The notes under the pieces are model-generated. The model had not been told where the DNA came from. It ran no database searches and saw nothing but the letters and a program-made list of their open reading frames with translations. A DNA stretch of 64,000 nucleotides from Flavobacteriia bacterium (GTDB lineage: Bacteria; Bacteroidota; Bacteroidia; Flavobacteriales_D; Crocinitomicaceae): the NCBI GenBank assembly GCA_947450325.1, contig CANFUT010000025.1, forward strand, positions 1 to 64,000, read 5' to 3'. The position numbers and the translations under genes were made by a program. Below are positions 1 through 64,000 of the stretch, one piece after another. Position 1 is the first letter of the stretch. Every line of letters begins with the position of its first letter.

Positions 1-110
1 ACGCTTCGGCGGAATCATTTAATGCAAAAATAAAAGCTTTCAGAGCTCAATTTAGAGGAGTCAGAAATGTTGGATTCTTTTTATTTAGATTAACCCAAAT
101 TTATGCTTGA
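1..110 (+). mobile_element. IS transposase, C-terminal fragment (5' end outside window)
   Basis: Frame 3 is open from the window edge to a TGA at 108-110 and encodes about 35 residues containing ASAESFNAKIKAFRAQFRG and then FFLFRLTQIYA. From memory this matches the C-terminal end of Bacteroidetes ISL3/ISAon1-type DDE transposases, where the Glu of SAESFNAKIK is the last catalytic acid. The rest of the gene lies left of the window, so I cannot tell whether the element is intact. The right terminal inverted repeat is probably within the next 40-60 bases, but it cannot be placed without the left end. Confidence 0.72.
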
Positions 111-187
111 TTTTCTGTGAAGTCCACAGAATTTTGACATGATCCGTTAATTTTTGAATTTAAGAGGTAGGAAAACTTCCAGAAACC

Positions 188-226
188 AAAAAGAGGAGTA
201 AACCTATGAAATTCTACTCCTCTTTT
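188..226. terminator. Bidirectional intrinsic terminator
   Basis: A perfect 12-bp stem (AAAAGAGGAGTA at 189-200, TACTCCTCTTTT at 215-226) encloses a 14-nt loop. Stem and flanks are T-rich on both strands. It sits between the rightward transposase fragment and the leftward gene ending at 384, so it can serve both. The rest of 111-383 holds no gene that I can support. Confidence 0.75.
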
Positions 227-383
227 CGCTAAACTATGCTAAAACTATAAAACCCAAAAACAACTCCTATGAAAAATTGCTATTGTGGCACAAAGGTAAG
301 CCTTTTGTTTTGTTCTTGAAAAGGATAATGTTTAAAAAAATGTTAAATTATTTTTGAACTTGCAAAAGGCTGAAAATCTGCAA

Positions 384-1949
384 TCAATTTTCGAAATCTA
401 GCAGGCCAAATTTTTCCTTTCGATTGATGATTAAATAAATGAGCATTTGTTTGTTTTTATAATCTGTCTCAAATAATTTCGGAACTGCCAAAGCACTTGT
501 TTCTAGTCTGTCAAAAAATGTATTTCTTTCAATTGAACCATCATTTAGTTTGACTTCAACTTTCGCAACGGTATTGGTTTTTTTTCGAAAACTAGCTGTA
601 TAAACATTGTTGTTCCAAACGCCTTTTTCATCATAGTTATTCAGATTATCATTGAAGAAAATCACTAGTTTTTCTTTGGTTATAAATCGAGCAATTGAGC
701 TGTAATAACCGTAGTCATTTATAGAAACTTGATTTTTTGGAATGTTTTTCACCCATTCAAAAGTCCCATTTGGTTGAATTTTATAGACAATCAAGTTGTT
801 GTAATAGTAATAGAAAGTTGAAGAAGTGATATTTGAACGGTAATCGTTGCTTGTGATTTGTCTCACGTAATATTGCTCCAACATGCCAATGATACTTCCG
901 TCTTCTAAAGTAATTGTTTCACGGATATCATAGTTGAAAAGTTGTGGGGATGATTTTCCATTTTCTTCTCGTTTATTGGCGCGTTCAATCTCTTTTTCGG
1001 ACCAATCTTGCATGATAAAATCTTTACTGAATTTTTCAAATCCTTCATCAATGATTTCTTTTTTGTCAAAATTCAATCTAAAATAAAAAATCCCTTTTAT
1101 TCCAGTATTTCCACGTTCTGCATCTCCATACAAACCAGTAAAAGTCATGATTCGATTGTTGTCTGATGAAAAACTCATGTCAAAAATACGTTTACTGTCT
1201 AAGTCCAATTCAAACTCATCCAATCCGTCAGGAGTTACTTGAATTACAATCGCTTTTTCTAAAGTTGATCGATCTTTTACGCGTCCTTTTTCATTGGTAT
1301 TGTAAATCTTACAAGCAAAGAAATAATCTCCAGTATTGGATAAATATCGATTTGAAATGTCGGAAATATTTGGATCATAGGGCGATTCATATTCCCCTTC
1401 AGAAATAACTTCCAAGCTGTCTGTCAAAACTTTATAACCAAACTTCTGTTTTTCAGTTTTGGAACCTGGAATGTCGTATTCTAAACACAAAAATTCTTTA
1501 TTTTGAGAATTAATGATATTGAAATATCCTCTTTTATTCCAGCTATTTGGGATTTCGTACGAGGTCAGTTCAATCGCTGTACCATCTGGTTTACAATCTG
1601 AACCATACTTTTGCATGTACAGAATGTTTTTGCCGTCGAATTTATCTGATAGAAAAACTACAATTTTGCCATTGATGGTTGAAACGCCTTCATAAGTTGC
1701 CAAACTTTTTCCAACAACATATTGGACTTTTCCAGATGAGGCAACAACAAAACGGCTATGATTTGCTAAATACATGGAACCTAACATTCCTCCTTGCCAA
1801 CGAAGTGTAAAGAAATTGGCTCCAGAAACAGGAAGTATTTTGGATGTATTGCCCTTGGTTTTAATTAATTCACTCCACTCAATATTATATTGAGCTTTTG
1901 CCAACAAAGCCAAAAGTAAAGCGCAACTTGTTAACCAAAGTTTCATCAT
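384..1949 (-). CDS. Secreted protein of unknown function
   Basis: This 521-residue protein has a clear Sec signal peptide (MMKLWLTSCALLLALLAKAQ) with cleavage likely after AKAQ. The mature part is rich in beta-type, aromatic and Asn/Tyr residues and looks like a large beta-rich domain, with no catalytic motif that I recognise. It ends in FGLLDFEN without a type IX sorting domain. The start is 33 nt downstream of the purB stop on the same strand, so the two may be co-transcribed. The product is probably periplasmic or on the outer membrane. No function is claimed. Confidence 0.8.
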   Translation of the reverse strand: MMKLWLTSCALLLALLAKAQYNIEWSELIKTKGNTSKILPVSGANFFTLRWQGGMLGSMYLANHSRFVVASSGKVQYVVGKSLATYEGVSTINGKIVVFLSDKFDGKNILYMQKYGSDCKPDGTAIELTSYEIPNSWNKRGYFNIINSQNKEFLCLEYDIPGSKTEKQKFGYKVLTDSLEVISEGEYESPYDPNISDISNRYLSNTGDYFFACKIYNTNEKGRVKDRSTLEKAIVIQVTPDGLDEFELDLDSKRIFDMSFSSDNNRIMTFTGLYGDAERGNTGIKGIFYFRLNFDKKEIIDEGFEKFSKDFIMQDWSEKEIERANKREENGKSSPQLFNYDIRETITLEDGSIIGMLEQYYVRQITSNDYRSNITSSTFYYYYNNLIVYKIQPNGTFEWVKNIPKNQVSINDYGYYSSIARFITKEKLVIFFNDNLNNYDEKGVWNNNVYTASFRKKTNTVAKVEVKLNDGSIERNTFFDRLETSALAVPKLFETDYKNKQMLIYLIINRKEKFGLLDFEN

Positions 1950-1982
1950 TTTTCTCTTTTTCTTAAAAGTAATGAAAACATT

Positions 1983-3338
1983 CTATTTTACCAACTGAAC
2001 TCCTGTATAGTTTTGAGGCGTAATTTGTTTTAATTCTGCTCTAACTACTTCTGAAATCTCCAAAGTATCAATGAAATCATGCACAGTTGCTTGCGTCACT
2101 GCTTCATTTTTACGAGTCAATCCTTTCAAAGCTTCATAAGGTTTTGGATAACCTTCACGGCGCAAAATGGTTTGAATTGCTTCAGCAACTACAGCCCAAT
2201 TTGCTTCTAAATCTTTAGCAAAAGCAGCTTCGTTCAACAACAATTTCTCTAAACCGTTGAGTGTAGATTTAAATGCGATTAAAGCGTGTGCCAATGGAAC
2301 ACCAATCATTCTCAATACTGTGGAATCTGTTAAATCTCTTTGCAACCTAGAAACAGGTAATTTCGCTGATAAATGTTCAAGTAACGCATTTGCTATTCCT
2401 ATATTTCCTTCAGAATTTTCAAAATCAATTGGATTAACCTTGTGTGGCATTGCTGACGATCCAACTTCTCCTTCTTTCAATTTTTGTTTGAAATAATCCA
2501 TGGAAACATACAACCACATATCACGGTTTAAATCCAAGATGATTGTATTGATTCTCTTCAAAGCATCAAACAAAGCAGCTAAATTATCGTAATGTTCAAT
2601 TTGTGTGGTAGTTTGAGATCGATCTAATCCCAAAACATCATTCACAAAATGATTGGCAAAATCAACCCAATTATGCGTTGGAAATGACACGAAATGTGCA
2701 TTCATATTTCCTGTTGCGCCACCAAATTTTGCAGAAAAAGGAACAGCCAACGCTTGCGTAAACTGTTTTTCTAAACGTTCTGAAAAAACTTGAATTTCTT
2801 TTCCTAAGCGCGTTGGCGAAGCTGGTTGTCCATGCGTTTTCGCCAACATTGGAATGTCTTTCCAAGTGGATTTCAAATCATTCAATTTATCAATCACTTG
2901 TTGCAACATTGGATAATATTCTTTTTCCAACGCTTCTTTCAATGAAAGAGGAATACTGGTATTATTGATATCTTGAGAAGTCAAACCGAAATGCACAAAT
3001 TCCAAATATTTCTCCAATCCAAGTGCAATCATTTGCTCTTTTAGGAAATATTCAACCGCTTTCACATCATGATTGGTTACTTTTTCTGAATTTTTAATCC
3101 AAAGTGCATCGTTTTCTGAAAAGTTCAGGTAGCAATTTCTTAAATTATCGAACTTTTCTCTCGGAAAATCTTTGAGAGGTTCTATTTCGGATTCAACAAG
3201 CGTAATCAAATATTCTATTTCCACTCTCACGCGGTATTTGATCAATCCAAATTCAGAAAAATAAGGTGCCAATTCATTGGTTTTTCCTCTGTATCGTCCA
3301 TCAACAGGGGAAATTGCGGTCAACGCATTTAATTCCAT
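1983..3338 (-). CDS. purB: Adenylosuccinate lyase
   Basis: PurB cleaves SAICAR to AICAR and adenylosuccinate to AMP, both releasing fumarate, in purine synthesis. The 451-residue protein begins MELNALTAISPVDGRYRGK, the usual PurB N-terminus, and carries the fumarase/aspartase-superfamily signature GSSAMPHKVNPIDFEN. Length matches E. coli-type PurB (about 456). An in-frame ATG at 3371 would add 11 residues, but that extension covers a promoter-like TACCTTTG (3355-3362) and lacks family similarity, so the internal ATG is preferred. It is followed on the same strand by the secreted-protein gene. Confidence 0.96.
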   Translation of the reverse strand: MELNALTAISPVDGRYRGKTNELAPYFSEFGLIKYRVRVEIEYLITLVESEIEPLKDFPREKFDNLRNCYLNFSENDALWIKNSEKVTNHDVKAVEYFLKEQMIALGLEKYLEFVHFGLTSQDINNTSIPLSLKEALEKEYYPMLQQVIDKLNDLKSTWKDIPMLAKTHGQPASPTRLGKEIQVFSERLEKQFTQALAVPFSAKFGGATGNMNAHFVSFPTHNWVDFANHFVNDVLGLDRSQTTTQIEHYDNLAALFDALKRINTIILDLNRDMWLYVSMDYFKQKLKEGEVGSSAMPHKVNPIDFENSEGNIGIANALLEHLSAKLPVSRLQRDLTDSTVLRMIGVPLAHALIAFKSTLNGLEKLLLNEAAFAKDLEANWAVVAEAIQTILRREGYPKPYEALKGLTRKNEAVTQATVHDFIDTLEISEVVRAELKQITPQNYTGVQLVK

Positions 3339-3354
3339 AACGTTTATTAAAGTG

Positions 3355-3362
3355 CAAAGGTA
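3355..3362 (-). promoter_or_regulatory. Candidate -7 element for purB
   Basis: On the minus strand this reads TACCTTTG, a perfect match to the Bacteroidota -7 consensus TAnnTTTG, 16 nt upstream of the chosen purB ATG. No convincing TTTG -33 element is found at the expected spacing. Confidence 0.45.
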
Positions 3363-3534
3363 GTGATTCAATTAGAAATTTCGAATCATTTCAATGAATC
3401 AATTCTTTCAAATTTTGAATATTAAAAGATGAAAAGGCTACTCTAGTTTTTTTCTGATAAATATTCCTAATAATTGGTTAACAAAATAGACTCTATGCTT
3501 TTAATCATTAAATTTCGGAAAATTTACACACAGC

Positions 3535-4224
3535 ATGAAAGCGAAAATTTTATTAGCAGAAGACGACACTAGTTTAGGATTTGTTATCGCAGATCAATTG
3601 CGTTCTGAAGGTTATCACGTAACACTTTGTACCAATGGAATGGATGCTTATCAGCGTTTCAATGATGAAAAATACCACTTGTGTATTTTGGATGTAATGA
3701 TGCCTAAAAAAGATGGTTTCACTTTGGCTGCCGATATTCGCAAAATTGACAAGGAGACACCGATTATTTTCTTGACCGCAAAGTCTATGACTGAAGATAA
3801 AATTGCTGGTTTCGATGCTGGTGGAGATGATTATTTGACTAAACCATTTAGTTTTGAAGAACTTCAGGTTAGAATCAAAGCTTTGCTAAAACGAATCAAT
3901 ATCTTGGTTACTGAGCCAGAAGAAGTAATTATTCCATTGGGAAGTTACCAATTTGATACAGAAAACTACAAATTGATCCATGCTGATTTTGAAAAAACTT
4001 TGACCAAGAAAGAAGCGCAAATTTTGAAAATCTTGTGCAAATTCAAAAACCAAGTAGTTGCAAGAGAAATTGTTCTCAATGCAGTTTGGGGACAAGATGA
4101 TTATTTTGTTGGTAGAAGTTTAGATGTATTCATCACGAAATTGAGAAAATACTTGAAAGAAGATCCAAAAGTAAGCATCGCCAATATTCATGGAATTGGA
4201 TTTAAATTGGAGTTAGCTGATTAA
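3535..4224 (+). CDS. OmpR-family DNA-binding response regulator
   Basis: A 229-residue two-domain regulator. The receiver domain (about 1-120) has the acidic pair D10/D11, phospho-acceptor D53 (CILDVMMPKKDG), T81 and K103 (LTKPFS). The C-terminal winged helix (about 130-229) is of the OmpR/PhoB type. No histidine kinase gene is adjacent, so it is an orphan in this window. Its TAA overlaps the ATG of tsaB by one base, so it appears to lead a transcript with tsaB and the aromatic-amino-acid genes. In Bacteroidota such orphans are often partnered by a kinase encoded elsewhere. Confidence 0.9.
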   Translation: MKAKILLAEDDTSLGFVIADQLRSEGYHVTLCTNGMDAYQRFNDEKYHLCILDVMMPKKDGFTLAADIRKIDKETPIIFLTAKSMTEDKIAGFDAGGDDYLTKPFSFEELQVRIKALLKRINILVTEPEEVIIPLGSYQFDTENYKLIHADFEKTLTKKEAQILKILCKFKNQVVAREIVLNAVWGQDDYFVGRSLDVFITKLRKYLKEDPKVSIANIHGIGFKLELAD

Positions 4225-4901
4225 TGAGTACATACATTTTACATTTAGAAACTGCAACGAAAGTTTGTTCAGTTGCGCTGTCTTTGAATGGACAAATCAA
4301 GCAATTAAAAGAAATCCAAGAAGCAGGTTTTTCTCACGGTGAAAATCTCACTTTATTGATTGAAGATGCTCTGAAATCCGAGGGAATTACAGCCAAACAA
4401 CTTTCTGCGGTTTCGATTGCTTCTGGACCGGGTTCTTATACAGGTTTACGGATCGGTGTTTCAACCGCCAAAGGATTGTGTTATGCACTTTCAATTCCAT
4501 TAATTGCAGTAGATGCCTTGGTTTCAATTCAACAAAATGCACTTGAAAAATATCCAAATCAAAACATCATTCCGATGATTGATGCAAGAAGAATGGAAGT
4601 TTTCGCAGCTGCTTTTAATCAAAATAGTGAAGTGATTAAATCCATTTCTGCAGATATATTGGATGAAAATTCTTACACTGAATTTGAACCATTCGTTGCT
4701 TGTGGCGATGGCGCTGAAAAATTGAAAGATTTATGGAAAGATAGAAATGTGATTTTCGCTACAGAAATACTTTCAAGTGCCAAAGGTCAAGTTAAATTGG
4801 CGTATCAAAAATTTGAACAAAAAGCTTTTGAAGATGTTGCTTACTTTGAGCCTTTCTACTTGAAAGATTTTGTGATGAATGTTAAATCCAAAGCGCAATA
4901 A
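4224..4901 (+). CDS. tsaB: tRNA threonylcarbamoyladenosine biosynthesis protein TsaB
   Basis: TsaB is the scaffold partner of TsaD in the complex that moves the threonylcarbamoyl group onto A37 of ANN-decoding tRNAs (t6A). The 225-residue ASKHA-fold protein has the N-terminal ILHLETATKVCSVAL strand-loop and the family motif SGPGSYTGLRIG. It overlaps the upstream regulator by one base and ends one base before the next ATG, giving a tight operon. A Sua5/TsaC homologue, which makes the TC-AMP donor, is encoded at 28.5-29.5 kb in this window. Confidence 0.93.
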   Translation: MSTYILHLETATKVCSVALSLNGQIKQLKEIQEAGFSHGENLTLLIEDALKSEGITAKQLSAVSIASGPGSYTGLRIGVSTAKGLCYALSIPLIAVDALVSIQQNALEKYPNQNIIPMIDARRMEVFAAAFNQNSEVIKSISADILDENSYTEFEPFVACGDGAEKLKDLWKDRNVIFATEILSSAKGQVKLAYQKFEQKAFEDVAYFEPFYLKDFVMNVKSKAQ

Positions 4902-4902
4902 A

Positions 4903-5979
4903 ATGAATCTTCAAAAACTCATTCAAGATACAAACAGACCATTTTTAGTTACTGGTCCATGCAGTGCTGAAACGGAAGAACAAGTCATTTCCGTCTGCAA
5001 AGAAATTGCAGAAAATGGCAATGCACAACTTTTACGCGCTGGAATTTGGAAACCCAGAACTCGTCCTGATTCATTTGAAGGAGTTGGTGAAATTGGACTT
5101 CCTTGGTTGGTTGAGGCTGGAAAACAAACAAATCTTCCAACAACAACAGAAGTTGCCAATCCAAAACACGTGGAAAGTGCGCTGAAAGCTGGAGTTGATG
5201 TACTTTGGATTGGCGCTAGAACTACTGTAAATCCATTTGCAATTCAAGATTTGGCGGATGCATTGAAAGGAACGAACACGCCTGTGATGATCAAAAATCC
5301 AGTCAATCCTGACTTGAGTTTGTGGATGGGTGCTTTTGAGAGATTTCAAAAAGTTGGATTAACAGATTTGACAGCCATTCATCGTGGTTTTTCAGTTTAC
5401 AAACATCCAAAGTACCGCAATGTTCCCAATTGGGAATTGCCGATTGGATTGAAAGAAAATATGCCACACATTCCATTGATTTGCGACCCGAGTCACATTT
5501 CAGGACGTAGAGATTTGTTGCATGAAATTTCTCAAAAAGCGATGGATTTAAATTTCGATGGATTGATGATAGAAACGCATCCTAATCCTGATGAAGCTTG
5601 GTCTGACGCGGCGCAACAAATTACTCCGGCAGTTTTAAAGAATTTAATTGATAAATTGATTCTTCGCTCTAACCAAATTGGTGATTCTTTGTGGTCTGAA
5701 ATGGAAGATTTTAGAACAAAAATCAATATTTTAGACGATCGTTTATTCGAAATTCTATCTGCAAGAATGAAAGTGAGCGAAGAATTAGGGATTTTCAAAA
5801 GACAAAATAACATCACAATTTTGCAGGAAAATCATTGGAAGAAAATCATTGCTTCAAGACTTGAAAAAGTTGAGGAAATGTATTTGACGCCAAAGTTTGT
5901 GCGCAGCATCATGGATGATATTCACCAAGAATCGATTCGCCACCAAACCCGTGTGATGAATCCAGATTTACTGAAATGA
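4903..5979 (+). CDS. Bifunctional DAHP synthase / chorismate mutase (type II)
   Basis: This 358-residue fusion catalyses the first shikimate step (PEP plus erythrose-4-phosphate to DAHP) and the chorismate-to-prephenate rearrangement. Residues about 1-250 are a DAHP synthase of the KDO8P-synthase-like subclass (LVTGPCSAET, GIWKPRTRPDSFEG, ICDPSHISGRRD). Residues about 265-358 are an AroQ-type chorismate mutase (LDDRLFEILSARMKVSEELG). An ATG at 4879 lies inside tsaB; the ATG at 4903, one base after the tsaB stop, gives the natural N-terminus MNLQKLIQDTNRPF. The 3' end overlaps aroA by 4 nt. The fused mutase may confer feedback control, as in related fusions. Confidence 0.93.
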   Translation: MNLQKLIQDTNRPFLVTGPCSAETEEQVISVCKEIAENGNAQLLRAGIWKPRTRPDSFEGVGEIGLPWLVEAGKQTNLPTTTEVANPKHVESALKAGVDVLWIGARTTVNPFAIQDLADALKGTNTPVMIKNPVNPDLSLWMGAFERFQKVGLTDLTAIHRGFSVYKHPKYRNVPNWELPIGLKENMPHIPLICDPSHISGRRDLLHEISQKAMDLNFDGLMIETHPNPDEAWSDAAQQITPAVLKNLIDKLILRSNQIGDSLWSEMEDFRTKINILDDRLFEILSARMKVSEELGIFKRQNNITILQENHWKKIIASRLEKVEEMYLTPKFVRSIMDDIHQESIRHQTRVMNPDLLK

Positions 5980-7232
5980 AAAAAACTGTTTCTCCTGGAG
6001 AATACGCTGGAATAATTCAAATTCCAAGTTCTAAAAGCGATACACAACGTGCCATTTTGAGCGCGGCGCTTTGCAAAGGAACAAGTATTTTATGCAACAT
6101 CGGAAACAGCAATGATGAATTAGCGATGCTTCAAGCTGTTCAAAAATTGGGTGCGCAAGTAATTAATCTTGAATCAAATAAAACTGAAATTACGGGAATT
6201 CAAAAATTTCCTGCCGATGCAAAGTTAGACATGCACGAAAGTGGTTTGGGATTTCGATTAATCACCAATGTCTGCGCTGCACATTCTGGTAAATTTGAAA
6301 TCAGCGGATCTGGTTCATTAGCCAACAGACCAATGCATTTTTTTGAGGAAATTTTACCTCAATTTGGCTCTAAAGTTAATTCGCAAAATGGCTATATTCC
6401 GATCGAAGTCGAAGGTTCAATGCACGGAAGTGAAATTTCGTTAGACGGCAGTTTGAGTTCGCAGTATTTATCTGGATTGTTGATGGCGCTTCCGCTATTG
6501 GAAAATGAAAGTAGATTGAACGTTCAAAATCTTAAAAGCATTCCATACGTTCAGATGACTATCAATACTTTGTCTCAATTTGGCATTGAAATTCAACACC
6601 AAAACTTTGAACAATTCGTTATCGCTGGAAAACAAAAGTATTTGCCAACGCAATATGAAATTGAAGGAGATTGGAGTGCCGCAAGTTATTGGTTGGTTGC
6701 CTCAGCACTAGGACAAGAAATACAAGTCTCTGGACTTTCTTTGACAAGTTTGCAAGCCGACAAAGCCATTTTAAAAGCTTTTGAAGCAGCAAATTGTAAA
6801 GTTCTTTTTACGGATAAAAACATTTCAATTGACGGAATAGAATGCAAGTCGTTTCAGTTTGACGCTACACATTGTCCAGACTTATTTCCAGCCTTGGCAA
6901 CTTTCGCAGCTCTTTGCGATGGACGTTCTGATATCAAAGGGATTTCCCGATTGAAACACAAAGAAAGTGATCGAGGGGAAGTTTTGAAATCAGAATTTGA
7001 AAAATTAGGCGTCAATATTGTGTTGAACGAATTGGAAGATACCATGCATATTTATGGTAAAGATTCAATTGAAGGTGGGAATGTTAATTCTCACAACGAT
7101 CATAGAATCGCCATGTGTTTGGCAATCGCTGGTATGTTTTCAGAGTCCGACATGGTAGTTGACGATGCTCAGTCAGTTGCGAAAAGTTATTCCAATTTCT
7201 GGGAATCTTTAGAACAATCACAAATCATTTAA
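5976..7232 (+). CDS. aroA: 3-phosphoshikimate 1-carboxyvinyltransferase (EPSP synthase)
   Basis: EPSP synthase joins PEP to shikimate-3-phosphate. The 418-residue protein has the N-terminal SSKSDTQRAILSA substrate loop, KHKESDR near residue 330, and HNDHRIAMCLAIAG near the C-terminus. The usual GNSGT-type loop is replaced by HESGLGFRLI, keeping the Arg; I recall the same substitution in other Bacteroidota EPSP synthases. It shares ATGA with the stop of the preceding fusion gene, so the two shikimate enzymes are translationally coupled. Confidence 0.93.
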   Translation: MKKTVSPGEYAGIIQIPSSKSDTQRAILSAALCKGTSILCNIGNSNDELAMLQAVQKLGAQVINLESNKTEITGIQKFPADAKLDMHESGLGFRLITNVCAAHSGKFEISGSGSLANRPMHFFEEILPQFGSKVNSQNGYIPIEVEGSMHGSEISLDGSLSSQYLSGLLMALPLLENESRLNVQNLKSIPYVQMTINTLSQFGIEIQHQNFEQFVIAGKQKYLPTQYEIEGDWSAASYWLVASALGQEIQVSGLSLTSLQADKAILKAFEAANCKVLFTDKNISIDGIECKSFQFDATHCPDLFPALATFAALCDGRSDIKGISRLKHKESDRGEVLKSEFEKLGVNIVLNELEDTMHIYGKDSIEGGNVNSHNDHRIAMCLAIAGMFSESDMVVDDAQSVAKSYSNFWESLEQSQII

Positions 7233-7296
7233 TCTTTTTTAGATCATACAAAATCATAAAAATTCAAAATAATTTCTGCTTCCAAAATCTTTATCG

Positions 7297-7312
7297 TAAT
7301 ATTGCAATATTA
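7297..7312. promoter_or_regulatory. Perfect 16-bp palindrome, candidate ArsR operator
   Basis: TAATATTGCAATATTA is a perfect inverted repeat ending 16 nt upstream of the arsR ATG. Its left half, TAATATTG, also resembles the Bacteroidota -7 element TAnnTTTG. An autoregulated ArsR repressor would be expected to bind a site of this kind. Confidence 0.65.
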
Positions 7313-7328
7313 AAATAAACATATAAAG

Positions 7329-7661
7329 ATGGGCGCTACAAAGTCGGAACATTTTACTGAAAAGCAAAATCAAATTGCAACTTTGGCAAAGGCACTTGGT
7401 CATCCTGCGCGAGTAGCTATTATTCAATATTTATTGAAAGTAGATACTTGTATTTGTGGAGATATTGTGAATGAATTGCCTTTGGCGCAGCCTACGGTTT
7501 CTCAGCATTTGCGAGAATTAAAATCCGCTGGTTTAATCAAAGGAAATATAGAAGGAAATTCAATTTGTTATTGTATCGACGAAACTGCGTTAGAAATTTT
7601 TAAACAGTTTTTTGCCCATGTAGAAGTTGGTTTAGATGAGAAGAAAAAAAGATGTTGTTAA
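7329..7661 (+). CDS. arsR: ArsR/SmtB-family metalloregulator (arsenic-type)
   Basis: A 110-residue winged-helix repressor. The recognition segment LAQPTVSQHLRELKSAGLI is typical of ArsR. The CxC pair (C41, C43 in DTCICGDIV) just before the recognition helix matches the As(III)-binding site of arsenic sensors, and two more pairs (C80/C82, C109/C110) could add a ligand. It heads an operon with an arsenate-reductase-like phosphatase and an ACR3 pump and has a palindromic operator upstream. It should release DNA on binding As(III) or Sb(III). Confidence 0.92.
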   Translation: MGATKSEHFTEKQNQIATLAKALGHPARVAIIQYLLKVDTCICGDIVNELPLAQPTVSQHLRELKSAGLIKGNIEGNSICYCIDETALEIFKQFFAHVEVGLDEKKKRCC

Positions 7662-7680
7662 ACATAAAAATTTAGAAATC

Positions 7681-8154
7681 ATGAAATTATCAGAAGTTAA
7701 AGAATCCTTGAGCAAATTAGACTCAGTGGTTTTTCAATTGCCAAATCACAGTTTTGTTCCAGCGCATTTTCACATCACTGAAGTGGGTCTGCTTACTAAA
7801 AACTTTATCGATTGTGGAGGTACTGTTAGACAGGAAAAAGTAATTAATTTCCAATTGTGGGAAGCAAATGATTTTGATCATCGTTTGGCTCCAAGCAAAT
7901 TATTAGGAATTATCGAAAAATCAGAAGCGATTTTCAATTTTGACGATTTGGATATTGAAGTAGAATACCAAACAGATACAATTGGTAAATTTGGATTGGA
8001 TTTCGATGGAATTTCGTTTCAGTTGACCAACAAACAAACCGCTTGTTTGGCAGAAGATGCTTGTGGAATCCCTGCTTCCAAACAAAAATTAAAATTAGTT
8101 GATTTGGGTTCAAATGTAGCAGGTTGTTGCACTCCAGGCAGTGGATGCTGTTAA
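7681..8154 (+). CDS. DUF6428-family protein in arsenic operon
   Basis: A 157-residue protein starting MKLSEVKESLSKLDSVVFQLPNHSFVP. I recognise the family (DUF6428) only as a frequent neighbour of ars genes in Bacteroidota, and its function is unknown. It has an HFHITEVG strand and several Cys: one in FIDCGG, two in the TACLAEDACG segment, and a C-terminal AGCCTPGSGCC with four Cys, which suggests soft-metal binding. An ATG at 7636 inside arsR is in frame but would add 15 Lys/Arg-rich residues, so the ATG 19 nt after arsR is preferred. A role as arsenite chaperone or sensor is inference. Confidence 0.82.
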   Translation: MKLSEVKESLSKLDSVVFQLPNHSFVPAHFHITEVGLLTKNFIDCGGTVRQEKVINFQLWEANDFDHRLAPSKLLGIIEKSEAIFNFDDLDIEVEYQTDTIGKFGLDFDGISFQLTNKQTACLAEDACGIPASKQKLKLVDLGSNVAGCCTPGSGCC

Positions 8155-8163
8155 TCTTTTCAC

Positions 8164-8775
8164 ATGGAAAGCACAAGCAAAAATCATTGGGAAACGGTTT
8201 ATCAGACTAAAAGTCCGAGCGAAGTAAGTTGGTCACAAGATGTTCCAAAGACTTCGCTTGACTTTATCGAATCATTTGGCGTTTCAAAATCAGCTGCAAT
8301 TATCGATATTGGAGGAGGAGATAGTAAATTGGTTGATCACCTTTTGGCATTAGGGTATGAAAATATTACTGTATTGGATATTTCTGCAAAAGCCATTGAA
8401 CGTGCGCGATTGAGATTAGGGTCTAAGGCTGAAAAAGTTACTTGGATTGTAAGCGACATAATAGATTTTCAACCCATAATGAATTATTCCGTTTGGCATG
8501 ATCGCGCTGCATTTCACTTTTTGACGCTAGATTCTCAAAAGGAAAAGTATGTTGAATTGTTAAATCAATTCGTTGATGATTATTTAGTAATTGGAACATT
8601 CTCAGAAAATGGACCTGTGAAATGCAGTGGATTGGAAATTCAACAATATTCAATTGAATCGCTAGAGGAACAGTTTGCTCCAAAGTTTGAAATGATTGAA
8701 TCGAAGTATGAAGATCATCAAACACCTTTTGAAACCATTCAAAATTTTGTGTTTGGTGCATTTAAAAAGAAATAA
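8164..8775 (+). CDS. Class I SAM-dependent methyltransferase in arsenic operon
   Basis: A 203-residue Rossmann-type methyltransferase with motif I AAIIDIGGGDSKL at about 44-56 and the post-I acidic residue in VLDISAKAIERA. It has one Cys (in VKCSGLE) and so lacks the Cys set of ArsM arsenite methyltransferases. It may belong to the TehB/thiopurine-like group. It starts 9 nt after the DUF6428 stop and is followed by the ArsC-like gene. The substrate is not known; metalloid or thiol methylation is plausible only from context. Confidence 0.8.
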   Translation: MESTSKNHWETVYQTKSPSEVSWSQDVPKTSLDFIESFGVSKSAAIIDIGGGDSKLVDHLLALGYENITVLDISAKAIERARLRLGSKAEKVTWIVSDIIDFQPIMNYSVWHDRAAFHFLTLDSQKEKYVELLNQFVDDYLVIGTFSENGPVKCSGLEIQQYSIESLEEQFAPKFEMIESKYEDHQTPFETIQNFVFGAFKKK

Positions 8776-8776
8776 T

Positions 8777-9409
8777 ATGTTTCCTAAAATTCAACAGATT
8801 TGCAGTGATTTGATTCAGCAATTTGATTCAGTTTCACCAGAAAGAAAAGCTACTTTAGCTAAAATTTCCGATTATATGCAAATTAAATTGGACGAAAAAC
8901 TTCCGATTCAATTGATTTATGTTTGCACGCATAATTCACGCAGGAGTCATTTTGGACAAATCTGGTCGGCGGTTGCGGCCGAGTATTTTTCGATTCCTCA
9001 TGTCAAAACTTTTTCTGGCGGAACGGAAGCTACTTCCTTTAATCCAAATGCGATTCAAGCTTTGAAAGATTCAGGTTTTGAGATTTTCTCAGCTGAATCA
9101 ACAAACGATAATCCGAGATATACAGTTCAATTTGGCGAGAATCAAGAGACAGTTTGTTTTTCAAAAGTTTACGATGATTCTGCGAATCCGTCCACTGAAT
9201 TTGCGGCAATCATGACATGTTCAGACGCGGAAGAAAATTGTCCATTTATTCCAGGAGTTGAGTTGCGTGTTGCGACCACTTACGAAGATCCGAAAAAATT
9301 TGACGGCACAGCTTTGCAAAGTGAAAAGTACTCGGAACGTTCTAATCAAATCGCGATGGAAACATTGTATGTATTTTCATTATTAAAAAAAAGTCATGAC
9401 TACAGATAA
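8777..9409 (+). CDS. Low-molecular-weight phosphatase family, arsenate-reductase-like protein
   Basis: A 210-residue protein with the LMW-PTP P-loop C-x5-R (C50 to R56 in VCTHNSRRSHFGQ), used by thioredoxin-linked arsenate reductases to attack arsenate. It is longer than ArsC of pI258 (131 residues) and carries a helical N-terminal extension of about 40 residues. The ORF extends upstream to 8696, but that region is inside the methyltransferase gene. The ATG one base after the methyltransferase stop is the natural start. Its end overlaps the ACR3 start by 14 nt, consistent with coupling of reduction and efflux. Confidence 0.85.
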   Translation: MFPKIQQICSDLIQQFDSVSPERKATLAKISDYMQIKLDEKLPIQLIYVCTHNSRRSHFGQIWSAVAAEYFSIPHVKTFSGGTEATSFNPNAIQALKDSGFEIFSAESTNDNPRYTVQFGENQETVCFSKVYDDSANPSTEFAAIMTCSDAEENCPFIPGVELRVATTYEDPKKFDGTALQSEKYSERSNQIAMETLYVFSLLKKSHDYR

Positions 9410-10454
9410 TTTGATACCACATTCTGAAAGAAAAAAATTGAGTTTTTTAGATCGATTTTTAACCGTTTGGATTTTTCTGGCGATGGGAGTCGGAGTTGCC
9501 ATCGGTTATTTTTTTCCAACAGCAGATGATTTTATTAATTCTTTTTCAACTGGCACAACCAATATTCCGCTTGCCATTGGCTTGATATTAATGATGTATC
9601 CGCCTTTGACTAAAGTGCAATTTTCGAAAATTCCGAAGGTAATGGCAAAACCAAAATTATTGGGAATTTCCTTTTTTATCACTTGGATTGTTGGACCATT
9701 TTTGATGTTTTCGTTGGCCGTTTTATTTTTGAAAGATTATCCTGAATACATGACAGGATTGATTGTGATCGGTTTGGCTCCATGTATTGCGATGGTGATT
9801 GTTTGGAATGAATTGGCTGAAGGAAACCGCGAATTGGTTGCAGGTTTGGTTGGCATCAATAGTTTGTTACAAGTATTCTTTTTCAGTTTGTATGCCTATT
9901 TCTATCTCGAAATCATGCTGCCACTTTTTGGAATTAAAGCATTGAGTATCGATATTACAGTAATAGAAATTGCAAAAACCGTTGGGATTTATTTAGGAAT
10001 TCCATTTGCATTGGCGGTGCTAAGTCGCTTTATTTTAATTAAAACAAAAGGAGAAAATTGGTTTGAAAATAAATATTTGCCCTTCATTTCTCCAATTACA
10101 TTGATTGCTTTATTGTTTACCATCATTGTAATGTTTAGTTTAAAAGGGGCGATGATTGTTTCTATTCCTATGGATGTGTTGAAAATCGCATTGCCCTTGG
10201 TCATCTTTTTTGCAATTATGTTTTTGTTAATGTTTTTTGTCGCTAAATTCTCTGGCGCTAGTTACGCTGATAATGCTGCACTTTCATTTACTGCATCTGG
10301 CAATAATTTTGAGTTAGCGATTGCGGTTTCAATTGGCGTTTTTGGAATCAATTCTGGTCAAGCTTTTGCAGGAGTAATTGGTCCGTTGGTTGAAGTTCCG
10401 GCGTTGATTTTAATGGTTAATTTGGCTTTTTGGCTGAAGAAGAAATTGTATTAA
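9396..10454 (+). CDS. ACR3-family arsenite efflux transporter
   Basis: A 352-residue inner-membrane protein with about ten predicted hydrophobic segments. The conserved ACR3 segment GLIVIGLAPCIAMVIVWNELAEGN contains the functionally important Cys; a second conserved segment, SFTASGNNFELAIAVSIGVFG, lies near the C-terminus. It exports As(III) as part of arsenic resistance. It overlaps the ArsC-like gene by 14 nt and is followed 18 nt later by a GNAT gene. Confidence 0.93.
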   Translation: MTTDNLIPHSERKKLSFLDRFLTVWIFLAMGVGVAIGYFFPTADDFINSFSTGTTNIPLAIGLILMMYPPLTKVQFSKIPKVMAKPKLLGISFFITWIVGPFLMFSLAVLFLKDYPEYMTGLIVIGLAPCIAMVIVWNELAEGNRELVAGLVGINSLLQVFFFSLYAYFYLEIMLPLFGIKALSIDITVIEIAKTVGIYLGIPFALAVLSRFILIKTKGENWFENKYLPFISPITLIALLFTIIVMFSLKGAMIVSIPMDVLKIALPLVIFFAIMFLLMFFVAKFSGASYADNAALSFTASGNNFELAIAVSIGVFGINSGQAFAGVIGPLVEVPALILMVNLAFWLKKKLY

Positions 10455-10472
10455 TTGACATTTATTTTTGAA

Positions 10473-10982
10473 ATGGATTATTTTTCTCAACATTCAAAAC
10501 GATTGCAGTTTAGAGCTTTATCTGAAAATGACATTGAATCATGGTTGGAATTCTTCAATGGAAACGAACGTTTAGCATTTTTAGGAATTGATGTCACCAA
10601 AGATTACTTGAAATTAGCAACAGAATGGATTTCAAAACAACTGGAGCGATACCAAACAGACGGTTTCGGACATTTGGCCGTGATTGAAAAATCTTCTGGC
10701 GCTTTTATTGGAATGGGTGGAATTTTAGTTCGCGAATTGGACGGTGAGAAAGTCTTTGAAATTGCTTATTCACTCAAACCTGCTTATTGGAATCAAGGAT
10801 TTGGAACTGAAATTGCTTCACAAATCAAAAAGTTTGGAAAGCAAAATCAAATTGCCGATTCTTTTATTTCAATCATTCACAAGGAAAATAGTGCATCAAT
10901 GTATGTTGCGCGAAAGAATGGGATGAGAATTTTGCGTGAAACTAACTTCATGGGAATGGACGTTTTTGTTTTTGGTGAATAA
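10473..10982 (+). CDS. GNAT-family N-acetyltransferase
   Basis: A 169-residue RimJ/RimL-type acetyltransferase beginning MDYFSQHSKRLQFRALSEND. The acetyl-CoA-binding segment is PAYWNQGFGTEIASQIKKFG, followed by NSASMYVARKNGM. A TTG at 10455 directly after the ACR3 stop is in frame but the ATG at 10473 fits the family N-terminus. It is the last clearly recognised gene of the arsenic operon. GNAT genes occur in some ars operons (ArsN-type), but no substrate can be read from the sequence. Confidence 0.85.
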   Translation: MDYFSQHSKRLQFRALSENDIESWLEFFNGNERLAFLGIDVTKDYLKLATEWISKQLERYQTDGFGHLAVIEKSSGAFIGMGGILVRELDGEKVFEIAYSLKPAYWNQGFGTEIASQIKKFGKQNQIADSFISIIHKENSASMYVARKNGMRILRETNFMGMDVFVFGE

Positions 10983-10992
10983 TTTTACATTC

Positions 10993-11124
10993 ATGATTTT
11001 ATTCTTGTGGTTTCCTTTTTTGATTTTCTTTATTATTTGGTTGGTAAAAAGAAAGCCGTATCAACGTTTGCAAACTTATAATCTTTTGTATTTAAAGTCT
11101 GTTTTGAAAATCAAAAGATGGTAA
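10993..11124 (+). CDS. Possible 43-residue single-span membrane peptide
   Basis: The ORF starts with ATG 10 nt after the GNAT stop and encodes MILFLWFPFLIFFIIWLV followed by a basic tail (KRKPYQRLQTYNLLYLK). That is one transmembrane helix with a positive cytoplasmic side. It lies between the last operon gene and the terminator, so it would be transcribed. AT-rich sequence easily gives such ORFs by chance. Confidence 0.35.
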   Translation: MILFLWFPFLIFFIIWLVKRKPYQRLQTYNLLYLKSVLKIKRW

Positions 11125-11162
11125 TTATTTTTTAGTTTAAATTTCATTGTTTTCTAATGTTC

Positions 11163-11190
11163 GTCACTTCAATCGGAGTGACTTTTTTAT
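11163..11190 (+). terminator. Intrinsic terminator of the arsenic operon
   Basis: An 8-bp stem (GTCACTTC / GGAGTGAC with one G-U pair) with an AATC loop is followed by TTTTTTAT. The rest of 11191-11422 contains no other supported gene and presumably holds the ssb promoter; I could not pick one out. Confidence 0.8.
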
Positions 11191-11422
11191 TTCTCAAACA
11201 TTTTATTTAAAAACTATTACTTTTTTTTGAATGTTATTTTCAGACTTAAAATATTTATTTTCAATAATAAAAACGTTTTAATTCATTTATAAACGAATAA
11301 CAATCGAATACAAATGATTAATAACCGAAAGAAATTTTGGAGTCACCGCAACTTTGCACTGTCGAAACAATCAACGACGTTTAGTTCAATTTTTATTTAC
11401 AAATTTTTTAAAACACACAATT

Positions 11423-11770
11423 ATGAACTCAATGAGAAACAAAGTAACATTAATCGGTCGCTTAGGTGCAAAACCAGAAATTCAAACAGTAAAAGGTGGA
11501 TTCATGATTACACGCTTTTCTATTGCAACGAAAGAATCGTTCAAAGAAAAAAATGGAGAGTGGAAAGACAGCACTCAATGGCACAATGCCCACATGTGGG
11601 GTAAAAGTGCTGAGAACTTTGTGAAATTGGCTGATAAAGGTTTTGAGGTTGCGATCGAAGGTCGTTTGGCAAATAGCAGTTATGAAACAAAAACAGGTGA
11701 GAAAAGATACCAAACAGAAGTTGAAGTACATGATTTCGTGTTGCTCACACCAAAAACAGCAAAAGTTTAA
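11423..11770 (+). CDS. Single-stranded DNA-binding protein, tail-less paralogue 1
   Basis: A 115-residue OB-fold SSB: MRNKVTLIGRLGAKPEIQ, then TRFSIATKE, STQWHNAHMWGKSAENF and VAIEGRLANSSY. It ends LTPKTAKV, so the Gly/Pro-rich linker and acidic DDIPF-type tip of housekeeping SSB are absent. An upstream in-frame ATG at 11354 would add residues unlike SSB. Two further ssb-type genes follow on the same strand, and the intergenic space to the next carries nested inverted repeats. It is probably an accessory SSB; the main ssb should be elsewhere. Confidence 0.88.
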   Translation: MNSMRNKVTLIGRLGAKPEIQTVKGGFMITRFSIATKESFKEKNGEWKDSTQWHNAHMWGKSAENFVKLADKGFEVAIEGRLANSSYETKTGEKRYQTEVEVHDFVLLTPKTAKV

Positions 11771-11780
11771 AAGTCCCATA

Positions 11781-11851
11781 AGGTGGTTAGTTAGGTAAGG
11801 TGTAAAATGTGAACGTTGCGATCAGTTGTTTTTGCAACGTTCATACCACCT
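11781..11851. promoter_or_regulatory. Nested inverted repeats between the first two ssb genes
   Basis: Two perfect inverted repeats are nested: an outer AGGTGGT (11781-11787) / ACCACCT (11845-11851) and an inner TGAACGTTGC (11810-11819) / GCAACGTTCA (11834-11843) with a 14-nt loop. The inner hairpin lacks a T-run directly after it, so it does not look like a simple terminator. It could be a folded RNA leader, an mRNA processing site or a protein-binding site controlling the downstream ssb genes. Confidence 0.5.
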
Positions 11852-11909
11852 AAAATCACTCACAATTTGCATTCAAAATTATTTCAATAAAACTTAAAAA
11901 TAGCACACC

Positions 11910-12224
11910 ATGAATCACGTAAATTTAATCGGTAAAATCACCTCAGAGCCAAAAGTTGTAATGCTTAACAACGGCAGAAAAATTGCTCAGTTTTCAATGT
12001 CCACACAGGAATCCTATTTGGATGCCGAAGGAAATGTGAAAAACAGAAAACAATGGCACCGCATCAGTGCTTGGGGAAATTGGGTGCAAGTACTTGAAGA
12101 ACTTGGACAAAAGGGAATAAGTTTGGCCATTGAAGGGAAATTGGTTTCTCGATTTTATCAGACTCAAGCCGGCGGAAAAAAATTGATCACGGAAGTGGAA
12201 GTAAACGATTTAGTAGTCCTATAA
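11910..12224 (+). CDS. Single-stranded DNA-binding protein, tail-less paralogue 2
   Basis: A 104-residue OB-fold protein starting MNHVNLIGKITSEPKVV, with AQFSMSTQES, KQWHRISAWGNWVQVLEEL and LAIEGKLVSRFYQ. It stops at EVEVNDLVVL, the last strand of the OB fold, with no C-terminal interaction tail. The Trp/His pair in QWH is shared by all three neighbouring paralogues. It lies 139 nt after the first copy and 16 nt before the third, so copies 2 and 3 are certainly one transcript. Confidence 0.88.
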   Translation: MNHVNLIGKITSEPKVVMLNNGRKIAQFSMSTQESYLDAEGNVKNRKQWHRISAWGNWVQVLEELGQKGISLAIEGKLVSRFYQTQAGGKKLITEVEVNDLVVL

Positions 12225-12240
12225 TTTAATATTTAAAATC

Positions 12241-12543
12241 ATGAGAAATCAAATTACATTGATCGGAAATATGGGCGAAAATGCCAAAGTAACAAATTTT
12301 GAAAATGGCGGAAAAGTTGCCCGCTTCAATTTGGCAACACCTTCACCAATCAAAGGAAAAGACACTACAGAATGGCATCGATTGTTCGCTTTTGGAAATA
12401 TCGCTCAATTCATTGAAAACTTCGGGGGAAAAGGGAAACGAATTGCCGTCACTGGAAAAATCGTGAATCGTACTTACTTGAGCAAAGATGGAAAACCGAG
12501 AAAAGTCACCGAAGTTGAAGTTCGAAATGTTATTGGATTGTAG
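12241..12543 (+). CDS. Single-stranded DNA-binding protein, tail-less paralogue 3
   Basis: A 100-residue OB-fold SSB: MRNQITLIGNMGENAKVTNF, VARFNLATPSP, TEWHRLFAFGNIAQFIENF, IAVTGKIVNRTY, ending EVEVRNVIGL. As in the other two copies there is no acidic tail. The loop corresponding to residues 35-45 is shorter than in copies 1 and 2. It is followed by a strong terminator. The three proteins differ in most surface residues, so this is old divergence rather than a recent duplication. Homo- or hetero-tetramer formation is open. Confidence 0.87.
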   Translation: MRNQITLIGNMGENAKVTNFENGGKVARFNLATPSPIKGKDTTEWHRLFAFGNIAQFIENFGGKGKRIAVTGKIVNRTYLSKDGKPRKVTEVEVRNVIGL

Positions 12544-12608
12544 CACTCTCTTCTACACTTTACACTAAAATACTTTTTACAAACCGTTAACGATATGCGG
12601 TAAACTTG

Positions 12609-12642
12609 AATCCTGTGGTTGAACCTGCCACAGGATTTTTTT
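12609..12642 (+). terminator. Intrinsic terminator of the ssb cluster
   Basis: A perfect 10-bp stem, AATCCTGTGG (12609-12618) and CCACAGGATT (12628-12637), is followed by a T-run on the plus strand. It separates the ssb genes from the convergent gene ending at 12641. Confidence 0.85.
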
Positions 12643-14185
12643 ATTTACTGGAATATTTTAATTGTATTAATTCTTGGAAAGAAATATTTTTCATTTTTGC
12701 TTCCGCCCAAAGCATAAAGTCAAAATATTCGAGCGCCAAAGCTTGTAAATGATCTTCTTTCAAATGGGCGAGTTCAACGTATAATTCCTCAAAAAGCGTT
12801 TCTTGCTTGAAAATGTCTTTGGTTTTATTCACACGATTCAAGAATTTCAAAAAGATCGTTTCAAATTCGTACAAACGATTTCTAGATTTTAAAAATCGCT
12901 GTGTGCTTTTCAATGCATACGGGATGAGGTTTTCATTCTTCATCTCAAAGTGAATAAGCAAACTCATAATTTGTGCAAACGAAACAATATCTTCCTGTTT
13001 GTCAAGCATGGAATCGTTCAAAATTCGATTGATCCATTGCAACGCAGCATGCATATCGCCAGAAATAAAATAAACAGTGGCAATTTTGAAATTCAAAAAG
13101 GCTTTTCTGTTTGGTGTTATTTTTTCATCATACAATCTCAGTCCTTCTTCAATCAGCGGAACCAATTTAAGTGCACTTTTGAAATCTCCTTTCAGAGTTA
13201 AGATGCTGATTTCAATGCTATTTGTACTCGAAAAAAGTTTGATGTTTAAATCCTCGTTCGTGTCGAAACTATAATTTTGCGGCAATTCCTTCAATTTTTT
13301 CAGCAGCTCTTGAGATTTTTGATTCATTTTCAATCTCGAGGCTACAAAAATCGCGTTCGTCAAAATAGAAAAGTAACGATTTGGTTGCTCTGCAATTACT
13401 TCTTTCTTGGATTCAAATAGTTCAATATTTTGAATTAGATATTGGTAGCAATCTTTAAAATCACCGATGGCAAAAAAGTATGCACTATAAATGTGATTGT
13501 ACAAATATTGTGTATCAAAATAAAGTTCTTTTTGCTGCTTGGTTTTTAGCAAGTCATCGATAATTGATTTAAATTGAATCAAATCATCTTGAGTACGGGA
13601 AATTCCCTTCGATGCGAGAATAGCAAACAATCTGCTTTTCAAGTTCCAAAATTTATCGTAGGTCAAACTTTTTTCATGAAAATCAAGGTCATTTTTTAAA
13701 ATTTCGTCGATTTCAACTTGGTCAACATTTCCAGAACTTTCGATTAACCTTTTCTTATGTAAACTAATTTCTGCGAGTAGATTGAATTTGTCGTGTTTTA
13801 AAGCCAATTTTTCAGCACTTCGCAGTTGTCGTTTACATTGTTCGTACAATGACTTATTGTACAATATTTCTGCACTGTGAATCAATTTATAGATTTGCGC
13901 GTCTGTGGACGAGGAAGCATGAAACGAATCGAGCGCATTCAGAATGTGGTCATACAGCCTTTTTTTTGTAACAGAAAATTTATTCAAAAAAGCTTCACCT
14001 TTGAAGTGCTCGAAAAGTTTTTCTTCATCATAAATTTCTTGTTGTTCCAAATAATCGAACAAAAGGATATAGTTGTTTTCATCACCAATTGTGTGTCTTG
14101 ACGAAATGACTTTGAAATATCTTTTTTCAGATTTAGACAAGTATTTTATCAGCTCATGTAGAGATTCATTTACCTTGGTTGACAT
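12641..14185 (-). CDS. Helical-repeat (TPR-like) protein of unknown function
   Basis: A 514-residue protein with no signal peptide or membrane span, so cytoplasmic. It starts MSTKVNESLHELIKYLSKSEKRYFK; an ATG at 14215 is in frame but 30 nt further out. The sequence is almost entirely amphipathic helices with repeated A/L/Y spacing, for example AEILYNKSLYEQCKRQLRSAEKLALKHD split over two helices, like degenerate tetratricopeptide repeats. I recognise the type from Bacteroidota genomes but know no function. A scaffold role is only a guess from the fold. Confidence 0.8.
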   Translation of the reverse strand: MSTKVNESLHELIKYLSKSEKRYFKVISSRHTIGDENNYILLFDYLEQQEIYDEEKLFEHFKGEAFLNKFSVTKKRLYDHILNALDSFHASSSTDAQIYKLIHSAEILYNKSLYEQCKRQLRSAEKLALKHDKFNLLAEISLHKKRLIESSGNVDQVEIDEILKNDLDFHEKSLTYDKFWNLKSRLFAILASKGISRTQDDLIQFKSIIDDLLKTKQQKELYFDTQYLYNHIYSAYFFAIGDFKDCYQYLIQNIELFESKKEVIAEQPNRYFSILTNAIFVASRLKMNQKSQELLKKLKELPQNYSFDTNEDLNIKLFSSTNSIEISILTLKGDFKSALKLVPLIEEGLRLYDEKITPNRKAFLNFKIATVYFISGDMHAALQWINRILNDSMLDKQEDIVSFAQIMSLLIHFEMKNENLIPYALKSTQRFLKSRNRLYEFETIFLKFLNRVNKTKDIFKQETLFEELYVELAHLKEDHLQALALEYFDFMLWAEAKMKNISFQELIQLKYSSK

Positions 14186-14352
14186 CGTTTTATGCAAATA
14201 TTTATTATACTGCAAGATATTTAAAACACTTGAGAAGGATAAAATTTAAATCTTAAATGTGTATAAAATTGAGTTAAATGTAAGATTTTAGACTTGTATA
14301 AAAATGTCAATTTAAAAAAAGATAAGACCTGTGATTTTTTAAATTTTAGGAC

Positions 14353-14379
14353 AAAAAAAATCCTGCATTAAGCAGGATT
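14353..14379 (-). terminator. Intrinsic terminator of the small lipoprotein gene
   Basis: AATCCTGC (14359-14366) and GCAGGATT (14372-14379) form an 8-bp stem with a 5-nt loop. Read on the minus strand the hairpin is followed by eight T, just downstream of the lipoprotein stop. Confidence 0.85.
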
Positions 14380-14402
14380 CAATATTTACAAGAAATCTAA
14401 AA

Positions 14403-14633
14403 TTATTTTCCTTTTTTAGAATTCATATCAGGATCATTATTTGGATCAGTAATACCAGTACCTGTAGAAGTAGAACCTGGATTAGTTTCAGGAGCTGGAG
14501 TAACAGCTTTTTTCCAAGTTGGAGCAGTAGCAACTGTACCACATTCCATTCTTGTTTTATTCAAATCTTCTTTTTGACAAGAAACTGCCAAAAGAGCGAT
14601 TGAAAACAAAGAAATACCGACTAACTTTTTCAT
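14403..14633 (-). CDS. Small Thr/Pro-rich lipoprotein
   Basis: A 76-residue precursor with a lipoprotein signal (MKKLVGISLFSIALLAVSC, lipobox LAVS|C). The mature part is about 57 residues, low-complexity and rich in Thr, Pro, Asn and Asp (PAPETNPGSTSTGTG, DPNNDPDMNSKKGK), so mostly disordered. It is monocistronic with its own terminator. No function can be read from the sequence. The surface-exposed, disordered nature resembles small Bacteroidota envelope lipoproteins of unknown role. Confidence 0.8.
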   Translation of the reverse strand: MKKLVGISLFSIALLAVSCQKEDLNKTRMECGTVATAPTWKKAVTPAPETNPGSTSTGTGITDPNNDPDMNSKKGK

Positions 14634-14674
14634 AACATTGTGTATTACATAACAAAGCTATGAAATTAATTCTG

Positions 14675-17629
14675 TTAATCCAAATTTTCGCACGGTATTT
14701 TTAGTAAAACACGCGTTCCATTGATTGAATGGTTTTCATCTTCGATTTGAAACGGTCCTTCCATCTCGAAATTGCGGTGTGAAAGCTTTCTTAAAAGTTC
14801 AATTCTTTTGCTTGTAATTTCCATTCCTTGTGAACGATGATCGCCTTCAGATTGGCGTTTTTTGTTCAAACTGAAATCAATACCAATTCCATTGTCTTCT
14901 AAAATGACTTCCAAATGATCGCCTTTCGCCTCGATTTTAATTGAAATTAGGCCTTTTCGATTTTCGACGGGTAAAATTCCATGGATAATACTATTTTCTA
15001 CAAAGGGTTGAAAAAGCATGGCAGGAACCATAATGTTTTCTGTGTCAATATCAGAAACTTCAATTTTGTATTCAAATCGATCTCGAAATCGCATCGATTC
15101 TAAAGATAAATATAGTTCTAAGCGCTCAATTTCTTGACTCAATGAAACCATATTATTGTCTTCAGACGAAGAGTCGAGATTTTTGCGGATTAATTTTGCA
15201 AAATTCGTCAAATATCTATTGGCTGAAATTTTATCCTGAGTATTGATAAAATATTGAATTGAGTTGAGTGAGTTGAAAATAAAATGCCTATTCATACTTG
15301 CATTCAGAGATTGTTGTTCAAGCATTGATAGACGTGCTTTATATTCCAAAGTTTCACGGTAGCTGCGCGCACGTTCTCGTCGAACCCTCAATTGAATGAT
15401 TAATATGACCAATCCGATAAGGAATAAAAATACCAATAAAAAGAACCACCAAGTTGCATAAAATGCAGGCGTAATTTTGATAAATAGCACGTATTCTTCT
15501 GAATATTCGCCAGTTCCATTTTTTACTCTAACGTGTAAATTGTAATTTCCAGAAGGTAAATTTGACAGGGTAACTTGCGGATTGGAGAATTCAGGCGACC
15601 AACCTTCATCTAATCCTTCCAGCCAATATTGATAACGTAAATCTTTGGAGTTTTTAAGCGTAACTCCATCTAATTCAATTAATAAATTGTTTTTTGATCT
15701 CGGCAAAACAAGATTTAGTGGAATTCCTTCTTTGGTGAATCGAGTAGCATATTCAACATAATTAAAATTTTGAAAATTTAATTTGATTGATTTGATATTA
15801 AGATAGGGGAGAATGTTTTCAAAGTCGAAAATTTCAGCATCAGCATCAAATGCCGTTAGACCTTGTGCTGTGCCAAACCAAAGTCTTCCTTTTTTATCTA
15901 CAAAACTCGAATTGATATTTGATTCAAGATTTACTAAACCTTCTTCTAAACCGTAATGTTTTTGTTGAATATTGTATTTTAATTTCAAATTTGAAAGTAC
16001 GTATAGTCCGTTATTTGTACCAACAAAGACTTGATTTTCATTGGTATTAATAAAATTGATAAAGTTTGAAGCTGGTTGGTCTGATAAATAGATTTGCTTC
16101 AAATTTGTACCATCACTCCAAAAGAAACCTTCGTCAGTTCCGATCCAAAGATTTTCATATTGGTCTATTTTAAGCGAAAAAGTTTTTTTGCGAATATTTT
16201 TAAAGCGCGAATATTTTCCATTTTTGAAGATAAAAATACCGCCGTCAGCAGCGCAAAAAAGTTGGTTTTTATATTTTATTATGTTTCGAATTGTACCTAT
16301 GTCGTTGTTGGTTTCCGAATGAAGTATTCGGTTGATTTTTCCGTTTGAAATTTTGGAAATTCCATTCGATCCGCCAACCCAAATATCACCAGAAACATCT
16401 TTGTAAAAAGAAGTAATTTTTCCTCCTGGTGCGCCTGTCGATTCATCAAATGTTTCAATTTTCCCGCTCAATTGATACTTAAATAATCCAGCTTCAGAAC
16501 CCATCCAAATGTTTCCAGCACGATCTGTTTCAATCGCCCAAATTGTATTGTTTGGTAATTCTTTTAAATTGAAATTTTCATTTTTTTTGTATTGAATCAG
16601 CCCTTTGTCATACGTTCCAAAAAGAAAATAATTTGGATAAATCTCTATCCCAGCAGTAATTAATTCACTTTGTATTCCACTTTTGAAATTGAAATAGACA
16701 AATTGTTCACCAGGAAATCGAAACAAACCCTTTCCTTCTGAGCCAATCCAAATGGTTCCATTGCGATCTTCAAAAATGTTGCTAATAGCATCTAGAGGAA
16801 GTCCTTTTGTTTGATCAATAATTCTACTTTTATCGTTTTTATCAATGATAATTATACCCTGACGGCTAGGAATCCAAATATTTCCTTTGCTATCAAAAAT
16901 ACAATTTCTAATTCCTGTTTGCACAGGAATTTCACCAACTGATTTGACAGTGTTTTTGTTTAAATCAAGTTTAAAAATTCCAGTATCAAAGGTTGTCAAA
17001 ATAATGTCGTTACCATTTCTTGCAATACCTGAGATATTTAATGTATCGGCTCCTTTTATCGGTTTGAAATTGTATAAATCGTTGGTTTTTAATAAGCCAC
17101 CACGAGTAGCAATCAATAAATCATTTTCAATTATTAGCAATCCACGTACCCTATTTTGATCTTCACTTTTGAGCTCAATATTGCGTATCTGAAATTTTTC
17201 ATTGATAAAATACAAACCACCACCATTTGTGGCAATTACATATCCATTTTGAAATTTTTGAATGGATAATACATTGACATTTTTGTTTTTTTCAGGGAAA
17301 GTCCATTTTTTGATTTTCCCATGTTGCAATAAACTAACGCCACCTTCATGCCCAATCCAAAGTTTTTGCTCGAAACAATTTAAACTGGTAATTCTATTAT
17401 TTAACAGTCCATCCTTTGTGGAATAATTCACAAAAGTTGAACCATTGAATTTCCCTAACCCACCTAAAGTTCCTACCCACAAATATCCTTTTTCATCTTC
17501 AGCGATTGACGAAACTTGGGATTGAGGTAACCCTTCAGCAATTGAGTATGTGAGAAATGAATAACTCTGTGCTTTGGATGAAAGCACAAAGAGCGTACAA
17601 AAAATTAAAAATATCCAGCGAAAAATCAT
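14675..17629 (-). CDS. Two-component sensor: beta-propeller, Y_Y_Y domain, LytS-type histidine kinase
   Basis: A 984-residue sensor. The signal peptide (cleavage near SSKAQ) leads to about 620 residues of two-component propeller repeats of the type LWIGTEGGL / IWIGSEGKGLF, then a Y_Y_Y domain at about 660-715, one transmembrane helix at about 725-750 and a short coiled coil. A His_kinase (LytS) domain follows, with the phospho-acceptor His in NRHFIFNSLNSIQYF near residue 780, and a HATPase (FQPFVENSIIHG, EDNGIGIDF). It starts one base after the LytTR regulator stop, so it forms a pair with that regulator. The periplasmic propeller suggests sensing of a polymer or envelope ligand. Confidence 0.92.
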   Translation of the reverse strand: MIFRWIFLIFCTLFVLSSKAQSYSFLTYSIAEGLPQSQVSSIAEDEKGYLWVGTLGGLGKFNGSTFVNYSTKDGLLNNRITSLNCFEQKLWIGHEGGVSLLQHGKIKKWTFPEKNKNVNVLSIQKFQNGYVIATNGGGLYFINEKFQIRNIELKSEDQNRVRGLLIIENDLLIATRGGLLKTNDLYNFKPIKGADTLNISGIARNGNDIILTTFDTGIFKLDLNKNTVKSVGEIPVQTGIRNCIFDSKGNIWIPSRQGIIIIDKNDKSRIIDQTKGLPLDAISNIFEDRNGTIWIGSEGKGLFRFPGEQFVYFNFKSGIQSELITAGIEIYPNYFLFGTYDKGLIQYKKNENFNLKELPNNTIWAIETDRAGNIWMGSEAGLFKYQLSGKIETFDESTGAPGGKITSFYKDVSGDIWVGGSNGISKISNGKINRILHSETNNDIGTIRNIIKYKNQLFCAADGGIFIFKNGKYSRFKNIRKKTFSLKIDQYENLWIGTDEGFFWSDGTNLKQIYLSDQPASNFINFINTNENQVFVGTNNGLYVLSNLKLKYNIQQKHYGLEEGLVNLESNINSSFVDKKGRLWFGTAQGLTAFDADAEIFDFENILPYLNIKSIKLNFQNFNYVEYATRFTKEGIPLNLVLPRSKNNLLIELDGVTLKNSKDLRYQYWLEGLDEGWSPEFSNPQVTLSNLPSGNYNLHVRVKNGTGEYSEEYVLFIKITPAFYATWWFFLLVFLFLIGLVILIIQLRVRRERARSYRETLEYKARLSMLEQQSLNASMNRHFIFNSLNSIQYFINTQDKISANRYLTNFAKLIRKNLDSSSEDNNMVSLSQEIERLELYLSLESMRFRDRFEYKIEVSDIDTENIMVPAMLFQPFVENSIIHGILPVENRKGLISIKIEAKGDHLEVILEDNGIGIDFSLNKKRQSEGDHRSQGMEITSKRIELLRKLSHRNFEMEGPFQIEDENHSINGTRVLLKIPCENLD

Positions 17630-17630
17630 T

Positions 17631-18404
17631 TTATTCTTTCAGCATTTTAACAAAATCTGTCACTCTATTTCTGGCAACAGGAATTCGCAATCCACCTTTT
17701 AAAACTGCAAAATGACCGTCTTCGTTAATGTACTCAACCAATCTGTTTAAGTTAATAATGTGGGATTTATGAATTCTAAAAAATTTGGAAGGATCCAAAA
17801 TATGTTCGTATATTTTCAATGTTCTTGTATCTAAATACCTTGTGCCATCTTCGAAGTAAATTGTTGTACAATTGCCGCTCGCTTCTAAGTGAGTGATTGT
17901 GTCATCTTCAATGATTTTTAAACCACGCGTATGGCTAATCGCAATTCGATTATTTGGTCGATTCGACAATAAACTTTGAGACAAGTTTTTCAATGATTTG
18001 AAATAAGTAACAAAGTTTTGCGGATCGTCTGAAAATATTTTTTTCGCTTCAACCAATTTGTCTACCGCAGACCTTAAGTCATCAATATCAATTGGCTTTA
18101 GAACGTAATATACTGCGCTGGCATTGAATGCTCTGAGCGCATAATCTTTGAAAGCAGTGACAAAAACCACCAAGAAATCTTTGTTTTCAACTTCTTCTAG
18201 CAATTCAAATCCTTCAGCGCCGCTAGGCATTCTGATATCTAAAAAAATCACATCTGGTTTAGAAGATTCAATGATTGCTTTGGCTTGTTCTTTGCCTGAT
18301 GCTTCGCCAATTACCTCTATTTCTGGACAAAATTCTTCCAGCATAATTTGCAAATTTTTTCTTGCAAACTCTTCGTCGTCAATAATTAAAGCCCTCATTT
18401 TCAT
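17631..18404 (-). CDS. LytTR-family response regulator
   Basis: A 257-residue regulator, with receiver domain at about 1-125 (acidic D9/D10, phospho-acceptor D56 in VIFLDIRMP, TAF and LKP motifs) and a LytTR DNA-binding domain at about 155-257 (FFRIHKSHIINLNRLVEY). It precedes the LytS-type kinase gene by one base, so the two are co-transcribed and almost certainly partners. The start could be Met1 or Met3 (MKMRALIIDDEEF). A seven-codon mini-ORF upstream (18408-18431) repeats the same ATGAAAATG context. Confidence 0.92.
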   Translation of the reverse strand: MKMRALIIDDEEFARKNLQIMLEEFCPEIEVIGEASGKEQAKAIIESSKPDVIFLDIRMPSGAEGFELLEEVENKDFLVVFVTAFKDYALRAFNASAVYYVLKPIDIDDLRSAVDKLVEAKKIFSDDPQNFVTYFKSLKNLSQSLLSNRPNNRIAISHTRGLKIIEDDTITHLEASGNCTTIYFEDGTRYLDTRTLKIYEHILDPSKFFRIHKSHIINLNRLVEYINEDGHFAVLKGGLRIPVARNRVTDFVKMLKE

Positions 18405-18851
18405 AGTTTAGATTTTTAATTTCATTTTCATAGTTGATGAACAAAGAAAAGCATTTTAAATTTAATTAGTGCTTTTAGATGTGCATTTGACCGAATTTAA
18501 CGATTAATTTCAATTTGTTTTTAAATGAACAACCAGTTAAATTTTCACGACTACACTTAACAGAAAATTAACAACCATTAAATCAATGATCGAAACAGTT
18601 CAGGTTTTATTTATTTTCTCTTTCTGCAAACCAACTATTTTCGTAAGTATAAAACTCAACTTATGGAAAAATTATTACGCAATTCGGTTCAACTTATTTG
18701 GATTTTTAATGATAACGGGAATTAACAGTTTCCGTTTTTTTTTTGCACTTAAAATACAGAAAACAAAGCAACTTATACTTGGTTTTTGCGTCTTTTTTGT
18801 TACTGAACTACCAGTAGAATTGTTGTTTCAAAAATTTGTTGTAATTTCGAT
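18405..18851. other. Divergent intergenic region
   Basis: 447 nt separate the LytTR regulator from the giant secreted protein. A 13-nt direct repeat, CATTTTCATAGTT, occurs at 18396-18408 and 18423-18435, covering the regulator start. TAATTTCG at 18841-18848, near the downstream ATG, resembles TAnnTTTG. An open frame of 89 codons (18586-18855) has no convincing protein character and is not called. Confidence 0.5.
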
Positions 18852-21800
18852 ATGATGCGAATACTAATATTGGCTTGCTTACTCTTGTTTTCTTTTGTTG
18901 GGTTTTCTCAGCAAGAGCAAATTTGGTTGCATCCAAATCGGGGTCAATGGCATTCAAATATTCGATACAAAGTTGAGTTGAATGGCGGTGAAATGTACCT
19001 AGAAAATCAAGGTTTTACTTACGCATTTAACAACGCATCTGAAATCTACCATGCCAACCATGAAGGTAAAAATGAAAATCTTTCAATTGATAAATTAGTT
19101 GGTCATGCTATAAAATCGAGCTTTTTGGGTTCCAACAGCGAGGCGCAAAAAGTTGAAAGTGAAAATTCTACTGCCTACCGCAATTATTTTCTTGGGAATG
19201 ATCAGTCTAAATGGAAATCAATGGTTTACAGCTTGAAGAAAGTTGTTTACAAGGATTTTTATCCATCTATTGATATGCAAGTCGAAGGCAATTCTTCAAA
19301 TTTAGAATACAGTTTTATCGTTGCTCCGGGACAAGATATCGCCCAAATTCAAATGAAAATTGATGGGGCAAACTCAGTCTTCATTGATGAGAATGGGAAT
19401 TTGCATACAGTACATCCATTTGGAGAAATCATTGAAAGTGCACCGAAAGCTTGGAATTTAGATGAAAATGGGAAAAAGACCAAAGTCAAGATTGCTTTTC
19501 AATTGATTGACAATGTTGTATCTTATGTTTTGAAAAGTAACTGCAACAAAAATCAAACTTTGATTATTGATCCGGAGTTGACATTTTCAACATTTACAGG
19601 TTCAACGGCGGACAATTGGGGTTTTACGGCAGCTCCTGATCAAGCAGCAAGAGTTTTTGCGGCTGGCATTGTTTTTGGCGCTGGCTATCCAATTGTTGCT
19701 GGCTCTTTTGATCCAACCTTCAATGGAGGAGGCATTGATATCGGAGTTTCAAAATTTAATGCGATAGGTACCCAATTGATTTACTCCTCCTACCTTGGTG
19801 GTTTGGGTTCAGAAACGCCTCATAGTATCGTTTGCAATGCCAACAACGAATTGTATATCATGGGGGCAACTTCATCAGCGGATTTTCCGATGCCAGGAAC
19901 GCCTTTTGACGCGAGTTTTAATGGCGGCTCCTCCTTTGTAGAAGACGGGTTGACATTCAATGGGTCAGATATCTATATTGCTAGACTAAGCGCAAACGGT
20001 GCAAATCTTTTATCCGCTACATTTATGGGTGGAAGTAGCAATGATGGTATAAATTCTGGTGTTCTGAAATATAACTATGGCGACCAATTTAGGGGTTCAA
20101 TAGAGATTGACGGTACCGGAAACGTTTTTGTTGCTTCGTCAACTGCGTCATCTAATTTTCCTACAGCAAACGGTTTTCAGACCTTTTTAAATGGCCCCCA
20201 AGATGCTGTGGTTTTTAAACTTTCGCCAAATTTGAATACCTTGATCTGGTCTTCCTTGTTTGGAGGGGGAGGTGTTGAAACTGGTAATTCATTAGAGGTT
20301 GCTCCAAATGGAGATGTTTATTTGGTTGGAGGAACCACTTCGTCAAGTTTAGGTTTTTCCATCGGTCATACTCTAAATAGTTTGGGTGGTATTGCGGACG
20401 GTTATATAGTTAAAATTAACGGATCAACTCCTTTTATTCAGTCTGGAACTTACATGGGAACCAACGAATATGATCAGACTTATTTTGTGCAACTCGATTT
20501 AAACAATCAGGTTTACGTTTTTGGTCAAACTGAAGGAAATTTGCCAATGAGTTCAGGTGTTTATGGAACGCCAAATTCAGGACAATTTGTGAGAAAATAT
20601 TCAAGTAATTTGGCAACATTAAGTTGGTCAACTTGCATAGGGGCTGGGACAGGACATGTAGAAATTTCACCAACAGCATTTTTGGTTTCTGATTGTTTTG
20701 AAATTTATATTTCAGGATGGGGAGGATCTGTAAACAGTGGAAATAGTTCCGCCATTTTTAGTTCTAGTAACGGTTTTCAGGTCACTCCCGATGCGTATCA
20801 AGCGTCAACTAACGGGAACAATTTTTATATTGCTGTGCTGCGTCAGGATGCAATCAGTTTGAAGTATGCGACTTTCATGGGAAGCTTAACGGCAAGTTCT
20901 AATCACGTTGACGGTGGAACAAGTAGGTTTGATAAATCGGGTAGAATTTACCATGCTGTTTGCGGAGCTTGTGGAGGGAATAATTTTGGATTCACAACAA
21001 CTCCAGGAGTTTGGTCACCAAGTAATCCGAGTCCAAATTGTAATTTAGCAGTATTTAAATTTGAATTAAATCACATCGATGCAATTATCAGCCAACCTGC
21101 GCCATTGATTTGTATGCCTGCACCAGTGTCCTTTACAAATAATAGTTCAAATGGAAATACCTTTTTCTGGAATTTTGGTGACAATACTACGTCAACGCAA
21201 GTAAATCCTACACATTCTTATCAAGGCGCTGGTAATTATGATGTTACATTAATTGTTTCTGATTCAAGTGGTTGTTATTCATCAGACACCTCTCATTTTC
21301 AAATAAATATCGGGGATTTTAACGGGCAAGTCACTGCTCCAAATGCTGCGATTTGTCCTGGTGCAAGCTATCAATTCGATGCTTCTGGTGGTTCAACTTA
21401 TCAATGGTCACCTGCTCAATTTTTAAACAATGCTAATATTTCAAATCCTATTGCTACAATTACACAGACGACTGTTTTTACAGTAATTATTGCTGATAGT
21501 TGTGGTTCTGATACACTAAATGTTACTTTACAAGTTTTAACCGGTGGTTCAAATGCCTCGTCAGATTCGACCATTTGTCTGGGAAATAGCGTTCCAATAT
21601 TTGCCAGTGGCGGATCGACGTATTTATGGACGCCCGCAACAGGTTTGGATAATCCAAATATTTCAAATCCAATTGCAACGCCTACTCAAACAACCATTTA
21701 TAATTGTTTGATAACGTCAGCATCTGGCTGTACTTTTAATGAGAGTGTTGAAATTGAGGTTGTTTTGACTCCGCCAAATCCACAATTAATTGATTCGGTC

Positions 21801-22727
21801 AATATTTGTTCAGGAGGATCAAAAACTTTAAACGTGTCAGGTGCAGACATTTTTGTTTGGTCTCCCAATATTAATATCTCGACCACGAATGGACCAACAG
21901 TTTCTGTAAATCCTTCTAGTGATATGTATTATTATTGCGATTTCATCAATGCTTGTGGTTCTTTAAGAGATAGCGTTTTCGTAGATATTGTTTCTCCAAA
22001 CATCACTGCAGGATTTGATACCATAATTTGTCCTGGACGAAGCGTGAATTTATTTGCTTTTGGGGGAATATCTTATTCTTGGAGCCCTTCAAACTCGCTG
22101 AGTGATGCTTCTGGAAATATTGTAACTGCCACGCCTTTTCAAAACACAAATTATATTGTAACAGGTTTGGATGCAAATGGATGTAGCGATACTGCTTCGG
22201 TTCAAGTAAATTTATTTCCACAAGCGTTCATCCAAACTTCACCTGATGTATATGCTTTTATGGGTGATGTGATTCAATTGAGCGCAACTAGTACTACAAC
22301 AGGTTCGTATGTTTGGTCGCCTTCAGAATTTTTGAGTTGCACTGTTTGTTTGAATCCAGTTGCAAACCCAGATAAAAACTTCCAATATGTAGTGACTTAC
22401 ACGGATCAAAATGGATGCAGAGCTTCAGACAGTGTGCAGATTTTTTACGATGCGATTATCTACGTTCCAAATACTTTTACGCCACAAGGAAATAATTTCA
22501 ATGAAGTTTTCAAAGCCGTTGGAGGAAACGTAAGAACTTTTGAAATGAATATTTACGATCGATGGGGTGAATTGATTTTTACCATGAACAGCATGGACGA
22601 ATCTTGGGACGGAACTTACAAAGGTTTTGCCTGTCAAGATGGAACGTATGTTTGGAAAATTGTTTACACCGATTTTAATAGCAATAAAGAAAAAAAGATG
22701 TCGGGGCACATCAATTTACTCAGGTAA
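18852..22727 (+). CDS. Giant secreted SBBP/PKD protein with type IX (type B) sorting domain
   Basis: A 1291-residue exported protein. The signal peptide is MMRILILACLLLFSFVGFSQ. The N-terminal domain at about 25-240 (IWLHPNRGQWHSNIRY) matches DUF7948, and is followed by SBBP-type beta-propeller repeats at about 240-720 (SSYLGGLGSETPHSIV, ATFMGGSSNDGIN). A PKD domain lies at about 755-815 (FFWNFGDNTTST, GNYDVTLIVSD), then several Ig/PKD-like repeats (GGSTYQWSP, GGSTYLWTP, GGISYSWSP). The last ~90 residues (IYVPNTFTPQGNNFNEVF, IYDRWGELIF, DGTYVWKIVY) are the gliding-motility-associated CHU_C domain that targets proteins to the T9SS. It is probably a cell-surface adhesin. Its stop is one base from the convergent VWA gene. 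Confidence 0.93.
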   Translation: MMRILILACLLLFSFVGFSQQEQIWLHPNRGQWHSNIRYKVELNGGEMYLENQGFTYAFNNASEIYHANHEGKNENLSIDKLVGHAIKSSFLGSNSEAQKVESENSTAYRNYFLGNDQSKWKSMVYSLKKVVYKDFYPSIDMQVEGNSSNLEYSFIVAPGQDIAQIQMKIDGANSVFIDENGNLHTVHPFGEIIESAPKAWNLDENGKKTKVKIAFQLIDNVVSYVLKSNCNKNQTLIIDPELTFSTFTGSTADNWGFTAAPDQAARVFAAGIVFGAGYPIVAGSFDPTFNGGGIDIGVSKFNAIGTQLIYSSYLGGLGSETPHSIVCNANNELYIMGATSSADFPMPGTPFDASFNGGSSFVEDGLTFNGSDIYIARLSANGANLLSATFMGGSSNDGINSGVLKYNYGDQFRGSIEIDGTGNVFVASSTASSNFPTANGFQTFLNGPQDAVVFKLSPNLNTLIWSSLFGGGGVETGNSLEVAPNGDVYLVGGTTSSSLGFSIGHTLNSLGGIADGYIVKINGSTPFIQSGTYMGTNEYDQTYFVQLDLNNQVYVFGQTEGNLPMSSGVYGTPNSGQFVRKYSSNLATLSWSTCIGAGTGHVEISPTAFLVSDCFEIYISGWGGSVNSGNSSAIFSSSNGFQVTPDAYQASTNGNNFYIAVLRQDAISLKYATFMGSLTASSNHVDGGTSRFDKSGRIYHAVCGACGGNNFGFTTTPGVWSPSNPSPNCNLAVFKFELNHIDAIISQPAPLICMPAPVSFTNNSSNGNTFFWNFGDNTTSTQVNPTHSYQGAGNYDVTLIVSDSSGCYSSDTSHFQINIGDFNGQVTAPNAAICPGASYQFDASGGSTYQWSPAQFLNNANISNPIATITQTTVFTVIIADSCGSDTLNVTLQVLTGGSNASSDSTICLGNSVPIFASGGSTYLWTPATGLDNPNISNPIATPTQTTIYNCLITSASGCTFNESVEIEVVLTPPNPQLIDSVNICSGGSKTLNVSGADIFVWSPNINISTTNGPTVSVNPSSDMYYYCDFINACGSLRDSVFVDIVSPNITAGFDTIICPGRSVNLFAFGGISYSWSPSNSLSDASGNIVTATPFQNTNYIVTGLDANGCSDTASVQVNLFPQAFIQTSPDVYAFMGDVIQLSATSTTTGSYVWSPSEFLSCTVCLNPVANPDKNFQYVVTYTDQNGCRASDSVQIFYDAIIYVPNTFTPQGNNFNEVFKAVGGNVRTFEMNIYDRWGELIFTMNSMDESWDGTYKGFACQDGTYVWKIVYTDFNSNKEKKMSGHINLLR

Positions 22728-22728
22728 A

Positions 22729-24189
22729 TTATTTTCTAAAAGTAGAAATCCTAATCTCTTGAATTAAATTTCTTTGCGCGTCAGCAAGTTTGAAAATAGG
22801 AACGTATCTGCCATTGCCTATTTTTGCTGCTTCTTTCATTTTTGCTTCATCTTGTAGTAAATTTTTAATTCCTACCACGGACAAATTGATTCCAAGATTT
22901 TTGTGTTTTTCAATTGATTTTTGATAGTCGTCAGAATTTTTGTTGAAAGCGCCGTCGGTAATTATAACCACTAAATTAGCGCCATCTTTGATATATCCTA
23001 TGACTGCTTGTTCAAATCCAAGTTTGATTCCATCGCCTCCAGCTGTTCCGCCACCAGGTCTTATTTTTTCGATCGGTTTTTTGATAAAATCTTTTTCATT
23101 TCCCGAAGTTGGTGGAACTAAAACTTTTGCAGTAGACGAGTAAGTAACAATCGACATTTTATCCTCAGGTCGAAGATAATTCGTCAATTGATACAAAGAA
23201 TATTTCATCAATTCTAGTTTGTCTCCTTGCAACATAGAAGATGATTTATCCAAAACAAAAACAACATTGATTGGTTTAAAATACTTGGAATCAAAATTGT
23301 CAAACGGAATTTGACTGAATTCAAGTGATGCAATTTCTTTTGTTTCTGTGGTTGGTTCCTTTGCCACCAAAGTTTCAATTGTAAGTGGAGTTTCTTCTTG
23401 CACAACAATTTGAGTATCGATTTTTTCTGCAGGTTTTTCAGAAACAATTGGATCATTTATTTTTGTTCCATTCTGGAATTCAACAGGAACTGGTAGGTGA
23501 TAATTTGAATCTTTACTTAATTCTAGCACCACATAATTGCGTTGAAAATTAACGTAAGTCCCTTGTTCTGTTGGAAGATATCCAACATGTGTACTATAAA
23601 AATAGGTGTATCCAAGTGGGATTTTTTCGATAACTTGACCGTTTTTATTTGTTTTCCAATTACCAATAGGTAATCCATTTTGAATCATGGAGACAGTTGA
23701 ATTTGACAAAATTTCTTTGGTTTCTTTGTCGACTGTAACTACGGTGATTTTAAAATTTGTTGCATAAATTGAAGGTTTTGAACCAAAATCAGGACAAGCT
23801 TGCATGGCACTCAAACTGTTTTCTTCAAATTCTTTAATGTTACCCCTGATTTTTAGAATTGTAGGTGTAAGTTTATCACTTGTATAAACTTCAATTTCGT
23901 AATTGAATTTCCCTAATTTTTTGCCATTAGGCTTTAATCTGATAATGAGAGAACTGTCCGAATCTAAATATTGACCATTAACTAAATAGAATACTTCATT
24001 GGGTTTTCGCACGCTCAACAAATATTCTTTCTTTTTTCCAGTATTGGTGATTTTAAAATCAATAAATCGCTCTGAAGTCGCGTAGATTTCATCAAAGTCA
24101 AATTCTGTTTTGTCAAATTTAATTTGAGAATTTCCTTGAGAAAAGAAACCAAGGATAAAAATAATAGAGAAGATGTATCGAAAATTCAT
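22729..24189 (-). CDS. Secreted von Willebrand factor A-domain protein
   Basis: A 486-residue protein with a signal peptide (cleavage near SQGNSQ) and an N-terminal beta-sandwich resembling DUF1573/ASH-type domains (FDKTEFDFDEIYATSERF, DFKITNTGKK). A middle region looks like a carboxypeptidase-regulatory-like strand set. A C-terminal VWA domain at about 305-480 has the intact MIDAS motif DKSSS in VVFVLDKSSSML, and SIVTYSS and ITDGAF. The metal-dependent adhesion site suggests protein or ligand binding in the periplasm or at the surface. It is convergent with the giant T9SS protein; a functional link is not demonstrated. Confidence 0.88.
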   Translation of the reverse strand: MNFRYIFSIIFILGFFSQGNSQIKFDKTEFDFDEIYATSERFIDFKITNTGKKKEYLLSVRKPNEVFYLVNGQYLDSDSSLIIRLKPNGKKLGKFNYEIEVYTSDKLTPTILKIRGNIKEFEENSLSAMQACPDFGSKPSIYATNFKITVVTVDKETKEILSNSTVSMIQNGLPIGNWKTNKNGQVIEKIPLGYTYFYSTHVGYLPTEQGTYVNFQRNYVVLELSKDSNYHLPVPVEFQNGTKINDPIVSEKPAEKIDTQIVVQEETPLTIETLVAKEPTTETKEIASLEFSQIPFDNFDSKYFKPINVVFVLDKSSSMLQGDKLELMKYSLYQLTNYLRPEDKMSIVTYSSTAKVLVPPTSGNEKDFIKKPIEKIRPGGGTAGGDGIKLGFEQAVIGYIKDGANLVVIITDGAFNKNSDDYQKSIEKHKNLGINLSVVGIKNLLQDEAKMKEAAKIGNGRYVPIFKLADAQRNLIQEIRISTFRK

Positions 24190-24236
24190 GAAACCAAATT
24201 AGCAATTATTTTGCCAAAATATGTAATTGAGTAATA

Positions 24237-24270
24237 ATGAAAACGCCTTGAAGAAATTTACTCCAAGGCG
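24237..24270 (-). terminator. Probable terminator of the fasciclin gene
   Basis: CGCCTTG (24244-24250) and CAAGGCG (24264-24270) form a 7-bp stem. On the minus strand it is followed by TTTTCATTATT, a modest T-run, about 45 nt downstream of the fasciclin stop. Confidence 0.55.
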
Positions 24271-24313
24271 CTGAATCAACATTCATCAGTAGTTTTGATT
24301 CGTATTTTTAATA

Positions 24314-24871
24314 TTATTTAGGAATTGACACAGCATCTGTTACATGAATCACACCATTACTTTGATAAACATCTGCGTTTGTTACAGTTGCCATACCACC
24401 TTTTTCGTCTTTGAGCATTAACTTTTTTCCGTTCATTGTCGCTTCCAACGTACCACCAGAAACTGTTTTCAAAGTAGCTTTTCCGTTTCCTTTTTTGATT
24501 AACTCAGCAATCATTTTAGAATCAAATTTTCCAGCAATAACATGGTAAGTTAAAATTCCAGCAAGCATTGCCTTATTTTCTGGTTTAAGTAAAGTTTCAA
24601 CTGTTCCCATAGGTAGTTTTTCAAATGCTGCATTTGTTGGAGCAAAAACTGTAAAAGGCCCTGCACTCGCTAAGGTTTCAACTAAATCTGCCGCTTTAAC
24701 AGCTGCAACCAATGTGGTATGGTCTTTTGAATTTACTGCATTTTCAACAATGTTTTTACTTGGATACATTGGTGCGCCCCCAACAGTTACTGTTTTTTCC
24801 ATTTGTGCTGTTGCGCTAAAAGTTAAGATTGATGCAAAAGCGATTCCTGTAATTTGTTTTAAAATTTTCAT
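24314..24871 (-). CDS. Secreted fasciclin (FAS1) domain protein
   Basis: A 185-residue protein with a signal peptide (cleavage near FSATAQ) followed by a single FAS1 domain. The H1 motif region is TVFAPTNAAFEKLP and the H2 region is GVIHVTDAVSIPK, with ILTYHVIAGKF between. FAS1 proteins act in adhesion or as periplasmic/surface proteins of unclear biochemistry. It is monocistronic, with a terminator-like hairpin downstream and a 124-nt AT-rich upstream region containing a tandem TTGTTTTTTTTTGAATT-like repeat. Confidence 0.93.
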   Translation of the reverse strand: MKILKQITGIAFASILTFSATAQMEKTVTVGGAPMYPSKNIVENAVNSKDHTTLVAAVKAADLVETLASAGPFTVFAPTNAAFEKLPMGTVETLLKPENKAMLAGILTYHVIAGKFDSKMIAELIKKGNGKATLKTVSGGTLEATMNGKKLMLKDEKGGMATVTNADVYQSNGVIHVTDAVSIPK

Positions 24872-24995
24872 AATTGTTTTTTTTTGAATTGTTGTTTTTT
24901 TTTGAATTCTAACTAGTATGAAACAATTACGTTTGCTGAATGCATTTTGGTTTTAAAAATTTTAAAATTATTTTTAATTATTGATTATCATTCAT

Positions 24996-25844
24996 TTAAG
25001 GATTACAAAATGAGCAATACATTGGGTCTTCAAATTTTATTTTTCGAGGGAAATATTCTTTCTCTTCGTGCGAACAATGTTTACAACTGTACAAATAATA
25101 CAAAGTTGAATTGGTAGGCAAATTACAATATTTACAAGGTAAACCCTTTTCTGCCGCGACAATTGAAAATCCAGGCGTCATACATTTTGGGCATGCGCTT
25201 AGGATTTTTGACATCAATTTTTCTGCTGTTTTTTCAATGATTTTCATTCGTGTTGGATTATGCATCGCGCGCATGTCTGTTTCAACATAAATTTTATCGA
25301 ATTGTTTTTTAAATACTTTGTATTCTGAAAGTAGTTTTTCCCACGTATCAATCCCTTTCGATATTTTAATGCTGGAATTTTGTTCATTTCGGATGATTAA
25401 TCCATGGGATGGGAAATGCATTTCTCTAGCGAATATTTTTAAATCGCTCATTGAATCAATGTATTTCCCATTAAAATTTGTTTCAGTTGTTAATTCTCGA
25501 GCTATGATCTCAAGGTTGTTTTTTTTATCAATGAAAATTAATATTTCTTCATTGGCTTGGGCAAAAAAGATGGATGGATGTGGGCCAAACGAACCTTCAC
25601 TTGCAATGCCTAATTCACAATTATTTTTTTCCATCGCAATCAGACATTTTTTTCTAACAGTCGAAATTGGATCTAATTCTCTTTCAATTTCTCCAGAAAA
25701 TGTGCCTAAAAGGTCAGTATCAAAGGATTTATCCACAAAACATTTTACGCCTAATTTTTTTTTTAAAATGGGTGCAATTACATTTTCTTTGCCATGCTTC
25801 GTAGCGATGATTAAGTTTCTATTTTGAAATAAATTCATATTCAA
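24996..25844 (-). CDS. DUF6671-family zinc-ribbon protein
   Basis: A 282-residue cytoplasmic protein. The N-terminal two thirds has LIIATKHGKENVIAPIL, then a conserved-looking GIASEGSFGPHPSIFF segment at about 79-94. The C-terminus has four CxxC pairs (C218/C221, C237/C240, C254/C257, C277/C280), enough for two zinc ribbons. I recall the family as DUF6671, with no known function. The fold could be enzymatic, with the zinc ribbons for nucleic-acid or protein contact. It is the last gene of the icd-sua5-sbtA run, separated from the previous gene by 71 nt. Confidence 0.78.
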   Translation of the reverse strand: MNMNLFQNRNLIIATKHGKENVIAPILKKKLGVKCFVDKSFDTDLLGTFSGEIERELDPISTVRKKCLIAMEKNNCELGIASEGSFGPHPSIFFAQANEEILIFIDKKNNLEIIARELTTETNFNGKYIDSMSDLKIFAREMHFPSHGLIIRNEQNSSIKISKGIDTWEKLLSEYKVFKKQFDKIYVETDMRAMHNPTRMKIIEKTAEKLMSKILSACPKCMTPGFSIVAAEKGLPCKYCNLPTNSTLYYLYSCKHCSHEEKEYFPRKIKFEDPMYCSFCNP

Positions 25845-25915
25845 TCTTGGATTTCCAAATTCTAATCATTTAAAAAAATGTTATTTCCTTTGTTGATCGA
25901 CTGAGATTTTTTTTA

Positions 25916-26158
25916 CTAATCCAGTTTAATCTCGCAATTTAAGTTAAAATTTTCTTTCCTCTTATCGATTAGCTTTCTCGCATCAAAAAGTTCTTGTTGG
26001 AGTTTTTTGATTCTGTTTTCACGCATTTTGATTTCTTCTTCTCCACTAATTTCACTGATTTTATTTTCATGAAATTGGATTTTTACTTGAATCAGTTTTG
26101 ATAAAATTTCAATGGTTTCAGCAGCACTAAAATTTCCGTTTAAAAGTTGAATTTTCAT
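25916..26158 (-). CDS. Small coiled-coil protein
   Basis: An 80-residue cytoplasmic protein, MKIQLLNGNFSAAETIEILSKLIQ then a long charged helix (EEEIKMRENRIKKLQQELFD) predicted to form a coiled coil. Similar small proteins occur in other Flavobacteria to my recollection, with no assigned function. It lies 30 nt downstream of the SbtA-like transporter and upstream of DUF6671 on the same strand. By analogy with SbtA/SbtB it could be a regulatory partner of the transporter, but it shows no PII-type motif, so this is speculation. Confidence 0.75.
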   Translation of the reverse strand: MKIQLLNGNFSAAETIEILSKLIQVKIQFHENKISEISGEEEIKMRENRIKKLQQELFDARKLIDKRKENFNLNCEIKLD

Positions 26159-26188
26159 ATTTTAAGAATTTGATTTTTTTATTTACAA

Positions 26189-27151
26189 TCAAGAATTTTG
26201 AACAATTAAAAAGTACAAAGGCATTCCAATAGTGATATTGATTGGAAAACTAACAGCGAGCGCCATTGGCAAGTAAAGTCCAGGGTTTGCTTTGGGAACT
26301 GTAATTTTCATCGCTGCGGGAACAGCAATGTATGAAGCGCTGGCTGCAAGAATTGCGAATACGAAACGATTGGCAACATCATGAGTTACTATTGAACTTA
26401 ATATTGCGAAAATTGAACCATTGATTAATGGAATTAACAAAGCAAAAAGAAACGGAAACCATCCAAAAGAGAAAAAGGATTTCAATTTACGACCACTGGT
26501 AATTCCCATATCTAGTAAGAAGATAGCTAAAAATCCTTTGAATAAGTCATTTGTAAAAGGTTTAATTCCTTCAGCTTGTTTGGCGCTTGCTAGTAAGCCA
26601 ATAATCAAACTACCCAGTATTAATAAAACGCTACCGTTTGTAAATGAGTGTTTTAAAACTTCCCTCTTTTTTATTTGATTCGTCTCTTCTTTGTTATACA
26701 ATGAAATTAATATCAAACCAACAATGATTGCTGGAGACTCCATCAGTGCCATGATGGCAACCATGTGACCATGAAGTGCCATTTGTTGTGACTCTAAATA
26801 AGAAACAGCTGTAACAAAAGTAACGGCACTAACAGATCCATAAGCGGCAGCGATTGCTCCTGAATCAAAAACACTCAATTTTCTGCGTAGAATGAAAAAG
26901 GTGTATAGAGGAATTAGGATGGAAATACTGATTCCAAATAGCATGGACCAAGCAATTTCCAATGTAAATTTTTCATTTGATAATTCCTGACCTCCTTTGA
27001 AACCGATTGCAAAAAGCAAATAGAGCGAAATGAATTTGGAAGAATTTGCAGGAATTTCAAGATCACTTTTAAGCACGACAGCAATAATTCCCAGTACAAA
27101 AAACAATAGAGCTGGATTGGTAATATTTTCGATTAATAAGTTAAAATTCAT
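26189..27151 (-). CDS. sbtA: SbtA-like sodium-dependent bicarbonate transporter
   Basis: A 320-residue inner-membrane protein with about ten hydrophobic segments in two inverted halves. The first half has FFVLGIIAVVLKSDLEIP and LLFAIGFKGGQELS, and the second has FLLDMGITSGRKL and FVFAILAASASYIAVPAAM, all typical of the SbtA (DUF897) family that imports bicarbonate with sodium. It starts 23 nt after the dihydroorotase-like gene, within a cluster of bicarbonate-linked enzymes and near a divergent LysR gene. The substrate assignment rests on family resemblance. Confidence 0.88.
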   Translation of the reverse strand: MNFNLLIENITNPALLFFVLGIIAVVLKSDLEIPANSSKFISLYLLFAIGFKGGQELSNEKFTLEIAWSMLFGISISILIPLYTFFILRRKLSVFDSGAIAAAYGSVSAVTFVTAVSYLESQQMALHGHMVAIMALMESPAIIVGLILISLYNKEETNQIKKREVLKHSFTNGSVLLILGSLIIGLLASAKQAEGIKPFTNDLFKGFLAIFLLDMGITSGRKLKSFFSFGWFPFLFALLIPLINGSIFAILSSIVTHDVANRFVFAILAASASYIAVPAAMKITVPKANPGLYLPMALAVSFPINITIGMPLYFLIVQNS

Positions 27152-27174
27152 GATTTTTTTTGTTAGTTATTTGA

Positions 27175-28530
27175 TTATCTAAATTTTGAGAATTTGAGTC
27201 TCATTCCCATTGCGATTTCATTAAAATTTCCATTGTCGTAAACCAAATTACCGTTTACAAAAGTTTGAGTAATTTGGCTTTTGAATTTGTAACCCTCAAA
27301 AGGGGACCATTTACATTTATAAAGTATATTGCTCGATGTTACTTGCCAAGGTTGATTGAGGTTTACTAAAACCAAATCGGCGAGGTAACCTTCACGAATG
27401 TATCCTCGGTTACTTATTTTGTAAATTTCAGAGACATTATGACTCGTTTTTTCCACTATTTTTTCCAAGCTAATTTTTCCTTGGTGAAAAAGTTCTAGCA
27501 ATGTTGGTAGTGCATGTTGTACGAGTGGACCACCAGATAAGCTTTCCAAATAATCACCAGTTTTTTCTGTCAAAGTATGAGGTGCATGATCAGTGGAAAT
27601 AATGTCTAGTTTATTATTAATCAGTGCTTTTATTAATCCTTCTTTGTCTTTCTCAGATTTAACTGCAGGATTCCATTTGATTTTACTCCCCAAATTTTCA
27701 TAGTCTTCATCTGTAAACCATAAATGATGTACACAAGCCTCAGCGGTAATCCTTTTTTGTTTAATTGGTGTAATGTTGTCGAACATCTCTGCTTCAGATC
27801 GAGTTGAAATATGCAAGAAATGCATTCGTGTATTGTGTTTTTTAGCAATTTCCAAAACTCTTTTTGTAGCAATAGTGCAAGCTTCCTCACTCCGGATTAA
27901 AGGATGATATTGTGTCGGAATTTTATTTCCAAAGATTTTGTAGTATTTATTAAAATTCCTCTTGATAATATCATCATCCTCACAGTGGAGCGCAATTAAT
28001 GTCTCTGACCTTGAAAATAGTTGTTCCAAAAAATCTGGATAATTTGCTAGAATGCCATCATTGCTATTGAAATAAAGTCCATCGTCGCTGATTCCACAAA
28101 CATTTTCTGTATCTGTTTTTAATGCTTCTTCCAAATTATCTTTGTTTATTCCCATGAAAAAAGAGTAGTTTGCCAAAGAACTATTTTTCGCAATCATAAA
28201 CTTTTCCTCCAATAATTCTTGCGTCAGAGTGTTTGGAAAAGTATTGGGCATTTCCATGAATGAGGTAATTCCACCGGCAACTGCTGCTCTAGACTCAGTA
28301 AAAATTGTTCCTTTATTGACAAATCCTGGTTCGCGGAAATGCACTTGATCATCAATCATTCCAGGTATTAAGTGCAAACCTTCTGCATTTATTTTTTTGC
28401 ACAACAACTGTTTTGGGAGTGAGATTTGCTTCTCGATTTTTTCAATTTGATCACCACTCAATAATACATCGGAAATATAAATTTTTCCTTCATTTACAAT
28501 TGTTGCATTCCTTATTATAGTCTTCATCAT
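27175..28530 (-). CDS. Dihydroorotase-family amidohydrolase with altered metal site
   Basis: A 451-residue amidohydrolase closest to dihydroorotase, which closes carbamoyl-aspartate to dihydroorotate in pyrimidine synthesis. It retains HFREPG at 64-69, H182 (ALHCEDDD), H240 (HFLHIST) and D314 (STDHAPHT). The first metal His of the usual DxHxH is Gln (DDQVH, residues 60-64); I recall this in other Bacteroidota members too. The segment where related enzymes carry the carboxylated Lys (CGxKxF type) reads CGISDDGLYF (145-154), with no Lys. It may be a true but variant DHOase or a divergent paralogue. It follows sua5 with no spacer. Confidence 0.82.
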   Translation of the reverse strand: MMKTIIRNATIVNEGKIYISDVLLSGDQIEKIEKQISLPKQLLCKKINAEGLHLIPGMIDDQVHFREPGFVNKGTIFTESRAAVAGGITSFMEMPNTFPNTLTQELLEEKFMIAKNSSLANYSFFMGINKDNLEEALKTDTENVCGISDDGLYFNSNDGILANYPDFLEQLFSRSETLIALHCEDDDIIKRNFNKYYKIFGNKIPTQYHPLIRSEEACTIATKRVLEIAKKHNTRMHFLHISTRSEAEMFDNITPIKQKRITAEACVHHLWFTDEDYENLGSKIKWNPAVKSEKDKEGLIKALINNKLDIISTDHAPHTLTEKTGDYLESLSGGPLVQHALPTLLELFHQGKISLEKIVEKTSHNVSEIYKISNRGYIREGYLADLVLVNLNQPWQVTSSNILYKCKWSPFEGYKFKSQITQTFVNGNLVYDNGNFNEIAMGMRLKFSKFR

Positions 28531-29481
28531 TTATTTGTAAATTGCTCTAATTAATCTGTCATTCAATGTTTTTCCGAGTCCTTCGTTAGGCAATTTCTCC
28601 GCGATGATCAAATCCAAATCACTTGAATCTAGTGAATGTAGCGCATGGTAAAAATTACTGGCCGCTTCTTTTAAATTTCCAGTTTTACTAAGCGTTTCGA
28701 TTTTAATTACCTGATTTTTTTGATTTTCAGATTTAAATGAAAGTACGCCGATTTTCTTATTTTTAAATTTTGCTATTTCTGACTGCATGTCTGTAGTCAG
28801 GATCATTTTGGTTCTTGGTGAATAGTGTTGAGACAACATTCCTGGTGCCTCAGGAGCATGGTTTTGAGCTGCAGCAATTTTTATTTTGCCAGTAATTGAT
28901 TCAATTTCTTCTATTGTAATCGCACCTAATCTGTATAAAATTGGAATATCTTCTTCAAATCCAATGATTGTAGATTCTAAACCAATTTTACATTCATCAC
29001 CGTCTAAAATTAAAATTTCATTACCGAAAGCCCCAAAAACATGTTTTGCACTAGTTGGACTAAGTGTTTTGAAAATATTTGCACTTGGAGCAGCTATGGG
29101 AAATTCAATTTCATTTAGCAGTTCGAGTGTTAGTTTGTGATTTGGAACTCTTACTGCTACTGTTCTTTTGCCGGCAGTTATCAAATCTGAAATATGATCT
29201 TGTTTATTTAACACCATGGTCAAAGGTCCAGGCCAAAAAGAAGCAGCTAGTTTCCATGCGATTTCAGGAATATTATGAGCAATTTTCTCTAGATATTCTG
29301 CTGATTTTATGTGCACGATGAGAGGATTAAATAAAGGTCTTTTTTTTGCATTAAATATCTTTTTTATTGCAATTTCACTATAGATATTTCCCGCTAAACC
29401 ATAAACAGTTTCCGTAGGAATTGCAACAATTTCGTCATTTATCAATGCATTTTTTACCTTTGCTATGTCTATCGTAATCAT
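28531..29481 (-). CDS. L-threonylcarbamoyladenylate synthase (Sua5/YwlC type)
   Basis: The enzyme condenses threonine, bicarbonate and ATP to TC-AMP, the donor for t6A tRNA modification. The 316-residue protein has an N-terminal YrdC domain at about 1-200 (IPTETVYGLAGNI, KKRPLFNPLIVHI, VAVRVPNH, APSANIF) and a C-terminal Sua5 domain at about 215-316, so it is the long Sua5 form rather than TsaC. It uses bicarbonate as substrate and sits two genes from a bicarbonate transporter. Its stop abuts the start of the dihydroorotase-like gene. Confidence 0.93.
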   Translation of the reverse strand: MITIDIAKVKNALINDEIVAIPTETVYGLAGNIYSEIAIKKIFNAKKRPLFNPLIVHIKSAEYLEKIAHNIPEIAWKLAASFWPGPLTMVLNKQDHISDLITAGKRTVAVRVPNHKLTLELLNEIEFPIAAPSANIFKTLSPTSAKHVFGAFGNEILILDGDECKIGLESTIIGFEEDIPILYRLGAITIEEIESITGKIKIAAAQNHAPEAPGMLSQHYSPRTKMILTTDMQSEIAKFKNKKIGVLSFKSENQKNQVIKIETLSKTGNLKEAASNFYHALHSLDSSDLDLIIAEKLPNEGLGKTLNDRLIRAIYK

Positions 29482-29547
29482 TTTATATCTATTTTTTAGA
29501 TGACTTCTTTTTGGCCCTTTGATCGAGATTAAAATTTTGAAACTTTC

Positions 29548-29643
29548 TTACATCGACATTAATTGCAATAGATAATTCCATTCTTTTTTCTCAGATTGAA
29601 CTTTCTCTGATTTTTCAAAGATTTTTTTAATTAATTTTTTCAT
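29548..29643 (-). CDS. Possible 31-residue peptide between icd and sua5
   Basis: In the 197-nt gap between icd and sua5 a short ORF starts 35 nt after the icd stop: MKKLIKKIFEKSEKVQSEKK followed by EWNYLLQLMSM. It is a basic amphipathic helix. Its start context and position inside the operon allow translation, but length and base composition make a chance ORF possible. Confidence 0.3.
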   Translation of the reverse strand: MKKLIKKIFEKSEKVQSEKKEWNYLLQLMSM

Positions 29644-29678
29644 GTTTTTTAGTTTTTATGATTATTTATACTTTGTGA

Positions 29679-31115
29679 TTATTGCCCTTGACCTAAAGAA
29701 AATGCTGGTTTACCATCAAATGCATATAAGTTTTCTGTTTTAATAACATCAATTTTATGATTATTTGCGTTTTGGAGTAGATCGATTATATCTTGATTAG
29801 AAATATTAATTCCACTGCTTGATTTGAATCTACAACGCCAGTGGTCAGTGCAAAAAGTTTCTTCAAATCCAGCAGGCCACACTTTGATTCCGCGGTTTGT
29901 AATCATTGTTAAATCTAATTTCTTGCTATTTGCTTGATTGATAATTCCTGCCAATTCATCCGGATTACTTCCTGACCAATGCACAAATAAATCAACCCCT
30001 AAAAGTGTTTTCTCGGCTGCAGCTTTTCTTACATACTTAGGCAGATTTAATGCGGCGCCGTTCGAATAATTAACAGCGTTCAGTTTTGCTGGTTTATTAC
30101 CCAAATTGGCTATTACTGCATGCGCAAATTCTTTGGTTCCTACTTTTTGAGTACTTATGTCATCTTTGAAAATATCATACGTATGGATTCCATCTTCAAT
30201 TGTTTTGAGCCACGCATTTTGAATTTTTTCTGCAACTACGTTTTGTCCAATGTGGTTCAACATTAATATTGCACCTTGAATTAAACCTGATGGGTTTGCC
30301 AAGTTTTGTCCTGCTCTTCTTGGTGCTGAACCATGAATTGCTTCAAACATCGCGCAACTTTCACCGATATTGGCTGAACCTGCTAAACCAACGGAACCTG
30401 CAATTTGAGCTGCGATATCAGAAAGTACGTCGCCATATAAGTTTAACGTAACAATTACATCAAAAACTTCTGGTGTATCTGCCATTTTTGCTGCACCTAT
30501 ATCAATAATCCAATGTTCATTTTCGATTTCAGGATATTCTTTGGCAATTTCATCAAAAACTTGATGGAACAGCCCATCGGATTGTTTCATGATATTGTCC
30601 TTGGTGAAACAAGTCACCTTTTTTCTTCCATATTGTTTAGCGTATTCGAATGCGTAGCGAATAATTTTCTCACATCCTGGACGACTGATAATTTTCAAAC
30701 ATTGAACAACTTCGTCTGTTTGTTGATGTTCGATTCCTGCATATAAATCTTCTTCGTTTTCTCTGATAATTACAATATCCATTTTAGGATGTTTGGTAGA
30801 AACAAACGGGTCATAACTCACGCAGGGTCGGACGTTTGAATATAATCCCAAAAATTTTCTGGTTGTTACATTCAAACTTTTGTAGCCTCCTCCTTGAGGT
30901 GTAGTAATTGGTGCTTTTAAGAAAACTTTGTTATTTCTAATTGTGTCCCAAGATTTATCTGCTATTCCTGAAGTATTTCCAGATAAATACACTTTTTCAC
31001 CTACTTCAATTTCATCAATTTCGATTTCTGCTCCTGCAGCTTTTAAAATTTCTAAAGTCACATCCATAATTTCTGGACCAATTCCATCTCCTTTTGCTAC
31101 TGTAATTCTTGTCAT
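29679..31115 (-). CDS. icd: NADP-dependent isocitrate dehydrogenase
   Basis: The enzyme converts isocitrate to 2-oxoglutarate plus CO2. The 478-residue protein has the isopropylmalate/isocitrate dehydrogenase core (VAKGDGIGPEIMD, NLYGDVLSDIAAQIAG, GSANIGESCAMFEAIHG). A C-terminal extension from about 340 (VDLFVHWSGSNPDEL, KVWPAGFEETFCTDHWRCRF) resembles that of Thermus thermophilus IDH. It is the first gene of the leftward cluster and is divergent from a LysR-type regulator 93 nt away, which may control it. Confidence 0.9.
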   Translation of the reverse strand: MTRITVAKGDGIGPEIMDVTLEILKAAGAEIEIDEIEVGEKVYLSGNTSGIADKSWDTIRNNKVFLKAPITTPQGGGYKSLNVTTRKFLGLYSNVRPCVSYDPFVSTKHPKMDIVIIRENEEDLYAGIEHQQTDEVVQCLKIISRPGCEKIIRYAFEYAKQYGRKKVTCFTKDNIMKQSDGLFHQVFDEIAKEYPEIENEHWIIDIGAAKMADTPEVFDVIVTLNLYGDVLSDIAAQIAGSVGLAGSANIGESCAMFEAIHGSAPRRAGQNLANPSGLIQGAILMLNHIGQNVVAEKIQNAWLKTIEDGIHTYDIFKDDISTQKVGTKEFAHAVIANLGNKPAKLNAVNYSNGAALNLPKYVRKAAAEKTLLGVDLFVHWSGSNPDELAGIINQANSKKLDLTMITNRGIKVWPAGFEETFCTDHWRCRFKSSSGINISNQDIIDLLQNANNHKIDVIKTENLYAFDGKPAFSLGQGQ

Positions 31116-31176
31116 AATTTATGCTTTTGAATTTATTTATCACAAAATTAATGATGCTATTTCATATATTTTTATT

Positions 31177-31184
31177 TATATTTG
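31177..31184 (+). promoter_or_regulatory. Candidate -7 element for the LysR gene
   Basis: TATATTTG is a perfect TAnnTTTG match 24 nt before the LysR ATG, inside the 93-nt divergent region shared with icd. The flanking TTTTAT...ATAAAA symmetry could be part of a LysR operator. No -33 TTTG is seen at proper spacing. Confidence 0.45.
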
Positions 31185-31208
31185 TTATAAAATACATTAA
31201 AAGATTTT

Positions 31209-32132
31209 ATGAATTATACTTTGCATCAACTTCATGTTTTCCTGAAAGTCTCACAAACAAAGAGTATAACTAAAGCTGCGGAAGAATTGCATTTAACTCA
31301 ACCTGCAGTTTCAATCCAAATCAAAAATTTTCAGGATCAATTTCCAATAGCATTGACGGAGGTAATTGGTCGCAAAATTTACATTACCGATTTTGGAAAA
31401 GAAATTGCACTGGCTGCAGAAAATATTTTAAATGAAGTAAATGCAATCAATTACAAGGCACTGATTCACCAAGGTGAACTTTCAGGGAAATTGCGAATTT
31501 CGTCTGTTTCAACTGGAAAGTATATCATGCCTTATTTTTTGACAGATTTTTTGCAAATCAATGGTGGAGTGGAATTGAATTTAGATGTGACAAATAAGTC
31601 TAAAGTGATGGAAAGTTTGATTAATAATGAAGTTGACTTTGCCTTGGTTTCAGTAATTCCAGAAAATTTGATCATTGAAAAGATTGAACTTTTGTCAAAT
31701 AAGCTTTTTTTGGTCGCTGATTCTAAATGGAAGTTTTCGAAAAAGCAATATGATCATTCCATTTTTGAGGATACGCCATTAATTTACCGCGAGCCAGGTT
31801 CAGGAACTAGAATGACCATGGAAAATTACCTTAAACAAAATGCTATTTCAGCGAATAAAAAAATGGAATTAACTTCCAATGAAGCTGTAAAACAAGCTAT
31901 TCTTGCTGGTTTAGGAATGTCAATTATGCCGTTGATTGGTATCAAAAATGAACTAAAAAATGGCGATTTGCAAATAGTTCCAGTGAAAGGATTTCCCATT
32001 ACAAGTAATTGGAATTTAATTTGGTTGAAGAATAAGAACTTTTCTCCAGCGGCAAAAGCATTTGTCAAATTTATTCAGGAAGCAAAATATCAAATTGTAA
32101 GAGAGAAATTTGATTGGTATGAAAAGTACTAG
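31209..32132 (+). CDS. LysR-family transcriptional regulator
   Basis: A 307-residue regulator with an N-terminal winged helix (HQLHVFLKVSQTKSITKAAEEL, then LTQPAVSIQIKNFQ) and a periplasmic-binding-like effector domain at about 90-300 (GELSGKLRISSVSTGKYIMP, EPGSGTRMTMENYL). That form is close to the CbbR/CmpR branch. It is divergent from the icd-led operon containing an SbtA-like transporter, so it is the natural candidate regulator. In cyanobacteria CmpR-type regulators control bicarbonate uptake; transferring that role here is inference. It is convergent with the TolC gene. Confidence 0.92.
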   Translation: MNYTLHQLHVFLKVSQTKSITKAAEELHLTQPAVSIQIKNFQDQFPIALTEVIGRKIYITDFGKEIALAAENILNEVNAINYKALIHQGELSGKLRISSVSTGKYIMPYFLTDFLQINGGVELNLDVTNKSKVMESLINNEVDFALVSVIPENLIIEKIELLSNKLFLVADSKWKFSKKQYDHSIFEDTPLIYREPGSGTRMTMENYLKQNAISANKKMELTSNEAVKQAILAGLGMSIMPLIGIKNELKNGDLQIVPVKGFPITSNWNLIWLKNKNFSPAAKAFVKFIQEAKYQIVREKFDWYEKY

Positions 32133-32144
32133 GAGGATTAAAAA

Positions 32145-33518
32145 TTATTCTCCCAAAATCCCCAATGTAAATTTCTCTGCAAGCGCTGATTTTTTCGTTT
32201 TTGCTGCGTATTCTAAATATTTTGACTGAGCTGTTAAATAACTTATTTCCCTTGCATTAATCAAAAACAGTGAACTTTCTCCTAGATCAAATAAACTGCG
32301 TTCAGCGACTGACAAAAGCTTGTAATTTTCCGCAACAGTCAAGCTTGTTTGTGCTTGGTTGACATGTGTTGTCCATTCGTTGCGATTTTGAATTTGTTTG
32401 GTTCTCAAATCCCTCTGTTTTTGTTGTATTTCGATCTGTGTATTTTCAATTTTGAAATTCGAAATTTGTAATGCTGAACGTTCTTTTCTCAACAAAATTG
32501 GCATATACAGCGTTGCTCCCCATTTGTAATTGGAAAATGAAAGTTGCGTGGAGACTAAATTTGCAACTGGTTTTAGTAAATTGTAATTGACTGTCAACTG
32601 CGGTTTTAACATTTCAACTTTAAGTTTTCTTTCTATTACTAAATCTTTCATCTTTAAATCATACCAAGTCAACATTGGATGCTGGTTTTCTGAATTATTC
32701 AATAATGAAATTGGAGATTCAATTTCTAGTTTTTCAGACTTTACATTATTTTCCAAAATTAATGGAAGCATTCCTTTTTCCCACAAATAATTTTCAACGG
32801 AAAGCTTGGCGTTTTTAGCATTTAATTGTCTTTGTTCAACTTCCAAAATTCGGTTGAAATATTGCGCAGACGCCTCAATTGTGTCAACTGCAGCCCTTTC
32901 TCCAAGTTCGAAATTAGTTCTCATTTGTTGCAGTCTAATCTCAGCTAAATTTAATCCTTCTTTGGCCAATATTAATTGCGCTTCTTGCTCTTGCCAATAG
33001 ATAAAAATCTGTCCAGCTTCATAGAGTAAGTTGTTTAAAGTAAGAGATTTTTCAACTTTCGTTTGATTGTAAATTACATGGGCTCTTTTGAGTTGAGTTC
33101 TTCTATCATCAGTAAAAAGTCCACGGCCAATAGGAACTTCAAAACCGGCATAAGTCAATCCTCCTGAGGGAGTTCTGTGTTCGGGATTCAAATAATCTCC
33201 TTTATTGAAATCACCAGCAACTTTCAAATCGACTCCTATTCGAGTTGGAATTTTTATTCCAGTGCTAATTGTACTGTAATAGGTTTTTCCATCAAAATAT
33301 TTTTGGTCAATTCCGCCAAAAAGCACTGGATCGAAAGCGCCTTTAGACATTCTAATCGTTTGCTCAGCCAATTCAATATTATTGGATGCTACCAATGCAA
33401 TCGGATGATTTTCTTTTACATGTTGTAAGAAGTCCTTCTGCGTCAAAATACTGATTGTATCTTGTGCGTAGTTTAGACCCGTGCTCATACACAAAATTGA
33501 AAATAGTAGATTTTTCAT
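32145..33518 (-). CDS. TolC-family outer-membrane efflux/secretion channel
   Basis: A 457-residue precursor, starting MKNLLFSILCMSTGLNYAQ (signal peptide). The mature protein is dominated by two long alpha-helical hairpin regions with Gln/Asn/Leu periodicity (AEIRLQQMRTNFELGERA, VAENYKLLSVAERSLFDLGESSLFLINARE), typical of TolC trimers. An upstream ATG at 33581 overlaps the HlyD gene and is not used. The start shares ATGA with the HlyD stop. It would complete a tripartite exporter with the adaptor and ABC-like proteins upstream. Confidence 0.9.
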   Translation of the reverse strand: MKNLLFSILCMSTGLNYAQDTISILTQKDFLQHVKENHPIALVASNNIELAEQTIRMSKGAFDPVLFGGIDQKYFDGKTYYSTISTGIKIPTRIGVDLKVAGDFNKGDYLNPEHRTPSGGLTYAGFEVPIGRGLFTDDRRTQLKRAHVIYNQTKVEKSLTLNNLLYEAGQIFIYWQEQEAQLILAKEGLNLAEIRLQQMRTNFELGERAAVDTIEASAQYFNRILEVEQRQLNAKNAKLSVENYLWEKGMLPLILENNVKSEKLEIESPISLLNNSENQHPMLTWYDLKMKDLVIERKLKVEMLKPQLTVNYNLLKPVANLVSTQLSFSNYKWGATLYMPILLRKERSALQISNFKIENTQIEIQQKQRDLRTKQIQNRNEWTTHVNQAQTSLTVAENYKLLSVAERSLFDLGESSLFLINAREISYLTAQSKYLEYAAKTKKSALAEKFTLGILGE

Positions 33519-34825
33519 TTTTTGACAGCTTTTGTTTTGGGAGTATAATAGTTTGGTGGAAATCCATTGATTTTTCGCCACAATTCATACCAAATTGGAA
33601 CGTCATTCAACAATGTCATACTTTGTACAGCAACGCCCAAACGTAGACCTTTCGGCCATTTATGCACGGAAGTATCAGGTTCAACTAGCACACGGTATTT
33701 TCCATTTGGACCAATGTAATTGTCAATGGCAAAGACTTTTCCTCCATATGTTCCATAGCTTACATTCGGCCAACCTGAAAATACGATAGCTGGCCAACCA
33801 TCAAATTGAATCCGTACTTTGTTCCCGACGTGCAAAAGTGGCAAGTCAATTGGCTCAACGAAAATCTCTACTGCCAAATCTGTCAAAGTAGGCACAATGC
33901 TTACCATGGGACTACCTTCCTTTACCGTTTCGCCGACTCCATTTTTTAAAGCTTGTGAAACAAAACCATCTTGCGGAGCTGTAACATAATAAAATCCTGA
34001 TCTAATCGCATAATTTGAAACTTGATTCTGCATTTTTGTAACCGTTGCTTCAGTATCGAATAGACCTGAAAGTGCACTAGATTTTTCAGATTCACTCTTC
34101 CCAATTTTGTCACGATATTCTGCATCAATTGAAATCAATTCTGTTTTAGCATTTAGAAGTTCATTTTTTGCAGTCAGCAATTTGTTTTCTAAGCTTACTA
34201 CTTTCGCTTCCATTTCTTGAACTTTCAAGCGTTTATTTTCTAAATCAGTAAGAGATTTTAATCCTTGTTTTGCTAATTCTTCCGTTCTATTGTACTGTTT
34301 GACTGCGATTTCTAATTGTTTTGCATTGGCTTGGTAATCCATGCTGTCAGAAATCACTTTCAATTTTCCTTGTTTGATTTTATTGTTGGCTTGCGCTAAT
34401 TTTGCAATTCGGCTGTCAATTAATGCATCAATCTGACTGTCAAGTGCTTTTACTTTTACCATATAAGAATCAGCGCTACTTTCTTTTGCCCTCATTTGAG
34501 ATTCTGTTCGTTGAATCAAATTCGGATCCATGTATTCAGATTTAACTTCTGCCAAGTGAACAATGGTATCACCTTTTTTTACAAATTGACCTTCTTGTAC
34601 ATACCATTTGACAATTCTACCTCCGATAACCGCTTGAATTGTTTGTGGTCTATTATTTTGATTTAAGGAAGTTACATTGCCCTTTGAAGTAATTGTTTGC
34701 GTCCAAGGTAGAAATAAGATTATTGTAAGAATTGCAAAAAACCAAAGCAGTAATTTGAGCATTCTTTTAGGTGTTTTTTTTCTGTTTAACATCTGAACAG
34801 AAGCAAATTGTTGAAACATTTTCAT
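33515..34825 (-). CDS. HlyD-family periplasmic adaptor
   Basis: A 436-residue membrane-fusion protein with one N-terminal transmembrane helix (LLLWFFAILTIILFLPW), a lipoyl/barrel-sandwich half (IGGRIVKWYVQEGQFVKKGDTI), a long coiled-coil hairpin at about 110-260 and the second lipoyl half (VTAPQDGFVSQALKNGVGE), followed by a beta-barrel (VEIFVEPIDLPLLHVGNKV). It bridges an inner-membrane transporter and TolC. It begins 3 nt after the ABC-like gene stop and overlaps the tolC start by 4 nt. Confidence 0.92.
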   Translation of the reverse strand: MKMFQQFASVQMLNRKKTPKRMLKLLLWFFAILTIILFLPWTQTITSKGNVTSLNQNNRPQTIQAVIGGRIVKWYVQEGQFVKKGDTIVHLAEVKSEYMDPNLIQRTESQMRAKESSADSYMVKVKALDSQIDALIDSRIAKLAQANNKIKQGKLKVISDSMDYQANAKQLEIAVKQYNRTEELAKQGLKSLTDLENKRLKVQEMEAKVVSLENKLLTAKNELLNAKTELISIDAEYRDKIGKSESEKSSALSGLFDTEATVTKMQNQVSNYAIRSGFYYVTAPQDGFVSQALKNGVGETVKEGSPMVSIVPTLTDLAVEIFVEPIDLPLLHVGNKVRIQFDGWPAIVFSGWPNVSYGTYGGKVFAIDNYIGPNGKYRVLVEPDTSVHKWPKGLRLGVAVQSMTLLNDVPIWYELWRKINGFPPNYYTPKTKAVKK

Positions 34826-34828
34826 CGT

Positions 34829-36454
34829 TTAAAAATTTAATTGTTCAAATTGTATCGTTTTCCAGTTTGACATAATGTTTTCATTGCTAGCACATAAGAT
34901 CGTGATGGACGGATAATTTTTTTCAATATTTTCAATAATTTCATTTTGTTCATCCGCGTTGAATGTAGAACCGTGAAATGAAATTAAAAGTAATTTGGGA
35001 TTGTTTACAATGGCTTTGGCAATCAATAAACGTTCACGTTCAGCTTCAGATATAATCTTGTTTGCCTTCGACAGATTGAAATTATAACCCTCCGCTTTTT
35101 GAGCAACAAAATAATCCATATGCAATGTTTGAATAGCTTTTTCTAAATCAGCCAAGTTCAAGTTTTCTCTTGACATTAGAATATTGTCAATCAATGTTCC
35201 GTCGAATAATTGCGTATTGTGAGAAAACCAACTAAATTGTTCCAAATTTGCAGCAAGTCTATCAGCATCTGGAATTGTTTTATTCCAGCGAGGTTTGGTT
35301 TTCATGGAAATCGAAGGATCTATTAATTCCTGAAAAAGTTTTACGATTTCTTGTTGATGACCTCCTTTTACAAAAATTGACTCATGTTCTTGGATCGAAA
35401 AGATTTGAGTTAGATTTTCTTGTTCCACGTTTATGAGTTCAATTGGAAATAATGAATCGGTATCTGGATTTCTTTGTTTTTCTTCAAATGTGATAGGAAC
35501 GTCAGTGATTTGACCTAATTTTTCCAAAGATGTAAATACATCATATAGCGTTTCCAATGATTGGATGATTTTTTCAATAGCGCTTAAAATCAAAATAATC
35601 AAAACTTCAGCTGCCACAAATTGACCCAAATTCATTTGTTGGTCAATTACCAAATACCCGCCTAAGCCAAGTAGGGAAGCAACGATCAACGCCTTGATGG
35701 CAATCATCCAAATGTATTGTTTCCAAAGAATTTTGAAATGACTTTCTCTACTCGAAAGATAATCTTGCACATGTTCATCAATACGATTCAATGCATGTGG
35801 ACTATTTGGCGCTAGCCTGAAACTCCAATTTGTTTTTGCAATTTCTTGCAACCAGTAGGCAGTTTTATACTTGTATTTAGATTCTTCTAAGCTTGTTTCA
35901 AAACCTTTTTTGATGATTGGTTTAAAAACGATATAAATCAAGATGATTAAAGAAATTCCAAAGGCAATGTAGAAAGGATGGTAAAAAGCCAGTACCAAAA
36001 GACTAAAGAATATTTGTAAAAATGCAGCTGAAAATTCTAGTAGCACTTTAGAAATTCCTTTTTGGAGGTTAATTACATCAAAAAATCGGTTCATTAATTC
36101 CGCTGGGATTTTACCTTTCAAAAATTCTCTGTCAAATCTTGGAAATTTGTAAGCTAAATTGAAGGAATAGCGCGTGAAAATCCTTTGTTGAATATTTTCA
36201 GTAATTCTCAACTGCATAATTTGCAGAACGCCTGTTAAAATTACACCACAGATTACTAAGAACACTAATATAATCCAAGAAGTAGTTATTTCTCCACCTT
36301 GTATAAAGTGAATGACAGATTGAATCCCGAGTGGTAAACTTAAACTAACGATTCCGCTAAAAATGGCATAAATATAGAGTTGAGATACTTCTCTTTTATC
36401 AAGTTTGAGAAGCTCACCCAATCGTTTCCAAGGTGATTCAGTTGCTTTGCCCAT
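34829..36454 (-). CDS. ABC-exporter-like protein with a degenerate (pseudo-ATPase) nucleotide-binding domain
   Basis: A 541-residue half-transporter. Residues about 20-310 are a type I exporter membrane domain with six hydrophobic segments, including the usual IQQRIFTRYSFNLAYKFPRFDREF coupling region read in two parts. Residues about 335-541 align with an ABC ATPase but every catalytic motif is lost. The Walker A region reads VKGGHQQEIVKLF (362-374) with no GKS/T; the Q-loop Gln is replaced (FSHNTQLFDGT, 410-420). The LSGGQ signature is ISEAE (468-472), Walker B is LLLISFHG (488-495) with no DE, and the H-loop His is absent (ILCASNEN). The reading frame is intact. It overlaps tetR by 17 nt. 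Confidence 0.88.
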   Translation of the reverse strand: MGKATESPWKRLGELLKLDKREVSQLYIYAIFSGIVSLSLPLGIQSVIHFIQGGEITTSWIILVFLVICGVILTGVLQIMQLRITENIQQRIFTRYSFNLAYKFPRFDREFLKGKIPAELMNRFFDVINLQKGISKVLLEFSAAFLQIFFSLLVLAFYHPFYIAFGISLIILIYIVFKPIIKKGFETSLEESKYKYKTAYWLQEIAKTNWSFRLAPNSPHALNRIDEHVQDYLSSRESHFKILWKQYIWMIAIKALIVASLLGLGGYLVIDQQMNLGQFVAAEVLIILILSAIEKIIQSLETLYDVFTSLEKLGQITDVPITFEEKQRNPDTDSLFPIELINVEQENLTQIFSIQEHESIFVKGGHQQEIVKLFQELIDPSISMKTKPRWNKTIPDADRLAANLEQFSWFSHNTQLFDGTLIDNILMSRENLNLADLEKAIQTLHMDYFVAQKAEGYNFNLSKANKIISEAERERLLIAKAIVNNPKLLLISFHGSTFNADEQNEIIENIEKNYPSITILCASNENIMSNWKTIQFEQLNF

Positions 36455-37130
36455 AGTTTATGTTTTGAGAAATTAATAGTTTAAGAAAATCTATGAAAAA
36501 ACTTTCTACATTGTCTTTGTCTTGTTGTTTGTCAGTTAGTCTTGGAAGATGATCAGCAAAAAAATGTTGGATATGAGCACCTTCGATAATCGTAGTGATT
36601 AACATCTTTGAAAAAGCATAATTTGGAATGATTTCTTGTAACCAGCCACTTAATTTTGCAACTAAATTTTTGTAATTATCAAAAGCTCCATTTTTGTTTA
36701 CATCGTCTACTTTTTTATTAAGAATCGATTTGATTCCTTCACTTTCGATAATTCTTTTGAGTTTAAGTTCATCCACAAAAGCATAAATATCGTTGGAATT
36801 TTTTTTCTCAATCAACATTTTGATGGCTTTGAAAAGTTTCTCTTCAGTGTCTTCGATATGCAAGGTTTCGACATGAATTTGATATTCAATTTTTCCCCAA
36901 TACCATGCGTAAAGAAACATCAATAATTGATGCTTGTTCTCAAAATAGCGATAAACTGATGCTTCCGTTGAATTGATTTTTTGCGCTAATTTTTTAAAAG
37001 TAAAAGCTTCAAAACCGATTTCATCTATCAATTCAATGCTATTTTGCATGATTAAAACGCCCAGTTTGGTTTCCTGAGGATCTTTCAAGCAAGTACAATT
37101 TGGTATTGTCAACTTAATTTGCAAAAACAT
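36438..37130 (-). CDS. TetR-family transcriptional regulator
   Basis: A 230-residue regulator with an N-terminal helix-turn-helix (IELIDEIGFEAFTFKKLA, then STEASVYRYFENKHQLL) and a helical ligand-binding domain. It is the first gene of the exporter operon and overlaps the ABC-like gene by 17 nt. A 26-bp near-perfect palindrome overlapping a TAnnTTTG element lies 10 nt upstream, so autoregulated repression of the whole exporter operon is likely. The inducer is unknown; for such exporters it is often the exported compound or a related lipid. Confidence 0.92.
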   Translation of the reverse strand: MFLQIKLTIPNCTCLKDPQETKLGVLIMQNSIELIDEIGFEAFTFKKLAQKINSTEASVYRYFENKHQLLMFLYAWYWGKIEYQIHVETLHIEDTEEKLFKAIKMLIEKKNSNDIYAFVDELKLKRIIESEGIKSILNKKVDDVNKNGAFDNYKNLVAKLSGWLQEIIPNYAFSKMLITTIIEGAHIQHFFADHLPRLTDKQQDKDNVESFFIDFLKLLISQNINYGQSN

Positions 37131-37140
37131 AAAATGATAG

Positions 37141-37166
37141 TTTTACTATTGTATACAAATGTAAAA
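37141..37166 (-). promoter_or_regulatory. TetR operator palindrome overlapping the promoter -7 element
   Basis: A 26-bp palindrome has outer arms TTTTAC (37141-37146) and GTAAAA (37161-37166) and a 10-bp self-complementary core TTGTATACAA (37149-37158). Only the two bases between arm and core on each side fail to match. On the minus strand TACATTTG (37156-37163) is a perfect -7 consensus inside it. It ends 10 nt before the tetR ATG. Confidence 0.72.
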
Positions 37167-37242
37167 CATTTATGTTTGATTTGGTTGCTATTTTTTATAG
37201 AAGTTGATTAAAGAATGTTAAAATTTGATGTGATTTTTATTT

Positions 37243-38547
37243 CTATTCACCATTCAAATACTTCTTATAAGTCTCCACGGCCAAAACACGGGCAATTTTA
37301 TGATCAACAATTGGTTTTGGATAGGCATCCGTACCCAATTCTGGAACCCATTTTTTGGTATATTTCAGTTGTTTGTCGAATTTTTCAAGTTGTAAATCTG
37401 GACTAAATACACGGAAATACGGTGCAGCATCGCATCCGCATCCTGCGGCCCATTGCCAACCACCGGCATTGCTTGCCAATTCAAAATCCAATAATTTTTC
37501 AGCAAAATAACTCGCGCCCCATCGCCAATCGATAAGTAAATGTTTGGTCAAGAAACTCGCTACGAGCATGCGTACTCGGTTGTGCATAAATCCAGTTGCA
37601 TTTAGTTCTCGCATTCCAGCGTCCACAAGCGGATAACCTGTTTTACCTTCGCACCAACTTTTGAATTGAGTTTCATCGTTGCGCCAAACTATTTGGTCGT
37701 AGTTTTTTTTGAAAGAATCGTTTCCAGAATAGGGAAAATGAAAAATGATCATTTGGTAAAAATCCCTCCAAATCAATTCATTGAAAAATTTTTCATTGGT
37801 TTCTGAAGCAACATGCGCTAGTTTACGGATGCTGATTGTTCCGAAACGCAAATGTAAACTCAAACGGGTTGTGCCCAAAATCGAAGGAATATCTCTCGTT
37901 TCGTGGTAATTCTGAATGATATTTTGTGCAATTTTTATAGCAGGAAATTCGACTGTTTGAATGCCGTCAAATCCCATTGATTGTAAACTTGGAATTTCAT
38001 TTTCAGCTTGAATATCAGACAGATTTTGAGAATATTTTTCTACTGGATAAGAACTGATGTAAAAAGCATTTAATTTTTCTTTCCATTTTCGCATGTATGG
38101 TGTGAAAATAGTATAAGGTTTATCATCAGGTTTGAGCACTTCATTTTTTTCAAATATCACATGGTCTTTCGAACCTTTAAAATCAATGTTCAATTTAGTC
38201 AGTTGCTCAAAAATGGCTTTATCACGTTCTAATGCCAGTGGTTCGTAATCACGGTTGGTGAAAATCGTTTTGACCTTAAACTTGGCCGCAATTGATGGAA
38301 TAATGTCTATTGGATTTCCAAAATAAACATGTAAATCAGAACCTAAATTTTTATATTCAGCTTTTAGACTTTCAATTGTTTGATGAATGAAAATTACGCG
38401 CTGATCAGTGCTCTGAAGTTTACTGATAATAGTTTCATCAAAGATAAAAACGGGAATCACTTTTCCTCCGCTTTTCAATGCACGAAATAAACCTGCATTG
38501 TCGTCAATTCTTAAATCTCTGCGGTGCCAAAAAAGTACATTTTCCAT
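37243..38547 (-). CDS. phr: Deoxyribodipyrimidine photolyase / cryptochrome family
   Basis: Photolyase repairs UV-induced pyrimidine dimers with blue light. The 434-residue protein has the N-terminal antenna-binding domain (NVLFWHRRDLRIDDNAGL) and the C-terminal FAD domain (NELIWRDFYQMIIFHFP, MRELNATGFMHNRVRM, GGWQWAAGCGCDAAPYFRVF). The WAAGCGCDAAPYFR form is the one I recall from Bacteroidota photolyases. It is the last gene of the carotenoid operon, 21 nt after the pterin synthase gene, consistent with joint light-stress control. The antenna cofactor cannot be read from the sequence. Confidence 0.93.
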   Translation of the reverse strand: MENVLFWHRRDLRIDDNAGLFRALKSGGKVIPVFIFDETIISKLQSTDQRVIFIHQTIESLKAEYKNLGSDLHVYFGNPIDIIPSIAAKFKVKTIFTNRDYEPLALERDKAIFEQLTKLNIDFKGSKDHVIFEKNEVLKPDDKPYTIFTPYMRKWKEKLNAFYISSYPVEKYSQNLSDIQAENEIPSLQSMGFDGIQTVEFPAIKIAQNIIQNYHETRDIPSILGTTRLSLHLRFGTISIRKLAHVASETNEKFFNELIWRDFYQMIIFHFPYSGNDSFKKNYDQIVWRNDETQFKSWCEGKTGYPLVDAGMRELNATGFMHNRVRMLVASFLTKHLLIDWRWGASYFAEKLLDFELASNAGGWQWAAGCGCDAAPYFRVFSPDLQLEKFDKQLKYTKKWVPELGTDAYPKPIVDHKIARVLAVETYKKYLNGE

Positions 38548-38568
38548 GATCCAATTTCTAAATTGAAA

Positions 38569-38973
38569 TTATTTTCCGTCGTAGTAAACACTGTTTCGTT
38601 CAGTTTCCCAAAGTCTAACTTCCAATTTGTATTTTGAATCTAATTTAGCTCTCAATTTATTCCAAATCACCACGGCAATGTTTTCTGCTGTAGGTATTAA
38701 ATCCTTAAATTCAGGTCGATCTAAATTGAGATTTGTATGGTCAAAAGCTTCTAAAACTTCTTCGTTGATGAGGTCGCTTAAAATTTTTAAATCAATCAGA
38801 TATCCAGTTTCTGGATCTACTTCACCTTCAATCCATGTTTCTAACACATAATTGTGTCCATGGAAATTAGGGTTGTTGCATTTACCGAAGATCAATTCGT
38901 TTTTAGCATCGTCAAATGTTGGATTGTAAAGTCGGTGAGCGGCATTAAATGTTTCTCTTCTGCAAACTTTCAT
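38569..38973 (-). CDS. 6-pyruvoyl-tetrahydropterin / 6-carboxytetrahydropterin synthase homologue
   Basis: A 134-residue T-fold enzyme with zinc ligands H13 (AAHRL), H38 and H40 (NFHGHNY), catalytic Cys32 (FGKCNN), the PTAEN motif and WETERNSVYY at the end. The family turns dihydroneopterin triphosphate into either 6-pyruvoyl-tetrahydropterin or the queuosine precursor. The Cys is compatible with both. Position between idi and phr, rather than with queC/E/F genes, hints at pterin supply (for example a photolyase or photoreceptor cofactor), but that is inference. Confidence 0.88.
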   Translation of the reverse strand: MKVCRRETFNAAHRLYNPTFDDAKNELIFGKCNNPNFHGHNYVLETWIEGEVDPETGYLIDLKILSDLINEEVLEAFDHTNLNLDRPEFKDLIPTAENIAVVIWNKLRAKLDSKYKLEVRLWETERNSVYYDGK

Positions 38974-39019
38974 GTGGAGTTTTTAAGGTGAAAGTGAATT
39001 TACTGTTCAAAAATAGAAC

Positions 39020-39538
39020 TTATAGTTTGATTTTGTCTTCAAAATTGTGAATGATTTCCTTGAACCAAAAAGTGAAGGCTGCGGGGTTTTCTGCAATTTC
39101 TTTTTTCAGTTCGGGCAATGTAATCCATCTAAAATCTTTGACTTCTTCAGGATTTGGAGTTGGATTTTCGTTGAATTTCCCAATCAATACATGGTCTAAT
39201 TCGTGTTCAATCAATTGATTTTCCAATTCAACTTGATAAATAAAATGAAATCTTTGTTGAAGTACACAGTCAAATCCCATTTCTTCTTGTAATCTTCTGT
39301 GACCTGCTTCCAACAAGGTTTCACCAACTTTTGGGTGTGAGCAACAAGTGTTTGTCCAAAGTCCTTCGGAATGATATTTTCCAAAAGCTCTTTGGTGAAT
39401 CAAAATTTCGTTTTGGTCGTTCCAAACAATGATAGAAAATGCACGGTGTAAAAGCCCTTTTTGATGTGCTTCTAATTTTCCGATACTACCAATGTTTTCA
39501 TCTTTTTCGTTGACAAGAACGATTAAATCTTCTATCAT
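39020..39538 (-). CDS. idi: Isopentenyl-diphosphate delta-isomerase, type I
   Basis: Idi interconverts IPP and DMAPP, the starter for isoprenoid chains. The 172-residue Nudix-fold protein has the catalytic Cys in LWTNTCCSHPKVGE and the Nudix-like GHRRLQEEMGF with catalytic Glu, plus Mg/Mn ligand His residues. It sits 3 nt after crtB in the carotenoid operon, where it would raise DMAPP supply for GGPP. Confidence 0.95.
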   Translation of the reverse strand: MIEDLIVLVNEKDENIGSIGKLEAHQKGLLHRAFSIIVWNDQNEILIHQRAFGKYHSEGLWTNTCCSHPKVGETLLEAGHRRLQEEMGFDCVLQQRFHFIYQVELENQLIEHELDHVLIGKFNENPTPNPEEVKDFRWITLPELKKEIAENPAAFTFWFKEIIHNFEDKIKL

Positions 39539-39541
39539 TTT

Positions 39542-40384
39542 TCAAATCATGTTGAAATTATGTCTCAAATAGGAAAATACAAATAAGCTGTATTTTTTGT
39601 TATTTGGGATACGAATTCGTTCATTTAAAATTGTTTCAGCAGAGGTTGATTTGATTTTAGTAAACAGTTTATAGTAGTAAATATAAGCCATGTAAACTCC
39701 AAAACGTGCATCTTTTGGAAGTTGAATAATCCCTTGATATCCTTCATGGAAATCTTTGGCGATGTCTTCTTCAATTTCTTTTTTTACTTCTGACGAAAAA
39801 TCTTCCATGTTGATGCCTGGAAAGTAAGTCCTTCCAAGGTCTTGATAATCTGCTTTTAAATCTCTTAAGAAATTAATTTTTTGAAAAGCAGAACCCAATT
39901 TCATAGCAGAATCTTTCAATTTTTGATAAGCTGTTTCATCTCCACGAACAAAAATTTTGAGGCACATTAGACCGACAACCTCGGCTGAGCCTAAAATATA
40001 TTGTTCATATTTACTTTGGTCAAATGAGGCGGTCTCAGACTCCAAATCCATTTCCATACTTGCCAGAAATGTTTCTATTAAATTTAAAGGAATATTGTAT
40101 TTGTTTACAGCCCATTGAAAACTATTTAATATCGGATTCAAAGAGATTCCCTTTTCAATAGCTTCATATGTTTGTTTTTTGAAATCAGCCAATAAATCAG
40201 CTTTGTCGAAATTGTGAAAAGAATCAACAATTTCATCAGCGAAACGAACGAATCCATAAACCGCATAAATTGGTTTTTGCAAATCCTTTTTCAGAAAACT
40301 GATTCCTAGAGAAAATGAAGTACTGTACTTTTTGGTAGTCAACGTACTCATTTCATGGGAAAGATTATCAAATATGTTTTTCAT
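39542..40384 (-). CDS. crtB: Phytoene synthase (squalene/phytoene synthase family)
   Basis: CrtB condenses two GGPP to phytoene. The 280-residue protein has the first aspartate-rich motif (VRFADEIVDSF) and the second (QKINFLRDLKADYQDLGR), plus AEVVGLMCLKIF. Length and motifs fit Bacteroidota CrtB. It lies 73 nt after crtI and immediately before idi. The co-occurrence of crtI makes phytoene synthase more likely than squalene synthase. Confidence 0.95.
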   Translation of the reverse strand: MKNIFDNLSHEMSTLTTKKYSTSFSLGISFLKKDLQKPIYAVYGFVRFADEIVDSFHNFDKADLLADFKKQTYEAIEKGISLNPILNSFQWAVNKYNIPLNLIETFLASMEMDLESETASFDQSKYEQYILGSAEVVGLMCLKIFVRGDETAYQKLKDSAMKLGSAFQKINFLRDLKADYQDLGRTYFPGINMEDFSSEVKKEIEEDIAKDFHEGYQGIIQLPKDARFGVYMAYIYYYKLFTKIKSTSAETILNERIRIPNNKKYSLFVFSYLRHNFNMI

Positions 40385-40457
40385 TCGTATGCAGTTTGTT
40401 CAGCTAATCTATTGTAACAATTGATTTCAAAAATTGTTTTAAAGTTTGATTAACTTC

Positions 40458-41936
40458 TTAATTATTTTTTTCTATTTCACGTAAAACTTCTTTTGCAACC
40501 ACTTCTCCAGAAATAATCGAAGGCGGTACACCTGGACCTGGAACTGTAAGTTGACCGGTATAAAATAAGTTTTTTAAATTTTTATTTTTCAAGCTAGGCT
40601 TCAAAATGGCGGTTTGCATAAGTGTATTTGCTAATCCGTATGCGTTTCCTTTGAATGCATGATAATCTTTCTTAAAATCATCGATGCAATAGCTTCTTTT
40701 ATAAACAATGTGTTCTTTGATGGATGTTTTGGTGTGTTTTTCCAATCTTTCCAACAATATATCTAAATATTCTTTGCGTTTTTCTTCCGAGTCTTTCAAA
40801 TTCGGAGCAAGCGGAACAAGCAGAAACAAATTTTCATGTCCTTCAGGCGCTACAGATGGATCGGTTTTTGAAGGACAGCACGCGTAAAATAAAGGCGCTT
40901 TTGGCCAATCTGGCTTTTCGTAAATCTCCACAGCATGCGCTTCGAAAGGTTCATCAAAAAATAAATTGTGGTGAAGCAAATTTTCTATTTTTTTGTTCAC
41001 TCCAAGATAGAAAAGGAGTGAAGAAGGTGCCATCGATCTTGACTCCCAGTACTTTTCAGAATAATTCGCAAATCCGTTTATTAATTTTTTGTCTGTGTGG
41101 TGATAATCTGCACCCGAAACAACATAATCACTTTCTAATGATTGTGTCGCTGTTTTGGTATGAGTTATTTTTTCGTTTGAATAATCAAAACCTGTCACTT
41201 CTTGTGAGCGTTCGATTTTTACACCTTGCTCCAAAGCTATTTTTTCAAATGCTTCAATGATGTTATACATTCCTCCTTGCGGATACCAGGTTCCCAACTC
41301 GATGTCCGCATAATTCATCAAAGAGTATAAAGCTGGCGTTTTTTGCGGCATTGCTCCTAAAAACAAAATAGGAAATTCGAGCAATGAATGAATTTTAGGG
41401 TTTTTGAAATATTTTCTGATATAGCCGGAGAATGAGGAGGTCAAATGCATTTTAAACAATCCTTTCAGGATGCGCATGTCTGCAAATTCTCCCCATTTTA
41501 AACTTGGTTTGTAAACCAAATCATTGATTCCGACATCATATTTGTAGGCTGCTTCTGCTAAGAATTTTTTCAATTTTACAGCACTACCTTTTTCTAAACT
41601 CTCAAAAAGCGCATAAAATTCATTCAAGTTTGCTGGAATATCAGTCGTTGTGTCGTCTTGCCAAAAAACACGGTAAGAAGGATCAAGCCTAATTAGTTCA
41701 TAAAAATCAGTACTGGTGTGACCAAATTTCTGATAAAATTTTTCGAATACTTCAGGCATCCAATACCAACTTGGACCCATGTCGAAAACGAAACCATCGG
41801 CTTCAAATTTTCTAGCGCGTCCACCGATGCTATCGTTTTTTTCAAGAATGGTAACATCATGTCCGGCTTGTGCAAGAAAACTTGCAGTGGATAAGCTAGA
41901 AATTCCGGCACCTAATATTGTTATTTTTTTGCTCAT
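40458..41936 (-). CDS. crtI: Phytoene desaturase
   Basis: CrtI turns phytoene into lycopene (or a neighbour product) by successive desaturation. The 492-residue protein has the N-terminal FAD dinucleotide motif (ITILGAGISSLSTASFLAQ) and the C-terminal carotenoid-desaturase signature (NLFYTGQLTVPGPGVPPSIISG). The start codon overlaps the stop of the ECF sigma gene by one base, an unusual arrangement that ties sigma and desaturase translation. No second desaturase (CrtD) is present in the window. Confidence 0.95.
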   Translation of the reverse strand: MSKKITILGAGISSLSTASFLAQAGHDVTILEKNDSIGGRARKFEADGFVFDMGPSWYWMPEVFEKFYQKFGHTSTDFYELIRLDPSYRVFWQDDTTTDIPANLNEFYALFESLEKGSAVKLKKFLAEAAYKYDVGINDLVYKPSLKWGEFADMRILKGLFKMHLTSSFSGYIRKYFKNPKIHSLLEFPILFLGAMPQKTPALYSLMNYADIELGTWYPQGGMYNIIEAFEKIALEQGVKIERSQEVTGFDYSNEKITHTKTATQSLESDYVVSGADYHHTDKKLINGFANYSEKYWESRSMAPSSLLFYLGVNKKIENLLHHNLFFDEPFEAHAVEIYEKPDWPKAPLFYACCPSKTDPSVAPEGHENLFLLVPLAPNLKDSEEKRKEYLDILLERLEKHTKTSIKEHIVYKRSYCIDDFKKDYHAFKGNAYGLANTLMQTAILKPSLKNKNLKNLFYTGQLTVPGPGVPPSIISGEVVAKEVLREIEKNN

Positions 41937-42448
41937 TAATTAGCCATGTATTGATATTCTGGAAGCGACTCCATTAATTTTTGTCGTGCAATGAAAATTC
42001 TACTTTTAACTGTTCCAATCGGAATTTCTAATTTATCAGCAATTTCTTTGTACTTGAAACCCTCAAAGTGCATGTTAAAAGGAACTTTGTATTCTTCCCC
42101 TAAATTACTGATTTTTGAGTTGATTTCTTTGTTTGTGATTAAATTTACTGCATCCTCTTGATGAACTGCTGTATTAGCAAGCATATCAAACTCTTTATTA
42201 GCATCGAAAATGGTTCCAGATTTTTTCTTTCTGCGGTATTGATTAATAAAAATGTTGCGCATGATAGTGAAAACCCAAGCTTTGAAATTTGTTTGTGCAG
42301 CATAATAATCTCTGTAAACAATCGCCTTCAACATGGTTTCTTGAGTTAAATCTTTTGCATCTTCTTCATTTCTTGTAAATCCCATAGCAAAAGATGTTAG
42401 ATGAGATTGCATGTGGATCAATGATTCGTTAAATTCAAGTGTTGACAT
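41936..42448 (-). CDS. ECF-type RNA polymerase sigma factor heading the carotenoid operon
   Basis: A 170-residue sigma-70 family protein with region 2 (NEEDAKDLTQETMLKAI, FKAWVFTIMRNIFINQYRR) and region 4 (FEGFKYKEIADKLEIPIGTVKSRIFIARQKL). No anti-sigma gene is adjacent. It is the first gene of the sigma-crtI-crtB-idi-pterin synthase-phr run and overlaps crtI by one base, so autoregulation of the run is probable. Light-linked ECF factors (CarQ of Myxococcus) are a precedent, not a proven homologue. Confidence 0.93.
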   Translation of the reverse strand: MSTLEFNESLIHMQSHLTSFAMGFTRNEEDAKDLTQETMLKAIVYRDYYAAQTNFKAWVFTIMRNIFINQYRRKKKSGTIFDANKEFDMLANTAVHQEDAVNLITNKEINSKISNLGEEYKVPFNMHFEGFKYKEIADKLEIPIGTVKSRIFIARQKLMESLPEYQYMAN

Positions 42449-42457
42449 AATATTCGA

Positions 42458-42705
42458 TTTTGTTTAACAATTTTATCAAAACATTAAACAGTTTTGTTCA
42501 ACAAAATAAATCAAACATTAAACAAAACACAAACTTTTTATGATTTATTTTTAATTTATTTTCTTTCAACTGTATTATTAATTGGTTATTATTGGTCTTA
42601 AACAATTGTATTTTAGTAATTTGTGTTTTTAAATAAATTTTTGATTATCCAGTTTATTTTTTTTGAGTAATTTCAAAAAACCATTCTAGTAATTTTTTGT
42701 TTAAC
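42458..42705. promoter_or_regulatory. Divergent carotenoid control region with repeated TTTTGTTTAAC motifs
   Basis: TTTTGTTTAAC occurs at 42458-42468 and 42695-42705. A one-mismatch copy, TTTTGTTCAAC, is at 42492-42502, and the inverse form TTAAACAAAAC is at 42518-42528. A further TTAAACA is at 42484-42490. One end copy is 10 nt from the sigma ATG and the other 5 nt from the cruF-like ATG, so the motif could serve both divergent operons as operator or sigma-recognised element. Confidence 0.55.
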
Positions 42706-42709
42706 TTTT

Positions 42710-43369
42710 ATGATAAAAGATCAAATATTTAGGTTTTCTGCAAAGTTCAAAGCAGAAATGTTGATTTCAATTCTTGTTATTTTTTACACAGTGGGAATTA
42801 TTGGATTGATAAATGAAAGCACTAGAGATTCATTTTTGCCTTTAAGTTTTATGAACTTATTGTTGTCATTTGCGATTATGATTCTCAGTCGAAAAACCAA
42901 TAGAAAATATTTTATTCTATTTTTAGTATTGACCTTTTTAGTAGGAATGGTAGCAGAATGGATCGGGATTCATACCGGATATCTTTTTGGAGATTATTAT
43001 TACGGAGAAAATTTGGGGACCAAAATTGATGGAGTTCCTTTAATCATTGGCATTAATTGGGGTGTTTTGACAATTTGTACTTGCAATTTCACCTCCTTAT
43101 TCATTAAAAAATCCACTTGGATTTCAAGTTTCGTTTCAGCTTTTTTGATGATGTTGCTAGATGTTTTGATTGAACCAGTTGCTATTACAAGTGATTATTG
43201 GCATTGGGATTCATTGAATATTCCTTTGTACAACTATTTTTGCTGGTTTGCGGTGGCTTTTCCGTTGCATTTTTTGTATTTTAAATGGAAATTAAGTGAA
43301 CAAAATAAAGTTACGATTGCTTTATTTGGTATATTGGTAATGTTTTTTTCAATTTTTAATTTTTTGTAA
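42710..43369 (+). CDS. CruF-like carotenoid biosynthesis membrane protein (DUF422)
   Basis: A 219-residue protein with about six or seven hydrophobic segments and the DUF422 signature VGMVAEWIGIHTGYLFGDYYYG, read here as AEWIGIHTG and GDYYYG. CruF members are carotenoid 1',2'-hydratases that act on acyclic ends of monocyclic carotenoids. Here it leads an operon with crtZ and lycopene cyclase (1-nt spacing to crtZ), divergent from crtI/crtB. Hydratase activity is inferred from the family. Confidence 0.85.
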   Translation: MIKDQIFRFSAKFKAEMLISILVIFYTVGIIGLINESTRDSFLPLSFMNLLLSFAIMILSRKTNRKYFILFLVLTFLVGMVAEWIGIHTGYLFGDYYYGENLGTKIDGVPLIIGINWGVLTICTCNFTSLFIKKSTWISSFVSAFLMMLLDVLIEPVAITSDYWHWDSLNIPLYNYFCWFAVAFPLHFLYFKWKLSEQNKVTIALFGILVMFFSIFNFL

Positions 43370-43370
43370 T

Positions 43371-43847
43371 ATGTATTGGTGGGGACCGCTAGTAATGTTG
43401 AGCGCTTTTTTCGGGATGGAATTCATGGCTTGGGCAACACACAAATTTTTAATGCATGGAGGAATGTGGCATTTTCATGAGGATCATCATGTTGCAGAAC
43501 CAGGATTTTTTGAACGAAATGATGTTTTTTTCTTGATTTATGCAATACCATCGTGGTTGTGTATCATGTTAGGAATGATGTATGATTTTTATGTACCTGT
43601 TTGGATTGGTTACGGCATTGCAATGTATGGTTTTACCTATTTTATGATACACGATGTTTATATTCATAGAAGATTTAAATGGTTGAGAGACATTGATCAT
43701 CCTTATTTTATGGCGATTCGAAAAGCACATAAAGTACACCACAAGCACCAAGGTAAATTGCATGGTGAATGTTTTGGTATGTTGGTCGTACCGAAAAAAT
43801 ATTACATTGAAGCCAAAGAGACTTTCAAAAGAAAGTACCAATCATGA
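43371..43847 (+). CDS. crtZ: Beta-carotene hydroxylase
   Basis: CrtZ hydroxylates beta-ionone rings at C3 and C3'. The 158-residue di-iron membrane protein has the histidine clusters HKFLMH, HFHEDHH, HDVYIHRRF and HKVHHKH, and three or four hydrophobic segments. It sits between the cruF-like gene (1 nt) and the lycopene cyclase gene (4-nt overlap). Confidence 0.95.
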   Translation: MYWWGPLVMLSAFFGMEFMAWATHKFLMHGGMWHFHEDHHVAEPGFFERNDVFFLIYAIPSWLCIMLGMMYDFYVPVWIGYGIAMYGFTYFMIHDVYIHRRFKWLRDIDHPYFMAIRKAHKVHHKHQGKLHGECFGMLVVPKKYYIEAKETFKRKYQS

Positions 43848-44530
43848 GTTTGTATTTTTGGATATTGATAGGAACTATTACAGGACCTTTTTTCTTGAGT
43901 TTCGATAAAAAAGTCCATTTTTATAAATTTTGGAAATTTCTTTTACCAGCAACGTTTGTTATCGCAACTTTTTTCTTGATTTGGGATGAGTATTTCACGC
44001 AACTTGAAATCTGGGGATTTACTCCGCGCTATTTGCAAGGAATTTATTTAGGACATCTACCATTGGAAGAATGTTTGTTCTTCATCTTGGTTCCTTATGC
44101 TTGTTTGTTTATCTACGAAGTTTTAAAGGCTTATTTTCCTAAAATTACATTCATAAAATTTGGTCATTTCTTCGCTTTTGGATTCACCTTGTTGGGATTG
44201 ATTTTAGGTTTGATGTATTTCAAACAAGCCTACACAGCTTCCGCTTGCATCATTTCAGCATTGTTGACCATTGGAATTTATTACATCAAAAAAGTGGAAT
44301 GGTATGGGAATTTTGTTTTCACTTTCTTGGTTGCCATTATTCCTTTTTTGGTTGTTAATGGAATTTTAACGGGAAGTTTTACCGATGAGCCAGTAGTTTG
44401 GTACAACGAAAATCACATCATTGGCATTCGAATTTTTACGATTCCAATGGAGGATGTTTTTTACAATTATTGCATGCTTTTTCCTATTACAGCGATTTAT
44501 GAATGGTTAAAAAACAGAAAATCTAACTGA
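43844..44530 (+). CDS. Lycopene cyclase, CrtYc-CrtYd fused type
   Basis: A 228-residue membrane protein with two tandem halves of the heterodimeric CrtYc/CrtYd cyclase. The first half has PLEECLFFILVPYACLF (PLEE motif), the second has IPMEDVFYNYCMLFP (PMED motif). About six to seven hydrophobic segments are present. It makes beta-rings on lycopene, supplying CrtZ. It overlaps crtZ by ATGA. In flavobacteria such fused cyclases can act on one or both ends; that cannot be decided from sequence. Confidence 0.92.
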   Translation: MSLYFWILIGTITGPFFLSFDKKVHFYKFWKFLLPATFVIATFFLIWDEYFTQLEIWGFTPRYLQGIYLGHLPLEECLFFILVPYACLFIYEVLKAYFPKITFIKFGHFFAFGFTLLGLILGLMYFKQAYTASACIISALLTIGIYYIKKVEWYGNFVFTFLVAIIPFLVVNGILTGSFTDEPVVWYNENHIIGIRIFTIPMEDVFYNYCMLFPITAIYEWLKNRKSN

Positions 44531-44586
44531 AAATTTCTAGTTGATTGAGTTTTTAATTTGATTTCAATCTAAATTCAAGGAAAAGA

Positions 44587-45555
44587 TTATATTTCTCGGT
44601 GCAGCAACATGTCTGCCAAGTCTTTTAAAGGCTTTTTGTTTGATTCTGAAACATTGATTTGTTCTAAAGCTTGTAGCGCGATTACATAGTGCTCATCCAT
44701 CATTGCTCTAGCAGCTTCTCTGATTCCTAATTTGTCAAACAAATTCCTAGTAGAATCGATTTTCAAAGACTGATTTGATTGAATTTTTAATTGATTCAAT
44801 TCTTCAATCTCTGCGGGATTTGCCAATTCATAAGCTTTTAGCAAAAGAAGTGTTTTCTTGTTTGCCAAAACATCACCCCCAACTTGTTTTCCAAATTTTT
44901 CTGGGTCAGCATATAAATCTAAAATATCATCTTGGATTTGGAAAGCAACGCCAATGTTTTCTCCAAACGTGTATATCAATTCTTGATCTTCTTTTTTTGC
45001 TTCTGCCACAACTGCGCCCATTTCCAAAGCGCAACCTAGTAAAACTGAAGTTTTCAAACGAATCATTTCAATGTATTCTGCAATGGAAACATTGTTTCTA
45101 GTTTCAAAATCCATATCTAGTTGCTGTCCTTCACAAACTTCAATGGCTGTTCGGTTGAAAATCTCCAAAAGTCTTGGTAATACTTTGGCCTCTTGCTTGC
45201 AAATTTCTTGATATGCCTTTACAAGTAGAACATCACCAGATAAAATGGCAATGTTTGTGTTCCATTTGGTGTGCACAGTTGGCTGTTTTCTGCGAAGGGG
45301 CGCTTCATCCATGATATCATCATGAATCAAAGAAAAGTTATGAAAAATCTCAATGGCAATTGCCGCATGAACAGCATTTTTTCCCGAAACATCGAAAAGT
45401 TCTGCTCCCAACATGGTTAAAATTGGGCGCATTCTTTTTCCTCCCAAAGTCAGAAAATAGCGAAGTGGATCATATAAGTTCGCAGGTTGAGATGGGAAAT
45501 CAAACGTTGAAATTTCGTTTTCTAAAAAAGCTGAAAGTTTTGAGATATCTTGCAT
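44587..45555 (-). CDS. Polyprenyl diphosphate synthase (GGPP synthase-like)
   Basis: A 322-residue trans-prenyltransferase with the GGKRMRP motif, first aspartate-rich motif DDIMDE (FSLIHDDIMDEAPLRR) and second DDILD (FQIQDDILDLYAD). The first motif has the DDxxD spacing of short-chain (FPP/GGPP) synthases, so it probably makes GGPP for CrtB; an octaprenyl-type chain cannot be excluded. It is convergent with the lycopene cyclase gene and not part of either crt operon, but adjacent to both. Confidence 0.9.
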   Translation of the reverse strand: MQDISKLSAFLENEISTFDFPSQPANLYDPLRYFLTLGGKRMRPILTMLGAELFDVSGKNAVHAAIAIEIFHNFSLIHDDIMDEAPLRRKQPTVHTKWNTNIAILSGDVLLVKAYQEICKQEAKVLPRLLEIFNRTAIEVCEGQQLDMDFETRNNVSIAEYIEMIRLKTSVLLGCALEMGAVVAEAKKEDQELIYTFGENIGVAFQIQDDILDLYADPEKFGKQVGGDVLANKKTLLLLKAYELANPAEIEELNQLKIQSNQSLKIDSTRNLFDKLGIREAARAMMDEHYVIALQALEQINVSESNKKPLKDLADMLLHREI

Positions 45556-45654
45556 TAAAATAATTCCAATTCGAGATTAATAATTCTTTATCAAATACAA
45601 ACAAGCTTCTAGTTCTTTTGTTTGTGAATTCAATTTTTTTGCGTTGATCTTGAA

Positions 45655-48291
45655 TTATACATCTGTTTCTTCAATATCATCTTTTTGAACTTGTAATGAA
45701 TCTAATTCGATATCTTCTTCTTCATCATAGATTTCAAAGTATGGTTCTTCGAAAGATTTAGTTGTTACCCATTTTTCGAGCGTAAGCAGTAACGCTGGTA
45801 AAATTAACAGGTTGGTTACCATTCCAATAAGAATAGTTAATGACACCAATAATCCCAGAGCTTTTGTTCCTCCAAATTGTGAGAAAACGAACATAATAAA
45901 TCCAAAGAATAAAATAACAGAGGTATAAAAAATTCCTAATCCAGTTTCTCGCAAAGATTTGATTATACTGTATTTTAAATCCCATTTTTTAGTTTTGAGT
46001 TCTTGCCTATACTTGGCCAGAAATAAGATTGCATTATCGACCGTAATTCCTAAAGCGATTCCAAAAACTAAAAGTGTAGAAGGCTTCAAAGGGATATCAA
46101 ACCAACCCATAATTCCACCGGTGAACAAAAGCGGAATCACGTTTGGAATCATTGAAATAGCAACCATTCTCCAAGATCTAAAAAGTACTGCCATCAAAGC
46201 TGAAATTGACAATATGGCAAAAATTAAACTTTCAACTAAACTCACGAATAAATACTGTGTTCCTTCTGATGCGACAACTGAGGTTCCAGTTAACGTCAAA
46301 TCATAATATTCATCGTCAATCGCTTTTCGTAATTTTTGATTGAAATCTTTTTTCCCGAAATAGGATTTTATTTTTTCAGGGTTTGAATCAAATTCTAATT
46401 GTTTGTCTTGATTTCCGTTACTTAAAAGTGCTGTCAAACCATTATAAATAGCTGGATAACCATAAATGATTGAATCCACATAAGGTTTTTTTCCTTTTAT
46501 TACTTTGCGATACAATTTTTCGATGTGTTTTTTGTCAGGATTCAATATTTCATCAATCCTAACGCGCATTGTATCTACTTTGTCAGCAACTTCATAAGAG
46601 CCAATATCTTTCATCTGCGTTCTGATTCGCAAAGTAGTTGAAGCGGTATCAACCAATTCTTTCAAAGATAAATTTCCACCGTTTGCATTTGACATGTCAA
46701 ATTTATCGATGTATTTTTTCAAGCGTAATTTGTCTCGAGTAGAAATGATTTTGTATTCTGCAGGGTCATTTCCATAATAGGCCATATTGACAACTTTAAT
46801 GAAGTCAACAATTGATAAACTTTTAGAAAATAAAGAATCTCCAGTATATTTATTCTGGATTTCTTCGATTTTTTCCAAGGTTTCTTGTTTAAATAGTCTT
46901 CCTTTTTGCTTGTAGTTGATGGTCATTTCAAAAGGAATTGCTCCTCCAAAATTCGCTTCAATAAACTTCATGTCATTTAAAATCGGATCACCTTTTGGTA
47001 AATCACCAGTTAAATTTCCAGTAGCTCGAATTTTTGTCATTCCATATACACTGACAACAATCAATGCCACAGAACCGATGTATATCCATTTTCTATGTTG
47101 CGTAACTAAAGTCACAACAACTTCAATAAATCCTTGAGAATAAACTCGATCTAAATGTTTTAAATGTCTTGGTTTTGGAGCTTTCGAAAGTGATGTAATT
47201 ATTGGGATGATACACAAGGAAAGCGCAAATACAACCATGATATTCAAGGCTGCAATGATTCCAAATTCTGCTAATTTTTCTGAACTAGTGAAAGTACAAA
47301 ATCCGATTGCTGTAGTTAAATTTGTTAAGAACGTTGCTCCTCCAACTTTGTGAATCATCGTACTTAGTGCGCGAATTTTATTTCCATGATATCGAACTTC
47401 TTGGTGATATCTTGTCACTAGAAATACACAGTTTGGAATACCAATCACAATAATCAATGGAGGAATCAATGCCATCATGATCGAAATTCTAAATCCTAAT
47501 AATCCGATACTTCCCATCGACCAAATTACAGAAATGAAAACCACGATGTTGCAAATCATTACAACTCTTAGAGATCTGAAGAAGATATAAAGTAAAAGGG
47601 AAGAGGCAAAAATCGAAAGCGCAATGAAAATATACATTTCATTGATAATTCTTTTTCCGATGATAATTCTGATGTGAGGAAGTCCAGCGAAATGAACTTT
47701 TCCAAAGTGTTTTTCGTAGGTAGAAGCAAGATTTTCAATGTCTAAGACAAATCCAGATTTCTTTTGATCGGCCAAAAATCTTTCATCCAATCCAATCATC
47801 ATCAACGAAACTTTTGCCGAATCGTTGTAAAGTAATTTATCGTAAATGGGATTGTTTTTTATTTCTCTTTCAATAGAGTCAATGCTTTTTTCTTTGAACG
47901 TTAAATCAGAGAAAATACGCTTCGCTTCAAATCTACTTTCGGCAACGACATTTCTAATTGTAAATAGTGTCGCTTCAGAAATGACACTTTCTACACCTTC
48001 AAATTGAAGAATTGAATCGCCTAGCTCTTTCCATTTTCTAAAATTTCTTTCAGTGTAAAGTGAATCGCTATTTATTGCTAAAACCAGTGTTGAACCATCT
48101 TCGCCAAATTCTTGCTTAAATTTTAAGTAATCTAATTGAGGCTGAGATTCTTTGGGTAAAGTATTCCCGTATTTGTTGTCTATTTTAAGTCCTGTAACAG
48201 CAAAGTAACCAAAGAAAACAGTTAAAATGAGTATAATCGCCATGATGAATAAGCGATTTCTTAAAATTACATTACCAATTTTTTGCCACAT
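45655..48291 (-). CDS. RND/MMPL-superfamily transporter
   Basis: An 878-residue inner-membrane protein with about 12 transmembrane segments in two repeated halves, each starting with a short helix (LFIMAIILILTVFFGYF; WIYIGSVALIVVSVYGM) followed by a large periplasmic loop and five clustered helices. The Gly/Pro-rich helix LVFGIALGITVDNAILFLAKY matches the MMPL/sterol-sensing-like motif. It ends in an acidic cytoplasmic tail (EEEDIELDSLQVQKDD). Members export lipids or hopanoids; no substrate is indicated here. No adaptor gene is adjacent. Confidence 0.88.
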   Translation of the reverse strand: MWQKIGNVILRNRLFIMAIILILTVFFGYFAVTGLKIDNKYGNTLPKESQPQLDYLKFKQEFGEDGSTLVLAINSDSLYTERNFRKWKELGDSILQFEGVESVISEATLFTIRNVVAESRFEAKRIFSDLTFKEKSIDSIEREIKNNPIYDKLLYNDSAKVSLMMIGLDERFLADQKKSGFVLDIENLASTYEKHFGKVHFAGLPHIRIIIGKRIINEMYIFIALSIFASSLLLYIFFRSLRVVMICNIVVFISVIWSMGSIGLLGFRISIMMALIPPLIIVIGIPNCVFLVTRYHQEVRYHGNKIRALSTMIHKVGGATFLTNLTTAIGFCTFTSSEKLAEFGIIAALNIMVVFALSLCIIPIITSLSKAPKPRHLKHLDRVYSQGFIEVVVTLVTQHRKWIYIGSVALIVVSVYGMTKIRATGNLTGDLPKGDPILNDMKFIEANFGGAIPFEMTINYKQKGRLFKQETLEKIEEIQNKYTGDSLFSKSLSIVDFIKVVNMAYYGNDPAEYKIISTRDKLRLKKYIDKFDMSNANGGNLSLKELVDTASTTLRIRTQMKDIGSYEVADKVDTMRVRIDEILNPDKKHIEKLYRKVIKGKKPYVDSIIYGYPAIYNGLTALLSNGNQDKQLEFDSNPEKIKSYFGKKDFNQKLRKAIDDEYYDLTLTGTSVVASEGTQYLFVSLVESLIFAILSISALMAVLFRSWRMVAISMIPNVIPLLFTGGIMGWFDIPLKPSTLLVFGIALGITVDNAILFLAKYRQELKTKKWDLKYSIIKSLRETGLGIFYTSVILFFGFIMFVFSQFGGTKALGLLVSLTILIGMVTNLLILPALLLTLEKWVTTKSFEEPYFEIYDEEEDIELDSLQVQKDDIEETDV

Positions 48292-48314
48292 AATGTTCTA
48301 AAGTAAAAAAACAA

Positions 48315-48322
48315 CAAAATTA
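48315..48322 (-). promoter_or_regulatory. Candidate -7 element for the RND gene
   Basis: TAATTTTG on the minus strand matches TAnnTTTG 23 nt before the ATG at 48291. No -33 TTTG is seen at proper spacing. Just upstream CGCTTAAAAA is preceded by a near copy (TGCTTAAAAA). Confidence 0.4.
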
Positions 48323-48351
48323 ATTAAATATGCTTAAAAACGCTTAAAAAA

Positions 48352-50394
48352 TTAGTGTTTTAAGTCTGTATCTAGCCATTCAAAGAATTCTCTGTACCAT
48401 AAAATTCCATTTTGAGGAGATGAAATCCAATGCCCTTCTTTTGGGAAAAGTAAATACTTACTTCTTAATCCTTGAATTTTTGCAGCTTGAAATGCTTGCA
48501 TCCCCTCACTTTCAGGAACTCTAAAATCCATACCTCCATGAATAACTAAAATAGGCGTATCCCAATTTTGCACGAAATTGTGCGGACTATTTTTTGCATA
48601 ATATTCTTTGTTTTGCTGGTACCAATAGGGTCCTTTATTGTCCCAGTTTGCAAAAAACAGTTCTTCAGTTGTGCCGTACCAACTTTCTAAGTTGAACAAT
48701 CCACAATGTGAGACGAATGTTTTAAATCTTCCTTCGTGTTTTCCAGCTAAATAATATACTGAGTAGCCGCCATATGAAGCCCCAACTGCACCTAATTTTG
48801 TTGCGTCCACATAAGGTTCTTTGGCTGCATAATCAATCGCTGAAAGGTAATCTTTGATTGATTGTCCGCCCCAGTCTTTTGAAATATCATTATTCCATTT
48901 TTGACCAAAACCTGGCAATCCTCTTCTGTTTGGCGCAACAATCACGTAACCATTTGAAGCCATTAAAGCTAAATTCCATCGGTATGAGAAAAATTGACTT
49001 ACCATGCTTTGAGGTCCACCCTGACAATAAAGCAATGCTGGATATTTTTTTGTAGCATCAAAATTTGGAGGAAGCACCATCCAAACCAACATTTTTTGCC
49101 CATCAGTCGTTTCGACCCATTTTTCTTCCACTTTCGGTAAAATGATGTCTTTTAAAATTTCTTTATTCACGAACGTTAATTGTCTGATTTGTTTGCTTTT
49201 GATGGAAATAGCAAATAAATCTGTAGGTTCAATCATCGATTGTCGGCAGGCAATTAAGTCTTTGGAAGTCAAATCCAAACTGATAAAATCAAATTGACCG
49301 AATGTTAATTGAGTGATCTCTTCAGTTTTCAAATCGATTGCAAAAATTTGCTTTGTACCTTTGATTGGCACTAAAAAATAAATGGTTTTATCGTCGAGAC
49401 TGAAGCAAAATTCATCTACTGTAATATCTGTTTTTTCAGTTAAGTTGATGTCTTTGCCAGTTTCCAGATTTTTTAGAATTAAATCATTTTTATCAGATTC
49501 AAAACCGTCGTGAGCCATGCTCGTCCAAACTAAGAATTTACCGTTGTTTGAATATTTTGCATTTGCATCATATCCAAGGTGATTTTCAGTTAAGTTAATT
49601 GTCTTTTTACTTTCAATGTCAAATTGATATAATTCGCTGTTTGTGCTGATTGCAAATGCTTTTCCGATTTTTTTCTTGCAACTGTAAATGATTTTTTTAG
49701 AGTCTAAAGAAAAAACAATTTGATCACTTCCTCCAAAAGGTGGTAAAATTCCATCGTAAGGCTCATTATCAAGTAGATCGATACTACTCATTACAACTTT
49801 ATCGTTGGCTATTTCGTGCAAGAATAGGTGTTTTTTATTTTCGTCTGACCATTGATTCCAGTGTCTATACATTAAATCATCTTCAAGTCTTGCATTTGCC
49901 ATTGGCAAATCTGGATGTTTTTCCTTCAGTGTTTCTTTGGTTTTGATTGCACCGATTAATACAATTTTGGTTTCGTCTGGAGAAAGTTTAAATCCTTCAA
50001 TTTCTGGTAAACCGATGGATGAAATTTGTTTTTTGTCACCACCAGTTTGATTCATTCGCCAAATTTGAACGCCGTCTTTTTCGTTTGACAAAAACCAAAT
50101 CATATTATTTTTTCCCCAAACGGCTTCCATCTCGGAAAATTTCGTTTCGGTTATTTGCGAATATTGATTTGTAGCGATATCAAAAACAAAAAGATCTGTA
50201 TTTCCACTGTTCGCTGCAACGTTGAATTCACGAAGTTCAAAAAGTATTTTTTTTCCATCAGGAGATACTTTTCCTCCAGATAGTCTTTTTAATTTCCAAA
50301 GTAATTCAGGAGTTAATGTATTTTGCGCAGTGCTTTGATTATAAATCAATAGTGACACAAAAAAGAGTAGAATGAAATTCTTTAATCGTAACAT
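48352..50394 (-). CDS. S9-family (prolyl-oligopeptidase-type) secreted peptidase
   Basis: A 680-residue protein with a signal peptide (cleavage near YNQSTAQ), an N-terminal WD40/TolB-like propeller at about 25-400 (LSGGKVSPDGKKILFELREF) and an alpha/beta-hydrolase domain. The catalytic triad is visible: Ser in GASYGGYS (near 538), Asp in HGGMDFRV (near 620) and His in KEGHW (near 652). It is expected in the periplasm, cleaving dipeptides or oligopeptides (DPP or acylaminoacyl type). Confidence 0.93.
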   Translation of the reverse strand: MLRLKNFILLFFVSLLIYNQSTAQNTLTPELLWKLKRLSGGKVSPDGKKILFELREFNVAANSGNTDLFVFDIATNQYSQITETKFSEMEAVWGKNNMIWFLSNEKDGVQIWRMNQTGGDKKQISSIGLPEIEGFKLSPDETKIVLIGAIKTKETLKEKHPDLPMANARLEDDLMYRHWNQWSDENKKHLFLHEIANDKVVMSSIDLLDNEPYDGILPPFGGSDQIVFSLDSKKIIYSCKKKIGKAFAISTNSELYQFDIESKKTINLTENHLGYDANAKYSNNGKFLVWTSMAHDGFESDKNDLILKNLETGKDINLTEKTDITVDEFCFSLDDKTIYFLVPIKGTKQIFAIDLKTEEITQLTFGQFDFISLDLTSKDLIACRQSMIEPTDLFAISIKSKQIRQLTFVNKEILKDIILPKVEEKWVETTDGQKMLVWMVLPPNFDATKKYPALLYCQGGPQSMVSQFFSYRWNLALMASNGYVIVAPNRRGLPGFGQKWNNDISKDWGGQSIKDYLSAIDYAAKEPYVDATKLGAVGASYGGYSVYYLAGKHEGRFKTFVSHCGLFNLESWYGTTEELFFANWDNKGPYWYQQNKEYYAKNSPHNFVQNWDTPILVIHGGMDFRVPESEGMQAFQAAKIQGLRSKYLLFPKEGHWISSPQNGILWYREFFEWLDTDLKH

Positions 50395-50444
50395 ACATCT
50401 AGTTTTAGAGCAATGAAGTTACGAAACTAAATCAAACTAAGAAG

Positions 50445-50657
50445 TTATTTTGTTTTTTTAGCAACTGAAATTTTTGCTTGAATTCTTTTTCTACTTTGGG
50501 TATATATTAAAATACAGCAACTTGAAATTAACATAGCAGCTAATGTGTAAGTGATTGTTGTACTACCAGACATATCTTTTTTAACGCAATAAAATAGTAC
50601 ATTAACGGATACTAAAGCCACAATCATTATCCGTTGAAACCATTTGATTTTATTCAT
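50445..50657 (-). CDS. Small two-span membrane protein
   Basis: A 70-residue protein with two predicted transmembrane helices (IMIVALVSVNVLFYCV and TYTLAAMLISSCCILIYT) and a basic C-terminus (SRKRIQAKISVAKKTK). It lies upstream of the S9 peptidase on the same strand, 50 nt apart. I recognise no family. Topology predicts both ends in the cytoplasm. Confidence 0.65.
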   Translation of the reverse strand: MNKIKWFQRIMIVALVSVNVLFYCVKKDMSGSTTITYTLAAMLISSCCILIYTQSRKRIQAKISVAKKTK

Positions 50658-50718
50658 TTCAAAATCTTAAAGTTGATTTGAAGTTAGAAATTTTTTTTAA
50701 AACGGAATACTTTTTAAC

Positions 50719-50747
50719 AAAAAAAAACTGCCCGATTGGGGCAGTTT
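50719..50747 (-). terminator. Intrinsic terminator of the glmS operon
   Basis: AAACTGCCC (50725-50733) and GGGCAGTTT (50739-50747) form a 9-bp stem with a 5-nt loop. On the minus strand it is followed by a run of nine T, about 25 nt after the glmS stop. Confidence 0.9.
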
Positions 50748-50769
50748 CTTGAAATAATGTATTAAAAAA

Positions 50770-52614
50770 TTACTCTACAGTAACTGATTTTGCTAGATTT
50801 CTTGGTTGATCAACATTACATCCACGCATCACAGAAATATGGTAGGATAATAATTGTAATGGAATCGTAGCCAAAAGTGGAACTAAGTGTTCATCTGTAT
50901 CTGGAATTTCAATAACGTGGTCAGCTAAATCTCTCACTTGCACATCACCTTCGGTAACAATCGCAATGATTTTCCCTTTTCGAGCTTTAACCTCTTGAAT
51001 GTTACTTACCACTTTTTCGTATGACGTACCTTTTGTTGCGATAACGAAAACAGGCATTTCTTCATCAATTAAAGCAATTGGACCATGTTTCATTTCAGCA
51101 GCAGGATAACCTTCCGCGTGGATGTAAGAAATTTCTTTCAATTTCAAAGCACCTTCTAAAGCAACAGGGAATGAACTTCCACGACCTAAATACAAAGCAT
51201 TTGAAGCATCTTTATACACTTTTGCGATTTCCTCGATTAAGTCATTTTTATCTAAAATTCTTTGAACTTTATCTGGAATAGCTTCTAATTCAGACAACAT
51301 CGTGTGAAATTTAGAACTGCTTAACGTTCCTTTTCTATTCGCCAATGAAAGCGCCATTAAAGTCAAAACTGTAACTTGAGCAGTAAATGCTTTCGTAGAT
51401 GCAACTCCAATTTCTGGTCCTGCGTGAGTATATGATCCCGCGTCTGTGATTCTTGAAATTGATGAACCAACAACGTTACAAATTCCTAAGATAGTTGCAC
51501 CTTTTGATTTTGCAAGTTCAAGTGCCGCCATTGTGTCAGCAGTTTCACCTGATTGAGATACTGCAATAACGATATCATCTTCGTTGATAATTGGGTTTCT
51601 ATATCTAAATTCAGAAGCGTATTCAACTTCAACGTTGATTCTCGCTAAATCTTCAATTAAATATTCTCCCACTTGACAAGCATGCCAAGAAGTTCCACAA
51701 GCCACCATGACCAATCTTTTGGAATTCATGATTTTTTGCTGGTAATCTTTCAATCCACCCAAAGAAACCCAGCCTTTTTCAGCGTTCAAACGACCTCGAA
51801 AACAATCTTTGATTGAACGAGGTTGTTCGTGGATTTCTTTCAACATGAAATGCTCATAACCACCTTTCTCAAGTGCTTCTAAGTGCATTTCAAGTTCTTG
51901 AATGTATGGAGCTTTTACTTGATTTTTAATATTGATGATTTTCAATCCTTCTTTCAAATCAACAACAGCAATTTCTTCGTCATCTAAATACACAACTTGT
52001 TTGGTGTATTCGATTATTGGTGTTGCATCAGAAGCTAAGTAGAAGTCACCTTCTGCACCAATTCCAACGACTAACGGACTACTTTTTCTAGCAGCAACCA
52101 ATTGATTTGGGAACTCTTTTGAAAGTACGACAATTGCATAAGCACCAATTACACTTTGAAGTGCTAAACGAACAGCTTCAACCAAGTCTACTTTTTCATG
52201 TTTTTGAATATCATCAATCAAGTGAACTAATACTTCAGTATCAGTTTCACTTTTGAAAATATAACCTCTTGAAATTAGTTCTTCTTTAATCGAATCATAA
52301 TTTTCTATAATTCCATTGTGAATCAACGCAATTTTGCCATCCATTGAAGTATGAGGATGAGAATTGATATCATTTGGAAGTCCGTGTGTCGCCCATCTTG
52401 TATGACCAATTCCTGAATGACCACTAATATCTTTTCCAGTTGCAAATTCTTCTAAGTTTGCAACTTTTCCTTGCTTTTTATATAAATTGACGTTTCCTCC
52501 GCTCAACAATGCAATTCCTGCACTGTCATATCCTCTATATTCTAATCTTTTTAATCCTTTAATCAATATAGGATAAGCTTCTTTTTTACCAATGTAAGCT
52601 ACAATTCCACACAT
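50770..52614 (-). CDS. glmS: Glutamine-fructose-6-phosphate aminotransferase
   Basis: GlmS makes glucosamine-6-phosphate for cell-wall and LPS precursors. The 614-residue protein starts MCGIVAYIGK with the nucleophilic Cys2 of the class II amidotransferase domain (about 1-220), followed by two SIS sugar-isomerase domains and the C-terminal PRNLAKSVTVE. Length matches the E. coli enzyme (609). It follows the DUF4270 gene by 10 nt. I see no ribozyme-like structure upstream. Confidence 0.97.
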   Translation of the reverse strand: MCGIVAYIGKKEAYPILIKGLKRLEYRGYDSAGIALLSGGNVNLYKKQGKVANLEEFATGKDISGHSGIGHTRWATHGLPNDINSHPHTSMDGKIALIHNGIIENYDSIKEELISRGYIFKSETDTEVLVHLIDDIQKHEKVDLVEAVRLALQSVIGAYAIVVLSKEFPNQLVAARKSSPLVVGIGAEGDFYLASDATPIIEYTKQVVYLDDEEIAVVDLKEGLKIINIKNQVKAPYIQELEMHLEALEKGGYEHFMLKEIHEQPRSIKDCFRGRLNAEKGWVSLGGLKDYQQKIMNSKRLVMVACGTSWHACQVGEYLIEDLARINVEVEYASEFRYRNPIINEDDIVIAVSQSGETADTMAALELAKSKGATILGICNVVGSSISRITDAGSYTHAGPEIGVASTKAFTAQVTVLTLMALSLANRKGTLSSSKFHTMLSELEAIPDKVQRILDKNDLIEEIAKVYKDASNALYLGRGSSFPVALEGALKLKEISYIHAEGYPAAEMKHGPIALIDEEMPVFVIATKGTSYEKVVSNIQEVKARKGKIIAIVTEGDVQVRDLADHVIEIPDTDEHLVPLLATIPLQLLSYHISVMRGCNVDQPRNLAKSVTVE

Positions 52615-52624
52615 ATAATTCCTT

Positions 52625-53935
52625 TTAATAATTGGTGTAAGTGACGACTAATTTAGGTTTTTTCTTATTAACTGATTCAGAACCATTGAAAATAATTCTT
52701 TCTGTGGTTGAATTAAAGTAAGTTGGTCTTAAGAAAACACCTCTATTAGCGATGATTTGACTAACAACTTGTTGAACATGTAATCGTAGATCAATTATAT
52801 AGGCTTTTTGATTATCATCATAAACCCAATTTCCTCTTGAAAAAATGGTGTCATTGTCAGCTGAAATTCTGGTTCCCACATTCAGTTGTAAACTCGGATA
52901 CAACAGATTGTTAGTATAATGAGTAACTGGCAAAATTAATTGTGCTTTTTGTATAATTGAATTTTTTGGAATATTACTAATACCGCTCATTTCAACAACC
53001 GCTCTAGATGTAAATGACTGTGCGTAAAATTCAGTATTTCCCAATGCAGGATTATTGATTAAGTTATCAAATGGCTTTCCAGTTCTGTTGAAATTAACAT
53101 GATTGAAATCAACACTTGTTCCATTCATCAAAAATGAAAAAGTTTTTGAAATCAAGTCATTTTTATAATAGATCGTTAATTTCGAGTTTATTGCACTTAG
53201 ACTAAAATAATAAACTGCTCCTTGTCCACTCGGAGGATTAGGGTTACTTACTTTAACATAGATTCCTTTGAAATATTGATGAAATAAATCTTGGGTAGCA
53301 AAATTTCCTAGTCCTACGCCATCCATTAAATATGTTGCTAAACTATTTTTTAAAGGAATTCTTAGTTGTGCAGCCAATGTATCGTTTCCAACCACAGACT
53401 TAACGGATGGTTGAGGAGTAATTGTTTCTTTTCCAGGAAAAACTAAATTCGTTGGTTTTACATTTTTCGACGTAAAAGAATAATATATACTATCTGAAAC
53501 GGCGCTAAGATCGTCATCTAATTCATAAACTTCAAAAGTTTGCGCATCATTTTCACCGTAATAGCCTGTATATTGCAAGGATAAAACAATAGAATCTACG
53601 ATTGGATTGACTCCGAAAGTGGTTGAACCTGGATTGTCAAGACTGATTTGCGTGTAAAACGAAGCGTCAACGGTTCCAAATTTTGGGTCGTTGTATGCCC
53701 CAAGGAGCGCATGAAGTTGATCTTTAGTTACCACAGAATCTTCCTCAATGGTATAGGTTTTAAGTTGAAAAGTATCAACCGCATTTGAATTCAATAAACC
53801 GTTAGCATCAAAAGCATCTTTGCCAACCATTGTCTCTTTTTTCTTACACGCAACTAATGCAAGTGTAATGCAAAAAAAAGTAGCGGAAAGTATTTGAACT
53901 TTCCGCCACTGAAATGAATTAAATTTTTGAATCAT
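52625..53935 (-). CDS. DUF4270-family lipoprotein
   Basis: A 436-residue precursor starting MIQKFNSFQWRKVQILS with the lipobox LALVA|C (CKKKETMVGKDAF). The mature part is beta-rich and fits DUF4270, found in Bacteroidota and typically located beside glgA/panC and glmS as here. A possible ATG at 53962 gives nine extra residues and overlaps the upstream gene. A terminator-like hairpin with a T-run lies inside the signal-peptide codons. The function is unknown; it is an outer-membrane or periplasmic lipoprotein. Confidence 0.85.
   Translation of the reverse strand: MIQKFNSFQWRKVQILSATFFCITLALVACKKKETMVGKDAFDANGLLNSNAVDTFQLKTYTIEEDSVVTKDQLHALLGAYNDPKFGTVDASFYTQISLDNPGSTTFGVNPIVDSIVLSLQYTGYYGENDAQTFEVYELDDDLSAVSDSIYYSFTSKNVKPTNLVFPGKETITPQPSVKSVVGNDTLAAQLRIPLKNSLATYLMDGVGLGNFATQDLFHQYFKGIYVKVSNPNPPSGQGAVYYFSLSAINSKLTIYYKNDLISKTFSFLMNGTSVDFNHVNFNRTGKPFDNLINNPALGNTEFYAQSFTSRAVVEMSGISNIPKNSIIQKAQLILPVTHYTNNLLYPSLQLNVGTRISADNDTIFSRGNWVYDDNQKAYIIDLRLHVQQVVSQIIANRGVFLRPTYFNSTTERIIFNGSESVNKKKPKLVVTYTNY
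53872..53906 (-). terminator. Terminator-like hairpin inside the DUF4270 signal-peptide codons
   Basis: GCGGAAAGT (53883-53891) and ACTTTCCGC (53898-53906) form a perfect 9-bp stem with a 6-nt loop. On the minus strand the stem is followed after three bases by eight T (A-run 53872-53879). It lies 29 nt inside the chosen DUF4270 start, so it could terminate or attenuate transcripts reading from the upstream gene. Confidence 0.6.
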
Positions 53936-53939
53936 ATCT

Positions 53940-54761
53940 TTATATAAGTACTTCTTCTTCAATTACTTTGTCAAAAAAATCTGACATTACTTTTGTTTGA
54001 GATTCTTCAGGTAAAAATGTTTGTTTTAAGCAAGTTGCTTCTTCAAAAAGTGACAAAGAAACTTCATCTAAAACTTCCGATCCGATTGTTACACCGTCTG
54101 CGTATTTCAATGCTGCTCTTGTTACATTTTCGTATGAAGGCTCAGATAAACTGTTGGTGATTTCTTTGTCAAAACCATCGAATTTCAATTTATCCGCAAA
54201 ACGTTCATCCCAATTAGAACTAAAACCATTGTCATATAAACTGATCACTACTTTTGTATCTGCAAAATGTGGATCTTTATGATACATTTTTTTGATATAA
54301 AGTGGCATTAAATTAGCCATCCATCCGTGACAATGAATCACATCTGGTTTCCAACCCAATTTTTTAACAGTCTCTAAAACTCCACGACAAAAGAATATTG
54401 ATCTTTCATCATTGTCATTATAATAACTCCCGTCGTCTTCAGTTATTGCATTTTTTCTTTTAAAATATTCATCGTTGTCGATAAAATACACCTGCATTCT
54501 TGCAGTTGGAATAGATGCTACTTTGATAATCAGTGGATGATCTTTGTCATCAATAATCAAATTCATTCCAGATAAACGAATCACTTCGTGTAACTGGTGT
54601 CTTCTTTCATTGATACTTCCAAATTTGGGAGTAAAAACGCGGATTTCCTTTCCATTGTCCTGAATTCCTTGTGGAAGTTTACGGGCAGTGTTAGAAATAT
54701 CTGATTTCGGAAGGAATGGTGCAATCTCTTGTGAAACAAAAAGAATTCTTTTTTTCTCCAT
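53940..54761 (-). CDS. Glycogen/starch synthase homologue, GT5 N-terminal domain only
   Basis: A 273-residue protein starting MEKKRILFVSQEIAPFLPKS, with GNGKE-type glycogen synthase N-terminal features (TARKLPQGIQDNGKEIRVFTPKFGS in parts, WKPDVIHCHGWMANLMPLY). Full-length GlgA is about 480 residues; the C-terminal GT-B half that completes the ADP-glucose site is absent. The frame is intact, so this is not a recent truncation. I recall similar short proteins in other Bacteroidota beside panC. A catalytic role is doubtful. A -33/-7 promoter lies just upstream. Confidence 0.85.
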   Translation of the reverse strand: MEKKRILFVSQEIAPFLPKSDISNTARKLPQGIQDNGKEIRVFTPKFGSINERRHQLHEVIRLSGMNLIIDDKDHPLIIKVASIPTARMQVYFIDNDEYFKRKNAITEDDGSYYNDNDERSIFFCRGVLETVKKLGWKPDVIHCHGWMANLMPLYIKKMYHKDPHFADTKVVISLYDNGFSSNWDERFADKLKFDGFDKEITNSLSEPSYENVTRAALKYADGVTIGSEVLDEVSLSLFEEATCLKQTFLPEESQTKVMSDFFDKVIEEEVLI

Positions 54762-54789
54762 GGAAGTTTTTATTAATAAAAAAACAGTA

Positions 54790-54821
54790 CAAAAGTACGA
54801 AAAAAAATGGCACAAATCAAA
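54790..54821 (-). promoter_or_regulatory. Promoter of the GT5-DUF4270-glmS operon
   Basis: Minus strand: TTTG (54818-54821), 20-nt spacer, TACTTTTG (54790-54797). This is a good match to the Bacteroidota -33/-7 consensus, 28 nt upstream of the ATG at 54761. It would drive the run through glmS, with the internal hairpin at 53872-53906 as a possible attenuator. Confidence 0.6.
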
Positions 54822-54829
54822 AAAAGGAA

Positions 54830-54837
54830 TAGATTTG
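54830..54837 (+). promoter_or_regulatory. Candidate -7 element for panC
   Basis: TAGATTTG is a perfect TAnnTTTG match 30 nt before the GTG at 54868. It argues for that GTG as start, since the longer panC ORF from 54760 would begin upstream of it and cover the divergent promoter as well. No clear -33 TTTG. Confidence 0.4.
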
Positions 54838-54867
54838 TCGCTTTCGCAATCATTAGAATCTTTTCAA

Positions 54868-55707
54868 GTGCAAGTTTTTACAAAAGTTGACGAACTCAAA
54901 TCGTTTATAAAATCAAACAAAGATTTAGGAAAAACCGTTGGTTTTGTGCCTACAATGGGCGCTTTACACGCAGGTCATGGTTCTTTGATTACTGAAGCAA
55001 AAAAGTCAAATGACTTAGTAATTGCCAGTATTTTTGTAAATCCTACACAGTTTAATAACGCTTCGGATTTGGATAAATATCCACGTTCAGTTGAGGCCGA
55101 TTGCGAAATTCTTTCCTCTTTGGGTTGTGATGCCGTTTTGATTCCATCAGTCAATGAAATTTATAAAGATGATTTTATTCTTCCAAAAATTGACTTGGGT
55201 TTTTTGGACCAAGTAATGGAAGGCGAACATCGACCTGGACATTTTCAAGGCGTGGTACAAGTGGTCTATAGACTTTTTGATATCGTTACACCTACCAATG
55301 CTTATTTCGGACTCAAAGATTTTCAGCAAGTTGCGGTGATTAGATTCATGACTAAGTTTTTCGACTTACCAATTAATATTTTGGCTGTCCCTACATTGCG
55401 TGAATCATCTGGTTTGGCGATGAGTAGCAGAAATTTGCGTTTGTCAACTAGTGAACGTGAAGAGGCTGTGAAAATAAGTGAAGCTTTAAATTTTGCTAAA
55501 AATTTCGCTCAAAATCATAACCCAGTTGAAACAAAGCAAGCGACCATAGAATTTTTTAGTCAATCCAACATGGAACTTGAATATTTCGAAATTGTGGATC
55601 CAAATTCTTTGATGGATTTGACCGAAAATTGGGTTCCAAATGCAGTAGCTTGTATCGTTGCTTATTGCGGTGAAGTTCGATTAATTGATAATTTGCAATT
55701 GAAGTAA
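54868..55707 (+). CDS. panC: Pantoate-beta-alanine ligase (pantothenate synthetase)
   Basis: PanC joins pantoate and beta-alanine to pantothenate for CoA synthesis. The 279-residue form starting at GTG (VQVFTKVDELKSFI) matches the family N-terminus and usual length (about 280). It carries the HIGH-type motif PTMGALHAGHGSL, FVNPTQFNN, FGLKDFQQVAVI and the AMSSRN signature. In-frame ATGs at 54688 and 54760 would add 60 or 36 non-conserved residues and cover the divergent promoter; TTG at 54835 is a further option. The start is therefore likely but not certain. Confidence 0.92.
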   Translation: MQVFTKVDELKSFIKSNKDLGKTVGFVPTMGALHAGHGSLITEAKKSNDLVIASIFVNPTQFNNASDLDKYPRSVEADCEILSSLGCDAVLIPSVNEIYKDDFILPKIDLGFLDQVMEGEHRPGHFQGVVQVVYRLFDIVTPTNAYFGLKDFQQVAVIRFMTKFFDLPINILAVPTLRESSGLAMSSRNLRLSTSEREEAVKISEALNFAKNFAQNHNPVETKQATIEFFSQSNMELEYFEIVDPNSLMDLTENWVPNAVACIVAYCGEVRLIDNLQLK

Positions 55708-55736
55708 TATATTTCATTAAGTGTAAAAAGAAAATA

Positions 55737-55755
55737 TTAACTTTAGAAAAGTTAA
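55737..55755. promoter_or_regulatory. Inverted repeat before the patatin gene
   Basis: TTAACTTT and AAAGTTAA flank a 3-nt spacer (AGA), ending 9 nt before the ATG. TAACTTTA inside the left arm resembles the -7 element. It could be an operator or an mRNA hairpin masking the start. Confidence 0.35.
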
Positions 55756-55764
55756 TTCAATGCA

Positions 55765-56604
55765 ATGTCCAAAAAAGCTTTAGTCATTCAAGGAGGAGGG
55801 TTTAAAACTGCTTTTACATCTGGAGTTTTAGATGCATTTATTGCTCAAAACTATAATCCTTTTGATGTTTATGTTGGTGTTTCTGGGGGTGCAAATGCAC
55901 TCACTTATTTTTTAAATGGCGAATACAAGAAATGTATTCAATCGATTCATGTGCTTTTAGAAGATCCAAAATTCATTAATTACAAGCAATTATTTACCTC
56001 TGGAGTCTTTATGAATGTAGACTTTTTTGAAGAAATAGCGCAAGAAATTGTGCCTTTGAATATGCGGGCAATTTTTGAAAATCATGGACATAAATCAATT
56101 GGAATTGTTGCTACCAATAGAAATACAGGAAAGCCAGAATATTTGACTCCAACAGCTGATAATTGGGTTTCTTGTTTGATTGCTTCGTGTGCGATTCCTT
56201 TTGTTACCAAAGCCAAACACGAGATTAATGGCCACGAATGCATGGATGGAAGTTGGAGTGATCCATTGCCATTGCAGTGGGCGGTTGAACAAGGAGCAAC
56301 AGACATTTTAGTAATAAGAACATCATTCGCAGATTTGAAGGAAAAGCAATCTTTGCCAAATTTTCTGGGTGAAAAATATTTCAAGAATCATCCTGGATTG
56401 ACAACTATTTTCTCAAATCAACACGTCAAATTCAATGAATCAATCGACTTCATTTTAAATCCACCCGCAGGAATCAAAATTCAACAAATTGCGCCTGAGC
56501 AAAAGCTCAAAACGGGAGGCTATACCAATTCAAAAGTTGCATTGGAATTGGATTACCGATATGGTTTGGAAAAGGGATTAGACTTTTTGAGTAAGTTGAA
56601 ATGA
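55765..56604 (+). CDS. Patatin-like phospholipase
   Basis: A 279-residue serine lipid hydrolase of the bacterial patatin family. The catalytic dyad is visible: nucleophile S40 in GVSGG (YVGVSGGANAL) and Asp in DGSWSDPLP near residue 161; the oxyanion loop is GGGFK at 10-14. No signal peptide, so cytoplasmic or membrane-associated. It resembles YjjU/RssA-like subgroups. Its 3' end is 4 nt from the convergent thyA. Confidence 0.92.
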   Translation: MSKKALVIQGGGFKTAFTSGVLDAFIAQNYNPFDVYVGVSGGANALTYFLNGEYKKCIQSIHVLLEDPKFINYKQLFTSGVFMNVDFFEEIAQEIVPLNMRAIFENHGHKSIGIVATNRNTGKPEYLTPTADNWVSCLIASCAIPFVTKAKHEINGHECMDGSWSDPLPLQWAVEQGATDILVIRTSFADLKEKQSLPNFLGEKYFKNHPGLTTIFSNQHVKFNESIDFILNPPAGIKIQQIAPEQKLKTGGYTNSKVALELDYRYGLEKGLDFLSKLK

Positions 56605-56608
56605 ATCT

Positions 56609-57403
56609 TTAAACTGCAACCGCTCCCTTAATATGTGGATGTGGATCGTAATTCAACAATTCGAAATCTTCTAATTTAAATCCAAAAATATCTTTCACTT
56701 CTGGATTTATTTTCATTGTTGGCAAAGCACGACAATCCCTCGTCAATTGCAATTTGGTTTGCTCAAGGTGATTGTTATACAAATGCGCATCACCCAAGGT
56801 GTGTATAAATTCTCCATATTGCAAGTCGCAAACTTGTGCAATCATCATGGTCAAAAGTGCATAAGAAGCAATGTTGAAAGGCACACCCAAGAAAGTGTCA
56901 GCGCTTCTTTGATACAATTGACAACTCAATTTTCCATCAGCAACATAAAACTGAAACATGGTGTGACAAGGCGGTAAAGCCATGTTGTCAACATCAGCGA
57001 CATTCCACGCAGAAACCAATAATCTTCGAGAATTAGGATTGGTTTTGATTTGTTGAATTAGATTGGAAATTTGGTCGATTGTTCCACCGTCTTTCGCAGG
57101 CCAAGAACGCCATTGATGCCCGTAGACTGGACCTAAATCACCATTTTCGTCGGCCCATTCATCCCAAATTGAAACATTGTTGTCTTTCAAAAATTTGATA
57201 TTTGTATTACCTTGTAAAAACCATAAAAGTTCAACAATGATCGAGCGTAAATGCAATTTTTTTGTGGTCAATACCGGAAAACCTTCATTTAAATCAAAAC
57301 GCATTTGATATCCAAAAGTAGAAATTGTACCTGTACCAGTGCGATCTCCTTTTTGAGTTCCGTTTTCAAGAATGTGGTTTAATAAATCGTGGTATTGCTT
57401 CAT
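56609..57403 (-). CDS. thyA: Thymidylate synthase
   Basis: ThyA methylates dUMP to dTMP using methylene-tetrahydrofolate. The 264-residue protein has length and order identical to E. coli Thy[19 protein letters not shown] at the N-terminus, catalytic Cys in [32 protein letters not shown], and HIKGAVAV at the end. No dihydrofolate reductase gene follows on the same strand. Confidence 0.97.
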
Positions 57404-57428
57404 GTGAAATGCATTTTATTTGAGATTT

Positions 57429-57462
57429 CAAAATTACGAAAATAGAAAAGAATAATTGCAAA
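57429..57462 (-). promoter_or_regulatory. Promoter of thyA
   Basis: Minus strand: TTTG (57459-57462), a 22-nt spacer, then TAATTTTG (57429-57436), matching the -33/-7 pattern 25 nt before the thyA ATG. The rest of 57404-57616 is AT-rich and holds no gene. Confidence 0.55.
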
Positions 57463-57592
57463 GTGAAGTAAAAACCTGCTTTCAATTCTTCAGTCCACTT
57501 GAAAAAGGAGGCTTATTGCAAAATCGGAATATGGCGATAAATCAAAATAAGGAAAAGCAAACAAGAAGCGATTTTTTCTTTTTGAAAAACAG

Positions 57593-57600
57593 TATCTTTG
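57593..57600 (+). promoter_or_regulatory. Candidate -7 element for hldD
   Basis: TATCTTTG matches TAnnTTTG 16 nt before the ATG at 57617. A TTTG at 57581-57584 is too close to be the -33 element. Confidence 0.4.
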
Positions 57601-57616
57601 CTGAAAATTCATAGAA

Positions 57617-58582
57617 ATGATTGTTGTTACAGGTGCCGCTGGTTTTATTGGAAGTTGTTTGGTTTCAAGATTGAATCAAGCTGGGAAAGAAAATATTGTT
57701 GTCGTTGACGATTTCACCAAACATGAAAAAGATCAAAATTTGGTTGGAAAAAAATTGGCTGAAAAAGTTGAACGAAACGTCTTTGAATCTTGGTTGCAAA
57801 CCAACGGAAAAGAGGTTGAAATTATCTTCCACATCGGTGCTAGAACAGATACAACTGAATTTGATAAATCCATTTTTGATGAATTGAATGTGGAATACAC
57901 CCAAATGATTTGGAATTTTTGCTCCGATCAACAAGTACCATTGGTTTATGCTAGTTCAGCAGCAACTTATGGTTTAGGTGAATTTGGATACGAAGATAAT
58001 CACGACATTATTCCTAATTTGAAGCCTTTGAATCCTTACGGAGATTCAAAAAATGATTTTGACATTTGGGCTTTAAAGCAAACTAAACAACCACCTTTTT
58101 GGGCAGGATTGAAATTCTTTAATGTTTATGGACCGAATGAATTCCACAAAGGAAGAATGGCTTCAGTAATTTTTCACGCCTTCAATCAGATTTCTGAAAA
58201 AGGTTCGATGAATTTGTTTCGTTCTCACAATCCTAATTACACTGATGGTGGGCAATTGCGTGATTTCGTTTACGTGAAAGATGTGGTGGAAGTTTGTATG
58301 TTTTTGATGGAAGAAAAGCCAACTTCAGGAATTTACAATTTAGGTTCAGGCAAAGCGCGCACTTTTTTAGATTTGGCAACAAACACTTTTCTCGCCATGG
58401 GGAAAGAGCCAAATATCGGTTTCATTGACACACCAATTGACATTAGAGATAAATATCAATATTTTACTGAAGCAAAAATGGAGAAAATGTTGGATGCTGG
58501 CTATGCAAAAGGATTCCACACGTTAGAAGCGGGAGTTGAAGATTATGTTAAAAATTATTTGATTCCGAATAAATACTATTGA
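57617..58582 (+). CDS. hldD: ADP-L-glycero-D-manno-heptose 6-epimerase
   Basis: HldD epimerises the ADP-heptose used for the LPS inner core. The 321-residue SDR-type enzyme has the NAD(P) motif VTGAAGFIGSCL, the dinucleotide acidic residues VVDDFTKHEK, and the catalytic Y-x3-K in PYGDSKNDF; FFNVYGPNEFHKGRM is typical of this enzyme. The other heptose genes (hldE, gmhA/B) are not in the window. Confidence 0.94.
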   Translation: MIVVTGAAGFIGSCLVSRLNQAGKENIVVVDDFTKHEKDQNLVGKKLAEKVERNVFESWLQTNGKEVEIIFHIGARTDTTEFDKSIFDELNVEYTQMIWNFCSDQQVPLVYASSAATYGLGEFGYEDNHDIIPNLKPLNPYGDSKNDFDIWALKQTKQPPFWAGLKFFNVYGPNEFHKGRMASVIFHAFNQISEKGSMNLFRSHNPNYTDGGQLRDFVYVKDVVEVCMFLMEEKPTSGIYNLGSGKARTFLDLATNTFLAMGKEPNIGFIDTPIDIRDKYQYFTEAKMEKMLDAGYAKGFHTLEAGVEDYVKNYLIPNKYY

Positions 58583-58638
58583 TATTTAAACATAATTTTG
58601 ATTTTTCTGTTTAGTTGATAAGATTAATTTATTAGAAA

Positions 58639-59103
58639 ATGTATCAATTAAAACGAACACAATTTGTCCCAACTGACATTCAAACTTGTTGGGATTTTTT
58701 TTCCTCTCCAAAAAATTTGCAGACCATCACTCCTGACTATATGGGTTTTGATGTATTGACCTATGTTCCTGATATGATGTATGAAGGATTGATGATTGCA
58801 TACAAAATAAAGCCATTACTAGGAATTCCAATCAATTGGGTGACTGAAATTAAATATGTGCATGACAAATCATTTTTTGTTGATGAACAAAGATTTGGCC
58901 CATACAAAATGTGGCACCATGAGCATCACTTCAAAGAAGTGGAAGGTGGCGTAGAAATGACAGATATTGTTTCCTACGATTTGCCTTTAGGCATTTTAGG
59001 AAAAATGGCGCATCTACTTATTGTAAAAAGAAAGTTAGAAGATATTTTTGACTATCGATTCAAGAAAGTGGATGAAATATTTCAAGCTTTACCAAGTAAA
59101 TAA
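58639..59103 (+). CDS. SRPBCC-family (START-like) protein
   Basis: A 154-residue protein of the Bet v1/START-like fold: YQLKRTQFVPTDIQTCWDFFSSPKNL, TPDYMGFDVLT and the aromatic strand FFVDEQRFGPYKMWHHEHHF. No catalytic residues are known; the fold binds lipids or other hydrophobic ligands. It follows hldD by 56 nt and may be co-transcribed. Its 3' end overlaps the convergent GLPGLI gene by 15 nt. In several Flavobacteria I recall such genes near lipid or DNA-repair genes. Confidence 0.85.
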   Translation: MYQLKRTQFVPTDIQTCWDFFSSPKNLQTITPDYMGFDVLTYVPDMMYEGLMIAYKIKPLLGIPINWVTEIKYVHDKSFFVDEQRFGPYKMWHHEHHFKEVEGGVEMTDIVSYDLPLGILGKMAHLLIVKRKLEDIFDYRFKKVDEIFQALPSK

Positions 59104-59817
59104 ATCAACGATAAAACCTTTAAATTCAGGTTTTGATTCAAACTGTTTCTCCAATTTAACCCTTAGTTCAGCCGAAGTAAGGGTTTTATTTTTTCCGATT
59201 TTTGGCGCCAAAGTTGTCATGTCAGGATTCTGAATTTCAATAGTTTTTGCAAAATATATTACGCCACCATCTTCATTTGCAACACCTAAAATCGCACCTG
59301 GTAATCCAGTAAACGTTTCTGGACCAACGGATGGAATTATTTCATCACTAAACCAAGCATAAATCCGAGTAGAATCGTTGATTTCCCAAATCGCTTTTCT
59401 ACATTCATATTTTCCAATTTTTCGTTTGCTGTCAGTTATTTTCCACTTGCGATTAACCAACGAATCTTGGACATATAAATTTTCACCCCAAACATTTAAA
59501 ATAGACAATCTTGATTGTTGTTTTATATTTTGATAAACCGTATTTCTATTGGTAGTCCAACTAAGTTCATCCGTTCCAACGATGTCTTGAGGAATGAAAA
59601 GTGACATACTGTCGTTAAAATAGAGGTCAAAAAAATCAATTCTGGTTTTGTTTTTTTCGCCTAGCCAACGAACCATATTTGGATCGGAAAATCGTTTTAA
59701 CAAATTTGTTTTTCTTTCAAACGTAATCTTTCCAGCAGTGATTTGAGCATTGGCTACAAAACCAAAGGCAAGAAAAAAGATCGAAAAAAGGAGTGATTTA
59801 GAAATGGTCTTCTTCAT
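59089..59817 (-). CDS. GLPGLI-family secreted protein
   Basis: A 242-residue precursor starting MKKTISKSLLFSIFF (signal peptide, cleavage near VANAQ). The name motif is visible in FTGLPGAILGVANEDG near residue 170, and LNVWGENLYVQDSL precedes it. The ATG at 59835 would add six residues and is inside the upstream gene. GLPGLI proteins are commonly paired with outer-membrane beta-barrel/TonB-type genes, as here (20-nt overlap); their function is unknown but tied to that partner. Confidence 0.9.
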   Translation of the reverse strand: MKKTISKSLLFSIFFLAFGFVANAQITAGKITFERKTNLLKRFSDPNMVRWLGEKNKTRIDFFDLYFNDSMSLFIPQDIVGTDELSWTTNRNTVYQNIKQQSRLSILNVWGENLYVQDSLVNRKWKITDSKRKIGKYECRKAIWEINDSTRIYAWFSDEIIPSVGPETFTGLPGAILGVANEDGGVIYFAKTIEIQNPDMTTLAPKIGKNKTLTSAELRVKLEKQFESKPEFKGFIVDLFTW

Positions 59818-62530
59818 TTTCTTTGATTTTAGCACTGTTGAATTTATAGGTTAATTTCACTAATAAGTAACGAGCAATGATATTTGTTTGACTGTCAGTT
59901 ATTACATTGGCATTTACATTTCTTCCCGCACTGATATTTTGATTTAAAATGTCATAAACCGTTACTCCGAGAATTAAGTTGTCAAGTTTTCCGAAAGTTT
60001 TGGTAACAGTTGCGTTCCAAATCAGGTAATTTATATTGTATCCATTGGCTCTCCCGGAGTTGATAGTATAATCTGCATCAGATTCTAGACCGAATTTCCA
60101 GGGAAGTTTTACGATCAAATTTGCATTATAATTTTGTGTGTAATAAGGTTGACTACTCGCAACGCTGATGGAACTTTTTGGGTCCGTGTAAGAAACATCT
60201 CCAGATATTGAAAATTCTAAAGAATCAGTTTGGTATGAAACACCTAATCCACCACCGACTGAAGAATTGATGGTTAAGTTTTTTTGTCCATTAACAAAAT
60301 TGTTGAACTTTGAATATCCAGCATTTACATTTGGATTTAAAGTTACAATTTGTTTGTAAATTGGAAACCCACCACTGAAATATAAGTTTGTGTAAGCATT
60401 TCCATTCGTATTCACTGTTTTGGTATACGTTCTTCCAAAAGCATCAAAATCAACTGAACTTGTGAATGCATTTTGGGTCATGCTTTGACTCAAACGCGCC
60501 CAAATGTATCGTCCAGAAACTGGTTTGTAACTGTTGTATGAAATGAAAGCACTGTGCACGTAATTTGGAACTAAATTTGGATTTCCGAGAGAAATTCGAT
60601 TGGGATTGGTGTTGTCTCTCACAGGTTGAAGTTGATTAACAGTTGGTTGAGATGATGAAGTGCTGTAATTTACAACCATACGATTGTTTTGGGAGAATTT
60701 GTGCGTGTATTTAAATCTAGGTAAAACGTTGTTTACAAATTGAAAAATTGTTGTATCAGAAATTAGGTTTTTATTTGAAATTTCAACGTTTCTAAAACGA
60801 ACACCACCTACAAATCTATTTTTTTTGTAGTCGTAGATGATTGAACTACCAATTCTATTTTGAATTTTATTGCTTTCAAATTGGTTTGAAAAATTCAAAT
60901 CAGCAGTTTCATAATTACCATTTAAGAAATTGAAAGTTTTTTTCGATTGATTATTATGGTTTGAAAACATTTCATAGTCGAATTCTAATTTGAATTTTGC
61001 GTTCAATGGCTCTGTATAGATTACACTTGCAGTATGACTCAATGACAAGGAATTATTGTTTTTTGCTTGATCGATTGTGTCATTATAAACCGGATCAAAA
61101 ACATTGTTGTTCAAAGAATAAAGATTTCCGTTTGATTTATTTTCATCATAAGTGAAACGATAAGTAGCAACAAATTTGCGTTCTTTTTTCTTGAAATTCC
61201 GGATCAGTGTCAGCCTTGTTTTTAAATTAGTCCCTGTAGATTCTGTATTGTTTTTCACATTCGTAGACCGATTTAAAATATTGTCAGAACCTGTAAAATA
61301 GGTTTCGTTATTACTGGTGTTATTCGCCAAATTGAGTTTTAATTTAGGCTCAAATTCGATTGTTGTTAAGGAATCAATCTTATGTTCAACCAATAAGTTC
61401 AATGCGTGAGATTGGTTTAAGCTTGTGGATTGGTTTTGTTGATCCGTCACATATGTAGTATCTTCCAAAAAGTATTGTGACTTGTTTCGTTCAGCGGTTT
61501 TTAGTCCATTATTTGAATAAGTGTAATTGATTGCCAATTTAGTTTTGGTAGTAATTTGATCGTCATAATACACACCAGTTTTCAATGTAGTTGGAAATCC
61601 TGAGCCTTGTTGGATGTTGTCTGCTTGCCATTCATCTTCCTCGTCGTTGTATGTGTAACCTGTTTCGATTCCGTATTTGTAAGCATCTTGCCATCTCAAG
61701 CTGGAATTAGTGGTATTGGACACCAATGCAAAAACCGATATTTTTTGTTTTTTATTGAATTTATTTGCGAGTAATTCACCTTCATAAAATCGTTTGAAAT
61801 CACCAGCAGCTGAAGCTTTACCAAAATATCCTTTTTTGGCGTCATCTTTCAATTTCAAATCTAACACTTGAATTGTTTCATCACCTTCGGAAGCATTTTC
61901 GTTTTTCTTTTCATAGACCTGAACGGATTCAACTCCTTTTGCCGCCAAGTTTTTTGTTGCCATTGTTGGATCCGCTCCGAAAAATTCGTCTCCATCAACC
62001 AAAACTTGAGAAATTTCTTTCCCTTGAGAGGTGATTGAACCATCAGCTGCCACTTTGATTCCAGGCAATTTTTTTAGCAAATCCTCTACTACTGCATTCG
62101 GTTTAGTTGCAAATGAATCAGCAACATAGACCAAGGTGTCTCCTTTGTAATAAATTGGATCTTTGTAAGCGTAAATAGTCACTTCATCAATTCGTGTACT
62201 TCTTACAGGAAGAATGATTTTTTTTAGTTCAAAATCAGCGTTATCTGCTCTACCAAAAAAGTAATATTCTCTTTCGCCAAATTTTGGGTGGGAAACGATA
62301 AGTTGTAAAGTATCTAAAGGCAACGTATTAAATGAGAAATTTCCCGCTTTGTCAGTTCTTTGGAAGTCAATTAGCAAAGAATCTTTGATTCTTACAACCA
62401 TTGCCATGGCATTTTCAAGCGGAGTATTAGAAATTGTATCGATTACATTTCCAGAAATATGCATGTTTTGACCGAAGGAAAACAGAGGTAATATTGCTAG
62501 AAAAGAGATTAGAAAAAGTTTGTTCCTCAT
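59798..62530 (-). CDS. Outer-membrane beta-barrel protein (TonB-dependent-receptor-like)
   Basis: A 910-residue protein with a signal peptide (cleavage near LFSFGQ), an N-terminal CarboxypepD-regulatory-like domain at about 22-110 (ISGNVIDTISNTPLENA), a plug domain at about 140-230 (VEDLLKKLPGIKVAADGS, VLVDGDEFFG) and a C-terminal beta-barrel of the OMP_b-brl_3 type (TLIRNFKKKERKFVATYRF, LVKLTYKF at the end). It overlaps the GLPGLI gene by 20 nt, so the two form one unit. Substrate uptake is not indicated. Confidence 0.9.
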   Translation of the reverse strand: MRNKLFLISFLAILPLFSFGQNMHISGNVIDTISNTPLENAMAMVVRIKDSLLIDFQRTDKAGNFSFNTLPLDTLQLIVSHPKFGEREYYFFGRADNADFELKKIILPVRSTRIDEVTIYAYKDPIYYKGDTLVYVADSFATKPNAVVEDLLKKLPGIKVAADGSITSQGKEISQVLVDGDEFFGADPTMATKNLAAKGVESVQVYEKKNENASEGDETIQVLDLKLKDDAKKGYFGKASAAGDFKRFYEGELLANKFNKKQKISVFALVSNTTNSSLRWQDAYKYGIETGYTYNDEEDEWQADNIQQGSGFPTTLKTGVYYDDQITTKTKLAINYTYSNNGLKTAERNKSQYFLEDTTYVTDQQNQSTSLNQSHALNLLVEHKIDSLTTIEFEPKLKLNLANNTSNNETYFTGSDNILNRSTNVKNNTESTGTNLKTRLTLIRNFKKKERKFVATYRFTYDENKSNGNLYSLNNNVFDPVYNDTIDQAKNNNSLSLSHTASVIYTEPLNAKFKLEFDYEMFSNHNNQSKKTFNFLNGNYETADLNFSNQFESNKIQNRIGSSIIYDYKKNRFVGGVRFRNVEISNKNLISDTTIFQFVNNVLPRFKYTHKFSQNNRMVVNYSTSSSQPTVNQLQPVRDNTNPNRISLGNPNLVPNYVHSAFISYNSYKPVSGRYIWARLSQSMTQNAFTSSVDFDAFGRTYTKTVNTNGNAYTNLYFSGGFPIYKQIVTLNPNVNAGYSKFNNFVNGQKNLTINSSVGGGLGVSYQTDSLEFSISGDVSYTDPKSSISVASSQPYYTQNYNANLIVKLPWKFGLESDADYTINSGRANGYNINYLIWNATVTKTFGKLDNLILGVTVYDILNQNISAGRNVNANVITDSQTNIIARYLLVKLTYKFNSAKIKENEEDHF

Positions 62531-62534
62531 ATTG

Positions 62535-62552
62535 TTGTAATAATTACTACAA
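62535..62552. promoter_or_regulatory. Near-perfect palindrome before the outer-membrane protein gene
   Basis: TTGTAATAATTACTACAA (62535-62552) is symmetric except for one pair (A versus C). It lies 4 nt upstream of the start at 62530. Suggestive of a repressor site; no regulator gene is near. The region 62553-62695 contains no gene I can support. Confidence 0.35.
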
Positions 62553-62695
62553 GGATAAGCAACTTTTGTTAGAATTGTTACACAACTATTTAAATACGGT
62601 TATAAAAAAGCTGTGAACGGTTTAATTTTGATTGCTAAAAGTGATTTTTTGCCTAAAGCGGCTATTTTTTTTATTCCAGCGGTAATTGACGGGCT

Positions 62696-63064
62696 TTAGT
62701 CAATTTGAATTCGTTTGATTCTAATTTCTTGGTCAGTAATTAACATCACATTGTAGTTTCCTTTTTCAAGTTTGGAAAGATCAAAATTAAACTCATTTGT
62801 TTGTTCATTGATAAATGCACATTGAATGGTTGCTCCACGTTGGTTTGTAACAGAGATACTTGCATAAGGATCTTTGATTCCTGATACGCTAACTGTAAGT
62901 TTTTGTGAATCTTCAGACAAATGGGTAATGAAAGTTGTTTCTTCAGTTTTTGTTTCCGAAACTTTTGAGATGTCTTTTTTCTCATCTTCAATTGGATTTT
63001 TACTTGCAAATGAGATTCCAGTTGCAAAGAAAAAAAGTGCTAATGTGAATGTTGTTTTTTTCAT
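62696..63064 (-). CDS. Small secreted protein with T9SS-like C-terminus
   Basis: A 122-residue precursor starting MKKTTFTLALFFFATGISFA (signal peptide). The acidic linker EDEKKDISKVSETKTEET is followed by a beta-domain ending LEKGNYNVMLITDQEIRIKRIQID. The Gly-Asn-Tyr strand and the final Lys/Arg-rich strand resemble a short type-A T9SS sorting domain, but the domain is shorter than usual, so the assignment is tentative. A -7-like TATCTTTG lies at 63157-63164 on the minus strand, 93 nt upstream. Confidence 0.7.
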   Translation of the reverse strand: MKKTTFTLALFFFATGISFASKNPIEDEKKDISKVSETKTEETTFITHLSEDSQKLTVSVSGIKDPYASISVTNQRGATIQCAFINEQTNEFNFDLSKLEKGNYNVMLITDQEIRIKRIQID

Positions 63065-63088
63065 TTTTCTTTTTTTATTTGTTTTCAA

Positions 63089-63372
63089 TTTGACTTTTCA
63101 AGCATTAAAATGTTACAATTTTTTTGCTTTTTTGTAAATATTTTTGATTTATGGCACAAAGATATCTCATCTTTATTGTTTGAAAATCAGTAATTAGCTC
63201 TTTTAATGGAAAGATAAAATTCAAAACATAAAGATGATAGAAGCAAATAAAGATTGACGATGTAGTAATATTCAATTAATAAGTGTTTTTGAAACTTTGT
63301 GCTATCACTTTTGGTATAAGAAGGTAAACTTTTGCGTTTTTAGTTTGTCAAGATTTTGTATATCTTTATTCT
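63089..63372. other. Intergenic region without recognised gene
   Basis: The stretch is very AT-rich and divergent between two small envelope-protein genes. It shows a minus-strand TATCTTTG (63157-63164) and, close to the plus-strand start, TATCTTTA (63362-63369), both promoter-like. No RNA gene, repeat or ORF with protein character is evident. Confidence 0.5.
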
Positions 63373-63867
63373 ATGTTAAAATACTCTCTTTTATTTTCAA
63401 CTCTATTAATGCTCTTTTCTTCCTGTTTCAAAGAACAGAAATACAGTGAAGTTCCTGAAATAGAGTTTGTTGATTTTTTGCAAATAGGTGATTCCGCAAA
63501 AATTAGTTTCACATTTCAAGATGGAGAAGGAGATATCGGATTAGCTGATGAACAAATAACTGCACCATTTAACCCTGGCAGTAAATATTATTATAACGTT
63601 TATATGGTCTATTATGAAAAAGACGATGTACATGGATGGGTCGTTGGAAAAGACATAAATGGTGATTCAATTGTATTTAAAAATAGAATTAAACCCATTT
63701 ATTCTGGCAAACCGAAAGGCTTGAAAGGAAAAATCATTGCAACTATAGAGTCTATATATTACAATCCATTTTCATTGGAAAGTGATACCATTAAATATAA
63801 AATTCAATTAATTGATAGAGCTTTTCATGCTAGTAATTGGGTGGAATCAAATGAAATAATTAGGTAG
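63373..63867 (+). CDS. Lipoprotein of unknown function
   Basis: A 164-residue precursor with a lipoprotein signal (MLKYSLLFSTLLMLFSSC, lipobox LFSS|C). The mature part has IEFVDFLQIGDSAKISFTFQ and DGEGDIGL, resembling immunoglobulin-like lipoproteins common in Bacteroidota, and ends in NWVESNEIIR. No catalytic motif. It is expected on the outer membrane. The remaining 130 bases to the window end contain no gene. Confidence 0.82.
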   Translation: MLKYSLLFSTLLMLFSSCFKEQKYSEVPEIEFVDFLQIGDSAKISFTFQDGEGDIGLADEQITAPFNPGSKYYYNVYMVYYEKDDVHGWVVGKDINGDSIVFKNRIKPIYSGKPKGLKGKIIATIESIYYNPFSLESDTIKYKIQLIDRAFHASNWVESNEIIR

Positions 63868-64000
63868 TTTTTTGTTTGTTTTAGATTGACTTATTTAGAA
63901 TAGTTACATTTTATTGCACAATATTTGAAAATTCAAAAATAAAGTATATATTTAGACTTGAAGTTTTGTTAAAATCAAGAATAATTTGATGGGTAGATTT

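Follow-up and report, generated by a model that had tools for sequence, protein, structure and literature searches.

Exporter operon in the window

The window is a 64,000-nucleotide stretch of the Flavobacteriia bacterium (Crocinitomicaceae) assembly GCA_947450325.1 (contig CANFUT010000025.1, positions 1–64,000), and we use "window protein" for the product of its minus-strand ORF at 34829–36454. Genes for a TetR-family regulator, the ABC protein, a HlyD-type adaptor, and a TolC-type outer-membrane protein formed a compact minus-strand cluster whose members overlap or sit a few bases apart (Table 1), and the TetR protein presumably regulates the operon. The window ORF contained no internal stops. 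Its product scored 34.2 bits against PF00664 (ABC_membrane), above the cut-off of 28, and 17.8 bits against PF00005 (ABC_tran), below the cut-off of 25. Its best NCBIfam matches were NHLM_micro_ABC1 (99 bits) and T1SS families, all far below their cut-offs, and the HlyD-type adaptor scored 105 bits against TIGR01843, likewise below the family cut-off. An earlier sequence-only reading of this DNA had described the frame, membrane domain, and operon partners as intact, and each of these held up here. Upstream of the TetR gene, at window positions 37243–42448, the ORFs read as a photolyase-like gene, a sigma-factor-like gene, and carotenoid-like genes of the phytoene synthase, phytoene desaturase, and IPP isomerase types.

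Table 1 Coordinates of the exporter operon and of the domains and former motifs of the window protein.
Feature	Window position	Strand	Residues	Basis and remarks
TetR-family regulator	36438..37130	(-)		Pfam TetR_N 34.3 bits; 17-bp overlap with the exporter gene
ABC exporter protein, predicted ATPase-dead	34829..36454	(-)	541 aa; TMD 1-319, pseudo-NBD 320-541	ATG start
Transmembrane domain (TMD): six TM helices, both cytoplasmic loops, coupling helices	35498..36454	(-)	1-319	Pfam ABC_membrane; AF2 helices
Coupling helix 2 region	35801..35845	(-)	204-218	Key residues kept in the window protein, relaxed in TMD-only proteins
TM6 acidic stripe (E283, E294, E301, D305)	35540..35608	(-)	283-305
Nucleotide-binding domain (NBD) fold without any catalytic motif	34832..35497	(-)	320-541	Alignment, AF2 model, structure matches
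Former Walker A (GxxGxGKST), now GGHQQEIVK	35339..35365	(-)	364-372	Alignment, P-loop search
Former Q-loop, now FSHN (Gln position is H412)	35216..35227	(-)	410-413	Alignment
Former signature (LSGGQ), now ISEAE	35039..35053	(-)	468-472	Alignment
Former Walker B, now LLLISFHG (Asp/Glu positions are S492/F493)	34970..34993	(-)	488-495	Alignment
Former H-loop, now CASNEN (His position is N524)	34877..34894	(-)	521-526	Alignment
HlyD-type periplasmic adaptor	33515..34825	(-)	436 aa	Pfam HlyD_3 59 bits
TolC-type outer-membrane efflux protein	32145..33581	(-)	up to 478 aa	Pfam OEP 77 bits; GTG start; overlaps HlyD

Loss of the ATPase motifs

We read the motif positions in the window protein from an alignment with ordinary exporters. 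All five ATPase motifs were replaced, by exactly the strings that the sequence-only reading had listed, and a pattern search of the entire window protein found no P-loop ([AG]x4GK[ST]), which rejected misalignment as the cause of the missing Walker A. The motif loss supports the view that the window protein would be unable to hydrolyze ATP by the ABC mechanism, as that reading had proposed in stating that a homodimer would be left with no catalytic site.

The nearest ortholog (G004) shared 82% identity with the window protein, was of equal length, and carried the same altered motif strings. Between these two genes pS was saturated (0.77), while pN reached 0.074 for the TMD and 0.177 for the NBD. 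Such low pN against saturated pS indicates that purifying selection still acts on the NBD despite its lost motifs, though more weakly than on the TMD. Local pseudogene decay was rejected on the lack of stops, the matching length of the ortholog, pN far below saturated pS, and the family-wide trend described below.

Predicted structure

An AlphaFold2 monomer model of the window protein, built from 51 sequences (mean pLDDT 85.9, pTM 0.72), began with an elbow-like helix, followed by six long TM helices and a folded NBD; helices were placed at residues 20-53, 58-106, 124-156, 160-207, 220-270, and 276-317. The best VIA-align match to the model was TmrAB chain B (Z 28.6, rmsd 9.7 Å over 529 residues) and HlyB reached Z 27.9, with rmsd near 10 Å across the whole chain. 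All 50 VIA-align matches listed were ABC exporters (Z 23.5-28.6). PCAT1 was the best Foldseek match (E 3e-21, TM-score 0.49). The model thus predicts a type IV ABC exporter fold over the full length of the window protein.

Family-wide motif loss

A phylum-wide search returned 98 matches of at least 354 bits in 97 of 395 genomes, and the next match reached only 164 bits. We assembled 237 family members from order-level, phylum-wide, and named-genome searches, the last covering Flavobacteriaceae, Crocinitomicaceae, Saprospiraceae, and others with the best 80 of 564 matches taken. Members scored 354-934 bits, were distinct in their last 200 residues, and, being best matches, are an uneven sample. 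An NBD was present in 231 and absent from six. Our control set was 31 ordinary exporters from ten of the genomes (L179 and L192 left out).

The complete set of five motifs occurred in 0/231 NBD-bearing members versus 26/31 ordinary exporters. Walker A was the motif most often kept (208/231), followed by the Walker B Asp (45), Glu at the catalytic position (42), the signature pattern of Ser plus second Gly (32), the H-loop His (22), and the Q-loop Gln (14). Sixteen members passed none of these six residue tests, and the residues of the window protein are of this type. The P-loop pattern was missing anywhere in 23/231, wholly rewritten in 13 and off by one or two residues in 10. Among 59 further members from three families, examined in a fresh alignment, none had all five motifs; the P-loop pattern was present in 28 and missing in 31, with several of the misses being single changes, and one of the 59 (L349) ends at a contig edge and has no motif columns past Walker A. 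Two checks suggested by the sequence-only reading, an ortholog alignment for conserved degeneration and a search for orthologs with intact motifs, gave one picture: the nearest ortholog shares the altered strings, the loss runs through the family, and no intact copy was found among the 231 or the 59.

The order of loss was viewed on a careful IQ-TREE phylogeny made from the TMD alone, with no outgroup and rooted for drawing on the basal members. A quick tree with an outgroup joined the long outgroup branches, and the clades quoted come from the outgroup-free trees. Most basal members keep Walker A and the Walker B DE, often with the H-loop His, while a large inner clade is mostly without the motifs that the basal members keep. 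Walker A was wholly rewritten in the window clade (L009, L010, L011, and L069; support 100/100), in L225/L261/L267 (100/100), in L247/L252/L265 (100/100), as well as in two sequences standing alone, L032 and L037; it apparently was lost several separate times. We read the window gene, from these comparisons, as one end state of a family-wide, stepwise loss of ATPase function.

In L252 and L265, two members of the inner clade, Walker A is gone and Walker B is still of textbook form (LLLLDEP), which sets them apart from most of that clade. Five long members (L155, L156, L159, L160, and L163) have ~140-250 additional N-terminal residues that match no Pfam family and may be what is left of a C39-like peptidase domain.

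The graded pattern bears on whether ATP is still used in a non-standard way, with a swapped Walker B (ED for DE) and a relaxed signature allowing slow hydrolysis or cycling driven by ATP binding in most members, so that the window clade and the clade without an NBD would merely be extremes. Retention of Walker A in 208/231 members, which suggests that ATP binding may still have a role in the majority of them, fits this explanation, as do an Arg at window position 480 in 229/231 and the DE and H-loop His of most basal members. The catalytic Glu, H-loop His, and Q-loop Gln are rare, however, and the explanation is inapplicable to the window clade, which has no P-loop, and to the 51 proteins without an NBD described next. 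We consider it improbable.

Relatives without an NBD

We searched 222 genomes of three families, picked because NBD-less copies had appeared there, and found 51 proteins consisting of the TMD only in 50 genomes (28 in 27/81 genomes of one family, 10 in 10/81 of another, and 13 in 13/60 of the third). These ORFs were 329-385 aa from the first in-frame start and ended 1-20 residues past the family TMD alignment. In 51/51 the HlyD gene started -40 to +119 bp from the TMD-only stop, a spacing on which we rejected a frameshift or a split NBD behind these genes, and a TolC match lay within the stretch in 51/51. L374 (genome G566) and L421 (G642) were left out of the count as broken rather than shortened genes; both have a disrupted frame, with pieces that match the family profile separately.

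A tree that included 23 of the 51 TMD-only proteins placed them in a single clade (SH-aLRT 100), requiring one change, nested among NBD-bearing relatives, and the first six found were also one clade, at 100/99, in the careful TMD tree. This nesting is most simply explained by a single loss of the NBD. Mean pairwise TMD identity in the clade was 0.61, with the operon kept across this wide divergence. Judging from gene content, the NBD is dispensable in this clade.

Constraint on the two domains

In ordinary exporters the NBD was more conserved than the TMD in 462/465 pairs, compared with 67/378 basal pairs and 0/3000 sampled core pairs of the family. The TMD is the more conserved half in the family core, where mean identity was 57% in the TMD and 33% in the NBD. 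Among the 231 NBDs, N424 was kept in all, Arg at window position 480 in 229, G419 in 218, and F417 in 214. By the ABC fold, N424, G419, and F417 presumably face towards the TMD, and since they are kept while the catalytic residues drift, the leftover NBD may serve, where kept, as a docked structural collar.

In the TMD, K132, K195, and K312 were invariant in 237/237 members, and E86, K132, K136, H159, K195, R236, H239, E283, D305, and K312 in 51/51 TMD-only proteins. These charged residues bear on a further explanation, in which the protein does no pumping of its own: it would act as a passive conduit, a scaffold, or a receptor for substrate, supplying HlyD and TolC along a gradient or assisting some other pump. 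The completeness of the catalytic loss fits this explanation, and the HlyD and TolC partners would form a duct by themselves. The invariant charges are more than a hole needs, however, and an ungated conduit in the inner membrane would dissipate the proton gradient. We regard a passive role as unlikely.

Coupling helix 2 is a helix on which the NBD docks. Its region (residues 204-218) had a top-residue frequency of 0.48 in TMD-only proteins versus 0.77 in their NBD-bearing sisters, and TM6 fell little, from 0.84 to 0.76. Among 15-residue windows of the TMD, the largest drop in conservation was at 207-221 relative to the sisters and at 211-225 relative to the wider core; the drop at 204-218 had p 0.001 against the sisters and a weak p 0.057 against the wider core. 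In ICL1, N122, R123, F124, F125, Q131, and K132 were invariant in TMD-only proteins, suggesting that this loop has a role beyond holding an attached NBD or still binds something, and that some cytoplasmic contact may persist.

Operon conservation and the search for a partner ATPase

HlyD was found in 229/231 family loci with at least 1.2 kb of downstream sequence (L228 and L241 were without a HlyD match) and TolC in 158/161 loci with at least 2.8 kb. We found no half-transporter partner adjoining the operon in the 237 loci, within 3 kb where the sequence reached; 161 loci extended at least 2.8 kb downstream and 227 at least 0.8 kb upstream, and many had only 1.5 kb. Another ABC-ATPase-like ORF lay within 3 kb in 5/237 loci, and the one checked by Pfam was UvrA. 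Among TMD-only loci, L149 has an ABC ATPase ~4 kb away from the TMD-only gene, next to a gene for a histidine kinase, and the locus maps of L150-L154 contained no ABC ATPase.

These neighborhoods are pertinent to ATP being supplied through a partner, in which the dead subunit would pair with a canonical half-transporter or a stand-alone NBD whose gene lies elsewhere. The window genome (3.44 Mb, 42 contigs) encodes six other ABC exporters above the Pfam cut-off, ICL1 is still conserved in TMD-only proteins, and exporters built as heterodimers with a single degenerate site are a familiar arrangement, as the available part of PMC12038006 describes. The absence of an adjoining partner as far as the flanks reach weighs against this arrangement, as does the motif pattern. 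Known heterodimeric exporters keep one complete composite site, but here signature, Walker A, and Walker B are gone from the same subunit, which would leave neither composite site complete. The existence of relatives devoid of an NBD counts against a partner too. A borrowed NBD should also keep the coupling helices conserved, and coupling helix 2 is not. Moreover, the six TMD-only genomes found first each have a single family member, though G520 and G552 have both a TMD-only and an NBD-bearing copy. A separate ATPase subunit, one of the options left by the sequence-only reading, is therefore disfavored, and we rate it as rather unlikely.

TM6 acidic stripe and energy source

TM6 carries four acidic residues (E283, E294, E301, and D305) that lie within 40 degrees of one another on an ideal helix, inside AF2 helix 276-317. 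All four positions were acidic in 220/237 members, whereas of the 31 ordinary exporters 22 had none of these acids, eight had one, and one had two. Position 283 was E in 235 members, D in one, and Q in one (L238), and so acidic in 236/237 versus 0/31 ordinary exporters. TMD-only proteins had E at 283 in 51/51 and carried four stripe acids in 28 and three in 23, with position 301 non-acidic in 23/51. Basal members with Walker A, the Walker B DE, and the H-loop His have the stripe as well. It must therefore have arisen before ATPase function was fully lost, and its role might lie in binding of substrate or in gating.

We interpret the window protein as the inner-membrane part of a tripartite exporter of ABC descent that operates free of ATP hydrolysis and is most likely driven by protons, with a probability of roughly 0.55. 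The components of this interpretation differ in strength. It is highly probable that ABC-type ATP hydrolysis by the window subunit does not power the window system, and ATP-independence is well supported by the sequences; the proton step is what we infer, and protons as the source of power stand at about even odds. The sequence-only reading had offered another ATPase, another energy source, or a passive conduit or receptor, and of these another energy source fits best.

In the proposed mechanism, a homodimeric type IV ABC exporter would have given rise to an inner-membrane piece working with a HlyD adaptor and a TolC duct, two copies of which would form the usual exporter dimer. Substrate would enter from the cytoplasm or the inner membrane and pass on to HlyD and TolC, and alternating access would be driven by protons moving along the stripe E283-E294-E301-D305, a substrate/proton antiport.

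A more tentative evolutionary reading, to which we give slightly less than even odds, is that an inner-membrane ABC exporter became a proton-coupled secondary transporter in situ, yielding a further energized class of tripartite system. On the same tentative reading, extant species would show the order of the change, with the signature and Q-loop changing first, the catalytic Glu and H-loop next, and, on different branches, Walker A or the entire NBD last. This bears on whether and how an ATP-driven ABC transporter can switch to another energy source. Living intermediates, a fixed operon, and a single NBD loss on the tree make each step testable.

Comparison with known transporters

HlyB/PCAT/NHLM-type T1SS and peptide exporters. 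These share with the family the TMD, the fold, and the three-gene logic of exporter, HlyD adaptor, and TolC duct. They differ in that the window protein is without ATPase motifs, the family NBD is less conserved than the TMD, some family members have no NBD, and the TM6 acidic stripe is lacking in the 31 ordinary exporters.

Heterodimeric exporters. TmrAB, TM287/288, and BmrCD resemble the window protein in having degenerate catalytic residues in one subunit, and TmrAB chain B was its best VIA-align match. In those systems a partner supplies a complete site, whereas the window operon has no partner seen nearby and both of its composite sites would be broken.

Proton-driven tripartite pumps. 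EmrAB-type MFS and AcrAB-type RND pumps are tripartite and use protons for export via TolC. The inner-membrane component here is instead of ABC-exporter descent. A review groups the energized ABC, RND, and MFS tripartite types together (PMC8277102, in the part available). With the present family, tripartite export in Gram-negative bacteria gains a candidate class.

SbmA/BacA. The accessible part of PMC13316013 describes SbmA as a proton-driven transporter with an ABC-TMD fold, no NBD, and a glutamate ladder, and SbmA/BacA as derived from a full-length ABC transporter, an origin inferred from a tree of YddA relatives. The family resembles these SLiPT proteins, as portrayed there, in having an NBD-free ABC-exporter TMD with conserved glutamates, and the TMD-only clade is also relaxed in a coupling helix. 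According to the same part of that source, SbmA is an importer with additional TM0 helices, lacks coupling helices, and is presented with no HlyD or TolC partners named, whereas the family is presumed to export and has both partners. Degenerate-NBD intermediates also survive in the family. The SLiPT trait of neither NBD nor coupling helices contrasts with the window protein, which keeps the NBD fold and key coupling-helix residues. The SbmA_BacA Pfam family gave no match for the window protein (to E 1) or for the TMD-only protein L149 (to 0.01). By this comparison we class the family as a probable parallel to SbmA/BacA and not as a member. If the evolutionary reading is true, which we put a little below an even chance, SbmA and this family would represent two conversions from primary to secondary transport, the one here affecting an exporter within a HlyD/TolC machine.

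Other phyla and neighboring genes

Titles and abstract openings in the open-access literature, among the matches listed, contained nothing on ATPase-dead or NBD-less exporters linked to HlyD and TolC in Bacteroidota. Plasmid records of Novosphingobium, Croceicoccus, and Sphingobium (Alphaproteobacteria) had the same three-gene arrangement. The three alphaproteobacterial proteins examined lack a P-loop; they retain E283, D305, K132, H159, and an acidic residue at position 301, and are without E294 and K295. Their records bear the names "ABC transporter transmembrane domain-containing protein" or "ABC transporter ATP-binding protein", and family members recorded under the latter name may be misnamed.

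The operon of L309 (Riemerella anatipestifer) lies on a 102-kb record labeled as a plasmid; the record also carries housekeeping genes, murB and rsmI among them, and may be part of a chromosome. A carbonic anhydrase gene and a gene for DabA, an inorganic carbon transporter, were found directly upstream of two distant family operons (L156:987-1742 and L313:1362-3914), which may be coincidence. Three Saprospiraceae records (L106, L126, and L140) had a small ORF of 125-130 codons between HlyD and TolC.
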